NCBI RefSeq assembly: GCF_009674585.1
Contig: NZ_WKJP01000005.1
Coordinates: 1-64,000, forward strand
Direction: 5' to 3'
DNA length: 64,000 nt
Source: Haloferax marinisediminis
GTDB lineage: Archaea > Halobacteriota > Halobacteria > Halobacteriales > Haloferacaceae
Positions 1-64,000 of this stretch are shown here, one piece after another (the first letter of the stretch is position 1; the number at the start of each line of letters is the position of its first letter). The notes under the pieces are model-generated. The model was given only the letters and a program-made list of their open reading frames with translations. It ran no database searches and had not been told where the DNA came from. The position numbers and the translations under genes were made by a program.

Positions 1-1275
1 ATGCCTTTCCACGAGCGGGAGTTCATGAGTGGAACCCGCGGCACGATGGCCGTCGACTGGGAACAACGAATCGACGTGAAGCGAATGCGCGAAGAACGCA
101 AAAACCGGGCCTTGAAGCGCATGCGTGATGCTGGACTCAGCAGTATGCTCCTCATCGACGACCCAAACATCCGCTACGTGACCGGTCTGGCGATGACCGG
201 CGGGTCTGGTGCGGACCACTACTCACTCCTCATGGAGGACGGAAACGTCGTCCACTGGGACACCGCAGACCACGCGAGCAACCAGAAGTACAACTGCCCG
301 TGGTTGAACGACATTCGCTACGCCTGTCCCGGACTGGGGAACGTTCCGCGAGCGTCCGGTCGCGATTCGGCCCGGTCGTTCCTCATCGACAAGATGGCGC
401 AGACCGTCGTCGATGCGCTCGACGAGTACGACCTGTCGAACGAGCCAATGGGCATCGATTCAGGCCACACAGGACTCCTCAACGCGTTCGAGTCGGAGGG
501 CATCGACGTTCGTCCCGCCGAGACCGCGCGTGTGATGGAAGACGCCCGCAAGACGAAGACTGAAGACGAAATCGAGTGTCTTCGGCAGGTCGCTGCCATC
601 TGCGAAGCAGGATTCCAAGCTATCGTCGACAACGCGAAACCGGGCAAGCGCGAGTCAGAGGTGTGGGGCGACGCCGTCCGCGAACTCTGGCGACACGGTG
701 CGATGGCACAAGGTGGGTACATTACCTCGGGGCCGAACACGTGGCCCAAACATCAGGCGAACACCACCGACCGAATGATTCGCCCCGGAGACCTCGTCTA
801 CGCCGACTTCTACAACATCGGCTACCTCGGCTACCGCTCGTGCTACTATCGGACGTTCTCGATGGGCGAACCGACCCAAGAACAGAAAGACGCCTACGAC
901 ACCGCTCGTGACAACCTCTACGCCGTCCTCGACGAAATTGAACCGGGGAAGACTACCGACGAGATTGCGATGGCGTTCCCCGACATGGAGGGTGAGCACG
1001 CAGACTGGTACGGTGCCGACGAGCACTGGCAGATGACGACGAACCACTGGGCACACGGACTCGGCCTCCAACTGTACGAAGTCCCGCTCATCTGGCGTGG
1101 ACTCTCGCCAGACCACCCCATCGAGATCGAGGAGGGAATGACGATGGCAGTCGAGACGCAGGAACCCGCTGGCCGACAGGGTGTGCGCGTCGAAGAGATG
1201 GTCGTCGTCCGCGACGACGGCGTCGAACTCCTCAGCCAGTGGCCGGTCGAAGAGATAACCGTCATCGACCACTGA
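1..1275 (+). CDS. M24-family (creatinase/Xaa-Pro peptidase-like) hydrolase
   Basis: A two-domain protein of the pita-bread M24 fold: a creatinase-type N-terminal domain (about residues 30-190) and a catalytic domain (about 195-420). Metal-site positions of the fold can be followed: Asp269 (YADFYN), His352 (WAHGLG), Glu385 (VETQE) and Glu398/399. The second metal Asp, normally in an SDxTRT context, is replaced by Cys281 (RSCYYRTF), so a canonical dinuclear metallopeptidase is unlikely. Creatinase is a known metal-free member of the fold, and DddP (DMSP lyase) is another non-peptidase member. Substrate is not determined. The first base of the window is an ATG, but the true start could lie upstream or at an internal Met (residues 9 or 16). 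No operon partner is visible. Confidence 0.85.
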   Translation: MPFHEREFMSGTRGTMAVDWEQRIDVKRMREERKNRALKRMRDAGLSSMLLIDDPNIRYVTGLAMTGGSGADHYSLLMEDGNVVHWDTADHASNQKYNCPWLNDIRYACPGLGNVPRASGRDSARSFLIDKMAQTVVDALDEYDLSNEPMGIDSGHTGLLNAFESEGIDVRPAETARVMEDARKTKTEDEIECLRQVAAICEAGFQAIVDNAKPGKRESEVWGDAVRELWRHGAMAQGGYITSGPNTWPKHQANTTDRMIRPGDLVYADFYNIGYLGYRSCYYRTFSMGEPTQEQKDAYDTARDNLYAVLDEIEPGKTTDEIAMAFPDMEGEHADWYGADEHWQMTTNHWAHGLGLQLYEVPLIWRGLSPDHPIEIEEGMTMAVETQEPAGRQGVRVEEMVVVRDDGVELLSQWPVEEITVIDH

Positions 1276-1400
1276 GCAATCGGCACTGCTCGGTTCGAAT
1301 TTCGAGTTTCGAACGGGGTATCGAATTAGGGCGTCACAGATATATTTTATATTTGTCACAGTTAGGTAACTGAGTCTTTTCAAACACAATAGACAACTAT

Positions 1401-1427
1401 ACAATTTTTACAATTTGTAAAAATTGT
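1401..1427. repeat. Perfect 27-base AT-rich palindrome
   Basis: Two 13-base arms, ACAATTTTTACAA and its exact reverse complement, surround a single central T. It lies between the convergent ends of the M24 gene (stop 1275) and the small membrane protein gene (stop 1540). A hairpin of about 12 pairs with a 3-base loop could end transcription from both sides, or it could be a protein-binding site. Confidence 0.75.
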
Positions 1428-1491
1428 GGACTTATAGTGCCTTTCAACGCGTTTTCACGCACACTCAAAACTGTAGAACGATAGCATAGGC

Positions 1492-1517
1492 CAGTATATG
1501 TATATTTGAATATACTG
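1492..1517. repeat. Second AT-rich inverted repeat in the same gap
   Basis: Arms CAGTATAT and ATATACTG enclose 10 bases; a nested alternative pairs GTATATT (1500-1506) with AATATAC (1509-1515). It sits 23 bases from the stop codon of the minus-strand membrane protein, so a transcription end signal is the simplest reading. Confidence 0.5.
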
Positions 1518-1539
1518 ATACTATTCTGAGTAGTTGCGC

Positions 1540-1788
1540 TCAATTGTACTGACGATAGAGAACCAACGCGAGTCCAACACCTCCCGTCCCGATCCCGAGA
1601 ATAGACAGAGCTCGAACGATGTCGGTAAACGAGTCTTCACACTCGACGACGACCGTCTGGTCTTCGTCGTACAATTCGTGGCAGGACTGGACCGCCTGAT
1701 AGTTCCAGATACCGACCCCTGCACCGAGGAGAACGAACAGGAGATACAGGGTTACCAAGATACCTCGAATGAGTCCCTGAGACGCCAT
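1540..1788 (-). CDS. Small two-helix membrane protein, unknown function
   Basis: 82 residues with two predicted membrane helices, about residues 8-28 (GILVTLYLLFVLLGAGVGIW) and 58-77 (ALSILGIGTGGVGLALVLYR). They are joined by an acidic loop with two Cys (about positions 36 and 50) that could pair outside the cell. The family is not recognised. Start is the ATG at 1788. It is transcribed away from the DUF1028 gene on the other strand. Hydrophobic segments with an acidic loop make it more convincing than the antisense reading frames. Confidence 0.65.
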   Translation of the reverse strand: MASQGLIRGILVTLYLLFVLLGAGVGIWNYQAVQSCHELYDEDQTVVVECEDSFTDIVRALSILGIGTGGVGLALVLYRQYN

Positions 1789-1921
1789 GCTGCCGAATTG
1801 TAGTCTCGTTGAAAGTACTTTGTGGTCGTTCAGAACGACGGACTACCGTCTCGTCGAGAGTCGGCCACCTCTACCGCCGAGAGGTCAACTCTTATCCAGA
1901 CACAGCGAGACGCTCACGCTA

Positions 1922-2848
1922 ATGACTCCACGTCCATCGACCTTCTCTATCGTCGCTCGTGACCCAGCCCAGAACGCCGTCGGCGTCGCCGTCCAATCGA
2001 AGTTCATCAGCGTCGGGTCGGTCGTCCCGTTCGTGAGTGCCGACGCGGGCGCTATCGCGACACAGAGTTTCGCGAACGTCGCGTACGGCCCCGACGGACT
2101 CGACCTTCTTCGGGACGGTCACGACGCTGCAGAGGTCGTCGAACTGCTCACCGAATCCGACGACGAGGCCGAGAGCAGACAGGTTGGTGTCGTCGGCCAA
2201 GACGGGAATGTAGCCGCGTTCACTGGCGACGAGTGTTTCGACGTCGCCGGCGATATTCAGGGTGAGAACTATACGGTCCAGGGGAACATCCTCGAAAATT
2301 ACGAGACGCTCGAAGCGATGGCCGACGCCTTCGAGACGACCGAGGGCGGATTGCCTGAGCGCCTCCTCGCCGCCCTTCACGCCGGAAACGAGGCTGGAGG
2401 AGACAAACGCGGTGAACAGTCCGCCGCGATGTACATCGCCAAACCAGAAGGCGGGTACGACGGTGGCAACGACCGCTGGGTCGACGTCCGCGTCGACGAC
2501 CACGAGCACCCGATAGACGAACTCGAACGTGTGTTCAAGCTCTACGACATCACGCTCCTCGAACGCGAAGAACCCGACGAGACAGTGTCACTCTCGGGCG
2601 ACACCGCAGAAGCGGTCTGTGAGACACTCGCGGAACTCGACTTCTACGACGAGACGCCGACTGGCGAGTTCGACGACGCAGCCGTCGACGCGCTCGAATC
2701 GTTCCGTGGGATGAACAACTTCGAGAACCACTCGCTCGTCGTCCTCGAAGACGCAATCGCCCGTGGCTGGGACGATGCAAACGGGACAGGCGAAGCGCGA
2801 CTCATCGAAGCCATCTGGCATGGGCTCTCTCGACTCGACCGAAAGTAG
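1922..2848 (+). CDS. DUF1028 family protein (Ntn-hydrolase-like)
   Basis: 308 residues from the ATG at 1922. The N-terminal part (1-215) has the DUF1028 signatures: TFSIVARDP at the start, VGVAVQSKF, ATQSFANVAYGPDGLDLL and FTGDECFDVAG. DUF1028 proteins resemble Ntn hydrolases; activity is not established. The C-terminal part (about 225-308) is a small helical domain like the putative peptidoglycan-binding module found on some DUF1028 proteins, odd for an archaeon without murein. The open frame continues 45 codons upstream to 1787, but that stretch lacks halophilic composition and the family begins at MTPRPSTFSI. Confidence 0.85.
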   Translation: MTPRPSTFSIVARDPAQNAVGVAVQSKFISVGSVVPFVSADAGAIATQSFANVAYGPDGLDLLRDGHDAAEVVELLTESDDEAESRQVGVVGQDGNVAAFTGDECFDVAGDIQGENYTVQGNILENYETLEAMADAFETTEGGLPERLLAALHAGNEAGGDKRGEQSAAMYIAKPEGGYDGGNDRWVDVRVDDHEHPIDELERVFKLYDITLLEREEPDETVSLSGDTAEAVCETLAELDFYDETPTGEFDDAAVDALESFRGMNNFENHSLVVLEDAIARGWDDANGTGEARLIEAIWHGLSRLDRK

Positions 2849-2952
2849 TCGGAGTCACCGTCTTCGTCGGCGAACTGCCGAGACCGATCCAAAACAGTCG
2901 AAAGGGGGGAACTGCAACACCACTCGGCGAGCCGTTCATCGCCTCGTTGTTC

Positions 2953-3114
2953 TCAGACGTGACCGTACGGTCCACGCCCAGCAGCAGCGCCCATCTCTGT
3001 AATCTCGCTCATCGTCGCACATTCTGGGCACGCGAACACCTGGTTGTCGTTCGTGCCGAACACGCGAGCGAAATCCACCGATACGTACTGTCCACAGCGA
3101 TTACACGTTCTCAT
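2953..3114 (-). CDS. Small zinc-finger protein (DUF7563-like)
   Basis: 53 residues beginning MRTCNRCGQYVS. Two CxxC knuckles (CNRC near the start, CPEC about residue 31) flank a VSVDFARVFGTND segment, the layout of small haloarchaeal zinc-ribbon proteins I know as DUF7563. The frame extends upstream to 3276, but the added residues look non-coding, so the ATG at 3114 is chosen. Function is unknown; such proteins may bind nucleic acid or protein partners. Confidence 0.75.
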   Translation of the reverse strand: MRTCNRCGQYVSVDFARVFGTNDNQVFACPECATMSEITEMGAAAGRGPYGHV

Positions 3115-3437
3115 CGGGTACACCTTGTTACACCCCCATGGCGTGGACAGACGAGTGAGCAAACGCGAGACGAGACCACCACCACATGTTCTCGTATCGA
3201 CGACTGCCGAGTGTTCGGCACCATCCTCACCACCTGCCACGCGTTGGTGGCACCCAGAGAGAGACACGCAGTACACACAAATGACATTGCTAGTAGTCTA
3301 GCCTCTCTGAGCGAGATGGGCCGCTAGATAGCTAGTTTGGATTCACGCCACCAATTTTGTTTGTAGATTCGGTGGCAGAACACAGCCAGTCCAACGGTGG
3401 GGGTGGGAGAGTCGACAGACTGCCCGTCTGACTGCCG
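3115..3437. other. Gap without a convincing gene
   Basis: 323 bases between two minus-strand small genes. It must hold the promoter of the zinc-finger gene that starts at 3114. No RNA gene or repeat was recognised. Confidence 0.5.
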
Positions 3438-3635
3438 CTAGCGACGAAGAATGATATCGACAGCGTGGTCACGGCCCACCTCGGCGAGATGGGCGGATTC
3501 CAGCGAGAGGGCCATCGACAAATCGACTGCTGTCTTCGTGTACGGACACACTGTACAGCGAATATCGTACGTCACGATAGCTCCTGTCGAGTACGTGCAG
3601 ACCAACACCGACTGTGTTCGTGCTGGTGACTCCAT
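3438..3635 (-). CDS. Small CxxC...H protein, unknown function
   Basis: 65 residues. The core RCTVCPYTKTAVDLSMAL followed by ESAHLAEVGRDHAVDI has two Cys and two His spaced like a small zinc finger, and the codons show the G/C third-position bias of neighbouring genes. Start at ATG 3635. Its first 64 bases overlap, in another frame, the end of the gene at 3572-3790, so the two may be coupled or one start may be wrong. Confidence 0.6.
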   Translation of the reverse strand: MESPARTQSVLVCTYSTGAIVTYDIRCTVCPYTKTAVDLSMALSLESAHLAEVGRDHAVDIILRR

Positions 3636-3790
3636 TCGAGAACTGCCCCGGGAAGTTCGAAGTCCGACTCTACCGAGTGATTGGTCTCGGCATCGACCAC
3701 CGCAGTGACCAAGTCAACCGTGTCCGACTCCGCACCGAGACGCCGTCCGACCATACAGAGAGGACACTGTCGAGACAGGTAACTTACCAC
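3572..3790 (-). CDS. Possible small Cys/His-containing protein
   Basis: 72 residues from a GTG start (MVSYLSRQCPLCMVGRRLG). The CPLC knuckle near residue 9 and a later HQHEHSRC segment could form a metal site. Codon usage in the middle (EGTGG-poor, rich in GAC, GTC and GAG) looks coding. It overlaps the next small gene by 64 bases. It might be an intact gene or a frameshifted N-terminal part of its neighbour. Confidence 0.4.
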   Translation of the reverse strand: MVSYLSRQCPLCMVGRRLGAESDTVDLVTAVVDAETNHSVESDFELPGAVLEWSHQHEHSRCWSARTRQELS

Positions 3791-3833
3791 ACTAGTCTAC
3801 TAGTTAGCCGTCGCCCACGCCAACACCCCCAGT

Positions 3834-6299
3834 TCAGCCTAACGACCGTTCGTTCAGCAGGCTATCGAGCACTCGTCGCGTCGCCTTACGGACGTGGAGG
3901 TAGAACGTCGGCGACGAGATGCCCATGACTCGGGCGAGGTCGTCACCAGTCGAAAGTCTGGGCGATTCGAAGTACCCCGCGTGGTACGCCAGTTCGAGTA
4001 CCTCCAGTTGACGTGCCGTCAGCAGGTCGTCCAACGTCTCACGAGTGGCAGTGAGCGTCGACACTTGCCGGTCGACTGTCCGCTTTGCGACGAGCGTCGT
4101 CTCGGCATGTCCCATCATCCCGGCGACGATTTCACGTACATCTGCCTCTGGTGCCACCTCACCGACGACAGTCGTCTGTCCCTCGTCGACGACGACAGAG
4201 CGAACGGTCGCACCGTAGTCGAGGAGTGTCGCTGACGGTGCAGTTCGGATGGTACACTCTAGCAATCCCGCCGAGTCACCGTCATCGACGACTCGTGGAC
4301 ACAGTTCTGCAGGCCCGGAGGCGAGTCGGTCACAGACCGCTGCCACGTCGACACCTTCGACACGCACGTAGCAGACGTATCCGTCGTCCCGTGCGGGAGT
4401 AATCGTCTCGATGACCAATCGACAGTCGAGGTCGTCGGTGAGGTCGTTGAACACCGAATCTGGGTCTTCAGACTGGAAACTCAGTTCGGTGACCGTATCC
4501 GTGTAGAGGAGGTGTTTGTTCTCGATTGCGTTCATCGCGTGACCGATTCGGTTGCCGAGTTCACCGAGGAGCGCGCGCTCGTTCTCGTCGAACGCCGCTG
4601 TCCGGCTCGTGTATACGCCGACCACGCCGTAAACGGTCCCTCCGTACCCGATAGGAACTGCGGCCATCGACTGGTATCCCCAGCGGAGTGCGTCCCCGCG
4701 CCGGTCCGACTCCTCGTGACTCCCGAGTACGTTTTGTTCCGCCTGTACCGCCTGAGAGTGGACGGCTTGGGCGAATGGATGCCACGACGACTCGCTGGTG
4801 AGTCCAGAGACGTCGAACTGGTCGACGAAGTCCGAATCGACACCGGCCCAGTCGGCGGGAATCACCCGACCAACCGCCGGGTTCAACTCCCCGTACCAGG
4901 CAAACTGGTACGCATCCGAGAGCGCCAACTGCTCACAGACGAGTCGTCTAACCTCTTCCCGGGTCGAGGCACGGGCGAGTTCTCGGTTGAGCGGTCGAAG
5001 ACTCTCGGTCACCTGTTGGATTCGTTCGAGTTTGTTTCGGTGTCGTTCGAGCGTCTCTTCTCGCCGTTTCTGTTCCGTGATATCTGCGTTCACAGCGACG
5101 AAACGGTCGATTTCGCCGTGTTCGTCGACGACGGGTGCAATCGTCTGGTTGACGGTGTAGCGTTCTCCCGACTTCCGTCGGTTCGTGACCTCTCCGTGCC
5201 ACACCTTCCCCGAGAGAACCGTCTGCCAGAGGTCGTCGTAGAACGCGTCGTCGTGTTCATCGGCGGTCAGAATACTCGGAGGGTTGCCAACCGCCTCGGT
5301 CGCGTCGTAGCCGGTGAGTTCCTCGAAGGCGGGGTTGACGTACTCGAGTATCCCGTCCGTGTCTGTGAGGTACACCGAGTGACCTGCCTGTTCGACCGCC
5401 TTCCGAAACGCCTGCAGTTGTCGCTCGTGTTGCTTCTGCTCGGTTACGTCGCGAGCAACGGTGATTGCCTCTTGGACAGTGCCGTCTGGGGCTACGACGG
5501 GAGCACAGTTCATCGAAAGCCACCGCTCTGACCCGTCCGGGCCCACGAGTCCGAACTCGGCACCGACCACCGGTTCCCCGGTCTCGAACACTCGCATGAC
5601 AACGTGGTCGTCGACCGGGATGGGGTCGCCGTCTTCGTCGTGAATGTGTAATTCCAGGTCGGTGTATCGCTTGCCGAGTGGGTTCGAATCCGACACTCCG
5701 AGCGCACGCTCGGCACGACTGTTGATTCGCGTTATCTCACCGTCGGAGTTCGTCACCATGGTTCCGGCGGGAATCGTCTCGAGTAAGCGGTCGAACACTG
5801 CTCGCTCACGTTCGAGCGCTGCCTCCGCTTCGAGGCGAGAGACGAGGTCCGCCGAAGTCTCTGCAACATCCGTAATGACGAGAGTGACCAGTCTCTCACC
5901 CTCGTATGCGTGCTCTTGGACGCGAACTGTCGTCTGTACGTCGTGCCCATCGTGATGTCTGAGCGGGACCGCGACGGTGGAGTCGACCCCGACGGAGTCT
6001 GCTCCGACATCGAGTGTTCTCGTGAACAGGCCTGCATCTTCGCAGCGCCACTCGTCGGGAAGCAACGACCATATCGACCTCCCAACAATCTCGCTGGGCG
6101 ACCATCCGAGGAGTGATTCGACTGCAGGGTTCGCGAAGACGATTCGGTCGTCCTCGTCGGCGGTGACCACCCCATCAGTCACGGCCGTTGCGAGTGGACC
6201 GAACAGACTCGTCTCATCGAGGTCGAGTGACGACGGTTCGGTGTTATCGGACCGTCTCCGTCCCATCGAATCGGCCGACTGGTCGTCTTGCCCACCCAT
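3834..6299 (-). CDS. Multi-PAS/GAF sensor with HTH-10 DNA-binding domain
   Basis: 821 residues, a one-component sensor-regulator of the bacterio-opsin activator (Bat) type. Domains in order: PAS 1 (about 28-145, GVVTADEDDRIVFANPAVES), PAS 2 (about 165-290, ending in VTEQK), PAS 3 (about 297-415, YLTDTDGILEYVNPAFEELT, ending in ITEQKR), a linker helix, GAF (about 440-600), a Bat-associated domain (about 605-750) and a C-terminal HTH-10 (about 758-820, LTARQLEVLELAYHAGYFES). There is no histidine-kinase core, so it should act directly on DNA in the cytoplasm. PAS 3 keeps an NPAFEELTGY motif but lacks the Cys of LOV domains. The signal and target genes are unknown. Confidence 0.88.
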   Translation of the reverse strand: MGGQDDQSADSMGRRRSDNTEPSSLDLDETSLFGPLATAVTDGVVTADEDDRIVFANPAVESLLGWSPSEIVGRSIWSLLPDEWRCEDAGLFTRTLDVGADSVGVDSTVAVPLRHHDGHDVQTTVRVQEHAYEGERLVTLVITDVAETSADLVSRLEAEAALERERAVFDRLLETIPAGTMVTNSDGEITRINSRAERALGVSDSNPLGKRYTDLELHIHDEDGDPIPVDDHVVMRVFETGEPVVGAEFGLVGPDGSERWLSMNCAPVVAPDGTVQEAITVARDVTEQKQHERQLQAFRKAVEQAGHSVYLTDTDGILEYVNPAFEELTGYDATEAVGNPPSILTADEHDDAFYDDLWQTVLSGKVWHGEVTNRRKSGERYTVNQTIAPVVDEHGEIDRFVAVNADITEQKRREETLERHRNKLERIQQVTESLRPLNRELARASTREEVRRLVCEQLALSDAYQFAWYGELNPAVGRVIPADWAGVDSDFVDQFDVSGLTSESSWHPFAQAVHSQAVQAEQNVLGSHEESDRRGDALRWGYQSMAAVPIGYGGTVYGVVGVYTSRTAAFDENERALLGELGNRIGHAMNAIENKHLLYTDTVTELSFQSEDPDSVFNDLTDDLDCRLVIETITPARDDGYVCYVRVEGVDVAAVCDRLASGPAELCPRVVDDGDSAGLLECTIRTAPSATLLDYGATVRSVVVDEGQTTVVGEVAPEADVREIVAGMMGHAETTLVAKRTVDRQVSTLTATRETLDDLLTARQLEVLELAYHAGYFESPRLSTGDDLARVMGISSPTFYLHVRKATRRVLDSLLNERSLG

Positions 6300-6422
6300 C
6301 TCGTTTCACCGTTACAAACTTCATTTATAAAAATCGTGATAGATATACGGATTAAATACCAGTCTGTGTGAGAACTCCCCCAGACGAAGACGAGCGACTA
6401 TCTCAGTGGGGGAATCGAACGG

Positions 6423-7772
6423 TCAGTCGAGTTTCCCGCCGAGTACTTTTGCGGTTGTGAGAACGGGGTCCCACGTCGGACTGAACGGTGGTGCGTACGC
6501 CAGGTCGAAGTATTCGAGTTCGCCGACAGTGGTCTCTGTGTGTAACGCGGCAGCGACGGTGTCGATACGCTTGGAGACGCCCTCACGGCCGACCATCGCT
6601 GCACCGAGGACCCGCTTCGAGTCGCGGTCGCCGACCATCGTGAGGTGAATCGGTTTCGCACCGGGGTAGTAGTGTGCCCGTGAGGAGCCAGTGATAGTGA
6701 CGCTCACTGGGTCGAATCCAGCATCGCGGGCTTCCGCTTCGTCGATGATCCCCGTCCGTGCCACTTCGAGGTCGAACGCCTTTACGACGGCCGTCCCAGC
6801 GATATCACCCACAGGCGTCTCGTCGCCGGCCATGGTCTGTCCGATCGCCCGGCCGGCCCGGTTCGCAGTGAGTGCGAGAGGGACGTACGCCGGTTCTCCG
6901 GTGACGACGTGTCGCGCCTCGGCGCAGTCACCAGCGGCGAAGACATCCTCGGCGCTCGTTCGGCCGTGCTCGTCAGTTGCGATGGCACCGGTCTCACCGA
7001 GTTCGATACCAGCCTCGTCGGCGAGTTCGGCGTTCGGCGTCACACCGACGGCGACGAGGGCGAGGCCGACATCGACCGTTTCGTCACCGACGACGACACC
7101 TGTGAGCCGACCACTATCGCCAGTAAACCCATCTACGGCCGTGTCGAGGTGGAGGTCGATTCCCTTCTCGCGCATGTGTTCTTCTACCTTCTCAGAGACC
7201 ATCTCACCGAACGGGGCGAGAACGTGCGGGAGCATCTCGAAGAGGTGGACGTCGACGTCGTGTTCGGCGAACGCTTCGGCCATCTCGATACCGACGTAGC
7301 CACCACCGACGATGCCAACGGCCGAGAGAGAGTTGCCTTCCATCAGGTCGTGGACGGCTTTCGCACTGTCGAGGCTGTGAAGTGTGTGAACGCCGTCGAG
7401 GTCCATCCCCTCGAACGGTGGTTCGATTGCTCGAGCCCCGGTCCCGAGAAGTAGTTGGTCGTAGGTCAGTGTGACCTCTCCGTCGGGGGTCTCAGCGGTC
7501 ACTTCGTGGGCGTCCGTGTCGATAGCGACGACTTCGTGGTGCAAGCGAAGGTCGATGTCGCGGTCTTCGATGAACTCCTCGGGGGTGACCTGGATGAGGT
7601 CGTCGAACTCCTCGACAGCGCCTTTGACGTAGTACGGCATCCCGCACGCGGCGTATGAGACGTATTCGCCCTTCTCCAGGACGACGACATCCCTGTCGGG
7701 GTGTTCACGCTTGAACTTCGCTGCCGCACTCATCCCAGCAGCATCACCACCGACGATGACAATCGGGTCCAT
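6423..7772 (-). CDS. FAD-dependent pyridine nucleotide-disulfide oxidoreductase, CoA-disulfide reductase-like
   Basis: 449 residues. The N-terminal FAD fold begins IVGGDAAGMSAAA, and a second Rossmann motif (VGIVGGGYVGIEMAEAF, about 157-173) binds NAD(P)H. Cys43 in the context SYAACGMPYY is the single redox Cys of CoA-disulfide reductases and NADH oxidase/peroxidases, in place of a CxxxxC pair. The C-terminal dimerisation domain spans about 325-449. In halophiles such enzymes may keep CoA reduced. The thioredoxin and DoxX genes downstream of the window order (next on the same strand side) suggest a thiol-redox neighbourhood. Confidence 0.85.
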   Translation of the reverse strand: MDPIVIVGGDAAGMSAAAKFKREHPDRDVVVLEKGEYVSYAACGMPYYVKGAVEEFDDLIQVTPEEFIEDRDIDLRLHHEVVAIDTDAHEVTAETPDGEVTLTYDQLLLGTGARAIEPPFEGMDLDGVHTLHSLDSAKAVHDLMEGNSLSAVGIVGGGYVGIEMAEAFAEHDVDVHLFEMLPHVLAPFGEMVSEKVEEHMREKGIDLHLDTAVDGFTGDSGRLTGVVVGDETVDVGLALVAVGVTPNAELADEAGIELGETGAIATDEHGRTSAEDVFAAGDCAEARHVVTGEPAYVPLALTANRAGRAIGQTMAGDETPVGDIAGTAVVKAFDLEVARTGIIDEAEARDAGFDPVSVTITGSSRAHYYPGAKPIHLTMVGDRDSKRVLGAAMVGREGVSKRIDTVAAALHTETTVGELEYFDLAYAPPFSPTWDPVLTTAKVLGGKLD

Positions 7773-7796
7773 ACCCAGTTGTTCTCGGAGGAGCCG

Positions 7797-7806
7797 TTAA
7801 TATATT
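7797..7806 (-). promoter_or_regulatory. TATA box of the CoA-disulfide reductase-like gene
   Basis: On the minus strand the sequence reads AATATATTAA, 25-34 bases before the ATG at 7772, which places the predicted transcript start close to the start codon (leaderless). Confidence 0.6.
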
Positions 7807-7859
7807 GCCCCTATTCTACAAGAGCAACGTCGAATCCGGGGGCGGAAACCGACGTATAT

Positions 7860-8219
7860 CTAGGAAGAGAGGTCTTCGATGACCGAGCGGAGAACGTCTT
7901 CACCGCGCATGCCGACGACGCGCTTTTTCGGTTCGCCATCGGCGAAGAACACGACGTTGGGGACGCTCTGTACTTGATAGGCGCCGGCGAGTTGCTGGAA
8001 TTCGTCGATATCGACTTTCGCCACGACAGCATCAGTCTCTGCTGCGAGCGTCTCGACGATGGGTTCGAGCATCTTACACGGCCCACACCAGTCGGCGTAG
8101 AAGTCGACGAGAACGACGCCCTCGCGGTCGACGACGGCTTTGAAGTGTTCGACAGAGTCGACGTGGATGGGTTCGTCAGCTACGATTTCCGGTTCGGACA
8201 TGTACGCGTTCGTACTCAC
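7860..8219 (-). CDS. trxA: Thioredoxin
   Basis: 119 residues with the complete thioredoxin fold. The active site is ADWCGPCKM (Cys45, Cys48) and the cis-Pro loop follows VQSVPNVVFF. It should reduce protein disulfides in the cytoplasm. The first 18 residues are a variable extension; a start at the second Met (8201) would also work. It is upstream of, and transcribed toward, the flavoprotein gene at 6423-7772, which has its own TATA box. Confidence 0.93.
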   Translation of the reverse strand: MSTNAYMSEPEIVADEPIHVDSVEHFKAVVDREGVVLVDFYADWCGPCKMLEPIVETLAAETDAVVAKVDIDEFQQLAGAYQVQSVPNVVFFADGEPKKRVVGMRGEDVLRSVIEDLSS

Positions 8220-8380
8220 CCGTCTACCTTAACAGTATTGTTTAGAATGGACAATCCTACACAGACATCACACTGTGTGCATCAGAAGTGTTCCAGAAGA
8301 AGTGTCAGCACGTCGTTCGTCGTGTTCAGCGCGCGCAATCCTCAACGAAAGACCGCGAGAGGAGTGTCGCAACATCCTCC

Positions 8381-8905
8381 TCAGCCGAGGATGTATTTGA
8401 GGGCGGGGCGTTGTCGGACGAACTCCGTCTTCTCGATGATGGCGTCGAGGCCGAGGATGCGGCCCATGGCGAGGGTGCCGATGAGGGCGAACATCATGAG
8501 GCCGAAGAGGTCACCGTTGACCATGCCGTGTCCCCAGTCGGCGTTCCCCAGGTAGAAGAACACCATCAGGAAGCCACCGAAGAAGGCGGCAAGCCGGGTG
8601 AGTGCGCCGATGAGGATGCCGAGGCCGATGAGGGTCTGGCCGAGCGGAATCATGAAGTTCGTGAATTCGAGCATCCACGGAGTCGCGGCGGCCCACGCGA
8701 GGAAGCCACTGATGGGTCCCGTCGAGTTCGCCAGCCAGCCAGCGGCGCTGAACGGTTCTGGTGCAAGGTACTTACCCATCCCTGCGTTGAGGAACCAGTA
8801 GCCCGTGATGAGACGGACGAGGACGAGCACGTAGCCCGTCGCACCCTGCGAGTAGTCGAAGTCCATTCTGTTGCCGAATATTTCAATTTGTCCAGTTGCG
8901 GCCAT
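8381..8905 (-). CDS. DoxX family membrane protein
   Basis: 174 residues with four predicted membrane segments (about 26-45, 70-90, 97-118 and 130-150) and the DoxX/DoxD hallmarks: LVRLITGYWFLNAGMGKYL near the N terminus and a pair of small-residue-rich helices (TLIGLGILIGALTRLAAFFGG). DoxD proteins include the small subunit of thiosulfate:quinone oxidoreductase, and other DoxX proteins take part in thiol/oxidative-stress responses. A link with the adjacent thioredoxin and disulfide reductase is suggested by position only. Confidence 0.85.
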   Translation of the reverse strand: MAATGQIEIFGNRMDFDYSQGATGYVLVLVRLITGYWFLNAGMGKYLAPEPFSAAGWLANSTGPISGFLAWAAATPWMLEFTNFMIPLGQTLIGLGILIGALTRLAAFFGGFLMVFFYLGNADWGHGMVNGDLFGLMMFALIGTLAMGRILGLDAIIEKTEFVRQRPALKYILG

Positions 8906-9261
8906 TTTAATTCACCTTACAATTCAACAATCGACTGCCAAGAGAATATAAAGAGCGTCTGATTTCCGAATCCAGGGAATTGAGAATCAGCGAAAACGAG
9001 AGTGTGAAAACCGCTACACACCATGCTAGTTAATGTATATCCCACTATTCTAGATTAGTGTCGAGCGATGAGCTCACGAAAAATGTCTGTTTCTCGATAC
9101 ACGCTCCCACAGTGTTCGTTGGCGAAAGCTACGGCATCTGACTCCAGTGAGAGTCAGAGTTGGAGTAAAGCGAAACCCGGTCCGATTGAAATCTGGGAGT
9201 TGGTTGTTTAGAGGACTCCACAGTCGGTGGCAGACAGTCCACCCAGAGCCTCGACGTGCGC
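8906..9261. other. Promoter-bearing gap, no gene
   Basis: 356 bases between two minus-strand genes, lower in GC than its neighbours. It holds the DoxX promoter on one side and the downstream end of the acyl-CoA synthetase gene on the other. No RNA or repeat was recognised. Confidence 0.5.
8945..8953 (-). promoter_or_regulatory. TATA box of the DoxX gene
   Basis: The minus strand reads CTTTATATT 40-48 bases before the ATG at 8905, implying a short leader of about 15 bases. Confidence 0.55.
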
Positions 9262-10878
9262 CTATCCCTGTCCGACCATCTGGTCTTCGTCGTCCCACTC
9301 GCGCTTGCGAAGTTCGTACTTCTGAATCTTCCCAGTCGCTGTCTTCGGAATGTCTTCGACGAACTCGAACTCACGGATGACTTTGTAGCCCGCGAGGCGG
9401 TCACGCGTGTACTCGGTCAGTTCCTCGGCGGTGACACCCGGGTTTTCGACGTCGCCGTTCGCCGGCACGACGAACGCCTTCGGCGTCTCACCCCACTTCT
9501 CTGACGGTGCAGGGATGACCGCAACGTCGCCGATGGCATCGTGGTCGAACAGCGTGTCTTCGAGTTCGACAGACGAGATGTTCTCGCCACCGGAGATGAT
9601 GATATCCTTCTTGCGGTCCTTGATCGCAATCATGCCGTCTTCGTTGACGACGGCGAGGTCGCCAGTGTGGTACCAGCCTTCGCGACGGTCGTTGAGCGCT
9701 TCGTCGGTCTCTTCAGGCTTGTTCCAGTACTCTTCCATCACCTGATTACCGCGCACGACGACTTCGCCGATGGTGGTGTCGTCTCGTGGGACTTCGTTCC
9801 CATCTTCGTCGACGACACAGAGGTCCGTCCCAAGCGGTGCGACACCCTGCCGCTGCTTCAGTGAGAATCGGAGGCCGCCCTCGTCCGGAATCAGTCGACG
9901 AGCATCGGACGTGGCGATGAGCGGCCCCGTCTCGGTGGCGCCGTAGAGTTGAGTGAACTCCCACCCGAACTCGGTTTCTGTGTAGCGAATCGTCGCACTC
10001 GGTGCTGCACTCCCGGCAGCAGTCACGCGAATCGGGTTGGCTCCGGTGTACGCAGGGTCGTTCTCTTCGGCGTACTCCCGCAGAATCGAGAGCACGGTCG
10101 GCGCACAACAGAAGAACGACACGTCCTCCTCGGTAATCGCGTCGAACACCTGTTCGGCGTCGACACCACGCGTACAGACGTGTTTGGCACCACGACCGGT
10201 GATGGCGTAGATGTGACCCCACCCGTTGACGTGGAACATCGGAAGCGTCCAGAGGTAGACGTCGTCGTCGCTGATGTGGTGGTGAATCGTCACCAGTTGG
10301 GCGTGCAGCGACTCGGTACGGTGCGTCCGACAGACACCCTTCGGGTCACCCGTCGTCCCCGACGTGTAGTTGATCGTGATGATGTCGTCTTCGGACATCT
10401 CGGGACGCTCGTAGTCGTCCGCGTCGACGTCGTCGATGAACTCCTCGAACCCAATCCACTCACCGTCGACGGCGGCGGGGTCGTTGGTCACGAACACCTC
10501 TGTCGGCACGTCGTCGCGCACTGCCTCGATTTTGCTCGCGTACTGGTAGTCGGCGTAGACGACTTCCGACCCAGAGTCAGAAAGCAGGTACTCGTAGTCG
10601 TCTGGCGTGAGTCGATAGTTCAGCGGGACGTGTATCGCACCAGACTGCATCGAGCCAAACGCGGCTTCGAGGTGGTAGTGCGTGTTCGGGTCCAACACGG
10701 CAACACGGTCGGCTTTTCCGATTCCACGAGACTGCAACGCCGCAGAGAACCGGTCGACGCGCTCGCCAAACTCACTGTACGTGAAGCGCTCACCGTTGGT
10801 TCCAACGATGGCTTCGTAGTCGCCGTAGTACGTTCGTGCACGGTCGAGGAAGTCCGTCACGAGTAACTGTTTTTTCAT
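9262..10878 (-). CDS. AMP-forming acyl-CoA synthetase
   Basis: 538 residues from ATG 10878 (MKKQLLVTDFL). It activates a carboxylic acid with ATP and CoA. Visible motifs: the P-loop YTSGTTGDPKGV (about 170), LYGATETGP (about 300), YHTGDLAVVNEDG with the hinge KDRKKDIIISGGENIS (about 415-435), and the C-terminal catalytic Lys in TATGKIQKYELR. Length fits medium/long-chain fatty acyl-CoA ligases; the exact chain preference cannot be read. The frame runs nine codons further upstream (10905), but MKKQ matches the usual start of the family. Confidence 0.9.
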   Translation of the reverse strand: MKKQLLVTDFLDRARTYYGDYEAIVGTNGERFTYSEFGERVDRFSAALQSRGIGKADRVAVLDPNTHYHLEAAFGSMQSGAIHVPLNYRLTPDDYEYLLSDSGSEVVYADYQYASKIEAVRDDVPTEVFVTNDPAAVDGEWIGFEEFIDDVDADDYERPEMSEDDIITINYTSGTTGDPKGVCRTHRTESLHAQLVTIHHHISDDDVYLWTLPMFHVNGWGHIYAITGRGAKHVCTRGVDAEQVFDAITEEDVSFFCCAPTVLSILREYAEENDPAYTGANPIRVTAAGSAAPSATIRYTETEFGWEFTQLYGATETGPLIATSDARRLIPDEGGLRFSLKQRQGVAPLGTDLCVVDEDGNEVPRDDTTIGEVVVRGNQVMEEYWNKPEETDEALNDRREGWYHTGDLAVVNEDGMIAIKDRKKDIIISGGENISSVELEDTLFDHDAIGDVAVIPAPSEKWGETPKAFVVPANGDVENPGVTAEELTEYTRDRLAGYKVIREFEFVEDIPKTATGKIQKYELRKREWDDEDQMVGQG

Positions 10879-11050
10879 TCGTGATAGACCGGGACGTGGA
10901 GGCAACTAAACGCACCACTTGCGGCAACATTTCAACGGGCCAAGAGTAGGACCAAAATATAGCGGGGGCAGTCGATTCGAACAGCAGGAGTACGTGAGGT
11001 GCGCGACCGAACTCAACACCTTTGAACCGACAGCGCGTGAACGACGATGA

Positions 11051-12550
11051 ATGACGACGCCGACCCTCCTCGTCGCCGGAACCGCGAGTCACGTCGGAAA
11101 GAGTACCGTCGCAGCCGGGCTCTGTCGACTCCTCGCTACCCGCGGCCTCACCGTCGCCCCGTTCAAGGCACAGAACATGAGTAACAACGCGCGTGCAGTC
11201 GCACGTCACGACGGCGATGGATTCGGAGAAATCGGTGTCTCGCAGTACGTCCAGGCCCGTGCCGCAGGCGTCGTACCAACGACCGACCACAATCCGGTGC
11301 TTCTCAAGCCACACGGAGATGGGACCTCGCAACTCGTCGTCCAAGGGCGGGCAGTGAGCGTCAACGCCGCCGGTGACTACTACGCCGACCACTGGCACGA
11401 CGCCAGAGACGCCGCACAGGAGTCACACCAGCGACTCACCGAGCGGGCAGACATCATCGTCGCCGAGGGTGCAGGCTCGATTGCCGAGATAAACCTCCAC
11501 GACCGCGATTTGGCCAACGTCGAGACGGCACGGTTCGCCGACGCGAAGATTCTCCTCGTCGCCGACATCGAGCGCGGAGGTGTCTTCGCCAGTCTCGTCG
11601 GGACGCTCGAACTCCTCCCAGACGACCTTCGACAGCGTGTCGTCGGAGCGGTCATCACGAAGTTCCGCGGAGACCCAGCCCTCCTCGAATCGGGACTCGA
11701 TGCCTTCGAACAACGAACCGGTGTCCCCGTCCTCGGTGTCATCCCGTACGACGACCCTGGACTCCCAGAAGAAGACAGTCTCTCGCTGCCATCGAAAGGC
11801 GAGCACGCGACAGTCGGTGCCGACGACGGAGTCTCCGACTCTCAATCGGTCACGATCGGCGTCCTGCGCCTCCCACACATCTCGAACGCGACAGACTTCC
11901 AACCGCTCGCCGAAACACCGGGTGTTCGAGTCTCCTATCTCCCACTCGATGCCTCACTCGCAGACGTCGATGGCGTCGTCCTCCCCGGGAGCAAGAACAC
12001 CGTCGACGACCTGCTCGAACTTCGTGCGTCTGGATTCGACGACGAACTCGCCGACTTCGACGGCCCAATCGTCGGCATCTGTGGCGGATACCAACTCCTC
12101 GGGGAACGAATCGAACACGCCGACATCGAAGGAACACGTGGAGAAGAGACGGTCGAGGCGCTTGGCTACCTCCCAACAGTCACGACGTTCTCGCTGGAGA
12201 AGCGCGTCGAAGCAGTCTCGGTCGAGTTCGAGGGGGCCGGACCACTCGCTGGCGTCTCTGGACCAGTCGACGGCTACGAGATACACCAAGGTTCGACGCG
12301 AATCGTGGGTGATGCAACCGAAATCACTGGCGACGGGGCCGCAGTTGGGCGGCTCGCTGGAACGTACATCCACGACTTGTTCGCCAACGAGGCACCTCGG
12401 GAAGGGTTCGTGGATGCAGTGTACGAGTACGCAGGGAGAGAGCGTCCTGTGCAAGCAGACAGTGTTTCGAGAGACCCGTACGAACGGACGGCGACACTCG
12501 TCGGGTCCAACGTCGACGTTGCACGACTGCTCAGTTCGGTCGGCGTGTAA
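11051..12550 (+). CDS. cbiP: Cobyric acid synthase (adenosylcobyrate amidating)
   Basis: 499 residues. It amidates the b, d, e and g side chains of the corrin ring with glutamine and ATP in cobalamin biosynthesis or salvage. The N-terminal ATP-binding domain starts [14 protein letters not shown], and [10 protein letters not shown] is characteristic of CobQ/CbiP. The C-terminal class I amidotransferase domain (about 255-499) has the nucleophile Cys in [10 protein letters not shown] (about residue 345) and a C-terminal His in YIHDLF. No other cobalamin genes are in this window. Confidence 0.93.
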
Positions 12551-12658
12551 CCGGTGGTCGCGGTGCGACAGTACGTGTGAGCGGCGCAGACGCGTTAATC
12601 GTGAACAATATCTCGTGCGGTGACAATATTCATAGTGGTAGAGTCGAGTAGGTTCGGT

Positions 12659-12802
12659 ATGTCTCAATCAGGCGTACTTCTCAAAAAGCTCGGCGACGAC
12701 GAATGTGTGTACTGCGATGGCGACCTCGTCGAGAGCACGTACAAAGGGAACGATGCGGTCATCTGTGACGATTGCGGCACGCCCGCGATTCAGCTCTGGT
12801 AA
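12659..12802 (+). CDS. Small zinc-finger protein of the HVO_A0556 family
   Basis: 47 residues from ATG 12659. It has two CxxC knuckles (CVYC and CDDC) and the family's ending YKGNDAVICDDCGTPAIQLW. Haloarchaea carry many such tiny zinc-ribbon proteins of unknown role. The name refers to a gene on the pHV4 replicon of Haloferax volcanii, where as I recall it also lies near the hut genes. The 13 upstream in-frame codons to 12620 are probably leader. Confidence 0.85.
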   Translation: MSQSGVLLKKLGDDECVYCDGDLVESTYKGNDAVICDDCGTPAIQLW

Positions 12803-12894
12803 CCGCCAGTATCCCAACTTCGCTGGCTGAATGTTCGACGCGTCCGGGCCTCAGTAGTGGTTGTGATGGTGTTGGTGCCGACCAGAACCGCTGG

Positions 12895-14472
12895 TTACTG
12901 AGTCGCCTCGGTGGCAGCGACACGAATCGCACCGAATCGGACGAGGTCAGCGGCCTCTTCTAATTCGCCATCGAGCGGTCTGTCGTCGTCGAGTGGCGGA
13001 ACGACAGTCCGAATCGCATCACGGACGGCACCAGTTCCGGTCCCGAGTTTCAAGCCGTCGTCGAGGAATTCGGCCGCCTGCGCACCACAGAGGAGTTCGA
13101 CACCAACGATGGTCGCGACGTTCTCGGCGACGACCCGCGCGTTCAGCGCACTCTGTCCACTCATGCTCACGTGGTCTTCTTGGCCGCCACTGACGGGTGT
13201 CGAATCGAGCGATGGGCGACCAAACGAGCGACACTCGTTGAGCAATGCGGCCGCCGTGTACTGCGCAATCATGTACCCTGAGCGGAGACCGCTGTGTTCT
13301 GTCAGGAACGGCGGGAGATACGGTTCCTGCACGTCGGGGTTGAGCATCCGGTCGGTCCGGCGCTCCGAAATTGCAGCAAGTTCTGTCAGCGCACCAGCGG
13401 CGTAGTCCAGCCGGAGTGCCAGTGGTTCACCGTGGAAGTTCCCCGCAGAGACCACGGCCGCAACGTCGGTTCCCGGAGCGCGCTCGTCCACGGCGCCCGC
13501 CGGGAAGACGAGTGGGTTGTCGGTCACGCTGTTGAGTTCGATTTCGACGGCCTCCCGCAGGTGTTCGACGGCGTCTCTGACAGCACCGTTGACCTGTGGG
13601 AGGCACCGAATCGAGTAGGCGTCCTGCACTCGCTCGCAGTGTTTGTGCGACTCCAAGACAGTAGATCCCTCGGTGAGTCGGCGAACCGCGGTAGCACTCT
13701 CTTGCTGGCCGGGGTGGGGTCGAACCTCGTGAATCGCAGGGTCACAGTTTGCGGTCGTCCCCATCGTGACTTCCGTCGTGAGGGCGCCGGCCGCATCGGC
13801 GGCATCGACGATTCGCTCGGCGTCGACGACGAACAGCGACGCGAGGCCGACGGTGAGTTGCGTCCCGTTGATGAGCGCCAACCCCTCCTTGGATTTGAGC
13901 GTCACCGGTTCCAATCCGACCGCGTGTAACGCTTCGGCTCCAGAGAGTCGCTCGCCGTCGACGTGTGCTTCGCCTTCACCGATGAGTACCAGCGCCATGT
14001 GGGCCAGCGGAGCGAGGTCGCCGCTCGCACCGAGACTGCCGCGAGACCGGACAGCGGGGTGAACGCCCTCGTTCAACATCGAGACGAGAAGTTCGACGAC
14101 GGTTGGTCGAATTCCAGAGTATCCCTTTGCAAGCGTGTTCGCCCGCGTGACCATCATCGACCGGACTTCAGAGCGGGTCAGTTCGCGGCCTGCACCCGCG
14201 GAGTGACTCCTGACGAGGTTCGTCTGGAGGCGTTCGATGTCCTTTCGGTCGATGTGGGTCTCGACGAGGTGGCCGAACCCCGTGTTGACGCCGTAGACCG
14301 GTTCGCCAGACTCCAGGACTGATTCGACTCGTGCGCGCGACTCTCGCATCTGCTCGATTGCGTCCGTGTGCAGTTCGACAGGCGCGTCGTGTCGAGCGAC
14401 CGCGGCCACGTCTTCGGGCGTCAGCGATGCACCGTCGAGGACCACGATTTCGGGGAGTGACTGCTCACTCAT
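12895..14472 (-). CDS. hutH: Histidine ammonia-lyase
   Basis: 525 residues. It deaminates L-histidine to urocanate, the first step of histidine degradation. The MIO cofactor is built from Ala149-Ser150-Gly151 in GSLGASGDLAPLAHMAL, the family signature. GVNTGFGHL near residue 61 supplies the catalytic Tyr loop, and LINGTQLTVG is conserved. It is the last gene of the hut operon, overlapping hutI by 8 bases, so expression is probably coupled. Family proteins are homotetramers in the cytoplasm. Confidence 0.96.
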   Translation of the reverse strand: MSEQSLPEIVVLDGASLTPEDVAAVARHDAPVELHTDAIEQMRESRARVESVLESGEPVYGVNTGFGHLVETHIDRKDIERLQTNLVRSHSAGAGRELTRSEVRSMMVTRANTLAKGYSGIRPTVVELLVSMLNEGVHPAVRSRGSLGASGDLAPLAHMALVLIGEGEAHVDGERLSGAEALHAVGLEPVTLKSKEGLALINGTQLTVGLASLFVVDAERIVDAADAAGALTTEVTMGTTANCDPAIHEVRPHPGQQESATAVRRLTEGSTVLESHKHCERVQDAYSIRCLPQVNGAVRDAVEHLREAVEIELNSVTDNPLVFPAGAVDERAPGTDVAAVVSAGNFHGEPLALRLDYAAGALTELAAISERRTDRMLNPDVQEPYLPPFLTEHSGLRSGYMIAQYTAAALLNECRSFGRPSLDSTPVSGGQEDHVSMSGQSALNARVVAENVATIVGVELLCGAQAAEFLDDGLKLGTGTGAVRDAIRTVVPPLDDDRPLDGELEEAADLVRFGAIRVAATEATQ

Positions 14473-15721
14473 GGACGACCACCCCCGACTTCAGGACGGT
14501 CGAAACGGGGTTCGTGTCGAATCGGTACGAGAGATGGGTCGCGGTCGGAACGTCGAGAACGACGGCATCGGCGAGGCTGCCGGGGGTGAGTGTTCCGGTG
14601 CCATCAGGTCGTCCGAGTGCGTTCGCGGCAGCGCTGGTGATACCTCTGATAGCCTCGTGTGGCGTCATTCGCATACCGACGCTGGCGAGTGTGGCGACGA
14701 ACCCCATACTTCGAGCGAAGCAGTTCGGGTTGAAATCTGTGGCGAGGGCGACTTCGTAGCCTGCGTCGAGGAAGGCACGAGCATCGGCGTATTCTGCGCC
14801 GAGTCCGAACGCTGTCCCGGGAAGCATGACAGGCGTGACGCCCGCGTCGACGAGCGTCTCTCGCCCCGAGTCGTCGGTGTGCAGCAGGTGGTCAGCGCTC
14901 ACCGCACCGACAGCGGCCGCAACGTCAGCGCCGCCGATGGCAGCGAACTCGTCGGCGTGAATCTTCGGTGTGAGTCCGTACTCACGACCGGCCTCTAAGA
15001 TTCGCCGCGACTGGTCTGCATCGAATACGCCTCGCTCACAGAACACGTCACAGAACTCGGCGATTCCCTGTTCAGCGACTGCAGGGAGTTGGTCGGAGAT
15101 GACATCGTCGACGTATGCTTCGGTGTCCATCCCACGCGGGACGGCGTGCGCGCCCATGAACGTCGGGATGACATCGAGTGGGTGCTCGTCGCCAGCGGCA
15201 GCGATTGCGTCGAGCATCCGGAGTTCCGTCTCGGTGTCGAGGCCATACCCGGTCTTCACTTCGACTGTCGTCGTCCCGTGTGCGAGCATCGCGTCGAGGT
15301 GGTCGGTGAGGTTCGACACGAGTTCGTCGTCGGAAGCCTCACGAACCGCATCGACAGTTCGGAGGATGCCACCACCCTCGGCGAGTATCTCTTCGTACGT
15401 CGCACCGCGGAGTTTCGCGACAAATTCGTCAGACCGGTCTCCGGCGAACAGTGCGTGGGTGTGCGGGTCAACGAAGCCAGGGAGAACTGTCTTTCCAGTC
15501 GCGTCGATGGAGGTGTCTGCGTCTTCGAGCGGATATTCCGTGAGGACATCTTCTGTCGAACCAACGGCGACGACGCGTCCATCGACTGCGGCGAACGCTG
15601 CATCTTCGACAACGACGATGCCAGTCTCGTCGTCCGGGCCAACGACCAGTTCGGCCGCGCCGTAGACGACGGTCACGTTCTCACCATCCACAGGGTCAGT
15701 CTCTGTCCCGGAGTCACGCAT
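14465..15721 (-). CDS. hutI: Imidazolonepropionase
   Basis: 418 residues. It opens imidazolone-5-propionate to N-formimidoyl-L-glutamate. It belongs to the metal-dependent amidohydrolase family: [16 protein letters not shown] near residue 82 gives the HxH metal ligands, then [11 protein letters not shown], then the IHADEFA metal His, and the late ATDFNPNC Asp. Third gene of the hut operon, overlapping hutG upstream and hutH downstream by 8 bases each. Confidence 0.95.
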
Positions 15722-16643
15722 CGGTCCTCACCCCCGAGAGGAAGTGGGCCACAGCACGCGCTGCGGCGTCCACAGTTCGTCCGCTGTCGTCGAGTGGCGG
15801 CGCACACTCCACGACTTCGAATCCGATGACACGCGAATCGGACGCGACCCGGCGGAGCATCGTGTATAACTCACGAGTCGTGATGCCGCCGGGTGTAGGC
15901 GCACTCACACCCGGCGCGGCAGTTTGGTCGAGGACGTCGACGTCGAGGCTGACGAAGACGAAGTCGCACGTTGCCAGCGCATCGAGCGCGAAGTCAGCTG
16001 TCTGGAGTGGGTCCCGACTCACTTCGTCGGCCGTCAAGATTGTGCCCCCAACGTCGCCCAAGAAGTCAGCGTACGCAGTCGACGTCTCGAAGTGACGCGC
16101 ACCGACGACGGAGAGCCGGTCGAGTCCCTCGTCGAACAGTTGACGGTAGGGAGTCCCACTGGACGGACCGTCGAGCGGTACCCGGCAGTCGAGGTGGGCA
16201 TCGAAACTCACGACACCGACCGACGCATCGAGTGCGAGGAGCGGTCGGACGTTGCCGACCGTCAGTGAGTTGTCGCCACCGAGGAAGACGGGGAACGACC
16301 CGCGTTCGTAAACGTCTGCTGTGACGTCGGCGACCATCGACTGGACCTCTGCAACCCCGTTTCGTGTACTATCGAACGAGATGTCACCGAGGTCGGCGAG
16401 CGTCGATATCGGGCCGTCGTCGAAGTGGTGGGTCTTGACCGACGCCAGTGCACGCCGAATCGCAGTGGGGCCCTCACGAGCGCCGCGACGGCCGATGACT
16501 GCGCCATCGAACGGTTCGCCCACGAACACAGCGTCGTAGTCGCTGACGTCTTCGAGACTCGTCTGCTGGACGACGTGTCCGAACTGCTCGTCGTTCGGGT
16601 CCGAAGACGTTCCCTGCCACTCGGGTGGGTCACGAACCGTCAT
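15714..16643 (-). CDS. hutG: Formimidoylglutamase (arginase/ureohydrolase family)
   Basis: 309 residues. It hydrolyses N-formimidoyl-glutamate to glutamate and formamide. The manganese motifs SFDAHLDCR (Asp148, His150, Asp152) and SLDVDVLDQ (Asp234, Asp236) are present. The first motif reads [10 protein letters not shown], so Asn125 stands where most ureohydrolases have the metal-binding His (GGDHS). The hut context makes HutG the best call and agmatinase or arginase unlikely. It overlaps hutU by 4 bases. Confidence 0.92.
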
Positions 16644-18394
16644 TCGTTCCCTCGTTCTGCGTCGTGTTCTCGCATCGGGATGTGCACGCCCGACTGCGCC
16701 GCTTCGTCGAGAGCATCTTCGTACCCGGCGTCGGCGTGACGAATGACGCCCATCCCGGGGTCAGTCGTGAACACCGCGCGGGCCTTTTTCGCCGCGAGGT
16801 CGGTGCCGTCGAGGACGACGTGGTTGTTGCTGTGGAGGGAGTTGCCGATGCCGACGCCGCCGCCGTCGTGAACGGACACGATGTCTGCACCAGCGGCCGT
16901 GTTGAGCAGGGCGTTCAGGATGGGCCAGTCTGCAACCGCGTCGGTCCCATCGCGCATCGCCTCAGTCTCACGATTCGGACTCGCGACAGACCCTGCGTCG
17001 AGGTGGTCCCGCGTGACGACGACAGGCGCGGAGAGTTCACCGGACGCGACGAGGTCGTTGATTTCGAGTGCGAACCGAGCACGCTCGGTGAGGCCGTCGT
17101 CGTCGGTGTGGTACCCAAGCCAACACACCCGTGACGGGAGTCCTTGGAACGATACCTGCTCTTGTGCGAGGTCTATCCACCGCATAAGCGACTCGTTCTC
17201 TGGGAAGAGGTCACGAATCGCCTCGTCAGTTCGGTAGATATCTTCGGGGTCGCCCGAGAGTGCGGCCCACCGGAACGGGCCACGCCCACGACAGAACATC
17301 GGACGGATGTACGCAGGAACGAATCCGGGGAAGTCGAACGCGTGAGACATTCCTCTGTGTGTCTGGACCTGTCCACGGATGTTGTTTCCGTACTCGAAGG
17401 CGACCGAACCACGGTCTTGGAGGTCGAGGATGGCCTGCACGTGTCGTTCCATCGTGTCGAGACTCGCCTCGACGTAGGCGTCCGGGTCGTCCTCACGGAG
17501 TTGGTCCGCTTCCTCGACACTGTACCCACTCGGGTAGTAGCCCTCCAGTTCGTCGTGGGCACTCGTCTGGTCGGTGACGACGTCGGGTATCTCGTCGCGC
17601 GCGATGAGTGCTTCGAGCATGTCGGCAGCGTTCATCTGCACGCCGACGCTGTACGGCTCACCTGCTTCGAGGGCCTCGTGGGCCTTTTCGAGCGCCTCGT
17701 CGAGAGAGTCGGCGAACTCCATCAGGTAGTCAGTGTCCACCCGTCGCTGGATACGGTCTGCTTTGACCTCGGCGGCGATGCACACACCGTGATTCATCGT
17801 CACCGCGAGCGGTTGCGCACCGCTCATCCCACCGAGACCACCAGTGACGACGAGTTTGCCACGCAGGTCGCTGTCGTACTCCTGTCGGGCGAGTTCGGCG
17901 AGTGTCTCGTACGTCCCTTGGATGATTCCTTGCGTGCCGATGTAGGCCCACGACCCAGCCGTCATCTGGCCGTACATTATCTTCCCCTGCGCTTCCAGCT
18001 CGTGGAAGTGCTCCCAGTCGTCCCAGTGGCCGACGAGGTTGGAGTTGGCGATGAGTACGCGCGGGGCGCGCTCGTGCGTGGTGAACTTCCCCACCGGCTT
18101 GCCGGATTGGACGAGCAGTGTTTCGTCGTCTTCGAGGTCACGTAACTCGGTGAGAATCGCGTCGTAGGCGGCCCACGACCGGGCGGCGCGTCCAGTCCCG
18201 CCGTAGACGACGAGGTCCTCGGGGCGTTCGGCAACGTCGGGGTCGAGGTTGTTGTTGAGCATCCGGAGTGCTGCCTCCTGTCGCCAGCCTTTGCACTCGA
18301 TGTCCGTCCCCGTTGGCGCACCCTGATACTGGCGCCACTGTTCACTTGGTTCACCAAGCCGGTCAGTCTTGGTCGTCGACCGCTGGTCGTGCAT
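16640..18394 (-). CDS. hutU: Urocanate hydratase
   Basis: 584 residues from ATG 18394. It hydrates urocanate to imidazolone propionate using tightly bound NAD as electrophile. Signatures: [12 protein letters not shown] near the N terminus, [14 protein letters not shown] (NAD site), and [13 protein letters not shown] with the conserved active-site Cys. First gene of the hut operon. An in-frame GTG three codons upstream (18403) is possible, but the GAGAGGT just before ATG 18394 resembles a ribosome binding site. The 78-91 base region to the divergent HTH-10 gene holds the control sites. Confidence 0.96.
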
Positions 18395-18431
18395 ACCTCT
18401 CACTTGGCGACCACGACGGGTATCGGTTCCC

Positions 18432-18445
18432 CCACCTCAAGGTGG
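18432..18445. promoter_or_regulatory. Palindromic operator candidate between hutU and its regulator
   Basis: CCACCT-CA-AGGTGG is a perfect 6-2-6 inverted repeat. It lies between the shared AT-rich box (18450-18459) and hutU, where a bound protein would block hutU, and directly upstream of the TATA box as seen from the regulator gene. Confidence 0.5.
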
Positions 18446-18449
18446 TTGA

Positions 18450-18459
18450 TTTATATATA
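18450..18459. promoter_or_regulatory. TATA box of the HTH-10 gene, possibly bidirectional
   Basis: TTTATATATA is 23-32 bases before the GTG at 18482, as expected for a leaderless transcript. On the other strand TATATATAAA lies about 56-65 bases before the hutU ATG, so the same element could serve both directions. Confidence 0.55.
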
Positions 18460-18481
18460 GAACCGGCGCGTTGCGTCTCAC

Positions 18482-19132
18482 GTGTACGAGGCAACGTTCC
18501 GAATTAGAGACGACAGCGCGTACGCCGCCGCGACGGCGGGGAACAGTGCGACAATCGAACTGTGGTGCAACGAACACTGCGACCTGTTGCACGTGAGTCA
18601 CGAAGTTGGGACGGACGTCCTCGAACAGGTGCGTGAGACCGTCGGTATCGAAGAGGCAATCGAACAGGGAGACGAACTCGTCGCCATCACTGCAGACTGT
18701 CTCCGACATCACGAGATAGACGACATCGAGGGATATCTCCGACGGCACGGCGTCCTCCTGCTTCCGCCACTTCGGTACCAGCGGGGTGCAAAAGTGTGCC
18801 GCCTGCTTGCCGTCTCTGCGGCGTCGCTGACGGCGTGTTTCCGTGACCTCGTGGAGAGTGGATACGACGTGAGTGTCGAGTCGAAACGAGAAGTGTCGTT
18901 CGCCAGCGGTGATGCACCGCTCTTGGCACCGCTCGATGCGATGCCATCACTCACCGGTCGACAGCGAGAGGCGCTCAAGCTAGCGTACGAACACGGCTAC
19001 TACGAACTCCCACGAGAGACAAGGACCGACGCAATCGCGACACAGATGGGCGTTTCACGACGAACCGCAGAAGAACATCTCAGGCGAGCAGAGCGCAAGG
19101 TGATGGAGTCAGTCGTTCGGTACGTCGTCTAG
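18482..19132 (+). CDS. HTH-10 (Bat-type) transcription regulator, probable hut regulator
   Basis: 216 residues from a GTG start fixed by the TATA box. The N-terminal domain (1-150) is the Bat-associated sensor type without PAS or GAF. The C-terminal HTH-10 covers about 155-213, beginning LTGRQREALKLAYEHGYYELP and continuing with IATQMGVSRRTAEEHLRRAE. Divergent placement next to hutU makes control of histidine degradation the likely job. Whether it activates or represses, and what it senses, cannot be read. Confidence 0.85.
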   Translation: MYEATFRIRDDSAYAAATAGNSATIELWCNEHCDLLHVSHEVGTDVLEQVRETVGIEEAIEQGDELVAITADCLRHHEIDDIEGYLRRHGVLLLPPLRYQRGAKVCRLLAVSAASLTACFRDLVESGYDVSVESKREVSFASGDAPLLAPLDAMPSLTGRQREALKLAYEHGYYELPRETRTDAIATQMGVSRRTAEEHLRRAERKVMESVVRYVV

Positions 19133-20105
19133 TCTCGGTGGACGGCAAGGGTCCACCCGTGGGTGGGAAAATATAGAAATCAGGGGTTACAGCAGTTGCT
19201 TATTGGTTCTAAACCGTTCTAGAAATGTTCGGACTCAACGAGCTTTCGTGCGAAAGTCCGAGAGTCTGTATGACACTTTTTCAGCGTGTTGGCCACAGAG
19301 TTACCTCTCGATAAGAGCGATTTTGATTCTACACCCATGAAATTCCCCGGAAGGTAGCCCCCAAATCGATGGTCAAATGAGGTTGTTCTCCATTAGCCGA
19401 CAAAAGCCTCGGTCTCCATCCCAGAGAGACAACCTTCGTTTCACGTCGATAACGACGCCAGAGAGACCTCACGAGCGTCAAAACGTAGAAAGAGGAATTG
19501 TGGAAATGGGCACTTTGAACAGTCATCAATCCACTCAATAGAGGCAATATCGGAATTCGAAATCGGAGGATACACCCCACCAACGTTGGGGTGTACTAAG
19601 GAATCAGCGTTTTTAGAAGACATATCCAGGAGCTTCGTCGAGGCCAATTCCACCTCCGATGGACGCCATCCGAAGAATCGTTTCACAGGGTAGCAGGTCT
19701 CTCGTGGGCACCAGCAAGCGAATTTGAATTACCAAAATGCCGAATACAAGAGGCCAATAGTGGCTCGGTTACATCCCTGGTGTGGGTCCGATTCGAGTAC
19801 ACCCTTGCGGGGAAAATGCGTGGGTGTACACCCCTGTAGACCAAGGGTGTAGGGCCCGAGAGCCAGTACAACTGTGAATTCAGGGGTGTAGAATCGCCCC
19901 AATTTTGGCCAAGGGTGTACCGGTCAAATCGGCCATTAGTATCAGAATGGAATCTGTATTCGATTAGAAAATCTCTAAGCATCTAACAGAAGGGTGGTGA
20001 AAAACACTATTCCAACCTGCATCATCGTCGCCAGACCACCGCTAGCGAACAGCCAGAATCAGTTGCGTTCTGGAGACTCACTTCAAGACGGAAGAGATGT
20101 CAAGA
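19133..20105. other. Lower-GC gap rich in short repeats, no convincing gene
   Basis: About 970 bases with clearly more A and T than the surrounding genes. Reading frames of 80-100 codons exist on the minus strand (19329-19583, 19441-19686, 19683-19982) but match no family I know and lack acidic halophile composition. The stretch carries the GGGTGTA motif cluster listed separately. It could be a regulatory or replication-type region, or the decayed remains of an inserted element. Confidence 0.5.
19330..19919. repeat. Cluster of nine GGGTGTA/TACACCC motifs
   Basis: Exact copies: TACACCC at 19330, 19571, 19798 and 19827; GGGTGTA at 19589, 19822, 19845, 19884 and 19913. Six lie within 122 bases (19798-19919). 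Two pairs form palindromes: arms TACACCCCA and TGGGGTGTA at 19571-19595, and the 12-base GGGTGTACACCC at 19822-19833. The density and mixed orientation look like binding sites for one protein. Confidence 0.7.
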
Positions 20106-21782
20106 CTATAGTTCGGCCGCTTCAGTGTTTTCGGCGTCCTCACCCTCTTTCGAAGCCGTGCTGGATGCGGATTCTTCGGTATCTGAGTGTCCTCCGGCAT
20201 CGTCAGCCTCCGTTCGATCGTCCATCATACCGGGGAGCTGGATTGCTTGACTGAGGTTACTACGCCACACCTTTCCGGTTTCGACGTCGTCTCGAATCTC
20301 CGATATTTCGCTGGTGAGTTTGTCGACCTGCGCGTCAAGTTTCCACTCGGAGACGAGTCGCTGGTCGAGTTCGGTGAGACGCTCTTCGAACACCGCTTCG
20401 GTTACCAGACTGTCTTCGATGGATTCGACCTGCGCTTCGATGGTCTGGATAGCATCTTTCGACGCAGTCAGAGCCGATTCGAGCTGTTCGATGTCGTCGC
20501 GCATCTCGGCCGTCTCAGTCTGCAGGCCATCGATGACCTGTTCAGCGGTCCCGTTTTCGTCGAGGAACTCTTCGAGGGCTTTCGTGTACGCTGCGAGGTT
20601 GTCGACGCGGTTCTGGACGTGACTGAGTCGTGCGTCCAGCGACGTCGGCGCCGAAGTTCCCAACGAGTCACGCAGGACTGCCAACTCGTCGTCGGAGAGG
20701 TCCCGACTCGAGAGTTCCTCCACGAGAGCGTCGACGATACTTTCGACCTCAGACGCGTCGTGTTCTGCAGGTTCAGATTCGTCGGTGGCGCTCACTTCGG
20801 AAGTCGGTGCGTCGGCGTCCTCCGCCTCGGATTCGGCTGTGTCGACATCGTCTTCGACAACCTCAGCTGAATCAACCTCACCGTCTTCGTCGATATCGGG
20901 AGTCTCGACGTCTACAGATTCCCCGTCGGGTTCGTCGCTACCGTGGTCCGCTTCTTCTGCGGCGTCCGTGAGCTCCTCAGATTCCTCGTCGACTGCCGTC
21001 GAATCACTGTTGTCGGGACTGAGTGTGTCAGTCTCGACGACTGGTTCAGCGGAATCAGACGTCGAAGCTTCAACGGATGAGTCAGCGTCGCCCTCTGTTG
21101 GGTCAGCGAGTTCTAGAGAACCGTCGTTGGCGCTAGGACCGTCGTCGCGCTCAGCAGCGTTCTGTGATTTCGACCCGACGAACTGGATGTCCGACGAGAT
21201 GTCCCTATCTCTCCCTGTCCGACTCGTACTCCAACTCCCGGACGTAGACCGAAGGTCTTCGACGCGTGGAATGCGGCCTTCGAAGTCGTCCCCTGGCTTG
21301 AACGTGGTCTCTTGTGCTGTGGTTTCGTCGTCGGGTTCGCTGTTCTCCGCGTTGTCGTTCGTCATAGTAAGTAAGTCGTCGCTGTCGGTCGTTGGTTCGT
21401 CACCAGCAGGGTCGATTTCGACCCCCACTTCGGTGAGAAATGATTCGAGGCTGCTCTGAGACAGGCCCTTTATTCCGTAGAGAGTGAACGCCTCTCCTTC
21501 GGGAGCGAGTCGGTCGGTGTAGACGAACGCGCCATCGTCGGTCTTCGTCCACTTGTCGCCACCGTACTTTGGGTGTGGTCCGAGATTCTCCATCGGGAAG
21601 TCCGATGGGACGGATTCGACCATCCGAAGCCGGACGGCGTCGTCTCTGTCCGACGATATTTCGAACCGGACGACCGAGAGTCCCTCACCGTTCGCCCACA
21701 CCGACTTTTCGACAGTGATACCGCGGATAGCGGTCGTGAACTTCTCGCTGACGCGCTCCATCTCACGGAAGAGTGGCGTCAT
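20106..21782 (-). CDS. Large acidic protein with C-terminal coiled coil, unknown function
   Basis: 558 residues. An N-terminal globular domain (about 1-125, MTPLFREMERVSEKFTTAIR then GEGLSVVRFEISSD and a HPKYGGDKWTK segment) is followed by a very acidic, Ser/Asp/Glu-rich low-complexity stretch (about 130-350). A helical coiled coil follows (about 380-500, LDARLSHVQNRVDNLAAYTKA onward), then a short acidic tail. There is no signal peptide or membrane segment. The layout suggests a structural or scaffold protein. Its start overlaps the stop of the 139-residue gene upstream by 4 bases, so the two form an operon. I do not recognise the family. Confidence 0.75.
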   Translation of the reverse strand: MTPLFREMERVSEKFTTAIRGITVEKSVWANGEGLSVVRFEISSDRDDAVRLRMVESVPSDFPMENLGPHPKYGGDKWTKTDDGAFVYTDRLAPEGEAFTLYGIKGLSQSSLESFLTEVGVEIDPAGDEPTTDSDDLLTMTNDNAENSEPDDETTAQETTFKPGDDFEGRIPRVEDLRSTSGSWSTSRTGRDRDISSDIQFVGSKSQNAAERDDGPSANDGSLELADPTEGDADSSVEASTSDSAEPVVETDTLSPDNSDSTAVDEESEELTDAAEEADHGSDEPDGESVDVETPDIDEDGEVDSAEVVEDDVDTAESEAEDADAPTSEVSATDESEPAEHDASEVESIVDALVEELSSRDLSDDELAVLRDSLGTSAPTSLDARLSHVQNRVDNLAAYTKALEEFLDENGTAEQVIDGLQTETAEMRDDIEQLESALTASKDAIQTIEAQVESIEDSLVTEAVFEERLTELDQRLVSEWKLDAQVDKLTSEISEIRDDVETGKVWRSNLSQAIQLPGMMDDRTEADDAGGHSDTEESASSTASKEGEDAENTEAAEL

Positions 21783-22198
21783 CGACCCTTACCCCACGAG
21801 TCGATCGTCTGCTCGACAGTCCGTCCAATCGACAGAACCTCCTGCCGTTTGGATGGGAGCGCCCACTGGCTGTGGACCGTCCCCGTGTCGTCGACCAGCC
21901 ACACACCGCTCCCTCGTGCGTCGAAGTCAGCAGCGTGTGTCTCGGCGACTGAAGGCTGGTTGTCGACGACGACGTGCATTTCGAGCCCCTCGATGAACTG
22001 AAGCCACGCGATGTCCGACAGTGGGCTGAAGCAGTCTCCGTCTCCCGGCATGTGCTCTTCGCAGGCAAGGACGAACAACGACAGACAGTTGTCAGTCGTA
22101 TCCTCACTCGGTGCCCCCGTCAGCGCGTCGGCTGTACGGTCCGAGCTCCTGTACGCCGAGCGACTGAGGTTGTCGGGAGAGATCGAATCAGTCACCAC
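21779..22198 (-). CDS. Uncharacterised acidic protein, operon partner of the coiled-coil protein
   Basis: 139 residues. After a variable N terminus it has a small alpha/beta domain: CLSLFVLACEEHMPGDGDCF, IAWLQFIEGLEMHVVVDNQ and GSGVWLVDDTGTVHSQWALP. The last segment recalls a thioredoxin-like or sensor strand (VWLVDDTGTV) but no catalytic motif is visible. It is the first gene of a two-gene operon with the coiled-coil protein (4-base overlap), which suggests that they act together. Family not recognised. Confidence 0.65.
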   Translation of the reverse strand: MVTDSISPDNLSRSAYRSSDRTADALTGAPSEDTTDNCLSLFVLACEEHMPGDGDCFSPLSDIAWLQFIEGLEMHVVVDNQPSVAETHAADFDARGSGVWLVDDTGTVHSQWALPSKRQEVLSIGRTVEQTIDSWGKGR

Positions 22199-22819
22199 GA
22201 ATCACCCCTCCGTGGCTTTCGACGAAGCACGTGGTCCCGAGTTGTCGTCGGCGAAGACGGCGTTCGTACCACGTGGTCGACGGAAGTGACCCCCAGTTGC
22301 ATCGTGCGTGAATCGACCCTGCTCTCGTTCTGTGGGACAGTGCCATCGCGGTGTCCCTCATCACACGACATCGTCGTTCACCTCGCTCCCTGCCCGCTAC
22401 CGTCGCGTGCTGCCGAGGTGATGTCACGAGGGCATGGTTGCACACCAAGCACACTCGCGTTGGCTCGGAGGTGAACCCCATCACCCCGCGAATACCAGAG
22501 TTCCCCCCACTCGAACTCTGGAACATCACTCATTTTGTCAATAGTTTGTCCACCCATACTAGAAATTAATGATTTCCTACATACTTGTAAGTACCGTCCT
22601 AACCAGTCCTAAAGCCCCGATTTAATCGAGTATAGAGCTTCTTTCTGTGAGTATCGGGTCTCTTTCAATGCGTATTGGACACCTTTCAGAGGATACATTT
22701 CGCCACCAAAGCGATGATTTTCTGAGACATGTGCATTCACAGAAAGTCTTGGATCGACGTATCTACTCACCTACAACCGATTCAGTACCGCCGCTCAGTA
22801 TTGTGCAGTTTTTAAAATA
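22199..22819. other. Gap without a convincing gene
   Basis: 621 bases, becoming AT-rich from about 22540. It holds the promoter region of the 21779-22198 gene and the downstream end of the VOC gene. Overlapping frames here have Arg/Ser-rich antisense-type composition. No RNA gene or repeat was seen. Confidence 0.45.
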
Positions 22820-23227
22820 CTATGGGTTCCCCTCGTCGGGTTGTGCTTTCAATTCCAACGTGTATCCAAATGGGTCCGTGACGTACACTGCGGGAGCGAC
22901 ACCGGTCGCACCGAGTGGTTCGAGCTGTCGGTCGACCTCGACTCCCGCCGCGTCGAGATGCTCTTGGAGTTCGTCGATGGTGTGGTCGAACTCGATGGCG
23001 ACGTGGTCGAAGGCCCGGTCGGTCGGCGGGTGGAAATCTTCTGTCGGTTGGAGGTGGATGATACTCACAGGTGTGAGGCGGACGGAGATGAACGGCTTCT
23101 CATCCGACTCGAACAGGTCCCGGTTCTCGATGTCGAATCCAAGTGCATCGCCGTAAAACTCGACGGCGTCGTCGACGGCGTCGTCGGGGATGCGTAAGTT
23201 GACGTGGTCTATCGCTGTTGCCTCCAT
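22820..23227 (-). CDS. VOC-fold (glyoxalase/dioxygenase superfamily) protein
   Basis: 135 residues with paired beta-alpha-beta-beta-beta modules. It opens AIDHVNLRIPD (first metal-ligand His) with YGDALGFD, and the second half has FDHVAIEFDHTIDELQEHL, then YVTDPFGYTLELK (metal-ligand Glu). Such proteins bind a divalent metal and act as lyases, dioxygenases or resistance proteins; substrate cannot be inferred. A TATA-like GTATTTAC on the minus strand near 23254-23262 suggests a nearly leaderless transcript. Confidence 0.85.
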   Translation of the reverse strand: MEATAIDHVNLRIPDDAVDDAVEFYGDALGFDIENRDLFESDEKPFISVRLTPVSIIHLQPTEDFHPPTDRAFDHVAIEFDHTIDELQEHLDAAGVEVDRQLEPLGATGVAPAVYVTDPFGYTLELKAQPDEGNP

Positions 23228-23386
23228 ACCCCGGGGTTCGCGGGGGTATCAGGTAAATACTCACTCGGCGGCGAGCGATGCACAGACCGACTGTCAGTTA
23301 TCTGATTAAACTTATGGTTGTTTATAGTGATGGTTGTTTTCTAACCTAATCTAAAACCTAGATATGGCAGGTTTTTCCAGTATCTC

Positions 23387-23463
23387 CCCACACTATAATA
23401 GTCAAAGCGATTTTTCCATTATATGCTGTAGAATTATGTAAAAGTTTATTATTGTAGTGTGGG
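23387..23463. repeat. Imperfect 14-base inverted repeat around the MFS promoter region
   Basis: CCCACACTATAATA (23387-23400) pairs with 23450-23463 at 13 of 14 positions; 49 AT-rich bases lie between. No flanking target duplication is visible, so a regulatory site is more likely than a small transposon. Confidence 0.45.
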
Positions 23464-23588
23464 CGACTCAGCTGGAAGGTCACTACCTGAGAACGAAACA
23501 CACCGATTCGGGGGCAGACGAGAGTAAACCGGACCACCAACGATTCCGGAACCGTAATTCATTGGTAGCAGGTCGGCATACGAACCGT

Positions 23589-24776
23589 GTGGACCAACAG
23601 CGTGCATCCGACGGACACCTCCTCGCAGGCTATCGAGGTCGGATGTTGCTTACCGTCTCGCTCGCGTGGGCAGTGCTCCAGGCGGGACGATTCCTCTTAT
23701 CACCGCTTCTCCCGACTATCATCGAAGATTTACAGATTACCGAAGCGACCGCGGGCCTCGCGCTCGCCCTCTTTCAAGGCGTCTACGCCATCACCCAGTA
23801 TCCGGGCGGTGAGTACTCTGACCGATGGACGCGAGCGACACTCATCGTGCCCGGACTCGCGTTACTCGTACTCGGATTCGCGACCTTCGGTATCGCAGGC
23901 GGCCTCGCGGGGTTCGTCCTCGCCGCCGTCGTGACTGGCCTAGGAAAAGGATTTTTCGCCATCCCCTCTCGTGCGCTCCTCTCAGACCTCTTCGTCGAGC
24001 AGCGCGGCCGGGCACTCGGTCTCTACGCAGCAGGCACCGACCTCGGTGGACTCCTCGCGTCTGGACTCGCTATCCTCGCGCTCACCTACGCGACGTGGCG
24101 CACGCCGTTCATCCCCATCGCCATCCTCCTCGGCATCCTCACCATCATTTTCGCTATCTGGTCGGCAGAAGGCTACACAGTAGGGTCACCAGAACTCGAC
24201 GCAACCGGAACGGCTCGGCGACTCCTCGCGAGTCCGAAACAACGTCGGACACTGGTCGCGTTCGGCCTCTTCTACTTCATGGTCGGTGGGTTCATCAACT
24301 TCTTTCCGACGTACCTCATCGAGGCGAAAGGGTTCGACCAACAACTGGCGAGTGCGACGTTCGCCGTCGTCTTCGGGGTTGGAATCGCCATCAAGCCCGT
24401 TGCAGGCGGACTGAGCGACCGATTCCGAAGAGAATCCATCGCTGTCATCGGCCTCCTCGTCGCCGCCGGCGCACTCGCGCTCCTCGCGTTCGCAGACGCG
24501 CGGGCGTTCATCTACCTCTCCGTCGTCGTGTTGGCTATCGGCTACAAGATGGAGTTCCCCCTCGCAGACGCCATCATCTTCGACAATGCACCAGAAGACG
24601 ACCGAGGGGCCGACCTGGGCGCTGCACGTGCGTTCTTCCTCGGTGCGAACGCAGTCGGTCCAGCGTACGTCGGTATCGTCGCGACGTACCTGAGCTACGT
24701 CGCCGCCTTTGCCGGCCTCGCAGTCTGTCTGGTCGTCGCCGCTGGCCTCCTCTACTGGGATGCGAGAATCAGATAA
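23589..24776 (+). CDS. MFS transporter
   Basis: About 395 residues from the GTG at 23589; the open frame runs back to 23457, and an ATG at 23643 is an alternative start. Twelve membrane segments are predicted, beginning LLTVSLAWAVLQAGRFLLSP. The MFS motif A region appears as GGEYSDRWTRA between helices 2 and 3, and again as GGLSDRFRRES between helices 8 and 9. The ends of the protein face the cytoplasm. Substrate is unknown. It lies next to, but convergent with, the catabolic operon at 24.9-32.5 kb, so a link to that pathway is possible but unsupported. Confidence 0.85.
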   Translation: MDQQRASDGHLLAGYRGRMLLTVSLAWAVLQAGRFLLSPLLPTIIEDLQITEATAGLALALFQGVYAITQYPGGEYSDRWTRATLIVPGLALLVLGFATFGIAGGLAGFVLAAVVTGLGKGFFAIPSRALLSDLFVEQRGRALGLYAAGTDLGGLLASGLAILALTYATWRTPFIPIAILLGILTIIFAIWSAEGYTVGSPELDATGTARRLLASPKQRRTLVAFGLFYFMVGGFINFFPTYLIEAKGFDQQLASATFAVVFGVGIAIKPVAGGLSDRFRRESIAVIGLLVAAGALALLAFADARAFIYLSVVVLAIGYKMEFPLADAIIFDNAPEDDRGADLGAARAFFLGANAVGPAYVGIVATYLSYVAAFAGLAVCLVVAAGLLYWDARIR

Positions 24777-24866
24777 AACCGGAATCCCGTATCGAAACTG
24801 CGTGTCAGTGGGTGCCTCTGTGGAAGTCGTCAGTCGATTCGTCTGTGTCGACCGTCGAGTGCCCGC

Positions 24867-25394
24867 TCAACGGTCGAGTTTGGCTTTCGTGTAGGCTTTC
24901 AGCCCTCCTCGTTCGACGAGTGTCTGGAGGAACGATGGAAGCGCCTCGGCATCGTACTGTTCGTCTTTGGTGTGGTTGACGACGATGCCCGCGTCCAGGT
25001 CCATGTGAATCTCGTCGCCGTCGTCGATTGCATCCGCACCCGGACAGATAAGCACGGGTAACCCGAGATTGATAGCGTTTCGGAAGAAGATTCGCGCAAA
25101 CGACTGCGCGACGACGCCCGAGACGCCTGCGCCGACGAGTGAGAGCGGAGAGTGTTCCCGCGACGACCCGCTTCCGAAGTTCTCTCCGGCGACGACGAAG
25201 TCCCCGGGTTCGACAGTTTCGGAGAACTCAGGTCTGAGGTCTTCGAACGCGTGTTCTGCGAGTTCGTCCGGGTCAGACGAGACGATAAAGCGCGACGGTG
25301 TTATCTGGTCAGTATCGATGTTGTCACCGAACACCCACGCGCGCGCTGGTTCACTCGGGTCTGGGCGAGAAGTGGTGTCACTCGGGTCCGTCAT
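24867..25394 (-). CDS. Aconitase-superfamily hydratase, small (swivel) subunit, LeuD-like
   Basis: 175 residues. The swivel domain signatures are GDNIDTDQITPSRFI and ENFGSGSSREHSP, followed by ICPGADAIDDGDEI. With the LeuC-like subunit it would add or remove water on a C4-C6 di- or tricarboxylate. The family covers 3-isopropylmalate, homoaconitate, citraconate/maleate and 2,3-dimethylmalate hydratases, which sequence inspection cannot separate. Last gene of the minus-strand catabolic operon, overlapping the large subunit by 4 bases. The neighbours (CoA-transferase, lyase, amidases) and the absence of leuA or leuB argue for catabolism over leucine synthesis. Confidence 0.88.
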   Translation of the reverse strand: MTDPSDTTSRPDPSEPARAWVFGDNIDTDQITPSRFIVSSDPDELAEHAFEDLRPEFSETVEPGDFVVAGENFGSGSSREHSPLSLVGAGVSGVVAQSFARIFFRNAINLGLPVLICPGADAIDDGDEIHMDLDAGIVVNHTKDEQYDAEALPSFLQTLVERGGLKAYTKAKLDR

Positions 25395-26704
25395 GGAAGA
25401 ACCTCCGCGAAGATGGTGTCGTCGTAGCGATTCGTCTCGATGTCTCGTGGGTCGGTGATTTCACCGTAGAGCGCACTCGCACCGACGGTCGCCGGACTAG
25501 CGAGGTACACCTCCGAGTCCATCGAGCCTTCACGTCCGGGGAAGTTCCGGTTCGCCGTCGCGAGACAGATGTCTCCGTCTCCGAGAACCCCTTGATGGTA
25601 CCCTGCACAGGGTCCGCAACCGGCGTTTTGGATGATTGCACCAGCGTCGGTGAGTGTCTCGAAGACGCCCGTGTGGAGCATGTGTGTATAGACAGATTTC
25701 GAAGCGGGAACGACGACCATTCGAACGTTCGGGGCGAGCGTTTCGCCCGCCAGAATGTCGGCGACGATTTTGATGTCTTCGTACCGGCCGTTCGTACAGG
25801 TCCCGACGAACAGTTGGTCGATCTCTGTTCCTTCGACGTCGGTGACGTCAACGGCGTTCTCTGGGTTCGATGGCTTCGACACCTGTGGGGCCAACTCGGT
25901 GGCGTCGTAGGTGTGAACCGACTCGTAGTCGGCGTCGTCGTCCGAGTGGAACGCGTCGCTCAGGTCGATGTCGTTCCCGGTCTGTCGCTCGAGGTACTCG
26001 GCAGTTCGTTCGTCCGGGGGAACGATGCCCGTCTTGCCGCCCATCTCGATCGCCATGTTCGACAGGACGAGTCGTTCGTGAACCGGGAGTGATTCGATGG
26101 TGCTCCCGGTGTACTCCGCGGCTTTGTAGGTACACCCATCGAAGCCAACGTCACCGATGAACCGGAGAATCAGGTCCTTCGCGTAGACGCCGTCTTGCAG
26201 GTCACCGTGGACGTCGAATCGCATCGTCTGGGGGACGCGGAACCAGAGTTCGCCGGTCGCGAGCGCAGTCCCGAGGTCGGTCGAACCGACGCCGGTTCCG
26301 AACGCGCCAATGCCACCGTAGGTCGTCGAGTGTGAGTCCGCTCCGATGACGAGGTCACCCGGTTTGACGAACCCCTCTTCGACGAGGACAGCGTGGCAGA
26401 TGCCGTCGCCGACGTCGAACTGATTCGCGCCGTGTTTGGCGGCGAAGTCGCGAACCGCATTGTGGTTGTTCGCAGCCTGCACTCCGTCGGCCGGGGCGTG
26501 GTGGTCGATTGTGAAGATGGTACGGTCGGGCGCGAACAGGTCAGCATCTTCGCCCGCCACCTCGTGGAACGTCTGGAACGCGAGCGGACCCGTGATATCG
26601 TGCGCCATCGCCACGTCGATTTGGGCTTCGACGTAGTCGCCGGCGCGGGCGTCGGAACCGGACTTCTCCGAGAGGAGTTTCTCTGCGAGTGTCTTTCCTG
26701 GCAT
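25391..26704 (-). CDS. Aconitase-superfamily hydratase, large [4Fe-4S] subunit, LeuC-like
   Basis: 437 residues. Family motifs: FTIDHHAPADG, GADSHSTTYGGIGAFGTGVG, MAIEMGGKTGIVPPDE, and the cluster-ligand Cys in FVGTCTNGRYEDI and NAGCGPCAGYHQG. The cluster binds substrate directly. Length and the separate small subunit match LeuC/DmdA types. It sits 3 bases after the HMG-CoA-lyase-like gene and overlaps the small subunit gene. Proposed role (inference): hydration of an unsaturated dicarboxylate such as citraconate or maleate to the 2-hydroxy acid used by the CoA-transferase. Confidence 0.9.
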   Translation of the reverse strand: MPGKTLAEKLLSEKSGSDARAGDYVEAQIDVAMAHDITGPLAFQTFHEVAGEDADLFAPDRTIFTIDHHAPADGVQAANNHNAVRDFAAKHGANQFDVGDGICHAVLVEEGFVKPGDLVIGADSHSTTYGGIGAFGTGVGSTDLGTALATGELWFRVPQTMRFDVHGDLQDGVYAKDLILRFIGDVGFDGCTYKAAEYTGSTIESLPVHERLVLSNMAIEMGGKTGIVPPDERTAEYLERQTGNDIDLSDAFHSDDDADYESVHTYDATELAPQVSKPSNPENAVDVTDVEGTEIDQLFVGTCTNGRYEDIKIVADILAGETLAPNVRMVVVPASKSVYTHMLHTGVFETLTDAGAIIQNAGCGPCAGYHQGVLGDGDICLATANRNFPGREGSMDSEVYLASPATVGASALYGEITDPRDIETNRYDDTIFAEVLP

Positions 26705-26707
26705 GGT

Positions 26708-27667
26708 TCACTTCTCCTGTTGGTCTGACGCGACGGTTTCGAGCACGCGCTCGACCGTCCCTCCCATGAGGACGTGACTGGTCGCTCCGAGGCCGAGTCG
26801 ATCCGACACGTCGTGAGCGACCGATTCGATGCGGCCGAAGTCGACGCCGTGGCCGACACCCATCCGCGTGAGCATCTGGACGAGGTCCTCTGTCGGCGTG
26901 TTGCCAACGCCGGACATCCCCTCTGGGAGGACGACGCCGCCACCGAGACCGCAGACTGACGCGTCGAATCGGTCGACGCCGACTGCCATGGCAGCGAGTG
27001 TGTTCGCGAGGCTCATCCCGTTCGTGTCGTGCAGGTGAAGCCCCATATCGAGGTCCGGGTGAGCGTCGAACGCCGCACTGAACCGCTCGGTAATCTCAAC
27101 CGGATTTGCGAGGCCCATCGTTGTCGCGAGCGTCACCTCGTCGACGCCGGATTCGACGACACTGTCGACGACCGAGAGCGTCTCCTCGGCGTCGATTTGC
27201 CCCTCGTACGGGCAGTAGAAACTCGTCCCCATCCCCGCTTCGACTTCGATGTCGTGGGCGTGGGCGAGTTCGACGATGTCGTCCATCTCGGCGAGGACTT
27301 CCTCGCGCGTCCGGTTTTGGTTCTTCTTCGTGTACGTCTCGCTCACCGTGACGAGCGCGTTTACTTTGTCGACGTCGGCCTCGACGGCGCGTTCCATGCC
27401 GACGAGATTCGGAACGAGTGCCCGATAGGTCACGTCGTCGTAGCGAGTGATTTGCTTCGCCACATCGTCGGCGTCACGAAGCGTCGGGACGGCCTTGGGG
27501 TGCGTGAACGACGAGATTTCGATTTCGTCCACGCCAGTCGCCGACAGCGCATCGATTATTTCGACTTTCTCGTCGGTTGGCACGAAGTCGTCGAGACGCT
27601 GGAATCCGTCGCGCGGGAGCATCTCGACCACGTGAATCTGGTCTGGAAGGTTTTCGAGTAAGTTCAT
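26708..27667 (-). CDS. HMG-CoA lyase-like carbon-carbon lyase
   Basis: 319 residues, a DRE-TIM barrel of the HMG-CoA lyase group. Visible: EMLPRDGFQ (Arg19, Asp20), VSETYTKKNQNRT, AGMGTSFYCPYEG, and HLHDTNGMSLAN (His211, His213 as metal ligands). The active-site loop reads SVCGLGGGVVLPEG; standard HMG-CoA lyases have GLGGCP, so the catalytic Cys is Gly244 here, while Cys239 lies just before. It probably cleaves a related acyl-CoA such as citramalyl-CoA (inference). It overlaps the CaiB gene by 4 bases, which fits CoA transfer followed by cleavage. Confidence 0.85.
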   Translation of the reverse strand: MNLLENLPDQIHVVEMLPRDGFQRLDDFVPTDEKVEIIDALSATGVDEIEISSFTHPKAVPTLRDADDVAKQITRYDDVTYRALVPNLVGMERAVEADVDKVNALVTVSETYTKKNQNRTREEVLAEMDDIVELAHAHDIEVEAGMGTSFYCPYEGQIDAEETLSVVDSVVESGVDEVTLATTMGLANPVEITERFSAAFDAHPDLDMGLHLHDTNGMSLANTLAAMAVGVDRFDASVCGLGGGVVLPEGMSGVGNTPTEDLVQMLTRMGVGHGVDFGRIESVAHDVSDRLGLGATSHVLMGGTVERVLETVASDQQEK

Positions 27668-28869
27668 ATTACGCCCTCTGCTTCGAGTTCGCCGAGGAAC
27701 TCATCGTCGTATCCGAGCCGTTCGCGGAACACGACGTCGTTGTGTTCACCCAAGCTCGGCCCGAGGTACTTCACCTGCCCCGGCGTCTCCGAGAATCTGG
27801 GGAATGCGTTCTGGACGACTGCCTCACCGAGGTCGGGGTCGTCGACGGTCAAGAACGCCTCGCGCGCCTGATAGTGCTCGTCGTTCAGGATGTCTTCGAC
27901 GTTGTACACCGGTGCGAGCGTAGCGTCAGCTTCTTCGAACGCAGTGAGAATCTCTTCGCGAGTGTGCTCGTCCATCCAGCTTTGGATGATGTCGTCAAGT
28001 TCCTCCACGTTCTCGACACGGTCTTCGTTCGTCTCGAACCGTGGGTCGTCTATCAGGTCGGGCCGACCGATTGCCTCGAACGTCCGCTCTGCGAGCGGTT
28101 GGGCGCTCGCAGAGATAGCGACCCAGCGGTCGTCTCCAGTTCGGTACACGTTCCGCGGGGCAGACGACGTCGAGCGGTTGCCCGACCGTGCCTCAATCTC
28201 GCCGAGCTGGTCGTAGCGGAGTGGTTGTGGACCAAGTAACCCGAAGATGGGTTCGATGAGGCTCGTATCGATGTACTGCCCACCACCGCCGTGGACGTCA
28301 CGGTGGTAGAGTGCGAACATCACTGCGAACGTCGAGAACAACGCTGCGATGTTGTCTGCAAGTCCCGTCGGCGGGAGCAACGGTGGTGAGTCCGGAAAGC
28401 CGTTCAAGTAGGCGAATCCCGACATTGCCTCTGCGAGCGTCCCGAATCCGGGGCGTTCGGAGTACGGTCCCGTCTGGCCGAATCCAGACATCCGAAGCAT
28501 GACGAGGTCAGGGTTCACCGCAGAGAGGTGTTCCCAACCGACGCCCCACCGTTCGAGGGTGCCGGGTCGGAAGTTCTCGATGAGGAGGTCTGCCTCGCTC
28601 ACGAGATCTTCGAACACCGTCGCCCCCTCCTCGGTGGAGATGTTCAGGGTGACTGATTGTTTGTTCCGTGAGAGGTACTTGTGCCAGAGGCCGACGCCGT
28701 CTTTCTGTGGGCCGAATCGTCGGATGTGGTCGCCGAACTTCGGGTGTTCGATTTTGATGACCGTCGCCCCGAAGTCGGCCATGAAGCGGCCGACCGTCGG
28801 GCCCGAAATCATCGACCCTGCCTCGAGGACGACGAGGCCGTCGAGTGGTCCGTTCGTGTCGTTTGTCAT
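27664..28869 (-). CDS. CaiB/BaiF family (type III) CoA-transferase
   Basis: 401 residues. It moves CoA between carboxylic acids through an aspartyl-CoA intermediate. Family signs: LVVLEAGSMISGPTVGRFMADFGA at the N terminus, IKIEHPKFGD, NKQSVTLNIST, LIENFRPGTLERWG and MSGFGQTGPY. The likely catalytic Asp is in PTGLADNIAA (about residue 174). In catabolic clusters such enzymes activate dicarboxylates, for example itaconate, citramalate or mesaconate. It is coupled to the lyase gene downstream by a 4-base overlap; the 113-base gap upstream to the hydantoinase gene may hold an internal promoter. Confidence 0.9.
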   Translation of the reverse strand: MTNDTNGPLDGLVVLEAGSMISGPTVGRFMADFGATVIKIEHPKFGDHIRRFGPQKDGVGLWHKYLSRNKQSVTLNISTEEGATVFEDLVSEADLLIENFRPGTLERWGVGWEHLSAVNPDLVMLRMSGFGQTGPYSERPGFGTLAEAMSGFAYLNGFPDSPPLLPPTGLADNIAALFSTFAVMFALYHRDVHGGGGQYIDTSLIEPIFGLLGPQPLRYDQLGEIEARSGNRSTSSAPRNVYRTGDDRWVAISASAQPLAERTFEAIGRPDLIDDPRFETNEDRVENVEELDDIIQSWMDEHTREEILTAFEEADATLAPVYNVEDILNDEHYQAREAFLTVDDPDLGEAVVQNAFPRFSETPGQVKYLGPSLGEHNDVVFRERLGYDDEFLGELEAEGVI

Positions 28870-28982
28870 ATCGTATGTGTCTCGTTCGTGTGTATCGTGG
28901 TGCGTTCGTCTGCTGGTTCAGTGTCCGTCCGGGGTTGTTCGAGTCGGTTGGTAGTGACCGGTATCCGCTGTGGGTCGGTCGC

Positions 28983-30383
28983 CTACACTGGTCGGTCGAT
29001 GTGAGTTCCGAATCCCTTCGTGCCGACGATGTCGCCGTCGTCGTACGCGAGTTGGCCTTTCACCACAGTCTGTGTGGGCCACCCAGTGACGTCGCGACCT
29101 TCGTACGGCGAATAGCCACTGACGCTGTGGAGCAGTTCGGGTGTCACCGTCTTCGTCTCGTCGAGGTCGACGACGACGAGGTCGGCGTCGCTCCCCACTC
29201 GGATTGTGCCCTTCTTGGGGTAGAGGTTGAACGCCTTCGCAGCGTTCGTACTCGTCACCTCGACGGCGCGTTCGAGAGAGATGCGGCCTTCGTTGACGCC
29301 CTCCGAGAGGATGAGCGGGAGCATCACCGGCGTCGAGGGGAATCCGAGGAGACTGTCGCGGATCCCGTCGCCGAACTTGTTCTCGGCGAGGTTGGCACAG
29401 TGGTCGGTCCCGATGGTCGAGATGGTTCCGTCGGCGAGTCGCTTCCAGAGTGTCTCCTGGTCGTCTTTCGACCGGACCGGCGGGTTGACTTTCATCCGCT
29501 CGTCACACTCCTCGGTGGTCAGCGCGAGATAGTGGATACAGGTCTCGCCCCACGTCTGATAGCCGGCGTCGTGGAGTGCGGCGAGTTCGTCGGCGGTCTG
29601 CCCGGCAGAGATGTGGACCGCGTAGAATCGGTCGTCGTAGCCGTGGACCTTCGCGAGGGACGACCCCGCGACCATACTCTGTGTTTCGGCGTATCCGGGG
29701 AACTCTTCGACCATCACTTCGTAGCCCTCGTCGGCGTCGGCGTCGGTGTCGTCGGATTCGGAGGTGACGTAGACGTTTCCGCCGGCGAGGGCGTTCGTTA
29801 TCTCCACGTTCTCCGAGTGGTAGCCGAGCGTCGTCGGGACGTCCTGTTCGGCGAGTTTCTGGATGAAGGCGTCGCCGAAGTCGTCTTTCATGTCGCAGTC
29901 GACGCCGAACTTCTCGCGGGCGGCGTACTTGTAGTTCATGTACCACTTGAACGTCGTGATACCGAACTCGTCGATGATGGTCGGAATCTCCTCGACGTGC
30001 TCCATCGACAGGAGGCCGAGCGAGAAGAAGTAGTCGTGGTAGTAGTTGGGTTCCGCCTCGTCGAAGTACTCCGGCATGATGTCGGCGTAGGCACCTGCAC
30101 GGCGGAAGTAGTTGCCAATCGTGGTCACACCGCCGACGAGGTCGGATTTCGACTCAGACTCGGCGTCTGCTTCCAACCCGCGGTAGATGCCGTGGTGTGT
30201 GTGCGGGTCGATTGCGCCGGGAAGAACGTACTTTCCAGTCGCGTCGATTTCCGTCTCGCCTTCGAGTGTCCCGGGTGCCGCGATAGCCGCGATGGTCTCA
30301 CCATCGGCCGCGACGTCTGCGTCGAAGGTTCCGTGTTCGGGTGTGACGACAGTTCCGTTCGTGATGACGAGGTCGTACGTCAT
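28983..30383 (-). CDS. Hydantoinase/dihydropyrimidinase-family cyclic amidohydrolase
   Basis: 466 residues from ATG 30383, the start that overlaps the upstream amidase gene by 4 bases. Metal ligands follow the hydantoinase pattern: DPHTHHG (His61, His63), the Lys for carbamylation in GITTFKWYMN (Lys146), His189 in LGYHSEN, AVHISAGQTADEL and the catalytic Asp in IGTDHCAN. The family opens cyclic amides, imides, hydantoins and dihydropyrimidines. No dihydropyrimidine dehydrogenase or beta-ureidopropionase is nearby, so pyrimidine breakdown is not implied. Ring opening followed by the isochorismatase-type amidase fits an imide or hydantoin route. Confidence 0.88.
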   Translation of the reverse strand: MTYDLVITNGTVVTPEHGTFDADVAADGETIAAIAAPGTLEGETEIDATGKYVLPGAIDPHTHHGIYRGLEADAESESKSDLVGGVTTIGNYFRRAGAYADIMPEYFDEAEPNYYHDYFFSLGLLSMEHVEEIPTIIDEFGITTFKWYMNYKYAAREKFGVDCDMKDDFGDAFIQKLAEQDVPTTLGYHSENVEITNALAGGNVYVTSESDDTDADADEGYEVMVEEFPGYAETQSMVAGSSLAKVHGYDDRFYAVHISAGQTADELAALHDAGYQTWGETCIHYLALTTEECDERMKVNPPVRSKDDQETLWKRLADGTISTIGTDHCANLAENKFGDGIRDSLLGFPSTPVMLPLILSEGVNEGRISLERAVEVTSTNAAKAFNLYPKKGTIRVGSDADLVVVDLDETKTVTPELLHSVSGYSPYEGRDVTGWPTQTVVKGQLAYDDGDIVGTKGFGTHIDRPV

Positions 30384-31039
30384 AGGGTCTCGACCCACGC
30401 TTTCACGTCGTCGGTCTCCAGCACCTCGGCGTACTTCATCCACAGGTCGAGGAGGCCAATCTTGTGTGAGGCCTCGATGCGGTCGAAGATGCACTCCTGT
30501 GGGAGGATGACGCTGAACCCGTTTTGCTTCGCGTCCACTGCCGTCGCCCGGACACACCCACTCGTGGAGTTGCCGACGATGATGACCGAGTCGTGGTCAC
30601 CGCGGACGAGTCGAGAGAGGAGGTCGGTCCCGTAGAACGCCGAGGCGTAGGACTTGTCGATGACGGTGTCGCCTTCCTCGGGTGCGACGGGGTCGACGAT
30701 GTCGAGGTCCGGGTGGTCGGAGTCGTCGTAACTCGACGGGACGACTCGGGTGTACGTCACCGGAAGTCCCTCCTCGCGCGCGAAGTCGAGGAATGGGTCG
30801 ATGTACTCGATAGCGTTCCACGCGATGTCGCCCATCGCGGTTCGATACTCCTCGACGGCGTCGAGGATGGGGACGTTCTCGCCGACGATGAGTCGCTGCA
30901 TGTCGATGACGAGAACCATCGGGTTCTCGCCCATGCCGCGTGACTCCCACGACGAGGCGCCCTCCTTGTCGTAACCAGCCTTCGTGATGACCTGTTTATC
31001 CTGTTCAGATAGCAGGTCCTCCCAGATACGGTCTGTCAT
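30380..31039 (-). CDS. Isochorismatase-family amidohydrolase, N-carbamoylsarcosine amidase/maleamate amidase-like
   Basis: 219 residues from ATG 31039. The Asp-Lys-Cys triad is complete: Asp46 in LVIDMQR, Lys129 in VIDKSYASAFYGT and the nucleophile Cys162 in NSTSGCVRATAVDA. The GCVRATAVDA, ECIFDRIEASHK and KYAEVLETDDV segments resemble N-carbamoylsarcosine amidase and maleamate amidohydrolase (NicF) more than isochorismatase or nicotinamidase. It would release ammonia from the open-chain product of the adjacent hydantoinase-like enzyme. A Met 12 codons upstream is in frame, but MTDRIWEDLL is the usual type of start. Confidence 0.87.
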   Translation of the reverse strand: MTDRIWEDLLSEQDKQVITKAGYDKEGASSWESRGMGENPMVLVIDMQRLIVGENVPILDAVEEYRTAMGDIAWNAIEYIDPFLDFAREEGLPVTYTRVVPSSYDDSDHPDLDIVDPVAPEEGDTVIDKSYASAFYGTDLLSRLVRGDHDSVIIVGNSTSGCVRATAVDAKQNGFSVILPQECIFDRIEASHKIGLLDLWMKYAEVLETDDVKAWVETL

Positions 31040-31105
31040 GACTCGCTTCGACTGAGATGCGATGGCATCCAGCATAAAAGTACGGCACGAACAGGGACAG
31101 TCATG

Positions 31106-32083
31106 TTACGGTGCAAACACCTCCAGCGTTCGCGCAACCCAGTCTCTGTCGACACCACCTGGCGCGCGGACGATGGGAAGGTCGACACCCATCTCGCGGA
31201 GTTCGGCGAGCCGGCCACGGGCTTCGTCTGGTGTACCGACGATTGCGACGAGGTCGAGGAAGGCCTCGGAGATTTCTTGCGCACCAGCTTCGGTCGTCGA
31301 TGCCGCCCGAACAGCCGCGACGTCGTCGCTGAACCCTGCCTGCTCAGCCGCACGGTCGTAGTAGCCCGGAACGTCACGCAAGTAGTATGCGACGTGTTCG
31401 GCCGCCGCACGTCGCGCCTCATCGGGGTCGTCGTGAACTGCGGTGAGGACGTACATCGCGACGTCGATGTCGGCGACAGCGCGCCCGGCGCGGTCGGCTC
31501 CCGTTTCGAGCCACTCTAGTGCCTCGTCGAACTGTGGACGCGGATAGAGGTTGGGAACCCACCCATCGGCAACCTGCCCGGTGAGTCTGACGTTCCCCGG
31601 GCCGAGAGCGCCGTTGTAGATTGGGACCTCCTTACGAACGGGTTCGAACGCATCCCAGAAACTCGTCCGCTCGGGTGTGAAGAATTCCCCGTCGAACGAG
31701 TCGGCATCGCCACGGAGGTACCGGCGGACGAGTTCGACGTACTCGTGCATCCGCGCGAGTGGGCGCTCGAACGGGACCCCGTGGAACGTCTCGACGACGC
31801 CGGGGTGAGCGACGCCGAGTCCGAGAATCGCACGACCGTCCGAGTGGGCGTCGAGTGTCGCTGTCGCCGCTGCGAGCGTCGCTGGTGTGCGGGAGTACAC
31901 GTTGACGATGCCGGTCGCGAGGCCGATTTCTTCTGTGTGGACAGCCCACCGTTCCAGTTTTCCGAACGCGGTCATCCCCTGGCCCTCGGCGGCCCACGCC
32001 GACTCGTATCCCAGTTCCTCTGCGCGAACGACGAGCGATGGGTCGTCTCGAAGCGCGAAGAGAACACCCGTTCTGGCGGTCAT
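31106..32083 (-). CDS. Luciferase-like (LLM class) flavin- or F420-dependent oxidoreductase
   Basis: 325 residues, a TIM-barrel protein of the bacterial luciferase superfamily. Signatures: AEELGYESAWAAEG, LATGIVNVYSRTPATLAAAT, ILGLGVAHPGVVETFHGVPF, IYNGALGPGNVRLTGQVADG and a C-terminal IVGTPDEARGRL. Haloarchaea make F420, so either FMN with oxygen or F420 is possible. In the Rut pyrimidine pathway an LLM oxygenase (RutA) works next to an isochorismatase-family amidase (RutB), a parallel to this operon, though this protein looks closer to the F420-type branch. Four-base overlap with the SnoaL gene upstream. Confidence 0.85.
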   Translation of the reverse strand: MTARTGVLFALRDDPSLVVRAEELGYESAWAAEGQGMTAFGKLERWAVHTEEIGLATGIVNVYSRTPATLAAATATLDAHSDGRAILGLGVAHPGVVETFHGVPFERPLARMHEYVELVRRYLRGDADSFDGEFFTPERTSFWDAFEPVRKEVPIYNGALGPGNVRLTGQVADGWVPNLYPRPQFDEALEWLETGADRAGRAVADIDVAMYVLTAVHDDPDEARRAAAEHVAYYLRDVPGYYDRAAEQAGFSDDVAAVRAASTTEAGAQEISEAFLDLVAIVGTPDEARGRLAELREMGVDLPIVRAPGGVDRDWVARTLEVFAP

Positions 32084-32505
32084 TCCTCCTCGCTCGGCAC
32101 GTCCGCCTCGACACTGTCGGTCGACGTCTCCGGTTCGACGGCGACGACACCATCCGCCGCCAAGTCGTTCCAGATGTCGAGTCGTTCGATGAGTCCCCGG
32201 CGGACTTCGTACACGTCGACGTACCGCACGTCTCCGAACTCGACGCCATCGTTGTCGACGCCGTAGAGGCTCCCGATACTGACGACGGTGTCACCCGCCT
32301 CGATCCAGCGGTCGAACTCTTTTGCGGCCCACTCGTACCGCGGTGCGAGGAAATCGAGGAACTCGTAGGCTGCGGTCGGCCCCTCAAACGTCGCACCAGG
32401 GAGCGTGATAACTGCGTCCTCGGCGAACAGGTCGCCGACGGTGTTTCTCCTGTCGTCCTCCATCCGGTCGAAGAACTCTTCGACGATGACTCGTGGTGAG
32501 TCCAT
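32080..32505 (-). CDS. SnoaL/NTF2-like small protein
   Basis: 141 residues from ATG 32505 (MDSPRVIVEEFFDRM). The cone-shaped NTF2/SnoaL fold is indicated by an N-terminal helix, LFAEDAVITLPG, FEGPTAAYEFLDFL, WIEAGDTVVSIGSLYG and VRYVDVYEVRRGLIERLDIW. Members are isomerases, epoxide hydrolases or small-ligand binders. As first gene of the operon, directly followed by the monooxygenase (4-base overlap), it may process the oxidised product. The long in-frame extension upstream to 32916 is antisense to the flavoprotein gene and is rejected. Confidence 0.8.
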   Translation of the reverse strand: MDSPRVIVEEFFDRMEDDRRNTVGDLFAEDAVITLPGATFEGPTAAYEFLDFLAPRYEWAAKEFDRWIEAGDTVVSIGSLYGVDNDGVEFGDVRYVDVYEVRRGLIERLDIWNDLAADGVVAVEPETSTDSVEADVPSEEE

Positions 32506-32514
32506 GGTACCAGC

Positions 32515-32528
32515 GTGTTCCCAAACAC
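32515..32528. promoter_or_regulatory. Palindrome in the divergent promoter region of the catabolic island
   Basis: GTGTT-CCCA-AACAC lies 10-23 bases upstream of the SnoaL ATG, inside the 140-base gap between the two divergent catabolic transcripts. A regulator such as the IclR protein could bind here (inference). Confidence 0.35.
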
Positions 32529-32645
32529 CATAGCCTTCACTCCCGTCAACCCCTGTAATCTGGTTGCCTTGTTTTTCACACGCGTACGCGAGCGGGAGGC
32601 AGCAGCTGGCGGTAGTTTTACGAGAGAGTCTGACTAGCAGGGTCC

Positions 32646-34079
32646 ATGGATGAGCAAGCCAAGCGAACACCCAGCGATAGCGTCGCCGAAGTCGTCTCGG
32701 CAGCTGATGTCGACTGGGACATCGACACCGACGTTCTCGTCGCCGGCGGAGGAGGGACCGGGTTGGTCGCCGCGCTGGCGGCCAGTGAGAACACAGACAT
32801 CCGTGTGACTGTCTTAGAAAAGGCACCACACTGTGGCGGCAATACATCGCTTTCGACGGGCATGATTCCCGCCGCGGGGACGCACCTCCAACGGGACGCA
32901 GGCATCGAAGAGACACCCGCCGACATGGCCCGGGACATTCTGGAGAAAAACGGGTATCAAGCAGACGAAGACCGCGTCAGGTATCTCTGCGAGGAGAGCG
33001 CGAACCTCATCCACTGGTTGGTCGACGACTGGGATATCACCCTCCACCTCGTCGACGACTTCAAGTATCCCAAACACTCCGAGTACCGGATGCACGCCCC
33101 CGACGGGAGGAACGGTGAGAACCTCGTCGCAGAACTCGTCGAACGTATCGAAACGACGCCGAACATCGAACTCTTGACGAACGCACCCGTGACGAAACTC
33201 GTCGCTGAGGACGGCGCTGTACGTGGCGTCGTCGCTGGACTCACCCGCGATGAAGCAATCGAAGCGAAGAAGGTCATCCTCGGAACCGACGGATTCGCCG
33301 GGAACCGTGAGATGGTCACAGAGTACTGCGAGGAGGATATCGAACGGGCACTTTACTTCGGGTCGGATGGGAACACTGGCGACGGTGTGCGCTTCGGCGC
33401 AGAACTCGGCGGCGAACTCGCCTGTATGGACGCCTATCAGGGGCACGCGACCGTTGCGAGCCAGACGGGCATGCTCTCTACCTACGCAGTCACGATGAAC
33501 GGTGGCATCCTGGTCAACGAAGACGGCGAACGGTTCGGCGACGAGTCGTCTGGATACAGTGAGTTCGCCATCGACGTGTTGAAACAACCCGGTGGGCAGG
33601 CGGTGCAACTGTTCGACGAGCGCATCTTCCAGAAGCTACAGGGTGAATTCGACGACTTCGACGAAGCAGTCGAACACGGGACGTACCACAGCGCCGACTC
33701 AGTCGAAGCACTCGCAGACCGTCTCGGGAGTGATGGGGAACGGGCCGCAGAGACCGTCGCCGCGTACAACGAGGCCGCCGCAGCGGGAGAACCGGACGAG
33801 GTGGGCCGAGTCGATGGGTCCCACCCACTCGAAGCCCCGTTCTACGGCACCAAAGTGACGGGGTCGCTGTTCCACACGCAAGGCGGTTTGGTCGTAGACG
33901 AGCACGCGCGAGTCCTGAGAACAGACGGCAGCGTCGTTGCGAACCTCTATGCCGGCGGCGGAACCGCCTGCGGAATCAGCGGTCACGGGGCGGGCGGGTA
34001 TCTCTCTGGTAACGGACTGACGACGGCACTCGGATACGGCCGACTCGCAGGGATCCACGCGAGAGAGTCACTCGAATAA
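32646..34079 (+). CDS. FAD-dependent oxidoreductase, fumarate reductase flavoprotein-like
   Basis: 477 residues. The FAD site is DVLVAGGGGTGLVAALAAS (about 29-47) with EKAPHCGGNTSLSTGM, and the C-terminal FAD segment is GGGTACGISGHGAGGYLSGN. HTQGGL supplies the His seen in fumarate reductases, but the catalytic Arg of the HGxNRLGGN motif is absent (HGAGGYLSGNGL), so the substrate is not simply fumarate. No secretion signal is visible, so it should be cytoplasmic. A TATA-like TAGTTTTACG lies about 25-35 bases before the ATG. It diverges from the amidase/lyase operon and probably works on an alkene or enone intermediate of the same pathway (inference). Confidence 0.82.
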   Translation: MDEQAKRTPSDSVAEVVSAADVDWDIDTDVLVAGGGGTGLVAALAASENTDIRVTVLEKAPHCGGNTSLSTGMIPAAGTHLQRDAGIEETPADMARDILEKNGYQADEDRVRYLCEESANLIHWLVDDWDITLHLVDDFKYPKHSEYRMHAPDGRNGENLVAELVERIETTPNIELLTNAPVTKLVAEDGAVRGVVAGLTRDEAIEAKKVILGTDGFAGNREMVTEYCEEDIERALYFGSDGNTGDGVRFGAELGGELACMDAYQGHATVASQTGMLSTYAVTMNGGILVNEDGERFGDESSGYSEFAIDVLKQPGGQAVQLFDERIFQKLQGEFDDFDEAVEHGTYHSADSVEALADRLGSDGERAAETVAAYNEAAAAGEPDEVGRVDGSHPLEAPFYGTKVTGSLFHTQGGLVVDEHARVLRTDGSVVANLYAGGGTACGISGHGAGGYLSGNGLTTALGYGRLAGIHARESLE

Positions 34080-34268
34080 CGCGCTGTTTTCGGGTGCATT
34101 CGCGTCGCTCTTCACCGGTTGTTCTGGGGCGAATCGATACGTGTTAGCTATCGACATGGGACATCGTTGGTAGAATATGAAATATCGAAGACTGAAGCAC
34201 TATCGATGCCGAATTCAACATATCCAGAAGGTGAACGTCCGCAATACCTGACAAAGTAGGTATACGAG

Positions 34269-34277
34269 TATTTATTA
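34269..34277 (+). promoter_or_regulatory. TATA box of the ABC importer operon
   Basis: TATTTATTA is 32-40 bases before the ATG at 34309, giving a short leader of about ten bases. Confidence 0.6.
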
Positions 34278-34308
34278 TGGTGAACCGCTAACCCCGAGAA
34301 CGATTGCC

Positions 34309-35634
34309 ATGGGTAAGACTCTCAAGTCTTCGACGAGCAACAGGCGACGCTTCCTCAAAGCAACGGGCGCGAGCGTCGCGGCACTGACACTGGCTGGATG
34401 TACGAGCGACGACGCTGGCGGCAGCGGCGACTCGGGCGGGTCTGGCGGCGATTCGGGTGGTTCTGGTGGGTCCGGCGGCGGCCAGGGAACCACGACCAGC
34501 GCTCCGCAACAATCAGTCGACGAGATTATCATCGGTTCGAACCACCCGCTCTCCGGTGGCCTCGCTGCCACGGGTGTCGGGATGAGTAACGCCATCAAAC
34601 TCGCCGCGATGCGGAAGAACGAGGAAGGTGGCATCGAATCGCTCGATGGCGCACAAGTGAAAGTCATCGAAGGTGACAACCAGGGGAAACAAGAACTCGG
34701 TGGACAGGTGAGCGAAGAACTACTCAGTGACGGCGCACACGTCCTCACCGGATGTTACTCCTCCCCGGTTACGACGGCGGCGACGCAGGTCGCAGAGCGA
34801 CAGGGCGTCCCGTTTGTCGTCTCGATTGCCGCGGCGGACAACATTCTGCAAGGCCGTGGATTCAACTACGTCTACCGACCACAACCCCCAGCACGACGGC
34901 TGGCGAGCGACTACGCGGACCTCGTTCCGAAAGTCATCCGCGATGGTGGCGGCACAGTCGACACAGCGGGACTGTTCTACATCAACAACAGTTACGGCCA
35001 AGCGATTCGCGATGGCCTTCGGGAGTTCCTCCCAGAACAGAACGTCGAAATCGTCGAAGAGACGGCCATCGAGTTCGGCGCGTCGAACGCGAACACGCAA
35101 GTCTCGAAACTACGCAGTGCCGACCCCGACACAATTATCGCCTCGACGTACGTCGCCGGCGGCGTCCTTCTCGCACAGGCACTGCAGGACCAGGACTACC
35201 GTCCGCCGTACCTCACTGCCTCCGCGTCGGCGACGTTTACCGACGACAAAGCCGTCAGCGACATCGGCGACTTCGCAAACGGTGTGATGGACAACAACTA
35301 CGCACTGAACCCGACCATCGACAAGACCCAAGAAGTCCGGTCACAGTTCCTCGACAACTACGAACAGGAGTTCTCTGCATCCGTGGGGATGGCCTACACG
35401 GCAGCAGAGGTCATCATTCAGGCACTCGAAGAAGCTGGGAGCGACGACCCAGACGACATCAACGAAGCGCTGAAGAACCTCAGGTACGACGACCACATCT
35501 CCGCGATGGGTGCCATCGAGTTCAACGAAGAGGGTGAGAACGTCAACGCCCTCGGCCCAGTGAACCAGGTGCAAGACCTCTCGGTCAAAGTCGTCTATCC
35601 AGACGAGTACGCAGAGGCCCCGCCACAGGTCTAA
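34309..35634 (+). CDS. ABC transporter substrate-binding lipoprotein, branched-chain amino acid type
   Basis: 441 residues. The N terminus has a Tat signal (NRRRFLKATGAS) with a lipobox (LTLAGC, Cys31), then a Gly/Ser-rich linker (about 36-60), so the protein should be exported folded and anchored outside. The periplasmic-binding fold of the LivJ/AmiC type begins EIIIGSNHPLSGGLAATGVG, with ALQDQDYRPPYLTASASAT later. LivJ-like receptors bind amino acids but also amides, urea and aromatic acids. Position beside the catabolic genes suggests that it captures the pathway substrate. Confidence 0.92.
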   Translation: MGKTLKSSTSNRRRFLKATGASVAALTLAGCTSDDAGGSGDSGGSGGDSGGSGGSGGGQGTTTSAPQQSVDEIIIGSNHPLSGGLAATGVGMSNAIKLAAMRKNEEGGIESLDGAQVKVIEGDNQGKQELGGQVSEELLSDGAHVLTGCYSSPVTTAATQVAERQGVPFVVSIAAADNILQGRGFNYVYRPQPPARRLASDYADLVPKVIRDGGGTVDTAGLFYINNSYGQAIRDGLREFLPEQNVEIVEETAIEFGASNANTQVSKLRSADPDTIIASTYVAGGVLLAQALQDQDYRPPYLTASASATFTDDKAVSDIGDFANGVMDNNYALNPTIDKTQEVRSQFLDNYEQEFSASVGMAYTAAEVIIQALEEAGSDDPDDINEALKNLRYDDHISAMGAIEFNEEGENVNALGPVNQVQDLSVKVVYPDEYAEAPPQV

Positions 35635-35679
35635 ATCAGCGTACACGTCAACGAATCACCTCAATAAAAGATGGATACC

Positions 35680-35687
35680 TTTTATGG
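35680..35687 (+). promoter_or_regulatory. Possible internal TATA box before the first permease
   Basis: TTTTATGG lies 34-41 bases upstream of the preferred permease ATG (35721), in the only sizeable gap of the importer operon. It may allow separate expression of the permease and ATPase genes. Confidence 0.35.
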
Positions 35688-35720
35688 CAGTTGCCAACAA
35701 CCCACGAGCGTAGAAACCGC

Positions 35721-36686
35721 ATGCGACACCTAGTCACATCGGTCGCCCCACTTCCCTTACAAGGAGGTGGCATCGACCGGTTCATAGAACCCTTTGCACA
35801 GTTCCTGACCGACTTCGCCAACATGGAGCCCGTTCTCCTCCAGTTGCTCGCGTTCGGCCTCCTCCTCGGAGGCGTATACGCGCTCACGGCACTCGGCCTG
35901 ACGATGATATTCGGCGTCATGGACGTCATCAACTTCGCCCACGGCGTGTTCCTCGTCGTCGGGATGTACACCGTGTGGCTGGTCTCGACTGCCATCGGAA
36001 TCAGCCCCTTCGTCGGCATTCCAATCGCTGCTGCCGTCCTGTTCGTGTTGGGCGTCGGCGTCCACATCCTGACAGTCGAGCCGATTATCGAAGCACCCCA
36101 ACAGAACCAACTCATCGCGACACTCGGTGTCTTGCTGATAATCCAGTCCGCCATCGAGATCATCTTCACGCCCGACCCACAACAGGTCGACCTCTCACTA
36201 GGGTCGCTTCAGGTTGGTGGCGTGTTCATCCCACTCGGGCAGTTCTATGCCCTCCTCATCGCTCTCGGGACGATGCTCGGTGTCCGTGCGTTCTTGAACC
36301 AAACCGACCTCGGTCGGAAGATTCGCGGTACGGCCGACAATCGTGACGGTGCTCGCTACGTCGGAATCAACGTCCCGCAGATCAACTACCTCACGTTCGG
36401 CATCGGCGCCGCCCTCGCAGGTGTCGCTGGCGGTTCGATTGCGCTGTTCCAGCGGTTCGACCCCTTCACTGGCGAGACGTACCTCATCAACGCGTTCGTC
36501 ATCGTCATCCTCGGTGGTCTCGGGTCGTTCCCCGGAGCATTCGTCGGCGGACTCATCGTCGGCATGATTCAGGTGTTCGGCGGGTACTACCTCCCCGGAA
36601 CGACCTCGCAGATACTCATCTTCCTGCTGTTCATCTTGACACTCCTCGTGAAACCCGAGGGCCTCTTCGGAGGTGCTAACGCATGA
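35721..36686 (+). CDS. ABC transporter permease, LivH-like
   Basis: 321 residues from ATG 35721; an in-frame TTG at 35691 is a weaker alternative. About eight membrane segments, with LLAFGLLLGGVYALTALGLTMIFGVMDVINFAHG and the LivH coupling region ADNRDGARYVGINVPQINY. Ends VKPEGLFGGANA, which is typical of the family. It forms the channel with the LivM-like permease, whose start overlaps its stop by 4 bases. Confidence 0.9.
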   Translation: MRHLVTSVAPLPLQGGGIDRFIEPFAQFLTDFANMEPVLLQLLAFGLLLGGVYALTALGLTMIFGVMDVINFAHGVFLVVGMYTVWLVSTAIGISPFVGIPIAAAVLFVLGVGVHILTVEPIIEAPQQNQLIATLGVLLIIQSAIEIIFTPDPQQVDLSLGSLQVGGVFIPLGQFYALLIALGTMLGVRAFLNQTDLGRKIRGTADNRDGARYVGINVPQINYLTFGIGAALAGVAGGSIALFQRFDPFTGETYLINAFVIVILGGLGSFPGAFVGGLIVGMIQVFGGYYLPGTTSQILIFLLFILTLLVKPEGLFGGANA

Positions 36687-37759
36687 GCACGCTCGACTCA
36701 GTCCGCGAAGGGTACCAGACGTTCGACGACCAGCGATTCGCACCGGTCGTGAAGGGTGCGGCACTGTTCGGTCTCCTCGCGGCACTCCCCTACATCATCG
36801 AGATCGACATCGCCGGAATGGAACTCGCGGCGACACTGAGCCTCAAAGTGCTCATCCTCACCATCATCTACGCGTACACCGCGCAGGCGTGGAACATCAT
36901 GTCCGGCTACACTGGACAGTTCTCCTTCGGGCACGCCGCATTCTTCGGTATCGGTGCGTACGCGACACAGTTACTCCTGGTCGACATCGGGCTCAACCCC
37001 TGGCTCGGAATGCTCATCGGGGGTGTCATCGCAGGGCTGTACGGCCTCGTGATTGGTGCACTCTCGTTCAGATTCAACCTCAAGGGCCACTACTTCGCAC
37101 TGGCGACGCTCGCGTTCGCCGAACTCCTTCGGTTCGTCGTTACCAACATGTCCGAACTGAACGGCGCAAATGGCTACTTCAAGCCGTTCCCCCGTGACTA
37201 TGGGGCGGAGTACGGACTCGCTGCCTTCCAGTTCCAGACCGATCTCCCGTACTACTACGTCATCCTCGGATTCCTGTTCGTCGTGACACTCGTCTCGTGG
37301 GCCATCAAGAACTCGTGGGTTGGACTCTACTTCTTCGCCATCCGTGAAGACGAACGGGCCGCCGCGAGCGTTGGCGTGCCATCGTTCCGATACAAACTCA
37401 TCGGTATTGCCGTGAGCGCCTTCTTCACTGCCCTCGGCGGTGCGTACTGGTCGATGTACTTCAACACGATTCGCCCCGACACCGTCTTCGCGCTGTTCAA
37501 GAACGTCGAGATACTCCTGCCCGCCGTCGTCGGTGGGCCGGGGACGCTTATCGGCCCCATCGTCGGGTCCTTCATCGTCACCCCCGTCAGCGAAGTCGCG
37601 CGTACGACGTTCTCCAACATCAACGGTCTCGACCGCATCATCTACGGAGCGTTCCTCGTCGCCATCGTCATCTACTCCCCACAGGGTGTGGTGAGTTGGC
37701 CGAGTCGCGCCAGAGCGCTCTGGAATCGTGTCCGCAGTGACGAGGAGGTGAGTGAGTGA
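36683..37759 (+). CDS. ABC transporter permease, LivM-like
   Basis: 358 residues. Family signatures are AQAWNIMSGYTGQFSFGHAAFFGIGAY, KGHYFALATLAFAELLR, IREDERAAASVGVPSFRYK (cytoplasmic loop) and VGGPGTLIGPIVGSF. About nine membrane helices. It overlaps the LivH-like gene by 4 bases and the ATPase gene start by one base. Confidence 0.9.
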   Translation: MSTLDSVREGYQTFDDQRFAPVVKGAALFGLLAALPYIIEIDIAGMELAATLSLKVLILTIIYAYTAQAWNIMSGYTGQFSFGHAAFFGIGAYATQLLLVDIGLNPWLGMLIGGVIAGLYGLVIGALSFRFNLKGHYFALATLAFAELLRFVVTNMSELNGANGYFKPFPRDYGAEYGLAAFQFQTDLPYYYVILGFLFVVTLVSWAIKNSWVGLYFFAIREDERAAASVGVPSFRYKLIGIAVSAFFTALGGAYWSMYFNTIRPDTVFALFKNVEILLPAVVGGPGTLIGPIVGSFIVTPVSEVARTTFSNINGLDRIIYGAFLVAIVIYSPQGVVSWPSRARALWNRVRSDEEVSE

Positions 37760-38523
37760 TGGCAGCAGCTGACGACGATTCGTTCGAACGGGATGGAGAG
37801 ACGCTCCTCACCGTCGAAGGTGTCGGGAAGCGCTTTGCAGGGCTGCAAGCGCTCGATAACGTCGACATGACCGTCAAGCGCGGCGAGATTATCGGGCTCA
37901 TCGGCCCCAACGGGGCGGGTAAGACGACGCTGTTCAACTGCATCAGCGGGGTCTTTCCCCCCACCTCAGGAACAGTCACACTGGAGGGAGAGGACGTCTC
38001 GGGAATGCCCTCCCACAAGATTGCGCGGGCGGGACTTGCACGAACGTTCCAGATTACGCGCCCGCTCGAAGAACTCACCGTCGCCGAGAACGTGATGGTG
38101 GGAGCACACATTCACACTCGCCGCCGTGGAGAGGCGCGCGACATCGCCATGGAGAGTCTCGAATTCGTCGGTCTCGCAGATCGCGCAGACGAAGAGGCAG
38201 GCGAACTCACTGTAGGCGCGCAGAAACGACTCGAACTGGCCCGCGCAATCGCGACGCAGCCGTCGATTCTCCTCCTCGACGAGATTATGGCCGGACTCAC
38301 CCCACAAGAGTCGAAGCAGATGCTTGGGCTGTTCCGTCAACTCCGCGAGCGCGGGACGAGCCTCCTCATCATCGAACACGACATGAAAGCAATCATGAAC
38401 ATCTCGGACTACGTGAAGGTACTCGACCAAGGACAGGGAATCGCCTTCGGCAAACCCGCGGAAGTCGTCGAAGACGACCGTGTCATCGAGGCGTACATCG
38501 GAGGGTTCGACGTCGATGCTTGA
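37759..38523 (+). CDS. ABC transporter ATPase, LivG-like
   Basis: 254 residues. Walker A is GPNGAGKTTLFN, the signature motif is degenerate (LTVGAQKRLELARA), and Walker B is SILLLDEIMAGL. FNCISGVFPPTSG and GLARTFQITRPLEELTVAENVMVG are characteristic of LivG. It energises import with the LivF-like ATPase. The preceding GTG at 37756 is in frame; ATG 37759 is preferred. Confidence 0.92.
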   Translation: MAAADDDSFERDGETLLTVEGVGKRFAGLQALDNVDMTVKRGEIIGLIGPNGAGKTTLFNCISGVFPPTSGTVTLEGEDVSGMPSHKIARAGLARTFQITRPLEELTVAENVMVGAHIHTRRRGEARDIAMESLEFVGLADRADEEAGELTVGAQKRLELARAIATQPSILLLDEIMAGLTPQESKQMLGLFRQLRERGTSLLIIEHDMKAIMNISDYVKVLDQGQGIAFGKPAEVVEDDRVIEAYIGGFDVDA

Positions 38524-39220
38524 ACTCGAAGGTGTCCGCGCCGGCTACGACGAAATCGAAGTACTCCACGGCGTGGACATGCACGTCGGCGAAGGCGAAA
38601 TCGTCGCACTCATCGGCTCGAACGGTGCGGGCAAGACCACGACGATGCGAACCATCTGCGGTATCCTCTCGCCGAGTCACGGAACCATCACCTACCGGGG
38701 AGAGGAGATTCAACGGGAGCCTTCGCACGAAATCGTCGAGCGCGGCATCGTGCAGGTTCCGGAGAATCGCGACCTCTTCACCAACATGACGGTGATAGAC
38801 AACTTGCTCCTCGGGGCGCAAACGGACGAAGCAAAGGAGAATCGTGAGGAGAACCTCGCCGAGATGCTCGACCTCTTTCCCCGACTCGAAGAGCGCAAGA
38901 AACAGCGGGCAGGGACGATGTCTGGCGGTGAACAGCAGATGTTGACGCTCGCACGCGCCCTGATGGGCGAACCAGACTTACTCATCCTCGACGAGCCGTC
39001 GATTGGACTCGCACCACAGCTCGTTCAGGAAGTGTTCGACGTGGTCGAAGAGATTCACCAACAGGGAGTCACTGTCCTCATGGTCGAACAGAACGTCCAA
39101 CAGACGCTTCAGCTGGCCGACCGCGGGTACGTCATGGAGAACGGCCGAATCAGTATGAGTGCGAGCGGTGACGAACTCCTCGAAGACGACAGCGTCGTCG
39201 AGGCGTACCTCGGGGTGTGA
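38516..39220 (+). CDS. ABC transporter ATPase, LivF-like
   Basis: 234 residues from ATG 38516, overlapping the LivG-like gene by 8 bases. Walker A is GSNGAGKTTTMRT, signature TMSGGEQQMLTLARAL, Walker B DLLILDEPSIGLAPQLV, and the LivF hallmark is VPENRDLFTNMTVIDNLLLGA. Last component of the importer. The first MmgE/PrpD gene begins one base after its stop, which ties transport to catabolism. Confidence 0.92.
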   Translation: MLELEGVRAGYDEIEVLHGVDMHVGEGEIVALIGSNGAGKTTTMRTICGILSPSHGTITYRGEEIQREPSHEIVERGIVQVPENRDLFTNMTVIDNLLLGAQTDEAKENREENLAEMLDLFPRLEERKKQRAGTMSGGEQQMLTLARALMGEPDLLILDEPSIGLAPQLVQEVFDVVEEIHQQGVTVLMVEQNVQQTLQLADRGYVMENGRISMSASGDELLEDDSVVEAYLGV

Positions 39221-39221
39221 G

Positions 39222-40550
39222 ATGAACGAAGCGACGCTCGCATCGTTCGTCTCGGCACTCGACCGAGAAGATATTCCGGACGACGTCGCCGACCGTGGGT
39301 CACTCGTCATCGCGGACACGGTGGGCGCCATCCTCGGCGGGGCGTCCGACCCTGCAGTGTCGTCGCTCACCCGAGCGTGGGCAGCCGAAAACGGGGGACA
39401 GGCGACGCTCATGGGGACGGCAGGCGAACGAACGTCTGCGTACCGTGCAGCGTTCATCAACGCGACTTCCGGGACTGTCCTCGAACTGGACGAAGGCCAC
39501 CGATTTGCCGCGGGTCACCCGGCGATTCACGTCTTACCAGCGCTCCTCGCCGACGGTGAGTCGTCGTACCGAAGCGGCGACGAACTCCTGACCGCATTCG
39601 TCGCCGGGTACGAGACAGCGGTTCGCGTCGCCGAGATGGTCGTCCCGTTGGCAGACGGCGTCCATCCCCACGGTGTGTGGGGTGGCGTCGGAACTGCTGC
39701 AGCAATCGCTAGACTCCGCGAACTCGACGCCGAGACGACACTCAACGCGATGCGTATCGCCGCGAACTACGCACAGCACACGCGGTTCGAAGCGGCAACC
39801 GACGGTGCGACGGTCCGAAACAGTTACGCAGGCATGAGCAACCTCTCGGGGATTATCGCCGTCGAACAGGCCGAAGCAGGGTTCACCGGTCTAGAAGACG
39901 GTATCGCACTCCACCTCTCGTCGGTTGCTGCCGGCGAACCAGAGCGGGCCGCCCTCTCCGATGGCTTGGGCGACCGATGGGAGATTGAACGGGGCTATTT
40001 CAAAGTTCACGCAGCGTGTCGATACACACACGCAGTCCTCGACGCAGTCGAAACAGTCGCCAGTGAACAGGACATCGGCGCTGCCGACGTCGAGGGAGTG
40101 TCCGTCGAGACGTATCCTGCAGCAGCGTCGCTGTCGAACACCCGTCCGAAGAACACCTTACAGGCGAAGTTCTCGGTTCCCTTCGCCGTCGCTTCGGCGT
40201 TGACGACCGGTGACACCGGGAAACTCTCGTTCACCGACGAAGCACTGACCGAAGAAGCGCTCACGCTCTCCGAACGTGTCGAGGTCACCGCCACCGACGA
40301 ATTCGCCTCGCGCGTCCCTGACGAACGCGGGGCACGGGTGACTATCGAGACGGTCGACGGCGACGTATTCTCCCACGAAGTGCGGGCCGCACGCGGTGGT
40401 GAGCACGACCCGTTCACCGAATCTGACCTCAGAACCAAATTCGACCAACTCGTCGTACCCGTCGTCGGCGACGAGAGCGTCGACGGCCTCTGGACGGCTG
40501 CCCGCGAACCCGCCGCTCCCCGCGTTCTCTGTGCCCTGACCCGGGCCTGA
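39222..40550 (+). CDS. MmgE/PrpD family protein 1
   Basis: 442 residues. The family covers 2-methylcitrate dehydratase, cis-aconitate decarboxylase and iminodisuccinate epimerase. Here the conserved core reads LELDEGHRFAAGHPAIHVLPALLA (about 85-108), followed by AFVAGYETAVRVAEMV and HPHGVWGGVGTAAAIARL. A later KVHAACRYTHAVLDAVETV segment carries the family's active-site Lys/His region. The reaction cannot be fixed from sequence; an unsaturated or 2-hydroxy dicarboxylate or an imino-dicarboxylate is the likely substrate type. It follows the importer ATPase by one base. Confidence 0.87.
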   Translation: MNEATLASFVSALDREDIPDDVADRGSLVIADTVGAILGGASDPAVSSLTRAWAAENGGQATLMGTAGERTSAYRAAFINATSGTVLELDEGHRFAAGHPAIHVLPALLADGESSYRSGDELLTAFVAGYETAVRVAEMVVPLADGVHPHGVWGGVGTAAAIARLRELDAETTLNAMRIAANYAQHTRFEAATDGATVRNSYAGMSNLSGIIAVEQAEAGFTGLEDGIALHLSSVAAGEPERAALSDGLGDRWEIERGYFKVHAACRYTHAVLDAVETVASEQDIGAADVEGVSVETYPAAASLSNTRPKNTLQAKFSVPFAVASALTTGDTGKLSFTDEALTEEALTLSERVEVTATDEFASRVPDERGARVTIETVDGDVFSHEVRAARGGEHDPFTESDLRTKFDQLVVPVVGDESVDGLWTAAREPAAPRVLCALTRA

Positions 40551-40580
40551 GACACTCCCCCTCCTCATTCGACCCAAACC

Positions 40581-41951
40581 ATGATACCACAGACAGCAGT
40601 TCGAGATTGGGAACGACAGGTGTACGACTTTTTGAACAACGAGGTCCCACCCGATGTCCGAGCGACCGGACAGCGTGTCGTCGCGGACGTACTCGCAGCC
40701 ACCGTGGCGGGTTCCGCGGCACCACAGAACGCATCGGTCTTTCGAGAGGTGACACTCGCGGACGGTCCAGCCTCCGTCCTCGGAACCGACCGGCGCACAG
40801 ACCCAGCGCAAGCGGCCCTCCTGAACGTGACTGCCGCGATAACACAAGAGATAGAAGAAGGCCACAACCGAGGCGGCCACGTCGGTGCGAGCATCGTCGC
40901 CGGCGCCGTCGGCGTGGCGGAGGCGTTCGACGTCGACGGAGAGACGTTCGTCGACGCGTGTATCAGGTCGTACGAACTCTGTACCCGCTTCGAATACGCC
41001 ATCTTCGCGATGAAGGCCAGACTCAACGACGCGGTTCCGTGGCTCGTCCGAGACCCACACTCGACGTGGACGACCCTCGGCCCGGCGTTGACTGCCGCCG
41101 TCTGCATGGGCCACTCCCGAGACGAGGTGCGCGAAACAGTCCGGACGGCGTTGAATCTCGCCGTCGTCTCGATGCACGACCCTTTCGCAGAGGGAGCGCC
41201 ATCGCGGAACTTCACTGCGGGGTTCTCTGCACAGGCGGGTGTGAGTGCCGCGACACTCGCCGGAGCCGGTCTCCGTGGTTCTGCCGCGGCGATGGAAGCG
41301 GTGTACGACCCCTTCGAGACGCTGCTCGGCGACGGCGAGTTCGTCGACCTCTTCGACTCGCTCGGAACGGAGTGGTGGATAACGGAAGTGTACCACAAGC
41401 CGTACCCCTCCTGTCGGTACACCCACGCCCCACTCGACGCCCTGCGAGACGCCGGGGCCGATGGTCTCGGTCCCGAAGACGTCGACCACATCGACGTGTA
41501 CACCTACCGGAACGGCGTCGACATGGGCCACACGCGTCCGGACACGCTGACTGCAGCAAAGTTCTCGACACCGTACGTCCTCGCCAGATGGGTCGCCGAC
41601 GGAGAACTCACGCTCGACCACTTCCTCGACGATGCACTCGAAGAGGAGACAGTACAGGCACTCTCAGAACGCGTTCACCTCTACGCAGACAACGCGTACG
41701 AGCGAGCGTTCCCGGAGAAGTGGGGTGCGCGCGTTGAAGTGGTCGCGAACGACGGAACGCAGTACGTTGGAGAACGAGACGTCCCGCGTGGCGACTACAG
41801 GGACCCGCTCACAGAGACGATTCTCACCGCTCGTAACCGCGACCTGCTCGTGTATGGTCTCGGCTCGGACGACGTCGACGACGCGGTTGATGCGCTCTCG
41901 TCGATGGATTCGAAAACAGTCTCGGCGATTGTAGATGGGCTGACGGCGTAA
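40581..41951 (+). CDS. MmgE/PrpD family protein 2
   Basis: 456 residues, a distant paralogue of the gene 30 bases upstream. The core is QEIEEGHNRGGHVGASIVAGAVGVAEAF (about 89-116). The C-terminal half has YHKPYPSCRYTHAPLDALRDAG and IDVYTYRNGVDMGH. The active-site neighbourhood differs from paralogue 1 (EEGHNRGGH against DEGHRFAAGH), so the two probably handle different substrates or stereoisomers, or form a hetero-oligomer. Reaction unknown. Confidence 0.85.
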   Translation: MIPQTAVRDWERQVYDFLNNEVPPDVRATGQRVVADVLAATVAGSAAPQNASVFREVTLADGPASVLGTDRRTDPAQAALLNVTAAITQEIEEGHNRGGHVGASIVAGAVGVAEAFDVDGETFVDACIRSYELCTRFEYAIFAMKARLNDAVPWLVRDPHSTWTTLGPALTAAVCMGHSRDEVRETVRTALNLAVVSMHDPFAEGAPSRNFTAGFSAQAGVSAATLAGAGLRGSAAAMEAVYDPFETLLGDGEFVDLFDSLGTEWWITEVYHKPYPSCRYTHAPLDALRDAGADGLGPEDVDHIDVYTYRNGVDMGHTRPDTLTAAKFSTPYVLARWVADGELTLDHFLDDALEEETVQALSERVHLYADNAYERAFPEKWGARVEVVANDGTQYVGERDVPRGDYRDPLTETILTARNRDLLVYGLGSDDVDDAVDALSSMDSKTVSAIVDGLTA

Positions 41952-41955
41952 GACC

Positions 41956-41967
41956 GAACAATCGTTC
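41956..41967. promoter_or_regulatory. GAAC-N4-GTTC palindrome upstream of iclR-type gene
   Basis: GAAC-AATC-GTTC, 56 bases before the regulator ATG. A matching site lies just after the gene (42806-42817). CCGAAC half-sites recur at 41975 and 41986. Confidence 0.4.
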
Positions 41968-42022
41968 TGCACTGCCGAACCCAATCCGAACAATTATTGC
42001 GAATCTCGCTAACTGGTACCAT

Positions 42023-42793
42023 ATGGATACAGGCGAGCCCGGTGGGAGCGGATTAATCGGCGCTACGAAAACGTCGTTCGGCATCGTCGAACACCTGCGT
42101 GAGGAAGGTACCTGTGGTGTCTCTGAGGTCTCTGCGGAGCTCGGGATATCGAAGAGCACTGCACACAGCCACCTCCAAACGCTCGCACACCTCGGTTACG
42201 TCGTCCGGGTCGACGGGGAGTACGCGTTGAGTCTCAAATTCCTAGACCTCGGAGACCACGCACGGACGCGACACGCACTCTACCACGCCTCGATTGGAGA
42301 GATGGACGAACTGGTCGACGCGGTTGGAGAGCGCGGGCAGGTGATGGTCGAAGAGAACGGACGCGGTGTGTACATCTACCAAGTGAAATCAGAACAAGGA
42401 CTCCAGACGGACTCGCACATCGGGACTACCGTCGACCTCCACACGACTGCCGTCGGAAAGTCCTATCTCGCCTTCTGCGACGAAGCGCGCCGAGACGACA
42501 TCCTTGCCGGCGACCTGCCACAACTCACGTCGAAGACCATCGACGACCGGGAGGCCCTCGAAACCGAGTTGGCAGCGATTCGAGAGCGTGGGTACGCCTT
42601 CAACGACGAAGAACGAATCACCGGAATGCGGGCCGTCGGCGCACCAATCCTCTCGGATGACGAGACCATCCTCGGTTCGATTAGCGTGTCGGGCCCGACC
42701 ACCCGAATGAAAGGTGAGTGGTACCACAAAGACGTTCCAGAGATGGTGACGCAGGCCGCTCGCGTCATCGGTATTCGAGCGACGTACTCGTAG
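42023..42793 (+). CDS. IclR family transcription regulator
   Basis: 256 residues. The N-terminal winged helix (about 8-70) has GVSEVSAELGISKSTAHSHL as recognition region; the C-terminal IclR effector domain (about 85-255) ends with ISVSGPTTRMKGEWYHKDVP. LHTTAVGKSYLAF and ERGYAFNDEERITGMRAVGAPI are family signatures. Placed at the end of the island, it probably controls it in response to the substrate or an intermediate. Short inverted repeats on both sides suggest autoregulation. Confidence 0.92.
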   Translation: MDTGEPGGSGLIGATKTSFGIVEHLREEGTCGVSEVSAELGISKSTAHSHLQTLAHLGYVVRVDGEYALSLKFLDLGDHARTRHALYHASIGEMDELVDAVGERGQVMVEENGRGVYIYQVKSEQGLQTDSHIGTTVDLHTTAVGKSYLAFCDEARRDDILAGDLPQLTSKTIDDREALETELAAIRERGYAFNDEERITGMRAVGAPILSDDETILGSISVSGPTTRMKGEWYHKDVPEMVTQAARVIGIRATYS

Positions 42794-43443
42794 TTCGGCC
42801 CTGCCGAACACCCGTTCTGTACCGGTCGTTTGGTGAACGGTTCATGGAGACAGTGCTTCGTACGGTTTAGACGGTGTTCGTCGTTCGAATCAACTCGGGA
42901 ACCATTACACGACTACAGTTGTAACATCTTTAGTCCACCACAGTCCGCTCCCCCTCGTCTACACCCTCGAAATAGACTCGGTGACACTGAAACATATAAT
43001 ATAGACTTCATAGTAAATTTTTAGATACTATTGGAAGAACGTGTGAGAAGCAAGTTCTGTACGAACAAATCGTTCTCGATGGAGACGTCGCAACGAGATA
43101 GCCATATTGCACGGATACAAGCGTCATGTGGTGCCAGAACACGAAGCAATCTGCAGGATTTGGTCGAATCCCAGGACAGTCGTATCGAGGTCGAGATTTC
43201 GGACATACAGGTACCGTATTCCTAGCGATTTGACTGGCTTTGGTAGATCTAGCTCCAATTACACACTCTCGAAGGAACAGAGGCACAATCGTCACAGAGA
43301 TATTACTGTTTGCAATATTAGTAATATTATTGAAATAGTCAGCCACCGACACCTGAGAACGGCGCAGCTCGTGGGAGCGCTCCGCAGTGTCGACACGGGC
43401 GAGACAACCAGCGACCAAAAACAGTGACGGTGAATTAACGCGG
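42794..43443. other. AT-rich gap without a convincing gene
   Basis: 650 bases between the iclR-type gene and the end of the GMP-reductase-like gene. It holds a GAAC-ACCC-GTTC palindrome (42806-42817), TGAACGGTTCA (42834-42844), and AATATTA-G-TAATATT at 43314-43328. Frames here have non-halophilic composition. No RNA gene was recognised. Confidence 0.5.
42806..42817. promoter_or_regulatory. GAAC-N4-GTTC palindrome downstream of iclR-type gene
   Basis: GAAC-ACCC-GTTC, 12 bases after the stop codon, in the shared context TGCCGAAC seen also upstream of the gene. Could be an IclR site or a transcription end signal. Confidence 0.35.
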
Positions 43444-44535
43444 TCAGTCGGCGAGTGGCGCGTGCACGTCGCGTTCACGTTCGTCGGCTGTCTCGCCGGC
43501 GGATTCTTCCGTGAACACGACGCCGTGTGCACCCTCGCGTTCCTTCGCGCTCGCGGCGACACGGACGAAGGACGCGTTCTCGCGGGCAGCAGCTATCGTG
43601 TGGCCACCGCAGTAACTCACACCAGATCGAATGCCTGCGAGGAACTCCTCGACGAGTGGTTCGACGGGGCCTTTGTACGGAGTCAGTGCTTCGACGCCTT
43701 CGCCCGTGACGACGTCGCTCTGTTTGTCGTCGCGGTCGGACGCCGCCTCGGTCGAGGCCATCCCACGAGACCGTTTGTACGCATCGCCCCCAACTTCGAC
43801 GACGTGTCCCGGCGCTTCGTCAGTCCCAGCGAAGAAACTGCCCATCATCACGGTGTCCGCGCCCGCCATGAGTGCCTTCGCCGCGTCGCCCGACGTGCGG
43901 ATGCCGCCATCGGCCATGACGTGGATGCCGAGGTCGTGCGCTCGCTCGGCGCAGTTCGAGACTGCAGTCAGTTGCGGGAATCCAGCACCGGCGACTTCAC
44001 GCGTCGTACAGTGAGACCCGGGGCCAACACCAACTTTCACACATCCAGCGCCAGCCTCCCAGAGGTCTTCGACGGCAGCAGGTGTGACGACGTTGCCAGC
44101 GACGATTTCGGGGTCGAACTCGTCGCGAATGTGAGCAACTGCATCCAGACACCGTTCCATGTGGCCGTGTGCGATGTCCATGACGATTGCGTCGGCACCA
44201 GCGTCGAGGAGTGCCGCAGTCCGTTCGAGGTACGCTTCGTTGATGCCGACTGCGCCAGCGACGGTGCCACCGTTCTCGGCGACCTGTCGCACCTGAGCTG
44301 CCTGCTCGTCGATGTCGAGGAACCGGTGGACGACACCGAGACCACCACAGTCTGAGAGCGTGGTTGCGAGTTCAGTTTCGGTGACGGTGTCCATCGCCGC
44401 ACTGACGAGTGGTGCCTCCAATTGCAAACTCGGCGTCACGTTGGTCGAAAGTTCCACGTCGCTTCGGCTGTCGACCGGTGAGCGCTGTGGAATCAGCAAT
44501 ACGTCTCCATACGAGAGTCCTGTGCGAATCTCCAT
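43444..44535 (-). CDS. GMP reductase/IMP dehydrogenase family protein lacking CBS domains
   Basis: 363 residues from ATG 44535. TIM-barrel enzyme with catalytic Cys176 in [17 protein letters not shown], the phosphate loop [17 protein letters not shown] and [14 protein letters not shown]. There is no CBS pair, and the length matches GMP reductase (GMP to IMP, purine salvage), although a CBS-less IMPDH cannot be excluded. A C-terminal acidic tail follows [14 protein letters not shown]. The frame extends upstream to 44619, but the TATA box fixes the shorter start. Confidence 0.85.
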
Positions 44536-44960
44536 CGTAACCCTCCACAGCGGATGGGACGTGCCGATATAGTTCCGAGGGAGGCGGCCGCTGTCGCCGT
44601 GGAACGAAACTATTACCACCTCGCTTCCGTCTGTTTAGCAACACACGGGACCGCGTCCAGTGCGAATCTCCAATCAATCGTAACCCCAACGTATTCGCCG
44701 CTCGCGGTCCGTGTGGTTCAAACTCTCCTGAGCGGTTGCGCTGCGCGAGTCCGGTATAACCTGAGTGATATCGAGGTATTATCCGGAACCGTTATTTCTC
44801 TTCAAACGTGACAACGTATTGCCGGACCAGCCGTCCCCTCATCGGTAACGGTAGATTGACAGAGGCACCCTACTACAGCCGTCGTCTCGCTAGTCCCCCT
44901 CTCCTCTCTCGGACTATCCGGAGGCAAAGAAATTTCCTTCACGCAGAGCGTTACCTAAGC
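44536..44960. other. Divergent promoter region, no gene
   Basis: 425 bases between the divergent GMP-reductase-like and nucleotidyltransferase genes. Frames entering it are upstream extensions of those genes. An A/T-rich GCAAAGAAATTTCC about 25-38 bases before 44961 could be the promoter of the nucleotidyltransferase gene. Confidence 0.45.
44566..44573 (-). promoter_or_regulatory. TATA box of the GMP-reductase-like gene
   Basis: ACTATATC on the minus strand, 31-38 bases before ATG 44535, leaving only a few bases of leader. Confidence 0.5.
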
Positions 44961-46181
44961 ATGCAAACCGTCATCCTCGCTGCCGGGCGTGGGACCAGAA
45001 TGCGCCCACTCACCGACCGACGGCCGAAGCCGATGCTTCCGGTCGGTGACAAGCCGCTCGTCGCACACACTGCGGACGCCGCAATCGATGCAGGTGCGTC
45101 GAGTCTCACACTCGTCGTCGGGTACGAAGCCGACGACGTCCGTTCGTACTTCGGCACAGAACGAAGAGGAATCCCAGTCGAATTCGCCGTCCAAGAAGCA
45201 CAGCGTGGGACTGCCGACGCCGTTCGGGCCGCGGCGGCACACCTCGACCCCGAAGGACCCTTCGTCGTCCTCAACGGTGACGCACTGTACGACGTACCGT
45301 CACTGACCGAACTGTATGACGGAGGGCCGGCCGTCGGGTCGTTCAGAGTGGACAACCCAAGTTCCTACGGCGTCTTAGAAACCGACGGCAACGACTTCGT
45401 CACCGGCGTCATCGAAAAACCAGAAAATCCACCCTCTGACCTCATCAACGCCGGGTCGTACGTCTTCCCTGCTGAAGCCCAAGCATGGCTCAACGTCGCC
45501 GAGAGCGACCGTGGCGAACTCGAACTGACCGACGTGCTCTCGCGAACCTGCGACGAGTACGACGTTCGCGGCATCGCCTTCGACCGATGGCTCGACGTGG
45601 GACGCCCGTGGGAACTGCTCGAAGCCAACGAGTGGAAACTCGGTGAGATGGAGTCGCGTATCGAAGGCGATGTCTCCGAGAGCGCAGAGCTAAACGGACC
45701 TGTCGTCGTCGAAGATGGAGCGACAGTTCGCTCGGGGGTGGTCATCGACGGGCCAGTACTGGTTCGACGAGGCGCCTCGATCGGGCCAAACGCCTACGTC
45801 CGCGGTCACACGCTCGTCGGAGAGGGTGCAAAAGTCGGGCACGCCGTCGAAGTAAAGAACAGTGTGTTGATGGAAGGTGCAACTGTCGGCCACCTCTCGT
45901 ACGTCGGCGACAGTCTCCTCGGTCGCGACGTCAACTTCGGTGCAGGAACCAAAGTCGCCAACCTGCGGCACGACGGCGAGCCGGTTCGACAGATGCTCAA
46001 AGGCGAACTCATCTCCTCGGGCCGCCGAAAGTACGGCGTCGTGCTCGGCGATGGCGTCAAGACGGGCATCAACTCCTCGCTGAACGCCGGTGTCCGACTG
46101 CCGACCGAAGGAACAGTCAAGCCCGGCGAATCCGTCCTCTACGACCGGGTCGACGACGCCCCCGACACGAGCGACGACTAA
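44961..46181 (+). CDS. Bifunctional sugar-1-phosphate nucleotidylyltransferase/acetyltransferase, GlmU-like
   Basis: 406 residues from ATG 44961. The N-terminal Rossmann domain starts VILAAGRGTRMRPLTDRRPKPMLPV, with the metal Asp in VLNGDALYD. The C-terminal left-handed beta-helix (about 235-390) has hexapeptide repeats and the KVANLRHDG and GVKTGINSSLNAGVR acetyltransferase motifs seen in archaeal GlmU-type enzymes. It probably makes UDP-GlcNAc from GlcN-1-P or GlcNAc-1-P. GlmS, a second GlmU-like enzyme and GlmM lie within the next 15 kb. Confidence 0.88.
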   Translation: MQTVILAAGRGTRMRPLTDRRPKPMLPVGDKPLVAHTADAAIDAGASSLTLVVGYEADDVRSYFGTERRGIPVEFAVQEAQRGTADAVRAAAAHLDPEGPFVVLNGDALYDVPSLTELYDGGPAVGSFRVDNPSSYGVLETDGNDFVTGVIEKPENPPSDLINAGSYVFPAEAQAWLNVAESDRGELELTDVLSRTCDEYDVRGIAFDRWLDVGRPWELLEANEWKLGEMESRIEGDVSESAELNGPVVVEDGATVRSGVVIDGPVLVRRGASIGPNAYVRGHTLVGEGAKVGHAVEVKNSVLMEGATVGHLSYVGDSLLGRDVNFGAGTKVANLRHDGEPVRQMLKGELISSGRRKYGVVLGDGVKTGINSSLNAGVRLPTEGTVKPGESVLYDRVDDAPDTSDD

Positions 46182-46421
46182 GTCGGTCGCACCCTCTACG
46201 AGACACCACCGCCACGGTAGTCAACGAGTCAGACGGTCTGTCGAGACAGCACGTGCGGATATTTCCAGAATTACTGGTTCCCTGTCCACTCAACGGCTGA
46301 AAGTTTCGTGGTCCGCCCGACTCTGTTGCAGGAAACGAAGAGAACGGAGATTCCGGTCGATATCGGGGACCCGAGCGCCTCACCGTGAAATCTAAAATGG
46401 GCGTAGAACGAATCAGAGTAT

Positions 46422-46865
46422 ATGTCGAACAGCAGCCGATTCGTCGTCGCAACCCACGTGCTCACGAACCTGGCCGTGCAGAGCGACGAACGGCTGTCTT
46501 CCGACCGCCTCGCCTGGAGCGTCAACACGAATCCGGTCGTAATCCGCCAGCTGCTCTGTTCGCTCCGAGAAGCGGACCTCGTCGACTCGAAGCGCGGCCC
46601 AACTGGTGGATTCACGCTCGCGCGTGACCCCGCAGCCATCTCACTTCGAGACATCTACGAGGCGGTGGAAGACGGAGAGCCATTCTGTTTCCACGCGAAC
46701 GAACCGAACGACGAGTGCACGGTCGGCGAACACATCCAACCGGTGCTCGGCGAACTATTCGAACCAGCTATTCAGGCGATGCTCGACGAACTCGACGCCA
46801 TCACCGTCGCCGACGTCCACGAGACGGTGTTCGACGCCGCAGACGTCGACCCAATGGAAATCTGA
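46422..46865 (+). CDS. Rrf2 family transcription regulator
   Basis: 147 residues. The winged helix has the Rrf2 pattern RFVVATHVLTNLA, VNTNPVVIRQLLCSL and SKRGPTGGFTLARDP, followed by LRDIYEAVEDGE and a Cys/His segment (FCFHANEPNDEC) where other members hold iron-sulfur ligands. A TATA-like CTAAAATG lies about 24-31 bases upstream of the ATG. It converges on the HxlR-type gene with 4 bases between stops. Target unknown. Confidence 0.87.
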   Translation: MSNSSRFVVATHVLTNLAVQSDERLSSDRLAWSVNTNPVVIRQLLCSLREADLVDSKRGPTGGFTLARDPAAISLRDIYEAVEDGEPFCFHANEPNDECTVGEHIQPVLGELFEPAIQAMLDELDAITVADVHETVFDAADVDPMEI

Positions 46866-46869
46866 GCCG

Positions 46870-47235
46870 CTAAATCGTCGATTCGGCGGCTTCGGCCTCG
46901 ACAGACGGGCCTTCGATTTCGAGCCACTCGTTTGCCCACTCTTCTATCTCGTCGAACACGGGGCACAACGAGACGCCCTTGTCGGTCAACGAGTAGTAGG
47001 TCGCGACGGGTGCATCTTCTTCCAGACGCCGGTTGACGAAGCCCGTCTCCTGAAGGTCGTCGAGGACGCGCGAGAGCGTCCGAGAACTCGCGCCGGTCGA
47101 ACGCTTGAGCTCGTTGAATCGTTTCTCACCGTCCTGTAAGTCGTGGAGGACGATGAGTCGCCACTGTGACCCAATCTGTTTGAGTGAGTCGATGATGGGA
47201 CACGGTGCATCGTCGACAGGGAGTTCGGAGGCCAT
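46870..47235 (-). CDS. HxlR family transcription regulator
   Basis: 121 residues. The HxlR winged helix is complete: CPIIDSLKQIGSQWRLIVLHDL, GEKRFNELKRSTGASSRTLSRVLDDL and YYSLTDKGVSLCPVFDEIEEWA. The N-terminal Cys (CPI) is the position used by redox-sensing HxlR proteins. Convergent with the Rrf2-type gene. Confidence 0.9.
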   Translation of the reverse strand: MASELPVDDAPCPIIDSLKQIGSQWRLIVLHDLQDGEKRFNELKRSTGASSRTLSRVLDDLQETGFVNRRLEEDAPVATYYSLTDKGVSLCPVFDEIEEWANEWLEIEGPSVEAEAAESTI

Positions 47236-47429
47236 ACCCTGGTCTGGGACCCGACCGACTTTAGTAGTTCGGTTATTTTACCTACTTTCACAACGTTACC
47301 TGAGTCGGATAGTAACCAACTGACATCGCTGTGAACTATCGGCAGGATGGAACTGCAGCACACGACCTGGCGAGTGGTCGTCTGCCGGGTGAGCGAAGCG
47401 GTTCTGCTGTTGTAACGCGTAGAGTACGT

Positions 47430-47876
47430 ATGCACAGGCCTCGAACATTCTCGGTGACAGTCGTGGGCGAGAACGACACCACGGGCGGTGGTGTCTTCGA
47501 ATTCGATGCATCGGTGTTGCTCCTTCGCAGTGAGCACCTCAGTCTCTGGGTCGGTGACGACCACTTCGTCGTAGACCCGGAAGGAGATGTCCAACGAGGA
47601 CAGTACGTACTCGTGGAGAGACCATCGTCTGGGTGTGTCGCACGTATCGTCGAAGTCGATTCCGGCGATGCACCGGACTCCGAACACCGCATCGAGGTCG
47701 AATGTTGTTGTCGGTGGGACGCCACTCACGTCGAGACAGACCCGACCATCGAATACTGGACGCAGGACATGGTCGAAGCGGGAAGCAGGAAATCGGAGCG
47801 TCGAACGAGAAGCGGACACAGAGAGAGTGAGAAGGAGGGAGAGACGGTTACGTTCGTTCGACCGACGATGCGCTGA
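47430..47876 (+). CDS. Hypothetical protein
   Basis: 148 residues from ATG 47430. Codons such as GAC, GTC and GAG dominate and the middle reads like a folded beta-rich acidic protein (FSVTVVGENDTTGGGVFEFD, LWVGDDHFVVDPEGD, ECCCRWDATHVETD). The C terminus is Arg/Glu-rich. The opposite strand also stays open here (46986-47819) but turns Ser/Arg-rich over the HxlR gene. Family not recognised; strand choice is uncertain. Confidence 0.4.
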   Translation: MHRPRTFSVTVVGENDTTGGGVFEFDASVLLLRSEHLSLWVGDDHFVVDPEGDVQRGQYVLVERPSSGCVARIVEVDSGDAPDSEHRIEVECCCRWDATHVETDPTIEYWTQDMVEAGSRKSERRTRSGHRESEKEGETVTFVRPTMR

Positions 47877-47905
47877 GACAGCCCGATACTCGAAACGTGG
47901 GGTCG

Positions 47906-48262
47906 TCAGGCGAGGAGTCGAGAGAGCAGCAGAAAGACGCGCTTGAGGTTCTCAGAGAGGCGCGACTGATTCTCCGAGTAGAGAACGACTTCCTCGTCGA
48001 GTGCGTGGACGACGACTGCCCGTCCACGGTTCGTCAAGTCCATCAGTTCGATACCACGAATCGCGTCGAGTGGAACGATAAGATAGCGGAACTCTTCGTC
48101 TTTGATATCTGCGTTACACTGGTCCCCGAAGATGTGTACACTGTGTTCTGTGACCCCGATTTCGTACCCGATGTAACTCATGCCAGATATCTCCGCGCCG
48201 GCGCGGCCACCCTTTACTTTCCCCTTCAACTGTGAGGAGTCCAGCAGGATTCCATCGACCAT
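47906..48262 (-). CDS. Conserved-looking hypothetical protein, PH-like beta-rich
   Basis: 118 residues, alternating beta strands (GYEIGVTEHSVHIFGD, FRYLIVPLDAIRGIELMDL, GRAVVVHALDEEVVLYSEN) closed by a C-terminal helix. This arrangement resembles a PH-like fold, an inference from strand pattern only. No catalytic motif. Composition is right for a haloarchaeal cytoplasmic protein. Confidence 0.6.
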   Translation of the reverse strand: MVDGILLDSSQLKGKVKGGRAGAEISGMSYIGYEIGVTEHSVHIFGDQCNADIKDEEFRYLIVPLDAIRGIELMDLTNRGRAVVVHALDEEVVLYSENQSRLSENLKRVFLLLSRLLA

Positions 48263-48361
48263 ACGGTCCGGTTTCCACCCCCTACTGGTAAGTGTTCGCG
48301 CCTAGTTCTCGCCGTTGATTTTCACCCACAGGCGGGACACACGACGCGTGGTTCCTTCAGT

Positions 48362-49132
48362 TCAACTGCGCTTCGTGGCGCTCGAAGGAGTACCTGACAT
48401 ATCGTGTCCGTCTCCATCGGATTCGATGATGGAGTACGTCGTCTGCAGATGGTTGCGGATGTAGTCCACAGTAGACGGGTCGTACGTCCAAAAGCCCCTG
48501 AATCCCGGTGCGTCTGCTCGCTCTTCGGCGACGAGGGCACACTTGTAGTCGTCGACCCCGTTTCCGTCGTAGACGACGAACCACGACCGGCGAATCTCTT
48601 CGGAACGGGCGAGGTGGAGTAAGAACTGCTCGACTTTCGGGACGTCGTCGCTCGGGTAGATGTACGCGTGGACAGAGAGGTCGTCGCGACCGCCGAGTCG
48701 GCGATACGACTCCAGTTGTGGGCGCAGGTTCGCGCCCGTCTGGAACCCAGCGTGCAACTCACCAGCACCGACACGCCACGCTCGGTCTTCTATCTCACGT
48801 GTCGCATTGAGCATCCGTTCGCGGTCGTAGGAGGTAAAGAGCGTCTCGTCGAGGTGGTCGAGAATCGGAACGTAGGACTCTCGTTCGAATCCGGGTTCGA
48901 CGTCCGCGGCATCCTTGAGGACGTCGGTGACGTCGACTGCAGTGTGGAACTGCGTCCCGGTTCCGAGCACTGCGTAATTCGATGGTCCGACGTCCGACAT
49001 CGCCGCTTGGACCGAGACGTTCCGGTCTTTGAAGTGTTCGGCGAGACGGTCGACTGCGCCATCCCGCGGGTTAAATACAGTGAGTGTCCGCTCAGCGGCG
49101 GCGACACCGGCAATCAATTCGCTGAGGGACAT
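48362..49132 (-). CDS. DICT sensory domain protein
   Basis: 256 residues from ATG 49132 (MSLSELIAGV). The DICT domain spans about 1-220, with TLTVFNPRDGAVDRLAEHF and FFxx-like FVVYDGNGVDDYKCALVAEE and RGFWTYDPSTVDYIRNHL near the end. DICT domains occur with diguanylate cyclases and two-component proteins in bacteria and as single-domain proteins in haloarchaea; the signal is unknown. Divergent from the small gene at 49297. Confidence 0.82.
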   Translation of the reverse strand: MSLSELIAGVAAAERTLTVFNPRDGAVDRLAEHFKDRNVSVQAAMSDVGPSNYAVLGTGTQFHTAVDVTDVLKDAADVEPGFERESYVPILDHLDETLFTSYDRERMLNATREIEDRAWRVGAGELHAGFQTGANLRPQLESYRRLGGRDDLSVHAYIYPSDDVPKVEQFLLHLARSEEIRRSWFVVYDGNGVDDYKCALVAEERADAPGFRGFWTYDPSTVDYIRNHLQTTYSIIESDGDGHDMSGTPSSATKRS

Positions 49133-49296
49133 AATCGATTGATGAAGAGGTGAGACCGGTATATCATTCTTTTCATAAATCAAATTGGATGTATGAGCCT
49201 TCAGAGTACTCGAAAATGAGTTTCCTGGGGACATATTGGCCACGTTATCTCATATCACGGATTCCTAACTATGGGCATGGGGGTCGTATAGTCAGT

Positions 49297-49521
49297 ATGA
49301 TTTCCGGATCCGACCGGTCAAATCCGCACACCGACAACGTCGGAAACGGAGTCCACACGTGGTTCGCCCAAGAGGCCCCAAGCATCGTCGCCGGCCTCGA
49401 AGCATCTCACCTCATCGGACCGTTGACCGCTGCGACGGCGTGGAAACTCATCGCTGCAGGCCGCCCGACAGAGGCGGTCGAGCTCGTCCTCGAAGAAGTA
49501 GACGAGTCGTGGCGACAGTGA
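49297..49521 (+). CDS. Small hypothetical protein
   Basis: 74 residues from ATG 49297. The ordered part reads VHTWFAQEAPSIVAGLEASHLIGPLTAATAWKLIAAGRP followed by an acidic helix (TEAVELVLEEVDESW). Helical, soluble, family not recognised. Upstream in-frame codons to 49150 are AT-rich and probably leader. Confidence 0.6.
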   Translation: MISGSDRSNPHTDNVGNGVHTWFAQEAPSIVAGLEASHLIGPLTAATAWKLIAAGRPTEAVELVLEEVDESWRQ

Positions 49522-49642
49522 GGGTGGCCGAGTAGATTGGCATCGGCACCCACTCACTGGACCCGACATCGTGGATTCACTAGCAGGTAGTGGTACAGCG
49601 GACTGTTTTTGAAAGAGAGACAGAGTGCGTTCGCGATGGCAG

Positions 49643-50203
49643 TTACTGGTCGCGCGAGTTCGTATCGCGAATGTACAGTTCGACGAGTGCGTCGAGGAGA
49701 TGTGGCGCCAACTCGAACCGCACGTCGACGCTGTTTTCTTCACGTTCGTACGACAGGTGTTGAACGTCGATGGCTGCGAGGAGTGTCCGCATCGAGTCGA
49801 CGACGTAGTTGCTCGCTCCGGCCTCGACGCGGAGGTCGTCACCGAGGTGGATAGACAATCCATCTACGACCGTCTCGTAACAGGTCTTGTTCGGTGAGTC
49901 CACCCGTTGGCTTCGTTTGACGAGGCCGAGCGACGAGAGCGTCTCCAGCCGACGGTAGATGGTCGACTCAGAGACGTCGCACTTCTCAGCGAGTTCCTCG
50001 GCAGTCATCGGAGCGTGTTTACAAGCGAGCAAAACCTCACGAGAGACGCTATCGCCGAGTGCATCGAGGAATTCTTCGTCAGTCGAGTCGGGTGGAACGT
50101 CACTGCTCGCCGCGGGGGCAACATCCTCTGCCTCGTCTGTCAGGGGACCACCTGGGTCGTCTGACGACGACAGAACGTCGTCCACCAGGTCTCGTCGGGT
50201 CAT
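49643..50203 (-). CDS. Winged-helix (ArsR-like) transcription regulator
   Basis: 186 residues. After an acidic N terminus (1-42) comes a winged helix: FLDALGDSVSREVLLACKHAP, MTAEELAEKCDVSESTIYRRLETLSSLG and VDSPNKTCYETVVDGL. The C-terminal part (about 115-186) is a helical/ligand domain. Typical of haloarchaeal ArsR-like HTH proteins with unknown targets. It lies downstream of glmS on the same strand. Confidence 0.82.
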   Translation of the reverse strand: MTRRDLVDDVLSSSDDPGGPLTDEAEDVAPAASSDVPPDSTDEEFLDALGDSVSREVLLACKHAPMTAEELAEKCDVSESTIYRRLETLSSLGLVKRSQRVDSPNKTCYETVVDGLSIHLGDDLRVEAGASNYVVDSMRTLLAAIDVQHLSYEREENSVDVRFELAPHLLDALVELYIRDTNSRDQ

Positions 50204-50432
50204 CGTATCCTACCAGACGTTGTCAAACAATATGTAATCGGCGCCTACAGTAATCGTATCATTTCAGTTATTCTGAAACGTCTTCTGCACCACTTGAACA
50301 GGCAGGGGACGTGGAAAATCGACTGACGGGAGTGGTTAGTGAGAGGAAAATTAGAGACCAATCGAGGTGAGCAGGTTCGTCAGTCCGCCAGAACAGCGGA
50401 CACGGCGGTGTGGGTCCGCGACGGTGTCGTGC

Positions 50433-52250
50433 TCACTCGACAGTGACACACTTCGCGAGATTGCGTGGCTTGTCGATTGGCCGTTCGAGCAGGTTCGCCG
50501 CGTGGTACGCCACGAGTTGGAGTTGGACGTTCGCGAGGATACCAGCAATCTCTGGGTGCGTCTCCGGGATCGACAGGACGTGGTCGGCGAATTCGACGAC
50601 TTCGCTCGACCGGTCGCTCGTGACGGCGATGACTGGAGCACCCCGTGCCTGAACTTCCTTCATATTGCTCAGCGTGGCCTCGTCTTCGTGGCCGGTGAAG
50701 ATGGCGAACACCGGGGTGATGGGTGTGACGAGTGCGAGCGGGCCGTGTTTGAGTTCTGAAGCGGCGAACCCTTCGGCGTGTTCGTACGAGATTTCTTTGA
50801 ACTTCAGCGCACCTTCGAGGGCAACGGGGTGGGCGGGCCCCCGACCGATGAAGAAGTACGCATCGCTTTCTTCGTACTCGATTGCAATCTCACGCGCAGT
50901 CGACGTGTCGAGGATCTCCTGAACGTCGCCGGGGAGCCGAGCCAGTGCCTCCATGAGGTTCCGGGCGTCAGATGACCTCACGCCCGTGATGTCCTCAGAG
51001 ATGCGCTCCGACAGGAGCGCGAGTGCAGTCACCTGTGACGAGAACGTCTTGGTCGCTGCGACACCGATTTCCGGACCGGCACGGAGCAGCAACTCGTCGT
51101 CACACTCGCGAGTCATCGACGAACCGACGACGTTCGTGACGGCGAGTGTCTTCGCACCTGCTGCACGAGCGCGGCGCACGGCGTCGAGTGTGTCGGCCGT
51201 CTCACCGGATTGGCTGACCGCGATGACGAGCGTGTTCGGCGTCACCGGTGGCTTAACCACAGAGTACTCGCCCGACATGAACGCGAAGGCGGGAATGCCA
51301 CGAGCGTTCAGGAGGGACGCCGCGTACATTCCTGCGTGGTGGGACGTTCCCATCGCGACGAGGTGGATTTGCTCGACGTCGGCGAAGGTTCCCGGTGGGA
51401 ACTCGTCTAACTCGACACCGCCGGTGTGGGTGTTCAGCCGACCCTGTGTCGTGCGTCGAAGCGCGCCGGGTTGCTCGTTTATCTCCTTGTACATGAAGTG
51501 CTCGTAGCCACCTTTCGTTGCCGTCTCTGGGTCCCATTCGATGTGCTCGACTGGCCGGTCGACAGAGCGCCCCGCAGAGTCGGTAATCGTGTAGCCGTCA
51601 GAGCGGGTCACGACGAAGTCTCCGTCGTGGAGGTAGACGACGTTCTGGGTGTGCTGGATAAACGCCGGAACGTCACTCGCGAGGAAGTACTCGCCATCGC
51701 CGACACCGAGGACGAGTGGCGACCCGGAGCGAGTCGCGTAGATTGCTTCCTCGTCGTCGATGATGGCTGCGATAGCGTAGCTTCCCGAGAGGCACCCGAT
51801 AGCCGCGCGGAAGGCTTCTTCGGGGGTCGCGCCGGCACGAAGGTTCTCTTCGATGAGGTGCGGTACGACTTCGGTATCCGTCTCGCTGCTGAAGGAGTGA
51901 CCCTTCGATTCGAGGTCGGAGCGAAGCGACTGGTAGTTCGAGATGATGCCGTTGTGGACGACTGCGACGCGACCTGCCTCGTCAGTGTGCGGGTGCGCGT
52001 TGCCGTCCGTGACACCACCGTGAGTGGCCCAGCGAGTGTGGCCGATTCCGTACGATCCAGCGATCGGGTTCTTTTCGACTGCCGCGACGAGTTCGGAGAC
52101 TTCGCCGACGCGCTTGGTCATCGAGATGCCAGTCTGGTTCTTGACGGCGATTCCGGCCGAGTCGTAGCCACGGTACTCCAGACGCCGGAGTCCCTCGACG
52201 AGTGAGCCGACAGAGTCGTCTGCTCCGATGCAGGCGGTGATTCCGCACAT
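50433..52250 (-). CDS. glmS: Glutamine-fructose-6-phosphate aminotransferase (isomerising)
   Basis: 605 residues. It makes glucosamine-6-phosphate, the entry to amino-sugar nucleotides. The N-terminal nucleophile is Cys2 (MCGITACIG), with the amidotransferase motifs RLEYRGYDSAGIA, GIGHTRWATHG and HNGIISNY. Two SIS domains (about 285-590) include SQSGETADTLDA and the C terminus ends PRNLAKCVTVE, the conserved isomerase tail. Its ATG overlaps the stop of the upstream nucleotidyltransferase (TGATG). Confidence 0.96.
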   Translation of the reverse strand: MCGITACIGADDSVGSLVEGLRRLEYRGYDSAGIAVKNQTGISMTKRVGEVSELVAAVEKNPIAGSYGIGHTRWATHGGVTDGNAHPHTDEAGRVAVVHNGIISNYQSLRSDLESKGHSFSSETDTEVVPHLIEENLRAGATPEEAFRAAIGCLSGSYAIAAIIDDEEAIYATRSGSPLVLGVGDGEYFLASDVPAFIQHTQNVVYLHDGDFVVTRSDGYTITDSAGRSVDRPVEHIEWDPETATKGGYEHFMYKEINEQPGALRRTTQGRLNTHTGGVELDEFPPGTFADVEQIHLVAMGTSHHAGMYAASLLNARGIPAFAFMSGEYSVVKPPVTPNTLVIAVSQSGETADTLDAVRRARAAGAKTLAVTNVVGSSMTRECDDELLLRAGPEIGVAATKTFSSQVTALALLSERISEDITGVRSSDARNLMEALARLPGDVQEILDTSTAREIAIEYEESDAYFFIGRGPAHPVALEGALKFKEISYEHAEGFAASELKHGPLALVTPITPVFAIFTGHEDEATLSNMKEVQARGAPVIAVTSDRSSEVVEFADHVLSIPETHPEIAGILANVQLQLVAYHAANLLERPIDKPRNLAKCVTVE

Positions 52251-53416
52251 CAGTGCGTCACCTCCACGCGTTCGCGCACGTCACCATGTAAGACGGTTCC
52301 TGCGCCGACAACGGCTTCGGCACCGACGCGGCTCCCCGGCGAGAGCGTCACGTTGGCACCGACGACAGCGCGGTCACCGACGATACTCCCGAGTTGGCGG
52401 TCGGTGTACAGTCGGCCTTCGAGGATGACGTCTGCGCGGCCACCGGGCGAGACGACGCCATCGCCAATCTTCGCACCGGGTCCGACGACTGAGTCCCGAA
52501 GGATTGCACCGGCGTCGACGTGCGCGTCGGTCGAGAGGATAGACCGCTCGACGACGCTGTTAGCGCCGACGACGACGTTGTTCTGGAGACAGCTTCCAGC
52601 ACCGATGACGGCACCAGGACCCACGTTGCAATCGTCGCCGATGACGACGGGGTGTTCGAGTACAGCGAGGTCGTGGATGCGAGCAGAGTCGGAAATCGAC
52701 GAAGAGTCGAGGCGTGCGAGTAGGGTCTCGGTCACCGAGAGTAGTCCCCACGGGTGCGAGGGGTCGAGCCAACCGCCGTTGACCGTGACCGACGAGACGT
52801 AGCCGTCCAGATAGTGGATGACGTCTGGAAGTCGGGTTTCTCCGTCGTACGATGGCGTCCGCCGAAGCGCATCGAAGACAGACGAATCGAAGACGTAGAC
52901 GCCGGCGTTGACCAAGTAGCCACTTTCGGCGCCGTGTTCGTCGATATCGGAGATCCGGCCGTCGTGTTCGACCACCACACCGTACTCTTCGGGTGTGTCG
53001 GAGCTCGCGACAGCGAGCGTTGCCACGGAGTCAGTTACCGAAAAGCGCTCCAGCACTTTGGAGACGATGTCCGCGTCGATGACGTTGTCACCGTTGCAGA
53101 CCACGAATTCGTCCCCGACGTACCCCTCTGCTTGGAGGAGGGCGTGGCCGCTTCCGAGTCGCGAATCTTGGCGGACGAAGTCGATATTTGCGTCCGGGTA
53201 GCGCGCAGACAAGTGTGTCTGAATACGCTCAGAGCGGTAGCCGACGACGACCACGACGTGTTCGATGCCACACTCGAAGAGAGAGTCGAGTACGTACTCG
53301 ACGACCGGCCTGTTAGCCACCGGAAGCATGGGCTTAGGCTGGAACGTGGTCAACGGTCGGAGTCGACGACCCTCCCCAGCAGCGAGGACGACAGCCTCGT
53401 TGATTCGGTGGCTCAT
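52250..53416 (-). CDS. Sugar-1-phosphate nucleotidylyltransferase with beta-helix domain, GlmU-like
   Basis: 388 residues. N-terminal nucleotidyltransferase: AVVLAAGEGRRLRPLTTFQPKPMLP, VVCNGDNVIDADI and YVFDSSVFDAL. The C-terminal left-handed beta-helix (about 245-380) has repeats such as VIGDDCNVGPGAVIGAGSCL, but lacks the catalytic-type NLRHDG loop seen in the other GlmU-like protein (44961), so it may lack acetyltransferase activity. It is co-transcribed with glmS, supporting a place in UDP-GlcNAc or a related nucleotide-sugar pathway, perhaps for surface glycans. Confidence 0.87.
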   Translation of the reverse strand: MSHRINEAVVLAAGEGRRLRPLTTFQPKPMLPVANRPVVEYVLDSLFECGIEHVVVVVGYRSERIQTHLSARYPDANIDFVRQDSRLGSGHALLQAEGYVGDEFVVCNGDNVIDADIVSKVLERFSVTDSVATLAVASSDTPEEYGVVVEHDGRISDIDEHGAESGYLVNAGVYVFDSSVFDALRRTPSYDGETRLPDVIHYLDGYVSSVTVNGGWLDPSHPWGLLSVTETLLARLDSSSISDSARIHDLAVLEHPVVIGDDCNVGPGAVIGAGSCLQNNVVVGANSVVERSILSTDAHVDAGAILRDSVVGPGAKIGDGVVSPGGRADVILEGRLYTDRQLGSIVGDRAVVGANVTLSPGSRVGAEAVVGAGTVLHGDVRERVEVTH

Positions 53417-53831
53417 GCTCGCCCTCCCTCGACGAGAACGCGTGCAGAACGGGTCCGTGATCGGGTGTAAATCATACCAGAGATTGGGGGAGCGATGGGG
53501 ATTGTTATACAGACAATTCTCGAAACTGGGAGGAAGTTAGGGTCTCATGTGCCACAGAATAACATGGCCCAACACCGGTGGTACCTCCCGATTCGACGGT
53601 ATGAGTACACCTAATCGGTGACTTTCAGCGTGCGGAACTAGTACGATACTGGACGAAGACGAGGCCGGACACACAGAGCGACGGTTCGGACGCATCGAGA
53701 GCAGTGTCGTCGTGCCAGTCTGATACGCCGGCGTTGACACTCACGGAGAAAGCGTTTCGAACAAAGGAACCAACCCAGGGAGTCCCTGAGTTAGTAGTCA
53801 AAAACTGAGATGAGGACGCGTATCCGTCAGC
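53417..53831. other. Gap without a convincing gene
   Basis: 415 bases upstream of the GlmU-like/glmS operon. It should hold that operon's promoter; GATTTACA on the minus strand near 53470 is a candidate TATA element but lies about 55 bases from the ATG. Nothing else recognised. Confidence 0.45.
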
Positions 53832-54470
53832 TCACGCGTGGAGACGGTCTTTGTACGACTCCATCGCGGTGATTGCCATGAGCGTCGCGGTGCTCAGGAC
53901 GGCCCATCCAGCAGCGGGAATCTGTTCGAGGCCAGGGACACCGAGGAGACCTGCAGAGACTGTGGCCGCCACGCCGGCGGCGATCGTGAGGTTCCGCTTC
54001 GGCGTCGACGCGAGGCTCGGAGCCTCTTCGGCCGAGTCCGAAGAGGGAGAGACATCACCGTTGAGGTACGTCTCGAGTTGGTCCGCTGCATCGAGGAGCG
54101 TGATGTCTCCCCGGTTCTTGTCGAATTCGACGATGCCAGCCGAGTCCATCTTCGGGAGGTGGCACTGGTACAACCCGATGTAGACACGCTTGCGCTGACT
54201 CGAAGAGAGTGCTTTGACGTCGATGTCGTTTTCTTTTGCAGCGATGAACTCGGCCATATCACCGAGCTTCGCTTCACCGTCGTTCTCTTTCAAGTAACGG
54301 AGGGCGTCACGGCGGCGCTGGTTCTTCAGAATCTCGAAGACGATATCCTTCGAGAGAGATTCTGGGACTTGTTCAGAGACTTCAGTCGAGCCTCCGGTCG
54401 TTTCGGCGATCTGTTCCGGTGCCGTCTGTTCGACAGCTTCAGAGTTGGTTTGTAGTGAATCGGTAACCAT
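53832..54470 (-). CDS. DUF7344-type winged-helix protein with C-terminal membrane helices
   Basis: 212 residues from ATG 54470, which has a purine-rich GGAGGAAGGA just upstream. The winged helix reads SKDIVFEILKNQRRRDALRYL, LGDMAEFIAAKENDI, SSSQRKRVYIGLYQCHLPKMD and GIVEFDKNRGDITL, the pattern of haloarchaeal DUF7344. Two hydrophobic stretches (about 158-178 and 184-202) suggest membrane attachment. The frame is open to 54617, and a TATA box sits 31-40 bases before that point, so a longer protein is possible. Confidence 0.8.
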   Translation of the reverse strand: MVTDSLQTNSEAVEQTAPEQIAETTGGSTEVSEQVPESLSKDIVFEILKNQRRRDALRYLKENDGEAKLGDMAEFIAAKENDIDVKALSSSQRKRVYIGLYQCHLPKMDSAGIVEFDKNRGDITLLDAADQLETYLNGDVSPSSDSAEEAPSLASTPKRNLTIAAGVAATVSAGLLGVPGLEQIPAAGWAVLSTATLMAITAMESYKDRLHA

Positions 54471-54954
54471 TGTTCCTTCCTCCCCCACTCGTTTAGTCAC
54501 GCGATGTCGCTCATCGACGGACGAATCTGTGGCAGTTCGCGTGGCAATAAGGTGATTGCCACGACACAGATACGAACCACAGCGTTGGGTCACTCCACCA
54601 GGTGCGACCCGACACACGAGGGTTATCGAAACTATACGGCAGATGAGGATATATATCTGCCTGACAATCCCACACTCTGATTTGTCCGAGCGTTAGGGTC
54701 TCAAAATGTGCGAGTAAAGTGGTTGTAACAATCTATAGTAACTCAGATTTTCAATAAGGTCGACAGAACGTTACGAGGGTCGGTGAGGCCCCGGTGCACT
54801 GATTATTGTGAGTGTACCGAGATACAGAAACAGATATTCAGGATTCCTGATTACTTCGAGAGTCAACTTGGAAAATTAGTGATGGCAAAATCTGAGAATA
54901 CCAATTAGATATGCTCACACATAACACATCTGTGGCGAGTCACCCCGTACTATC
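54471..54954. other. Gap between two DUF7344 genes
   Basis: 484 bases, AT-rich between 54640 and 54910. It contains the probable promoter of the 53832-54470 gene. No further gene or RNA recognised. Confidence 0.45.
54648..54657 (-). promoter_or_regulatory. Probable TATA box of the DUF7344-type gene
   Basis: GATATATATC, a palindromic AT box 178-187 bases before ATG 54470, implying a leader of about 150 bases or a start nearer 54617. Confidence 0.45.
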
Positions 54955-55488
54955 CTATTCGACGAGAGCTTCGAAGGCATCTGGCGGGGCGCCACTCTGC
55001 TCTTCGAGGAGATACTGCGCGAGAACCAAGACGACGAGCGCTGTCGAGACGAAAATGGCGACTGCAGCCCACGAGAGAAGTGAAAACACCGGGAGTCCGG
55101 CCCAGAGTCCGAGAATCAGTACCCACCCGAGGATCCCGAGCGCGCCATAGTACTTACTCCACGAGCGGCCATCCTCGGACTGCATCCAAAAGAATCCTCG
55201 AGTAGCAACGTCAGAGACGAGCGAGACGCTCCGTTCTTCTTCGTCGTAGCGAACTAAGCCCGCCGACTCGAGTTTGGGGAGATGTGTTTGATACAACGAG
55301 ATGTACACCCGTTGTCGCTCCTCGTCGGTCACGTCCTCGACCGGGGTTTCGTTCTCCCTGGCGGCGACCATTGCAGCGAGTTGTTTCAACGAGATGGGCT
55401 CATCTGCTCGGTGGAGGAAATATAGAATTTGCCTCCGACGCGAGTTGCTGAGGATCCTGAACAGCTCGTCTTTGGATAGAGATGTCAT
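54955..55488 (-). CDS. DUF7344-type winged-helix membrane protein
   Basis: 177 residues, paralogous to the preceding gene: LSKDELFRILSNSRRRQILYFL, AAMVAARENETPVEDVTDEE, RQRVYISLYQTHLPKLESAGLV. Two membrane helices follow (about 115-135, LGILGWVLILGLWAGLPVF, and 138-160). A DNA-binding-type fold tethered to the membrane could sense envelope or ionic conditions (inference). Confidence 0.82.
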   Translation of the reverse strand: MTSLSKDELFRILSNSRRRQILYFLHRADEPISLKQLAAMVAARENETPVEDVTDEERQRVYISLYQTHLPKLESAGLVRYDEEERSVSLVSDVATRGFFWMQSEDGRSWSKYYGALGILGWVLILGLWAGLPVFSLLSWAAVAIFVSTALVVLVLAQYLLEEQSGAPPDAFEALVE

Positions 55489-55833
55489 CGGTGTGTGCGG
55501 GTGGTCCCGCGCACGCCGCGCGTAAGGACCAAACTCCGGTTAATCTGAGTACACCACATGTGACCTTTGTTATCGTGACATTTCTGCGATGCACTGGACT
55601 ACTACTGGCCGAAAATTAAGTTCAGCTTCACCAGAGGTTCTGTTGGGGAGAGACGGTCAGTGCCCCGGTTCTGTCTCGGAAATCGGGCTGGTTACTGGTG
55701 TGAGTGGGTATTGAAATAAGTCAGGAGGATAGAACGAGCCCAATATCGCGTCTCGGGCGGTAATGCTGGCAATTATCCAGTATAGAGGTGGCTAACAATA
55801 CCAGAGTACGGCGATAATATGAGTTGAGACTAC
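55489..55833. other. Divergent promoter region, no gene
   Basis: 345 bases between the DUF7344-type gene (minus) and the PadR-type gene (plus). GATAATATG near 55811-55819 is a possible promoter element for the PadR gene. Nothing else recognised. Confidence 0.45.
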
Positions 55834-56112
55834 ATGTTCGAATTGACTGGCTTCCAGCGCGACCTTCTGTACGTCATTGCCGGGGCGGAGCGACCGTCCG
55901 GCCAAGAAATCAAAGAGATGATCAGCAAGGACGTCGGCGAAGTAAACCATGGACGGCTCTACCCGAACCTCGACGCGCTCGTAGAACAAGGGTACGTGAA
56001 CAAAGGGCAACACGACCGACGAACAAACTTCTACGAGATGTCCGAGAAAGGACGAGAGTCGATTCTTGCCCGACGAGAGTGGGAAGATCAACACGTTAGT
56101 TTCCTCGAGTAA
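55834..56112 (+). CDS. PadR family transcription regulator
   Basis: 92 residues, a minimal PadR winged helix: ELTGFQRDLLYVIAGAERPSG, EIKEMISKDVGEVNHGRLYPN, LDALVEQGYVNKGQHDRRTNFYEMSEKG. The C-terminal dimerisation helix is short. Target unknown; the long gene-free stretch downstream gives no hint. Confidence 0.9.
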   Translation: MFELTGFQRDLLYVIAGAERPSGQEIKEMISKDVGEVNHGRLYPNLDALVEQGYVNKGQHDRRTNFYEMSEKGRESILARREWEDQHVSFLE

Positions 56113-57046
56113 GCCACCTTCAGTGAGTTTCCGACACGGCAGTAGGTCGTGAAATCGTCACTTCGAACAGCTACCGGACTGGTAGTTTTCGTCCGAGTGG
56201 GCTCTTCGTACCACAGAAACCAATCAGAACGAGCCCCTGCGATCTCGATTTCTCCCGACTTCAGATCTGTTCGTGAGCGCAGCTGCGGCACCGTGGTCAC
56301 GTCCCTTCCCTCGACGACGCTGTAATCCTCCGTTCGATTCGTTCGCGGACGAACGGTTGTCACTTCTCAGCGGTCGAGAACACGGCTCGACGCACTGAAC
56401 GTGCAGTTCCAGGCAACGCGCTACGGTTTGCACACGACATAGACCCGCGAACACACAGAACGCGAACACACAGGACGCGAACCGCGGAAAGTCGACCATC
56501 CCAGCACCGGAGACATCGACAGTAGCGCAGCGAGAAATCCATCGGCAGAACCAGTCGACGCGAGAAATTTGTGACCGTGAGTGAGAGTCGTAAGACGACG
56601 AAAGCCACGTCTGCCTGATTACGGTCGGAACCGAGAGCGCCTCGTGCGAGTGACCCATCAAATCGCATCACGTCGTCCCACTTCACCCGTCTGTGAAATC
56701 GTGGTGTTCCACCTATCAACGAGGGCTGACGCCACCGTTTTTCGGAGAATATGGGCACCCTTCACAGAGAGGTATCACATTTTGAGACATTGGCTTGGCC
56801 CCAAATATTTCAGAATTTTTACCCAGTTTCGACCATCCCGAATTTGGCGATTAATGCAGTCATAAGAAACTGATTAATACTCTACTAATACGCCACTGTA
56901 CAGCGTTTTAAGCAATTTACGTGGTGTCGCGTTCTATAAGAATTCACGACTGTTGAAAGTCGTATAGTATTAGAATTAGATATTCATACATTCCTACTAA
57001 TGTAATCATCACAACATTTATGGTCCTCATCCTCAACTCCAGAAAT
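56113..57046. other. Long gap without a convincing gene
   Basis: 934 bases. The first half is GC-rich with Arg/Ser/Cys-rich frames on the minus strand (56224-56661, 56360-56758) that do not resemble halophilic proteins; the second half (from about 56760) is AT-rich. A short tandem repeat is at 56446-56487. A degraded gene is possible. Confidence 0.45.
56446..56487. repeat. Short 15-base tandem repeat
   Basis: Unit CGCGAACACACAGAA occurs at 56446-56460 and, with one change, at 56461-56475, followed by a partial third copy (CGCGAACCGCGG). Confidence 0.6.
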
Positions 57047-57469
57047 ATGGTAAGCGAACGGTCCAACGGGCAGGACCCCGAGAACAACACTGAAAATACG
57101 GTCGGCAGGCGTAGATACCTCGCGCTGTTCGGTTCAGTAACTGCTGCGGGTACGCTCGCAGGTGTCTCTGGGGTCGGCTCGGCGACAGAACAGTCCGACG
57201 AATCAGCTTCGAACGACGGCGAACACACGCTCGTCGTCGCAGGTACCGGCTCCCTGTCTTCGTTCGAAGTGACCGTCAGCGGCACGATTAGCCCGCTGAA
57301 CGAGAACGGTGCCCTCAGCACGACGGGAGCAGTCGGACCGGCGGCCGAAGGAACGGTCGGCGACGATTCGCGGAGTTACCGGTTTGCCGGTGACATCACG
57401 AACTTCCAGTCGACCGACTCCGTGTCGGTCTACGTCGACGGCGTCCGCATCCCGACCAACTCCTTCTGA
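57047..57469 (+). CDS. Tat-exported small protein, unknown function
   Basis: 140 residues from ATG 57047; an in-frame ATG at 57020 would add nine. A twin-arginine signal (VGRRRYLALFGSVTAAGTLAG, split here at residues 19-39) ends near GSATE without a lipobox Cys. The mature part is a small beta-sandwich-like domain: HTLVVAGTGSLSSFEVTVSG, then YRFAGDITNFQSTDSVSVYV ending in DGVRIPTNSF. Such domains recur in haloarchaeal secreted proteins. Function unknown. Confidence 0.75.
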   Translation: MVSERSNGQDPENNTENTVGRRRYLALFGSVTAAGTLAGVSGVGSATEQSDESASNDGEHTLVVAGTGSLSSFEVTVSGTISPLNENGALSTTGAVGPAAEGTVGDDSRSYRFAGDITNFQSTDSVSVYVDGVRIPTNSF

Positions 57470-57584
57470 GGCAGGCGTTCAGACCGCTGTTTTCTCCCGC
57501 CAATTTCAGTGGTGAGACGTACGTCTCCGTCACTGAACCGGCGGTCGTCCCGACGAACAGTCAGTCGGACGGGCAGTCAGTGGT

Positions 57585-58190
57585 CTACGACCGCATGTAT
57601 CCGCTGAGCCACTCGCTCGTCACGTCGGCGAATTCGACGGTCGACCCGCCGTGCTCGTCGACGAACGCGTTGGCATCGTCCGTCACCGAGAACGGAATCA
57701 GATCCTTTCCCATCCCCCCGTTGACCTCACTGTCGACGACGTAGGTCATCTCGGTGGCGTCACCGAAGGTATCCGCATCCGTGTGTGTCGATATGAACGT
57801 CTCTCCGCCATCGGTGGTGAGGGTGTAGTCGACGATGGAGTAGTCGGTGACGTAGATGGCCGTCGCTTCCCACCCCATCTGTTGGTGCTCGAAATAGTAG
57901 GGGAACAGCCCCATACTCAGCGTGTGGAACCACGCAGGGTTCGGATGTCCGTCGGGTTCGTGGTCCCGATAGAATATCTGTCCGTTTGGGCCGGCGTGAA
58001 GACCGATGACCATGCCTCCCTGGTCGTCTTCTTTTCCGCCGGAGAGGTCGACTGGCGCTGGCTTCGACGCGGTGTCGTCCCCGAGACAGCCAGCGAGTCC
58101 CACAGTTGCACCGCAAAAGAGTGCTTTCAGTGCTGTTCTGCGGGTGTATGCGCTGGAAGACCGGCCAGCATCGAGAGGTGCGCCGTGCAT
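57585..58190 (-). CDS. NosL-family lipoprotein
   Basis: 201 residues. A Tat signal with Arg17-Arg18 (YTRRTALKALFCGATVG) and a lipobox (GLAGC, Cys35) indicate export and lipid anchoring. The NosL domain has MVIGLHAGPNGQIFYRDHEP, ISTHTDADTFGDATEMTYVV and GGMGKDLIPFSVTDDANAF followed by EHGGSTVEFADVT. NosL is a copper-binding accessory factor for nitrous oxide reductase, but no nosZ or other nos gene is nearby; NosL homologues elsewhere may serve general copper delivery. Confidence 0.85.
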   Translation of the reverse strand: MHGAPLDAGRSSSAYTRRTALKALFCGATVGLAGCLGDDTASKPAPVDLSGGKEDDQGGMVIGLHAGPNGQIFYRDHEPDGHPNPAWFHTLSMGLFPYYFEHQQMGWEATAIYVTDYSIVDYTLTTDGGETFISTHTDADTFGDATEMTYVVDSEVNGGMGKDLIPFSVTDDANAFVDEHGGSTVEFADVTSEWLSGYMRS

Positions 58191-58265
58191 CGGTTCGTCT
58201 ACTCGAACTCAGCCGTCATCGTATTTAAAAAGTGAGAAAGGGAGGGCGCATTAGACTGGCGCTCC

Positions 58266-58335
58266 AGACGAAGAGACGAAACGAAGCAGAACGGAACAGA
58301 ACGAGACGGGACAGAACGGAACGAGACGAAGCGAG
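58266..58335. repeat. Purine-rich tract of degenerate 5-base repeats
   Basis: About 14 consecutive five-base units of the type ACGAR/ACAGA/ACGGA, almost entirely purine plus C, lie between the glmM stop and the NosL gene start. The minus strand, which is the sense of both genes, is correspondingly C/T-rich with TTCCG/TTCTG units. Confidence 0.65.
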
Positions 58336-58374
58336 TGTGACGAAGATGTGAGGAACGCTCGAACGGAGGGGGCG

Positions 58375-59709
58375 TTAGGCCACGACGCGGGCACCCTCGA
58401 CGAGGGAACGAGCCTCTTCGAAGAGACGGTCTGATTGCGTCCGGTCTCGCGCCTCTGCCGTGATACGGATGAGCGGTTCGGTCCCACTGGCACGAACGAG
58501 GAACCACCCATCGTCGGTATCGACACGGATGCCGTCGATGGTGTCGACGTTGTCGTACTGGGCGTGGATATCGCGGGCGATGCGGTCCATCGCCTGGGTT
58601 TTGTTCTCGAACGAGAGGTTGACTCTGCGGGTCGTGTACGCGTCGCCACCCAGTGACGCAACCTGTTCAGAGAGGGGACCGTTACGCTTGAGGAGTTCGG
58701 TGAGTTTGAGGGCCGCGTAGTGACCATCGGGAGCGAGCGTTTCGTCGGGCCAAATCCACGCACCCGAGGGTTCACCACCGAAGACGTACCCTGCGTTTTC
58801 GACGGTCTCTGCGATGTGAACGTCGCCGACTGGCGTGTAGGTGACACACCCACCAGCCTTCTCGACGACGTCCTGAACGAGGAGACTCGTATCGATTGGG
58901 ACGGCAACGGACTGACCCGACGAGACTGCATCGCGGGCGAAGAGTGCGAGAAGGTAGTCACCGGGGACGTACTCACCGGTCTCGTCGACGGCGACCAGTC
59001 GGTCTGCGTCCCCGTCGTGGGCGAGTCCAACGTCTGCGTCGAGTACCGGGACGGTCTTCCGGAGGGCAGAAAGTGTCGATTCGTTCGGTTCACTCTTTCG
59101 AGCGGGGAAGCGGCCATCTTTCTGTCCATCGATCGTATTGACTGTCGCGCCGAGTTCGTAGAGTGCGTCGACAGAGACACGTCCCGTCCCGTTGCCGAGG
59201 TCGAACACTACAGACACGTCGTCGAACGAGCCGAACGAGTCGAACGACGAGACGAGGTGGTCGACGTGCTGGGCAGACCCGTCGAGCCACGTTCGTTCCT
59301 CTCCAAGTTCGTCCCACGCGGCGAGCGAAACTTCGTTGCGGTTGAGTCGATGGACGATGTCACGGGTCTGTTCTCGGTCGAACGCGCGACCGCTGGGCGT
59401 CCAGAGTTTCAGGCCGTTGTCGGACGCCGGATTGTGCGAAGCGGTTATTCCGATGCCTGCGTCAGCACCGAGCCAGCCAACGGCACGGGCAACTGTCGGT
59501 GTCGAGACGACTCCGAGACGAACGACGTCTGCACCTGATTCACGAACACCCGCACTCACGGCATCCGCCAAGACGTCGCCACTGAGGCGTGCGTCCTGTC
59601 CGACGACGACAGTCCGGGCGTCACACCCGACTGCGCGGCCGATTCGAAGGGCAAGGTCTGCGGTCACGGTTCGGCCGACCGGACCACGGATTCCACTCGT
59701 TCCGAACAT
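58375..59709 (-). CDS. glmM: Phosphoglucosamine mutase/phosphomannomutase
   Basis: 444 residues. The family's phosphoserine loop is TASHNPASDNG (Ser91), the metal loop DGDADRLVAVDE, the sugar loop FGGEPSGAWIW and the phosphate loop in LVRASGTEPLIRIT. It starts MFGTSGIRGPVG. Converts GlcN-6-P to GlcN-1-P (or mannose phosphates); the presence of glmS and GlmU-like genes nearby favours GlmM. The symbol is a probable assignment. Confidence 0.88.
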   Translation of the reverse strand: MFGTSGIRGPVGRTVTADLALRIGRAVGCDARTVVVGQDARLSGDVLADAVSAGVRESGADVVRLGVVSTPTVARAVGWLGADAGIGITASHNPASDNGLKLWTPSGRAFDREQTRDIVHRLNRNEVSLAAWDELGEERTWLDGSAQHVDHLVSSFDSFGSFDDVSVVFDLGNGTGRVSVDALYELGATVNTIDGQKDGRFPARKSEPNESTLSALRKTVPVLDADVGLAHDGDADRLVAVDETGEYVPGDYLLALFARDAVSSGQSVAVPIDTSLLVQDVVEKAGGCVTYTPVGDVHIAETVENAGYVFGGEPSGAWIWPDETLAPDGHYAALKLTELLKRNGPLSEQVASLGGDAYTTRRVNLSFENKTQAMDRIARDIHAQYDNVDTIDGIRVDTDDGWFLVRASGTEPLIRITAEARDRTQSDRLFEEARSLVEGARVVA

Positions 59710-59837
59710 AGAGAAACTGATGCTGACAGGACGTTTTGGTATACGTCACCTACTGTGAACCACAGACTTTCAGGCAAAACCTACTCGGTGGAGGACTGAG
59801 ACAGCAGTAGAATATGCCCGGCCAGCAGTGGGACTAC

Positions 59838-60182
59838 TTATTGGAGGGGCTGGGCGTCGTCGAGGGACACAATTTCGAGCGAGCCGAGTGCGTCCAGCGT
59901 TACTCGATAACCGGCGTACGAAAATGAGAGGACCGCGTCGTCTGAACATTTGAACACTGTATCTAGGGCATCTGGGTCGATAGTTTGCGCAAGTGGAGGA
60001 AGTTGCGTTGGACGGATGTCCTCTATCGCTGCAATACTAAGTACCACATTCGTACTCAGAGGCTCGGAGGTATCCCGGTCGATTCGGTAGACTCCGGTCT
60101 CCTCTTCGTACGTTACCCGTGATTCTTTCCATTGCATCGTCTGTGCCATCATGGTGCGTGACATTCCTGTGTCTAATTTCAT
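59838..60182 (-). CDS. HalOD1 output domain protein
   Basis: 114 residues. The HalOD1 domain covers about 25-110: STNVVLSIAAIEDIRPTQLPPLAQTIDPDALDTVF, then DAVLSFSYAGYRVTLDALGSLEI. In haloarchaea this domain stands alone or at the C terminus of signalling proteins, and is thought to be an output module. No partner response regulator is adjacent. The first 16 residues contain several Met, so the exact start is uncertain. Confidence 0.82.
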   Translation of the reverse strand: MKLDTGMSRTMMAQTMQWKESRVTYEEETGVYRIDRDTSEPLSTNVVLSIAAIEDIRPTQLPPLAQTIDPDALDTVFKCSDDAVLSFSYAGYRVTLDALGSLEIVSLDDAQPLQ

Positions 60183-60311
60183 GGGTCTTAAATCCGTGCT
60201 ATTTGTGAACAGTAGTGATTCGTGAAAGTCACAGATTCGGATACGTACTGTTTGTGTGGGTGAACAGAGACGCTCCGAAAAACCGCCTCACGTCCGCTAC
60301 CGCCGGGTTTC

Positions 60312-60950
60312 TTACCGTCTGGCGAATAGTTCTTGTGTCTTCTCTCTCGCTTTCGCGGTCGATATTTCACGATTGTACAATGCTGCCCCGGGCTCTAGCA
60401 ACGCACCACCGGACGTGAGGTCGCCCGTATCGACCGGACCGAAGCCCAAATCCCGAATTACGTCGGCGACGACCGCTTTTGCCTCGGTGTCGTCTCCCGC
60501 GTGGAAGATGGCGATACGCTCTGATTCGTCCAGTTCTGGGTGGCCGAAATCACGGAGTGTCTCCCAGTAAATCGTGTTGAATGCTTTGACGACGCGCGCG
60601 TCTGGAAGTTGCGCAGCGACGACTTCCGACGACGTCTGGTCACCGAGGTCGATGACGTGGAAGTTCTCCGTGTACGGGTTCATCGCGTCGACGACGACTT
60701 TCCCATCGAAGAAGTCCGCCGCAGGGAGCGACTCACGTTTCCGGAAAGGAAGCGCGAGGAACACGACCTCCCCGAACCGAACGGCGCGCTCGGGCGTGAC
60801 AGCGCGGAGATTCGGTTCGAACGCTTCAGAGAGGTCTGCGAGAGAGTCGGACCCACTTCTGTTTGCGATGGCGACCTCGTGTCCTGCCTCGACGAGCAGC
60901 TGGGCCAACGTCCCACCAAGACGGCCAGCACCGAGTATCCCAATGTCCAT
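60312..60950 (-). CDS. NADPH-dependent F420 reductase-like protein
   Basis: 212 residues from ATG 60950. The Rossmann motif GILGAGRLGGTLAQLLVEAGH with a following ANRS (NADP preference) opens the protein, and VVDAMNPYTENFH, VVKAFNTIYWETL and IFHAGDDTEAKAVVADVIRDLGF are typical of the Fno/NpdG group. It would move hydride between NADP(H) and F420, which fits the F420-type monooxygenase-like protein at 31-32 kb, or be a related oxidoreductase. The upstream frame to 61073 is non-coding in character. Confidence 0.87.
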   Translation of the reverse strand: MDIGILGAGRLGGTLAQLLVEAGHEVAIANRSGSDSLADLSEAFEPNLRAVTPERAVRFGEVVFLALPFRKRESLPAADFFDGKVVVDAMNPYTENFHVIDLGDQTSSEVVAAQLPDARVVKAFNTIYWETLRDFGHPELDESERIAIFHAGDDTEAKAVVADVIRDLGFGPVDTGDLTSGGALLEPGAALYNREISTAKAREKTQELFARR

Positions 60951-61230
60951 GAACAAATATGAATGTTTGACAAATTGAATCTTGTGCCCATTCTCGGTCG
61001 TCGCACACGAGGAGAATACCGCGCGTGCAGTGCCGGAGAAACCGGAAATCAGGCTTTTCCACCGTGATGGCACTCGTGTTGGAGCCGAACAGTAGGGAGT
61101 CGTTCACAATCGTCGTGTCACAGGATAGTATCGTTATTCTCAGAATAACCGCCACAGACGTTCACAATTGGCGAACTTTCAGTAAAGCAGGACAATCATA
61201 AATTAATATACATGTGAGCGTAGTACGCCT

Positions 61231-61827
61231 ATGAACAGACGCCAATTCATCGGTGGTATCGGCGTGGGCATGGTTCTCACCTCGGGATGTCTCGGCAGTG
61301 GTGGCGACACCACCACCCCAGTGCCAGGCGCAAACCAAGACGGACCAGCGGACGGTACTCAGACTCCTGAGCAGTCGTCTGGTGGCCAATCGACGCCTGA
61401 GTCGACGCCAGAACCGACGGTCGAACCCGACGTCGAAGAGACACCTGAACCTGCCCCAGAAGACAGAATCGACTTCACGCGCGAAGAAGGGGACCCGGAA
61501 GTCGTCGGGACGCTCCTGACGAAGGGGCCAGTTCCCGGTGTCATCGTCTCATCTGACCTGCCGTTCGCCAACGCGTGGCAGAACTACGCAGAAGTCGACG
61601 AAGAGAACGGGCAGTACCTGGTGGGCCTCTCGGTCACGTCTGGGTCTTCGATTGGTCGCCTGAGTGTCGTCGGACGGGTGTTCGACGAATCGGGGAGTCT
61701 CATCAGCAAAGACACCGACGTGAGCAACAACATCCCGGGTGGCGAGAAAGCCCTCATCCACCTCGCGTTCGATGGGGACGTCACCGAGATGTACCACTTC
61801 GAAATCGACCTGACGGCACCGAAATAA
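61231..61827 (+). CDS. Tat-exported lipoprotein, unknown function
   Basis: 198 residues. MNRRQFIGGIGVGM with Arg3-Arg4 and lipobox LTSGC (Cys20) give a haloarchaeal Tat lipoprotein. A Thr/Pro/Glu-rich low-complexity linker (about 27-85) leads to a beta-sandwich domain (about 95-198) resembling the FxLYD type: YAEVDEENGQYLVGLSVTSG, LSVVGRVFDESGSLISKDTD, NNIPGGEKALIHLAFDGD. It may bind a partner at the surface. Confidence 0.8.
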   Translation: MNRRQFIGGIGVGMVLTSGCLGSGGDTTTPVPGANQDGPADGTQTPEQSSGGQSTPESTPEPTVEPDVEETPEPAPEDRIDFTREEGDPEVVGTLLTKGPVPGVIVSSDLPFANAWQNYAEVDEENGQYLVGLSVTSGSSIGRLSVVGRVFDESGSLISKDTDVSNNIPGGEKALIHLAFDGDVTEMYHFEIDLTAPK

Positions 61828-61833
61828 CAGCTC

Positions 61834-63144
61834 CTATGCCCCGCCTGCGTAGGCGTCGAACTCTTTTCCACGAATCGCAAAGTATCCGACGCCGACGAGG
61901 CCAACCATCGATGCACCGGTGAACGCCAGTGTTGGATCGACCGCGTAAAGCCATCCACCGAGCACTGCACTCGGGATGACGATGGTGTTCCGGACGAGGT
62001 AGTACGCACCAGTGACCCTGCCGCCGGCGTTCTGTGCTGCGGGGCCAACGATGAGCGCTTTGTGTGCGGGCAAGCCAGCGAAACGGAGTCCCGAGAAACC
62101 GAACAGCGCGACGAGCACCCACTGGTTACTCGGCGCGAGGATGAGCAGGACGGGGAAGACAGCATAGACCAGGAATCCCACCGCGACGACCGGTTTGAGT
62201 CCCGTTCGTTCGGCGAGTTTCGAGACGGGGAGTTTCGTCAGGATGGCGACGACCATCTCGACACTCAGGAGGATACCGAAGAAGGCGTCGGGGCGAAGTG
62301 AGACGCCAAAACCGGTGAACCCGACTGCGAGAAAGTCGGTGACGACGATGACGAAGAAGACGTACACCATCCCGTTCGCGAACCGGACGAGTGTATCCGC
62401 GACGAGAAGCGGACGGAGTGTCTCGGGCAGTGAACGCAGGTCTTCGCGCAGTTGTGAGAGTCCTTCGAACGATTTTCCAAGCGAGTCTTCACTAGCGTCG
62501 TAGAGGAAGTGTTGGGCCACCGTCGCGAGGATACCGAACACCGCTGCCACGACGAGGACGTGCTGGAACCCGACGAGGAACGACGACGTCACAGCCAACA
62601 ACGCCGCCGCGATGAGCGGGCCGAGCAAGAACCCGACACGCCGGAATATCTCGGTGCTCGCGAATCCCATGGCGAGTCGCGACGGTGGGACGCTCTGCTT
62701 GACGATGGCGAACGTCGCACCCAGCCCGAACGACTTCCACGCCTGTGTGAGAAAGAGGCCGACGAAGATCCAAATCCACGGTTCGAGTGAGAATCCAGCG
62801 ACCATCACCGGTGGGACCGATGGGGCGACGAACCAGAGGAGAAATCCGGCAGACGATATCGTGCCGAAGAGGGTGAGCGAGAGGCGCGACCCGAGTCGGT
62901 CTGAAATCGCGCCACCGGGGTACGGGTAGAGTGCACCGATGAGATTCCCGACACTCCCATAGAGACCGACGACGGTGGCACCAGTGCCGAGCACACGGAG
63001 GTACTCGGGGACGTACCGTCCAGTCATCTGAAAGGAGAGACTGAACGCGAACATCGCAACCGAGAGGACGAGGACGTCGCGTTCGAGGCCGACGAACTGC
63101 CGAAACGAGTCGAACGCGTCTACTGCGTCCCGTCGTGCATCCAT
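61834..63144 (-). CDS. MFS transporter
   Basis: 436 residues with about twelve membrane segments. The motif-A-like loop is GGAISDRLGSRLS between helices 2 and 3, and a second one (KLPVSKLAERTGLKPV) lies between helices 8 and 9. The helices start near VLVLSVAMFAFSLSFQMTG. Substrate unknown. Ends converge with the lipoprotein gene, 6 bases apart. Confidence 0.88.
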   Translation of the reverse strand: MDARRDAVDAFDSFRQFVGLERDVLVLSVAMFAFSLSFQMTGRYVPEYLRVLGTGATVVGLYGSVGNLIGALYPYPGGAISDRLGSRLSLTLFGTISSAGFLLWFVAPSVPPVMVAGFSLEPWIWIFVGLFLTQAWKSFGLGATFAIVKQSVPPSRLAMGFASTEIFRRVGFLLGPLIAAALLAVTSSFLVGFQHVLVVAAVFGILATVAQHFLYDASEDSLGKSFEGLSQLREDLRSLPETLRPLLVADTLVRFANGMVYVFFVIVVTDFLAVGFTGFGVSLRPDAFFGILLSVEMVVAILTKLPVSKLAERTGLKPVVAVGFLVYAVFPVLLILAPSNQWVLVALFGFSGLRFAGLPAHKALIVGPAAQNAGGRVTGAYYLVRNTIVIPSAVLGGWLYAVDPTLAFTGASMVGLVGVGYFAIRGKEFDAYAGGA

Positions 63145-63189
63145 CGACTTGCTAATTCGACTACGCTGGCAAGAAAGTACTCGACCCGG

Positions 63190-63627
63190 TTAGCGCTGTG
63201 TCGGGGGGGCGACCCACACCACGAGGCCATCGTCAGTTCGAACGATACCGCGGGTCCGTTCGTCACCGAACGGCGCGTCGTCGACGTCGGTTGGGTCGAG
63301 GTCGGTCACTCGGTACACTTCGTCGACGAGCCATCCATAGACGTCGTCGTCTTCTTCACCAGTATCGAAGACTATGACCCGTGACGCCGCAGGGTTCGAC
63401 TCGACACCGAGGAGTCGCGCAGTATCGACGAGCGTGGTCGTCACACCGCGGTAGTCCATCACGCCGACGACGTGGGGCGGTGCGTCGGGGAGCGACCGGG
63501 ACTGCTGTTGGTCGATAATCTCTGCAACCGAGTCGAGGACGACGCAGTAACGCTCGTCTCCGACCGTGAATTCGAGAACCTGTTTCGGGTCGTCGAACTG
63601 CGCGTCCGAGTGGTCTCCGACGGCCAT
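63190..63627 (-). CDS. cheW: Chemotaxis coupling protein CheW
   Basis: 145 residues. The CheW fold is seen in VLEFTVGDERYCVVLDSVAEII, LPDAPPHVVGVMDYRGVTTTLVDTARLLG and VYGWLVDEVYRVTDL. It bridges transducers and the CheA kinase. The transducer gene ends on the base before this start codon, so the pair is co-transcribed. Its C terminus, IVRTDDGLVVWVAPP, is complete. Confidence 0.9.
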   Translation of the reverse strand: MAVGDHSDAQFDDPKQVLEFTVGDERYCVVLDSVAEIIDQQQSRSLPDAPPHVVGVMDYRGVTTTLVDTARLLGVESNPAASRVIVFDTGEEDDDVYGWLVDEVYRVTDLDPTDVDDAPFGDERTRGIVRTDDGLVVWVAPPTQR

Positions 63628-64000
63628 CTACGCCCCCGAGTGTGCGAGTCTGTCGGTGGCCTCGTCGAGGTCGTCTTCCATCGTGTCTACCTCGTCGTCG
63701 ACGTGGTCGATGAGGAGGCTGACCTCGGAAATCTTCGCCGTCTGCTCTTCGGACGCGGCCGCGACCTGATTGATTTCGCTTGCAACCTCTTCGGCACCTC
63801 GAGACGTCTCGTCGACGAGGCTGGCGACCTCTTCCGTGCTGGCAGCCTGCTGGTCGGTTGCACGGGCGACTTCTTCGGCGCCTTCGGCAGCCTCTCCGAC
63901 AGCAACGTCGATGCTTCGAAGTGCGGACACCGCAGCGTCGACTTCCGAGAGCCCTTCGTTGACCTCTTCGTTCGCCTCCTGAATGTTGTCGACGGTGGTC
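63628..64000 (-). CDS. Methyl-accepting chemotaxis transducer, C-terminal part
   Basis: 124 residues are visible, ending at the TAG at 63628-63630; the gene continues beyond the right edge. The sequence is a long coiled coil with Glu/Ala-rich heptads and candidate methylation sites (ATDQQAASTEEVASLV, EINQVAAASEEQTAKI). It is the C-terminal end of the cytoplasmic four-helix bundle. The sensor part and any membrane helices lie outside the window. Confidence 0.88.
   Translation of the reverse strand, partial: TTVDNIQEANEEVNEGLSEVDAAVSALRSIDVAVGEAAEGAEEVARATDQQAASTEEVASLVDETSRGAEEVASEINQVAAASEEQTAKISEVSLLIDHVDDEVDTMEDDLDEATDRLAHSGA

Follow-up and report, generated by a model that had tools for sequence, protein, structure and literature searches.

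Iteron-type plasmid origins and copy-control regions carry short repeated words beside a replication-protein gene. The array described here, which lies in an intergenic gap of a 64,000-nucleotide stretch of Haloferax marinisediminis DNA (the window), is like iterons in that the words occur in both orientations and, in its complete form, next to a replication-protein gene; arrays that stand alone ('solo' copies) could be decoys. It differs from iterons in that the neighboring gene encodes a PrimPol beside type IV secretion (T4SS) genes and not a Rep protein, in having two inverted pairs spaced a constant 254 bp apart, and in its many solo copies. It can be compared with bacterial origins of transfer (oriT) where, as at 19 of 24 PrimPol loci of other haloarchaea, a T4SS coupling gene lies on one side and the primase-type gene on the other, which is not the case for the solo copy in the window; solo copies would resemble elements that borrow the transfer system of a helper (PMC11389934; PMC5704250). 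Unlike the bacterial case, archaeal conjugative plasmids have no known relaxase (PMC9905601).

Replication origins of the Orc1/Cdc6 type, with their ORB repeats (PMC3528665), are likewise intergenic and built of inverted G-rich repeats, whereas the array has neither a cognate orc gene nor an AT-rich unwinding stretch. The PATEs and MITEs of haloarchaea (PMC3119063) are also non-coding, dispersed, some hundred bases long and palindromic. However, pairs A and B of the array are internal, its motif columns are constrained and its full form belongs to a PrimPol gene; unlike in MITEs, its two ends have just a 7-bp word in common. The closest enzyme is the NrS-1 polymerase, a related HBD-type PrimPol for which a short recognition sequence on both strands has been proposed as an origin (PMC7102993). 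The array differs in having 8–10 words, and outside Haloferax in a word that varies between near-identical PrimPols. No prior description of the element was found in the literature outside subscription journals.

In the window, nine exact copies of the word GGGTGTA were found, at 19330, 19571, 19798 and 19827 on the minus strand (read as TACACCC) and at 19589, 19822, 19845, 19884 and 19913 on the plus strand. All stand where the initial annotation had placed them, in both orientations and with six of the nine in the 122 bases from 19798 to 19919. From outermost to outermost word the element spans 590 bp (19330–19919; this and the following features are given on the plus strand). The left site (19330–19354) has TACACCC and, 8 bp on, CCCCGGAA (consensus CCCGCAA over 16 copies). 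At 241 bp from it lies inverted pair A (19571–19595), 25 bp of the form TACACCC-N11-GGGTGTA in the context CGATACACCCCACYAACG...GGGTGTACCGG, and 256 bp from pair A lies the equally long pair B of the same form (19827–19851). Site C (19798–19814), which is TACACCC plus TTGCGGGGAA, precedes pair B by 29 bp. Right site 1, GGGTGTAGAA (19884–19890), begins 57 bp after the start of pair B, and right site 2 (19913–19919) follows 29 bp further on. What had been described as two clean palindromes is better described as these two 25-bp inverted pairs together with a perfect 12-bp palindrome, GGGTGTACACCC (19822–19833), which is common to a subset of copies. No convincing gene overlaps the array, in agreement with the earlier reading of the gap as gene-free.

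The word is strongly enriched here. The 64 kb window holds 19 matches, whereas dinucleotide shuffles predict 3.7 and not one shuffle in 100 reached 19; roughly 0.03 words would therefore be expected in 590 bp, in keeping with the earlier estimate of less than one by chance in 600 bases. Over the whole genome the single word is near background, since it occurs 328 times against 235 for a reversed control word. In contrast, the 11 genomic occurrences of the paired form, TACACCC-N11-GGGTGTA, all fall within six copies of the element, and its reversed control is absent. Thus the paired motif did not prove common when counted genome-wide; a common motif would have spoken against the cluster being special.

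We compared the window's own genome (G000) and other members of a set of 15 Haloferax genomes. A sequence search with the stretch returned a second full-length copy on another replicon of G000 (G000:C4:254631-255235; 80% identity over 605 bp, window 19326–19930) and further partial matches elsewhere in that genome; genomes sampled from other genera gave no match. A profile made from 16 copies gave 28 matches, each with E ≤ 1.6e-19 and most over nearly the whole length; these 28 copies lie in 13 of the 15 genomes, six of them in G000, and the window match covers 9325–9937 of L056, which is 19324–19936 of the window. Among named matches to the cluster pattern all were Haloferax, except for isolated words in two bacterial metagenome bins, and the named plasmids gave no DNA match to the element. 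The phage records held no similar DNA, the exact cluster pattern was absent from IMG/VR, and a shorter pattern reached three viral contigs with one or two isolated words each, so a viral origin was rejected. An RNA feature was rejected as well, with no Rfam match over the stretch.

The plan of the element is constant while its spacers drift: left site, pair A, site C, pair B and two right sites follow one another in the 27 measurable copies. Pair A is 252–257 bp from pair B in all 27, and site C stands 29 bp before pair B in 26 of them. Right site 1 lies 57–60 bp from pair B, with right site 2 a further 28–30 bp on in most copies. The distance from the left site to pair A ranges from 216 to 265 bp and falls mostly into the classes 239–243, 252–255 and 262–265 bp. 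These classes differ by about one helical turn, a reading that is only suggestive because the copies are related.

In its complete form the array is followed by a PrimPol gene. At G000:C1:130k and in G004, G007 and G010, the array stops on its right side ~50–60 bp before the ATG of a protein of ~420 aa, in a single orientation and register. This protein contains the HBD domain of NrS-1 polymerase (PF22763), and its PrimPol domain was recognized by eye, from motifs that resemble DxD and SGTGYH. A fifth PrimPol, at G001:C27, is preceded by a degenerate array with the same positions. Around these genes are found a TrwB/TraG-type coupling protein, TrbL_3 (VirB6) and a TraG P-loop ATPase, as well as an Orc-type protein, a family-B polymerase, an ArdC/M78-like protein and TFIIB, although the full set was not seen in each element. 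We call the T4SS elements conjugation-type from their gene content alone; no tyrosine integrase (PF00589) was found within the PrimPol elements searched, and the loci scanned showed no tRNA target. In the Haloferax elements PrimPol lies between the array and the T4SS genes, which are at a distance of several kb. The left end of the array faces different neighbor genes across genomes, and it therefore appears to mark the edge of a conjugation-type element that has integrated.

The spacings of the window copy are those of the PrimPol-linked copies. However, beyond right site 2, where complete elements have the PrimPol ATG, the window copy has nothing: no PF22763 gene directly follows, and it is by sequence only that the copy is counted as a solo member. 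G013 has an intact array and no PF22763 gene. Two solo copies (G001 L057 and G005 L065) retain decayed PrimPol starts in register, and hence some solo copies, at least, are leftovers of complete elements. The suspicion that the window cluster is the end of a decayed mobile element comes close in so far as it looks like a solo copy of a region from conjugation-type elements, although no PrimPol remnant was found beside it.

Solo copies are constrained at their sites. When five solo copies that are orthologous at one locus are aligned, the invariant columns number 54 of 56 within the motifs, 346 of 532 in the rest of the element and 84 of 179 in the flanks. The motif mask was shifted circularly 587 times, and no shift reached the invariance of the motifs. 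Gene conversion between copies could mimic such constraint.

A comparable arrangement recurs outside the Haloferax set. At 19 of 24 PrimPol loci an ORF for a T4SS coupling or TraM-recognition protein ends 310–470 bp upstream of PrimPol, and at 14 of those 19 the 350 bp before the gene contain a repeated 8-mer (p ≤ 0.015 against Markov shuffles; ~0.3 loci expected). Named examples are Haloferax lucentense pSVX82-3, Halorussus limi and DL31 phalar01. The words of the non-Haloferax arrays differ from GGGTGTA and include GTCCAnGC, TGTTCAGG, TTACGGCA and TGTTCCACCCA. One locus of another family, L158, has pair A in common with Haloferax (E 2.6e-8), its left module matching weakly (E 0.29). Near-identical PrimPols outside Haloferax can be accompanied by different words, and the word does not follow the tree of PrimPols. 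Since the word does not track the enzyme, PrimPol is probably not its sole reader, and the difference between near-identical PrimPols implies either another protein that binds the word or selection for incompatibility or immunity. In pSVX82-3 the orc1/cdc6 and ParA genes lie ~13 kb from the array, so that a role in transfer is at least as likely as one in vegetative replication. An exact search of the same loci (L158–L181) also showed a box, CCAACTA(G/A)TATA, 137–160 bp upstream of PrimPol at 10 of 24, followed by a GGG..CCC inverted stretch; the two are probably the PrimPol promoter and leader.

In the complete arrangement the array directly precedes PrimPol, on plasmids with the T4SS coupling gene on its other side. 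We hold with moderate confidence that the window array is a solo copy of the putative initiation or control region, an origin of transfer or of replication, of PrimPol-T4SS mobile elements. In the mechanism we propose, a protein encoded by the element would bind the 7-bp words, as dimers on the 25-bp pairs and singly on the other sites, and the fixed spacings would allow all sites to be gathered in one looped nucleoprotein complex. From this complex PrimPol would start DNA synthesis for transfer or replication, and the PrimPol gene would itself be controlled. Solo copies, which keep the sites and have no PrimPol, would serve as orphan start sites or decoys. Direct reading of the word by PrimPol is possible, given that NrS-1 polymerase requires a recognition sequence of 8 nt to make primers (PMC7102993), and is not preferred because the word switches between near-identical PrimPols. 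Archaeal conjugative plasmids carry no recognizable relaxase (PMC9905601; PMC3158045), and for this reason membership among oriTs cannot be claimed; the best-supported claim is limited to an array that would act in the manner of a transfer or replication origin. Of the replication- or partition-type site first suggested, the replication half gains from the array's place before a PrimPol replication gene elsewhere, and nothing points to partition. A bolder version, which we consider unlikely, would make the array an archaeal oriT that operates without a recognizable relaxase, PrimPol and the putative word-binding protein starting transfer-strand synthesis; solo copies, dispersed on the chromosomes and megaplasmids of Haloferax, would then let T4SS elements mobilize host DNA, including gene islands between two copies in the same orientation.

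In the window, an HVO_A0563_N + HTH_10 regulator (PF24280, PF04967; 18482–19132, plus strand) and an acidic coiled-coil protein (20106–21782, minus strand; an ORF with weak coiled-coil matches only) both end towards the array, which lies 3' of the two stop codons, and in G010 the same pair is separated by a gap of ~100 bp with no array. Convergent genes and an array-free G010 pair argue that it is not a promoter or hub for its neighbors. A regulatory hub for the coiled-coil operon, as the initial annotation proposed, or for the hut regulator, has proximity in its favor and is extremely improbable, the more so as other copies have other neighbors in either orientation. At a UDP-glucose dehydrogenase-like (UGD-like) locus, G003, G014 and G005 carry the array and G001, G000, G013 and G010 lack it. 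Neighbor genes and orientation vary from locus to locus, and judged from such sequence comparisons the array is an insertion and not a control region of a neighbor. Conservation in relatives fails at the window place, where the copy is absent, and holds for the element at other places. In favor of an Orc1/Cdc6-dependent origin with ORB-type repeats are the inverted G-rich repeats, the G-string known from haloarchaeal ORBs (PMC3528665) and a copy that in G006 and G007 precedes an Orc-type gene by 75 bp. However, G013 has an 84% identical Orc without the array, eight other orc loci of G000 have none, and the element contains no AT-rich stretch (GC is flat at 0.49–0.63 along 16 aligned copies), all of which makes this reading very improbable.

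An inserted array might also be a non-autonomous transposable element, its outer words recognized by a transposase supplied in trans, with MITE-like spread. The 80% identity over 605 bp between the window copy and the one at C4:254k, whose flanks are unrelated, would fit this, as would boundaries near the outermost words (at the Orc locus homology restarts within ~8 bp of the leftmost one) and loci that are empty in relatives. Yet the terminal repeat is no clearer than 7 bp, internal sites are conserved as much as the ends, the inserted stretches are longer than the element, and no convincing exact target duplication was seen at the window, UGD-like and Orc loci; we regard such an element as quite improbable. 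Possible, though rather unlikely, is an array that acts only as an operator: a repressor encoded by the element would control the PrimPol or transfer genes and confer immunity or incompatibility, no DNA synthesis would start there, and solo copies would be retained because they titrate or block incoming elements. Different words on near-identical PrimPols are what repressor-operator or incompatibility switching would give, solo copies are constrained with no adjacent PrimPol, and a promoter-like box follows the array at 10 of 24 non-Haloferax loci. In contrast, a span of ~600 bp with pair A 254 bp from pair B exceeds the need of a simple operator, and pair A and the left site are far from the promoter.

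An array that works as an initiation region would bear on how archaeal conjugative elements mark their DNA and start transfer, an open question (PMC9905601; PMC3158045) for which it offers a concrete candidate for the signal so far missing from archaeal conjugation. A cis region between the T4SS coupling gene and PrimPol recurs across haloarchaea with lineage-specific words and solo copies. In Haloferax it is a defined fragment of ~600 bp, open to assays of transfer, replication and protein binding in an archaeon with good genetic tools, and, if solo copies act, it would have a bearing on gene exchange in Haloferax genomes.

Several smaller observations concern the surroundings of individual copies. 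Just left of the window element, at 19203–19252, lies a second dispersed repeat, TTGGTTCTAAACCGTTCTAGAAatGTtCGGACtCaACGaG, possibly a remnant of an IS end or of a PATE-like element. Several Haloferax genomes have relatives of it, which in G008 form pairs ~100 bp apart and in G010 lie close to an integrase. Of the six element copies in G000, the degenerate one (C1:449k, L052) is ~1 kb from a tyrosine-recombinase gene at C1:447476-448003. Full copies follow glmM in G000 and G005, while in G010 a short cluster remnant follows it (L130 12401–12477; G010:C1:2375.3k) and the PrimPol element is on its other side. Copies in the same orientation flank 13 kb in G000 (C4:254.9k and 268.3k) and 17 kb in G003 (C2:609.7k and 626.7k), and the 17 kb stretch resembles, by the genes of H. 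volcanii, the N-glycosylation (agl) island. Recombination between direct copies could move islands flanked in this way. Two copies of G005 (L067 and L068) are found beside runs of type IV pilin-like genes, and other copies are near surface-glycan genes.
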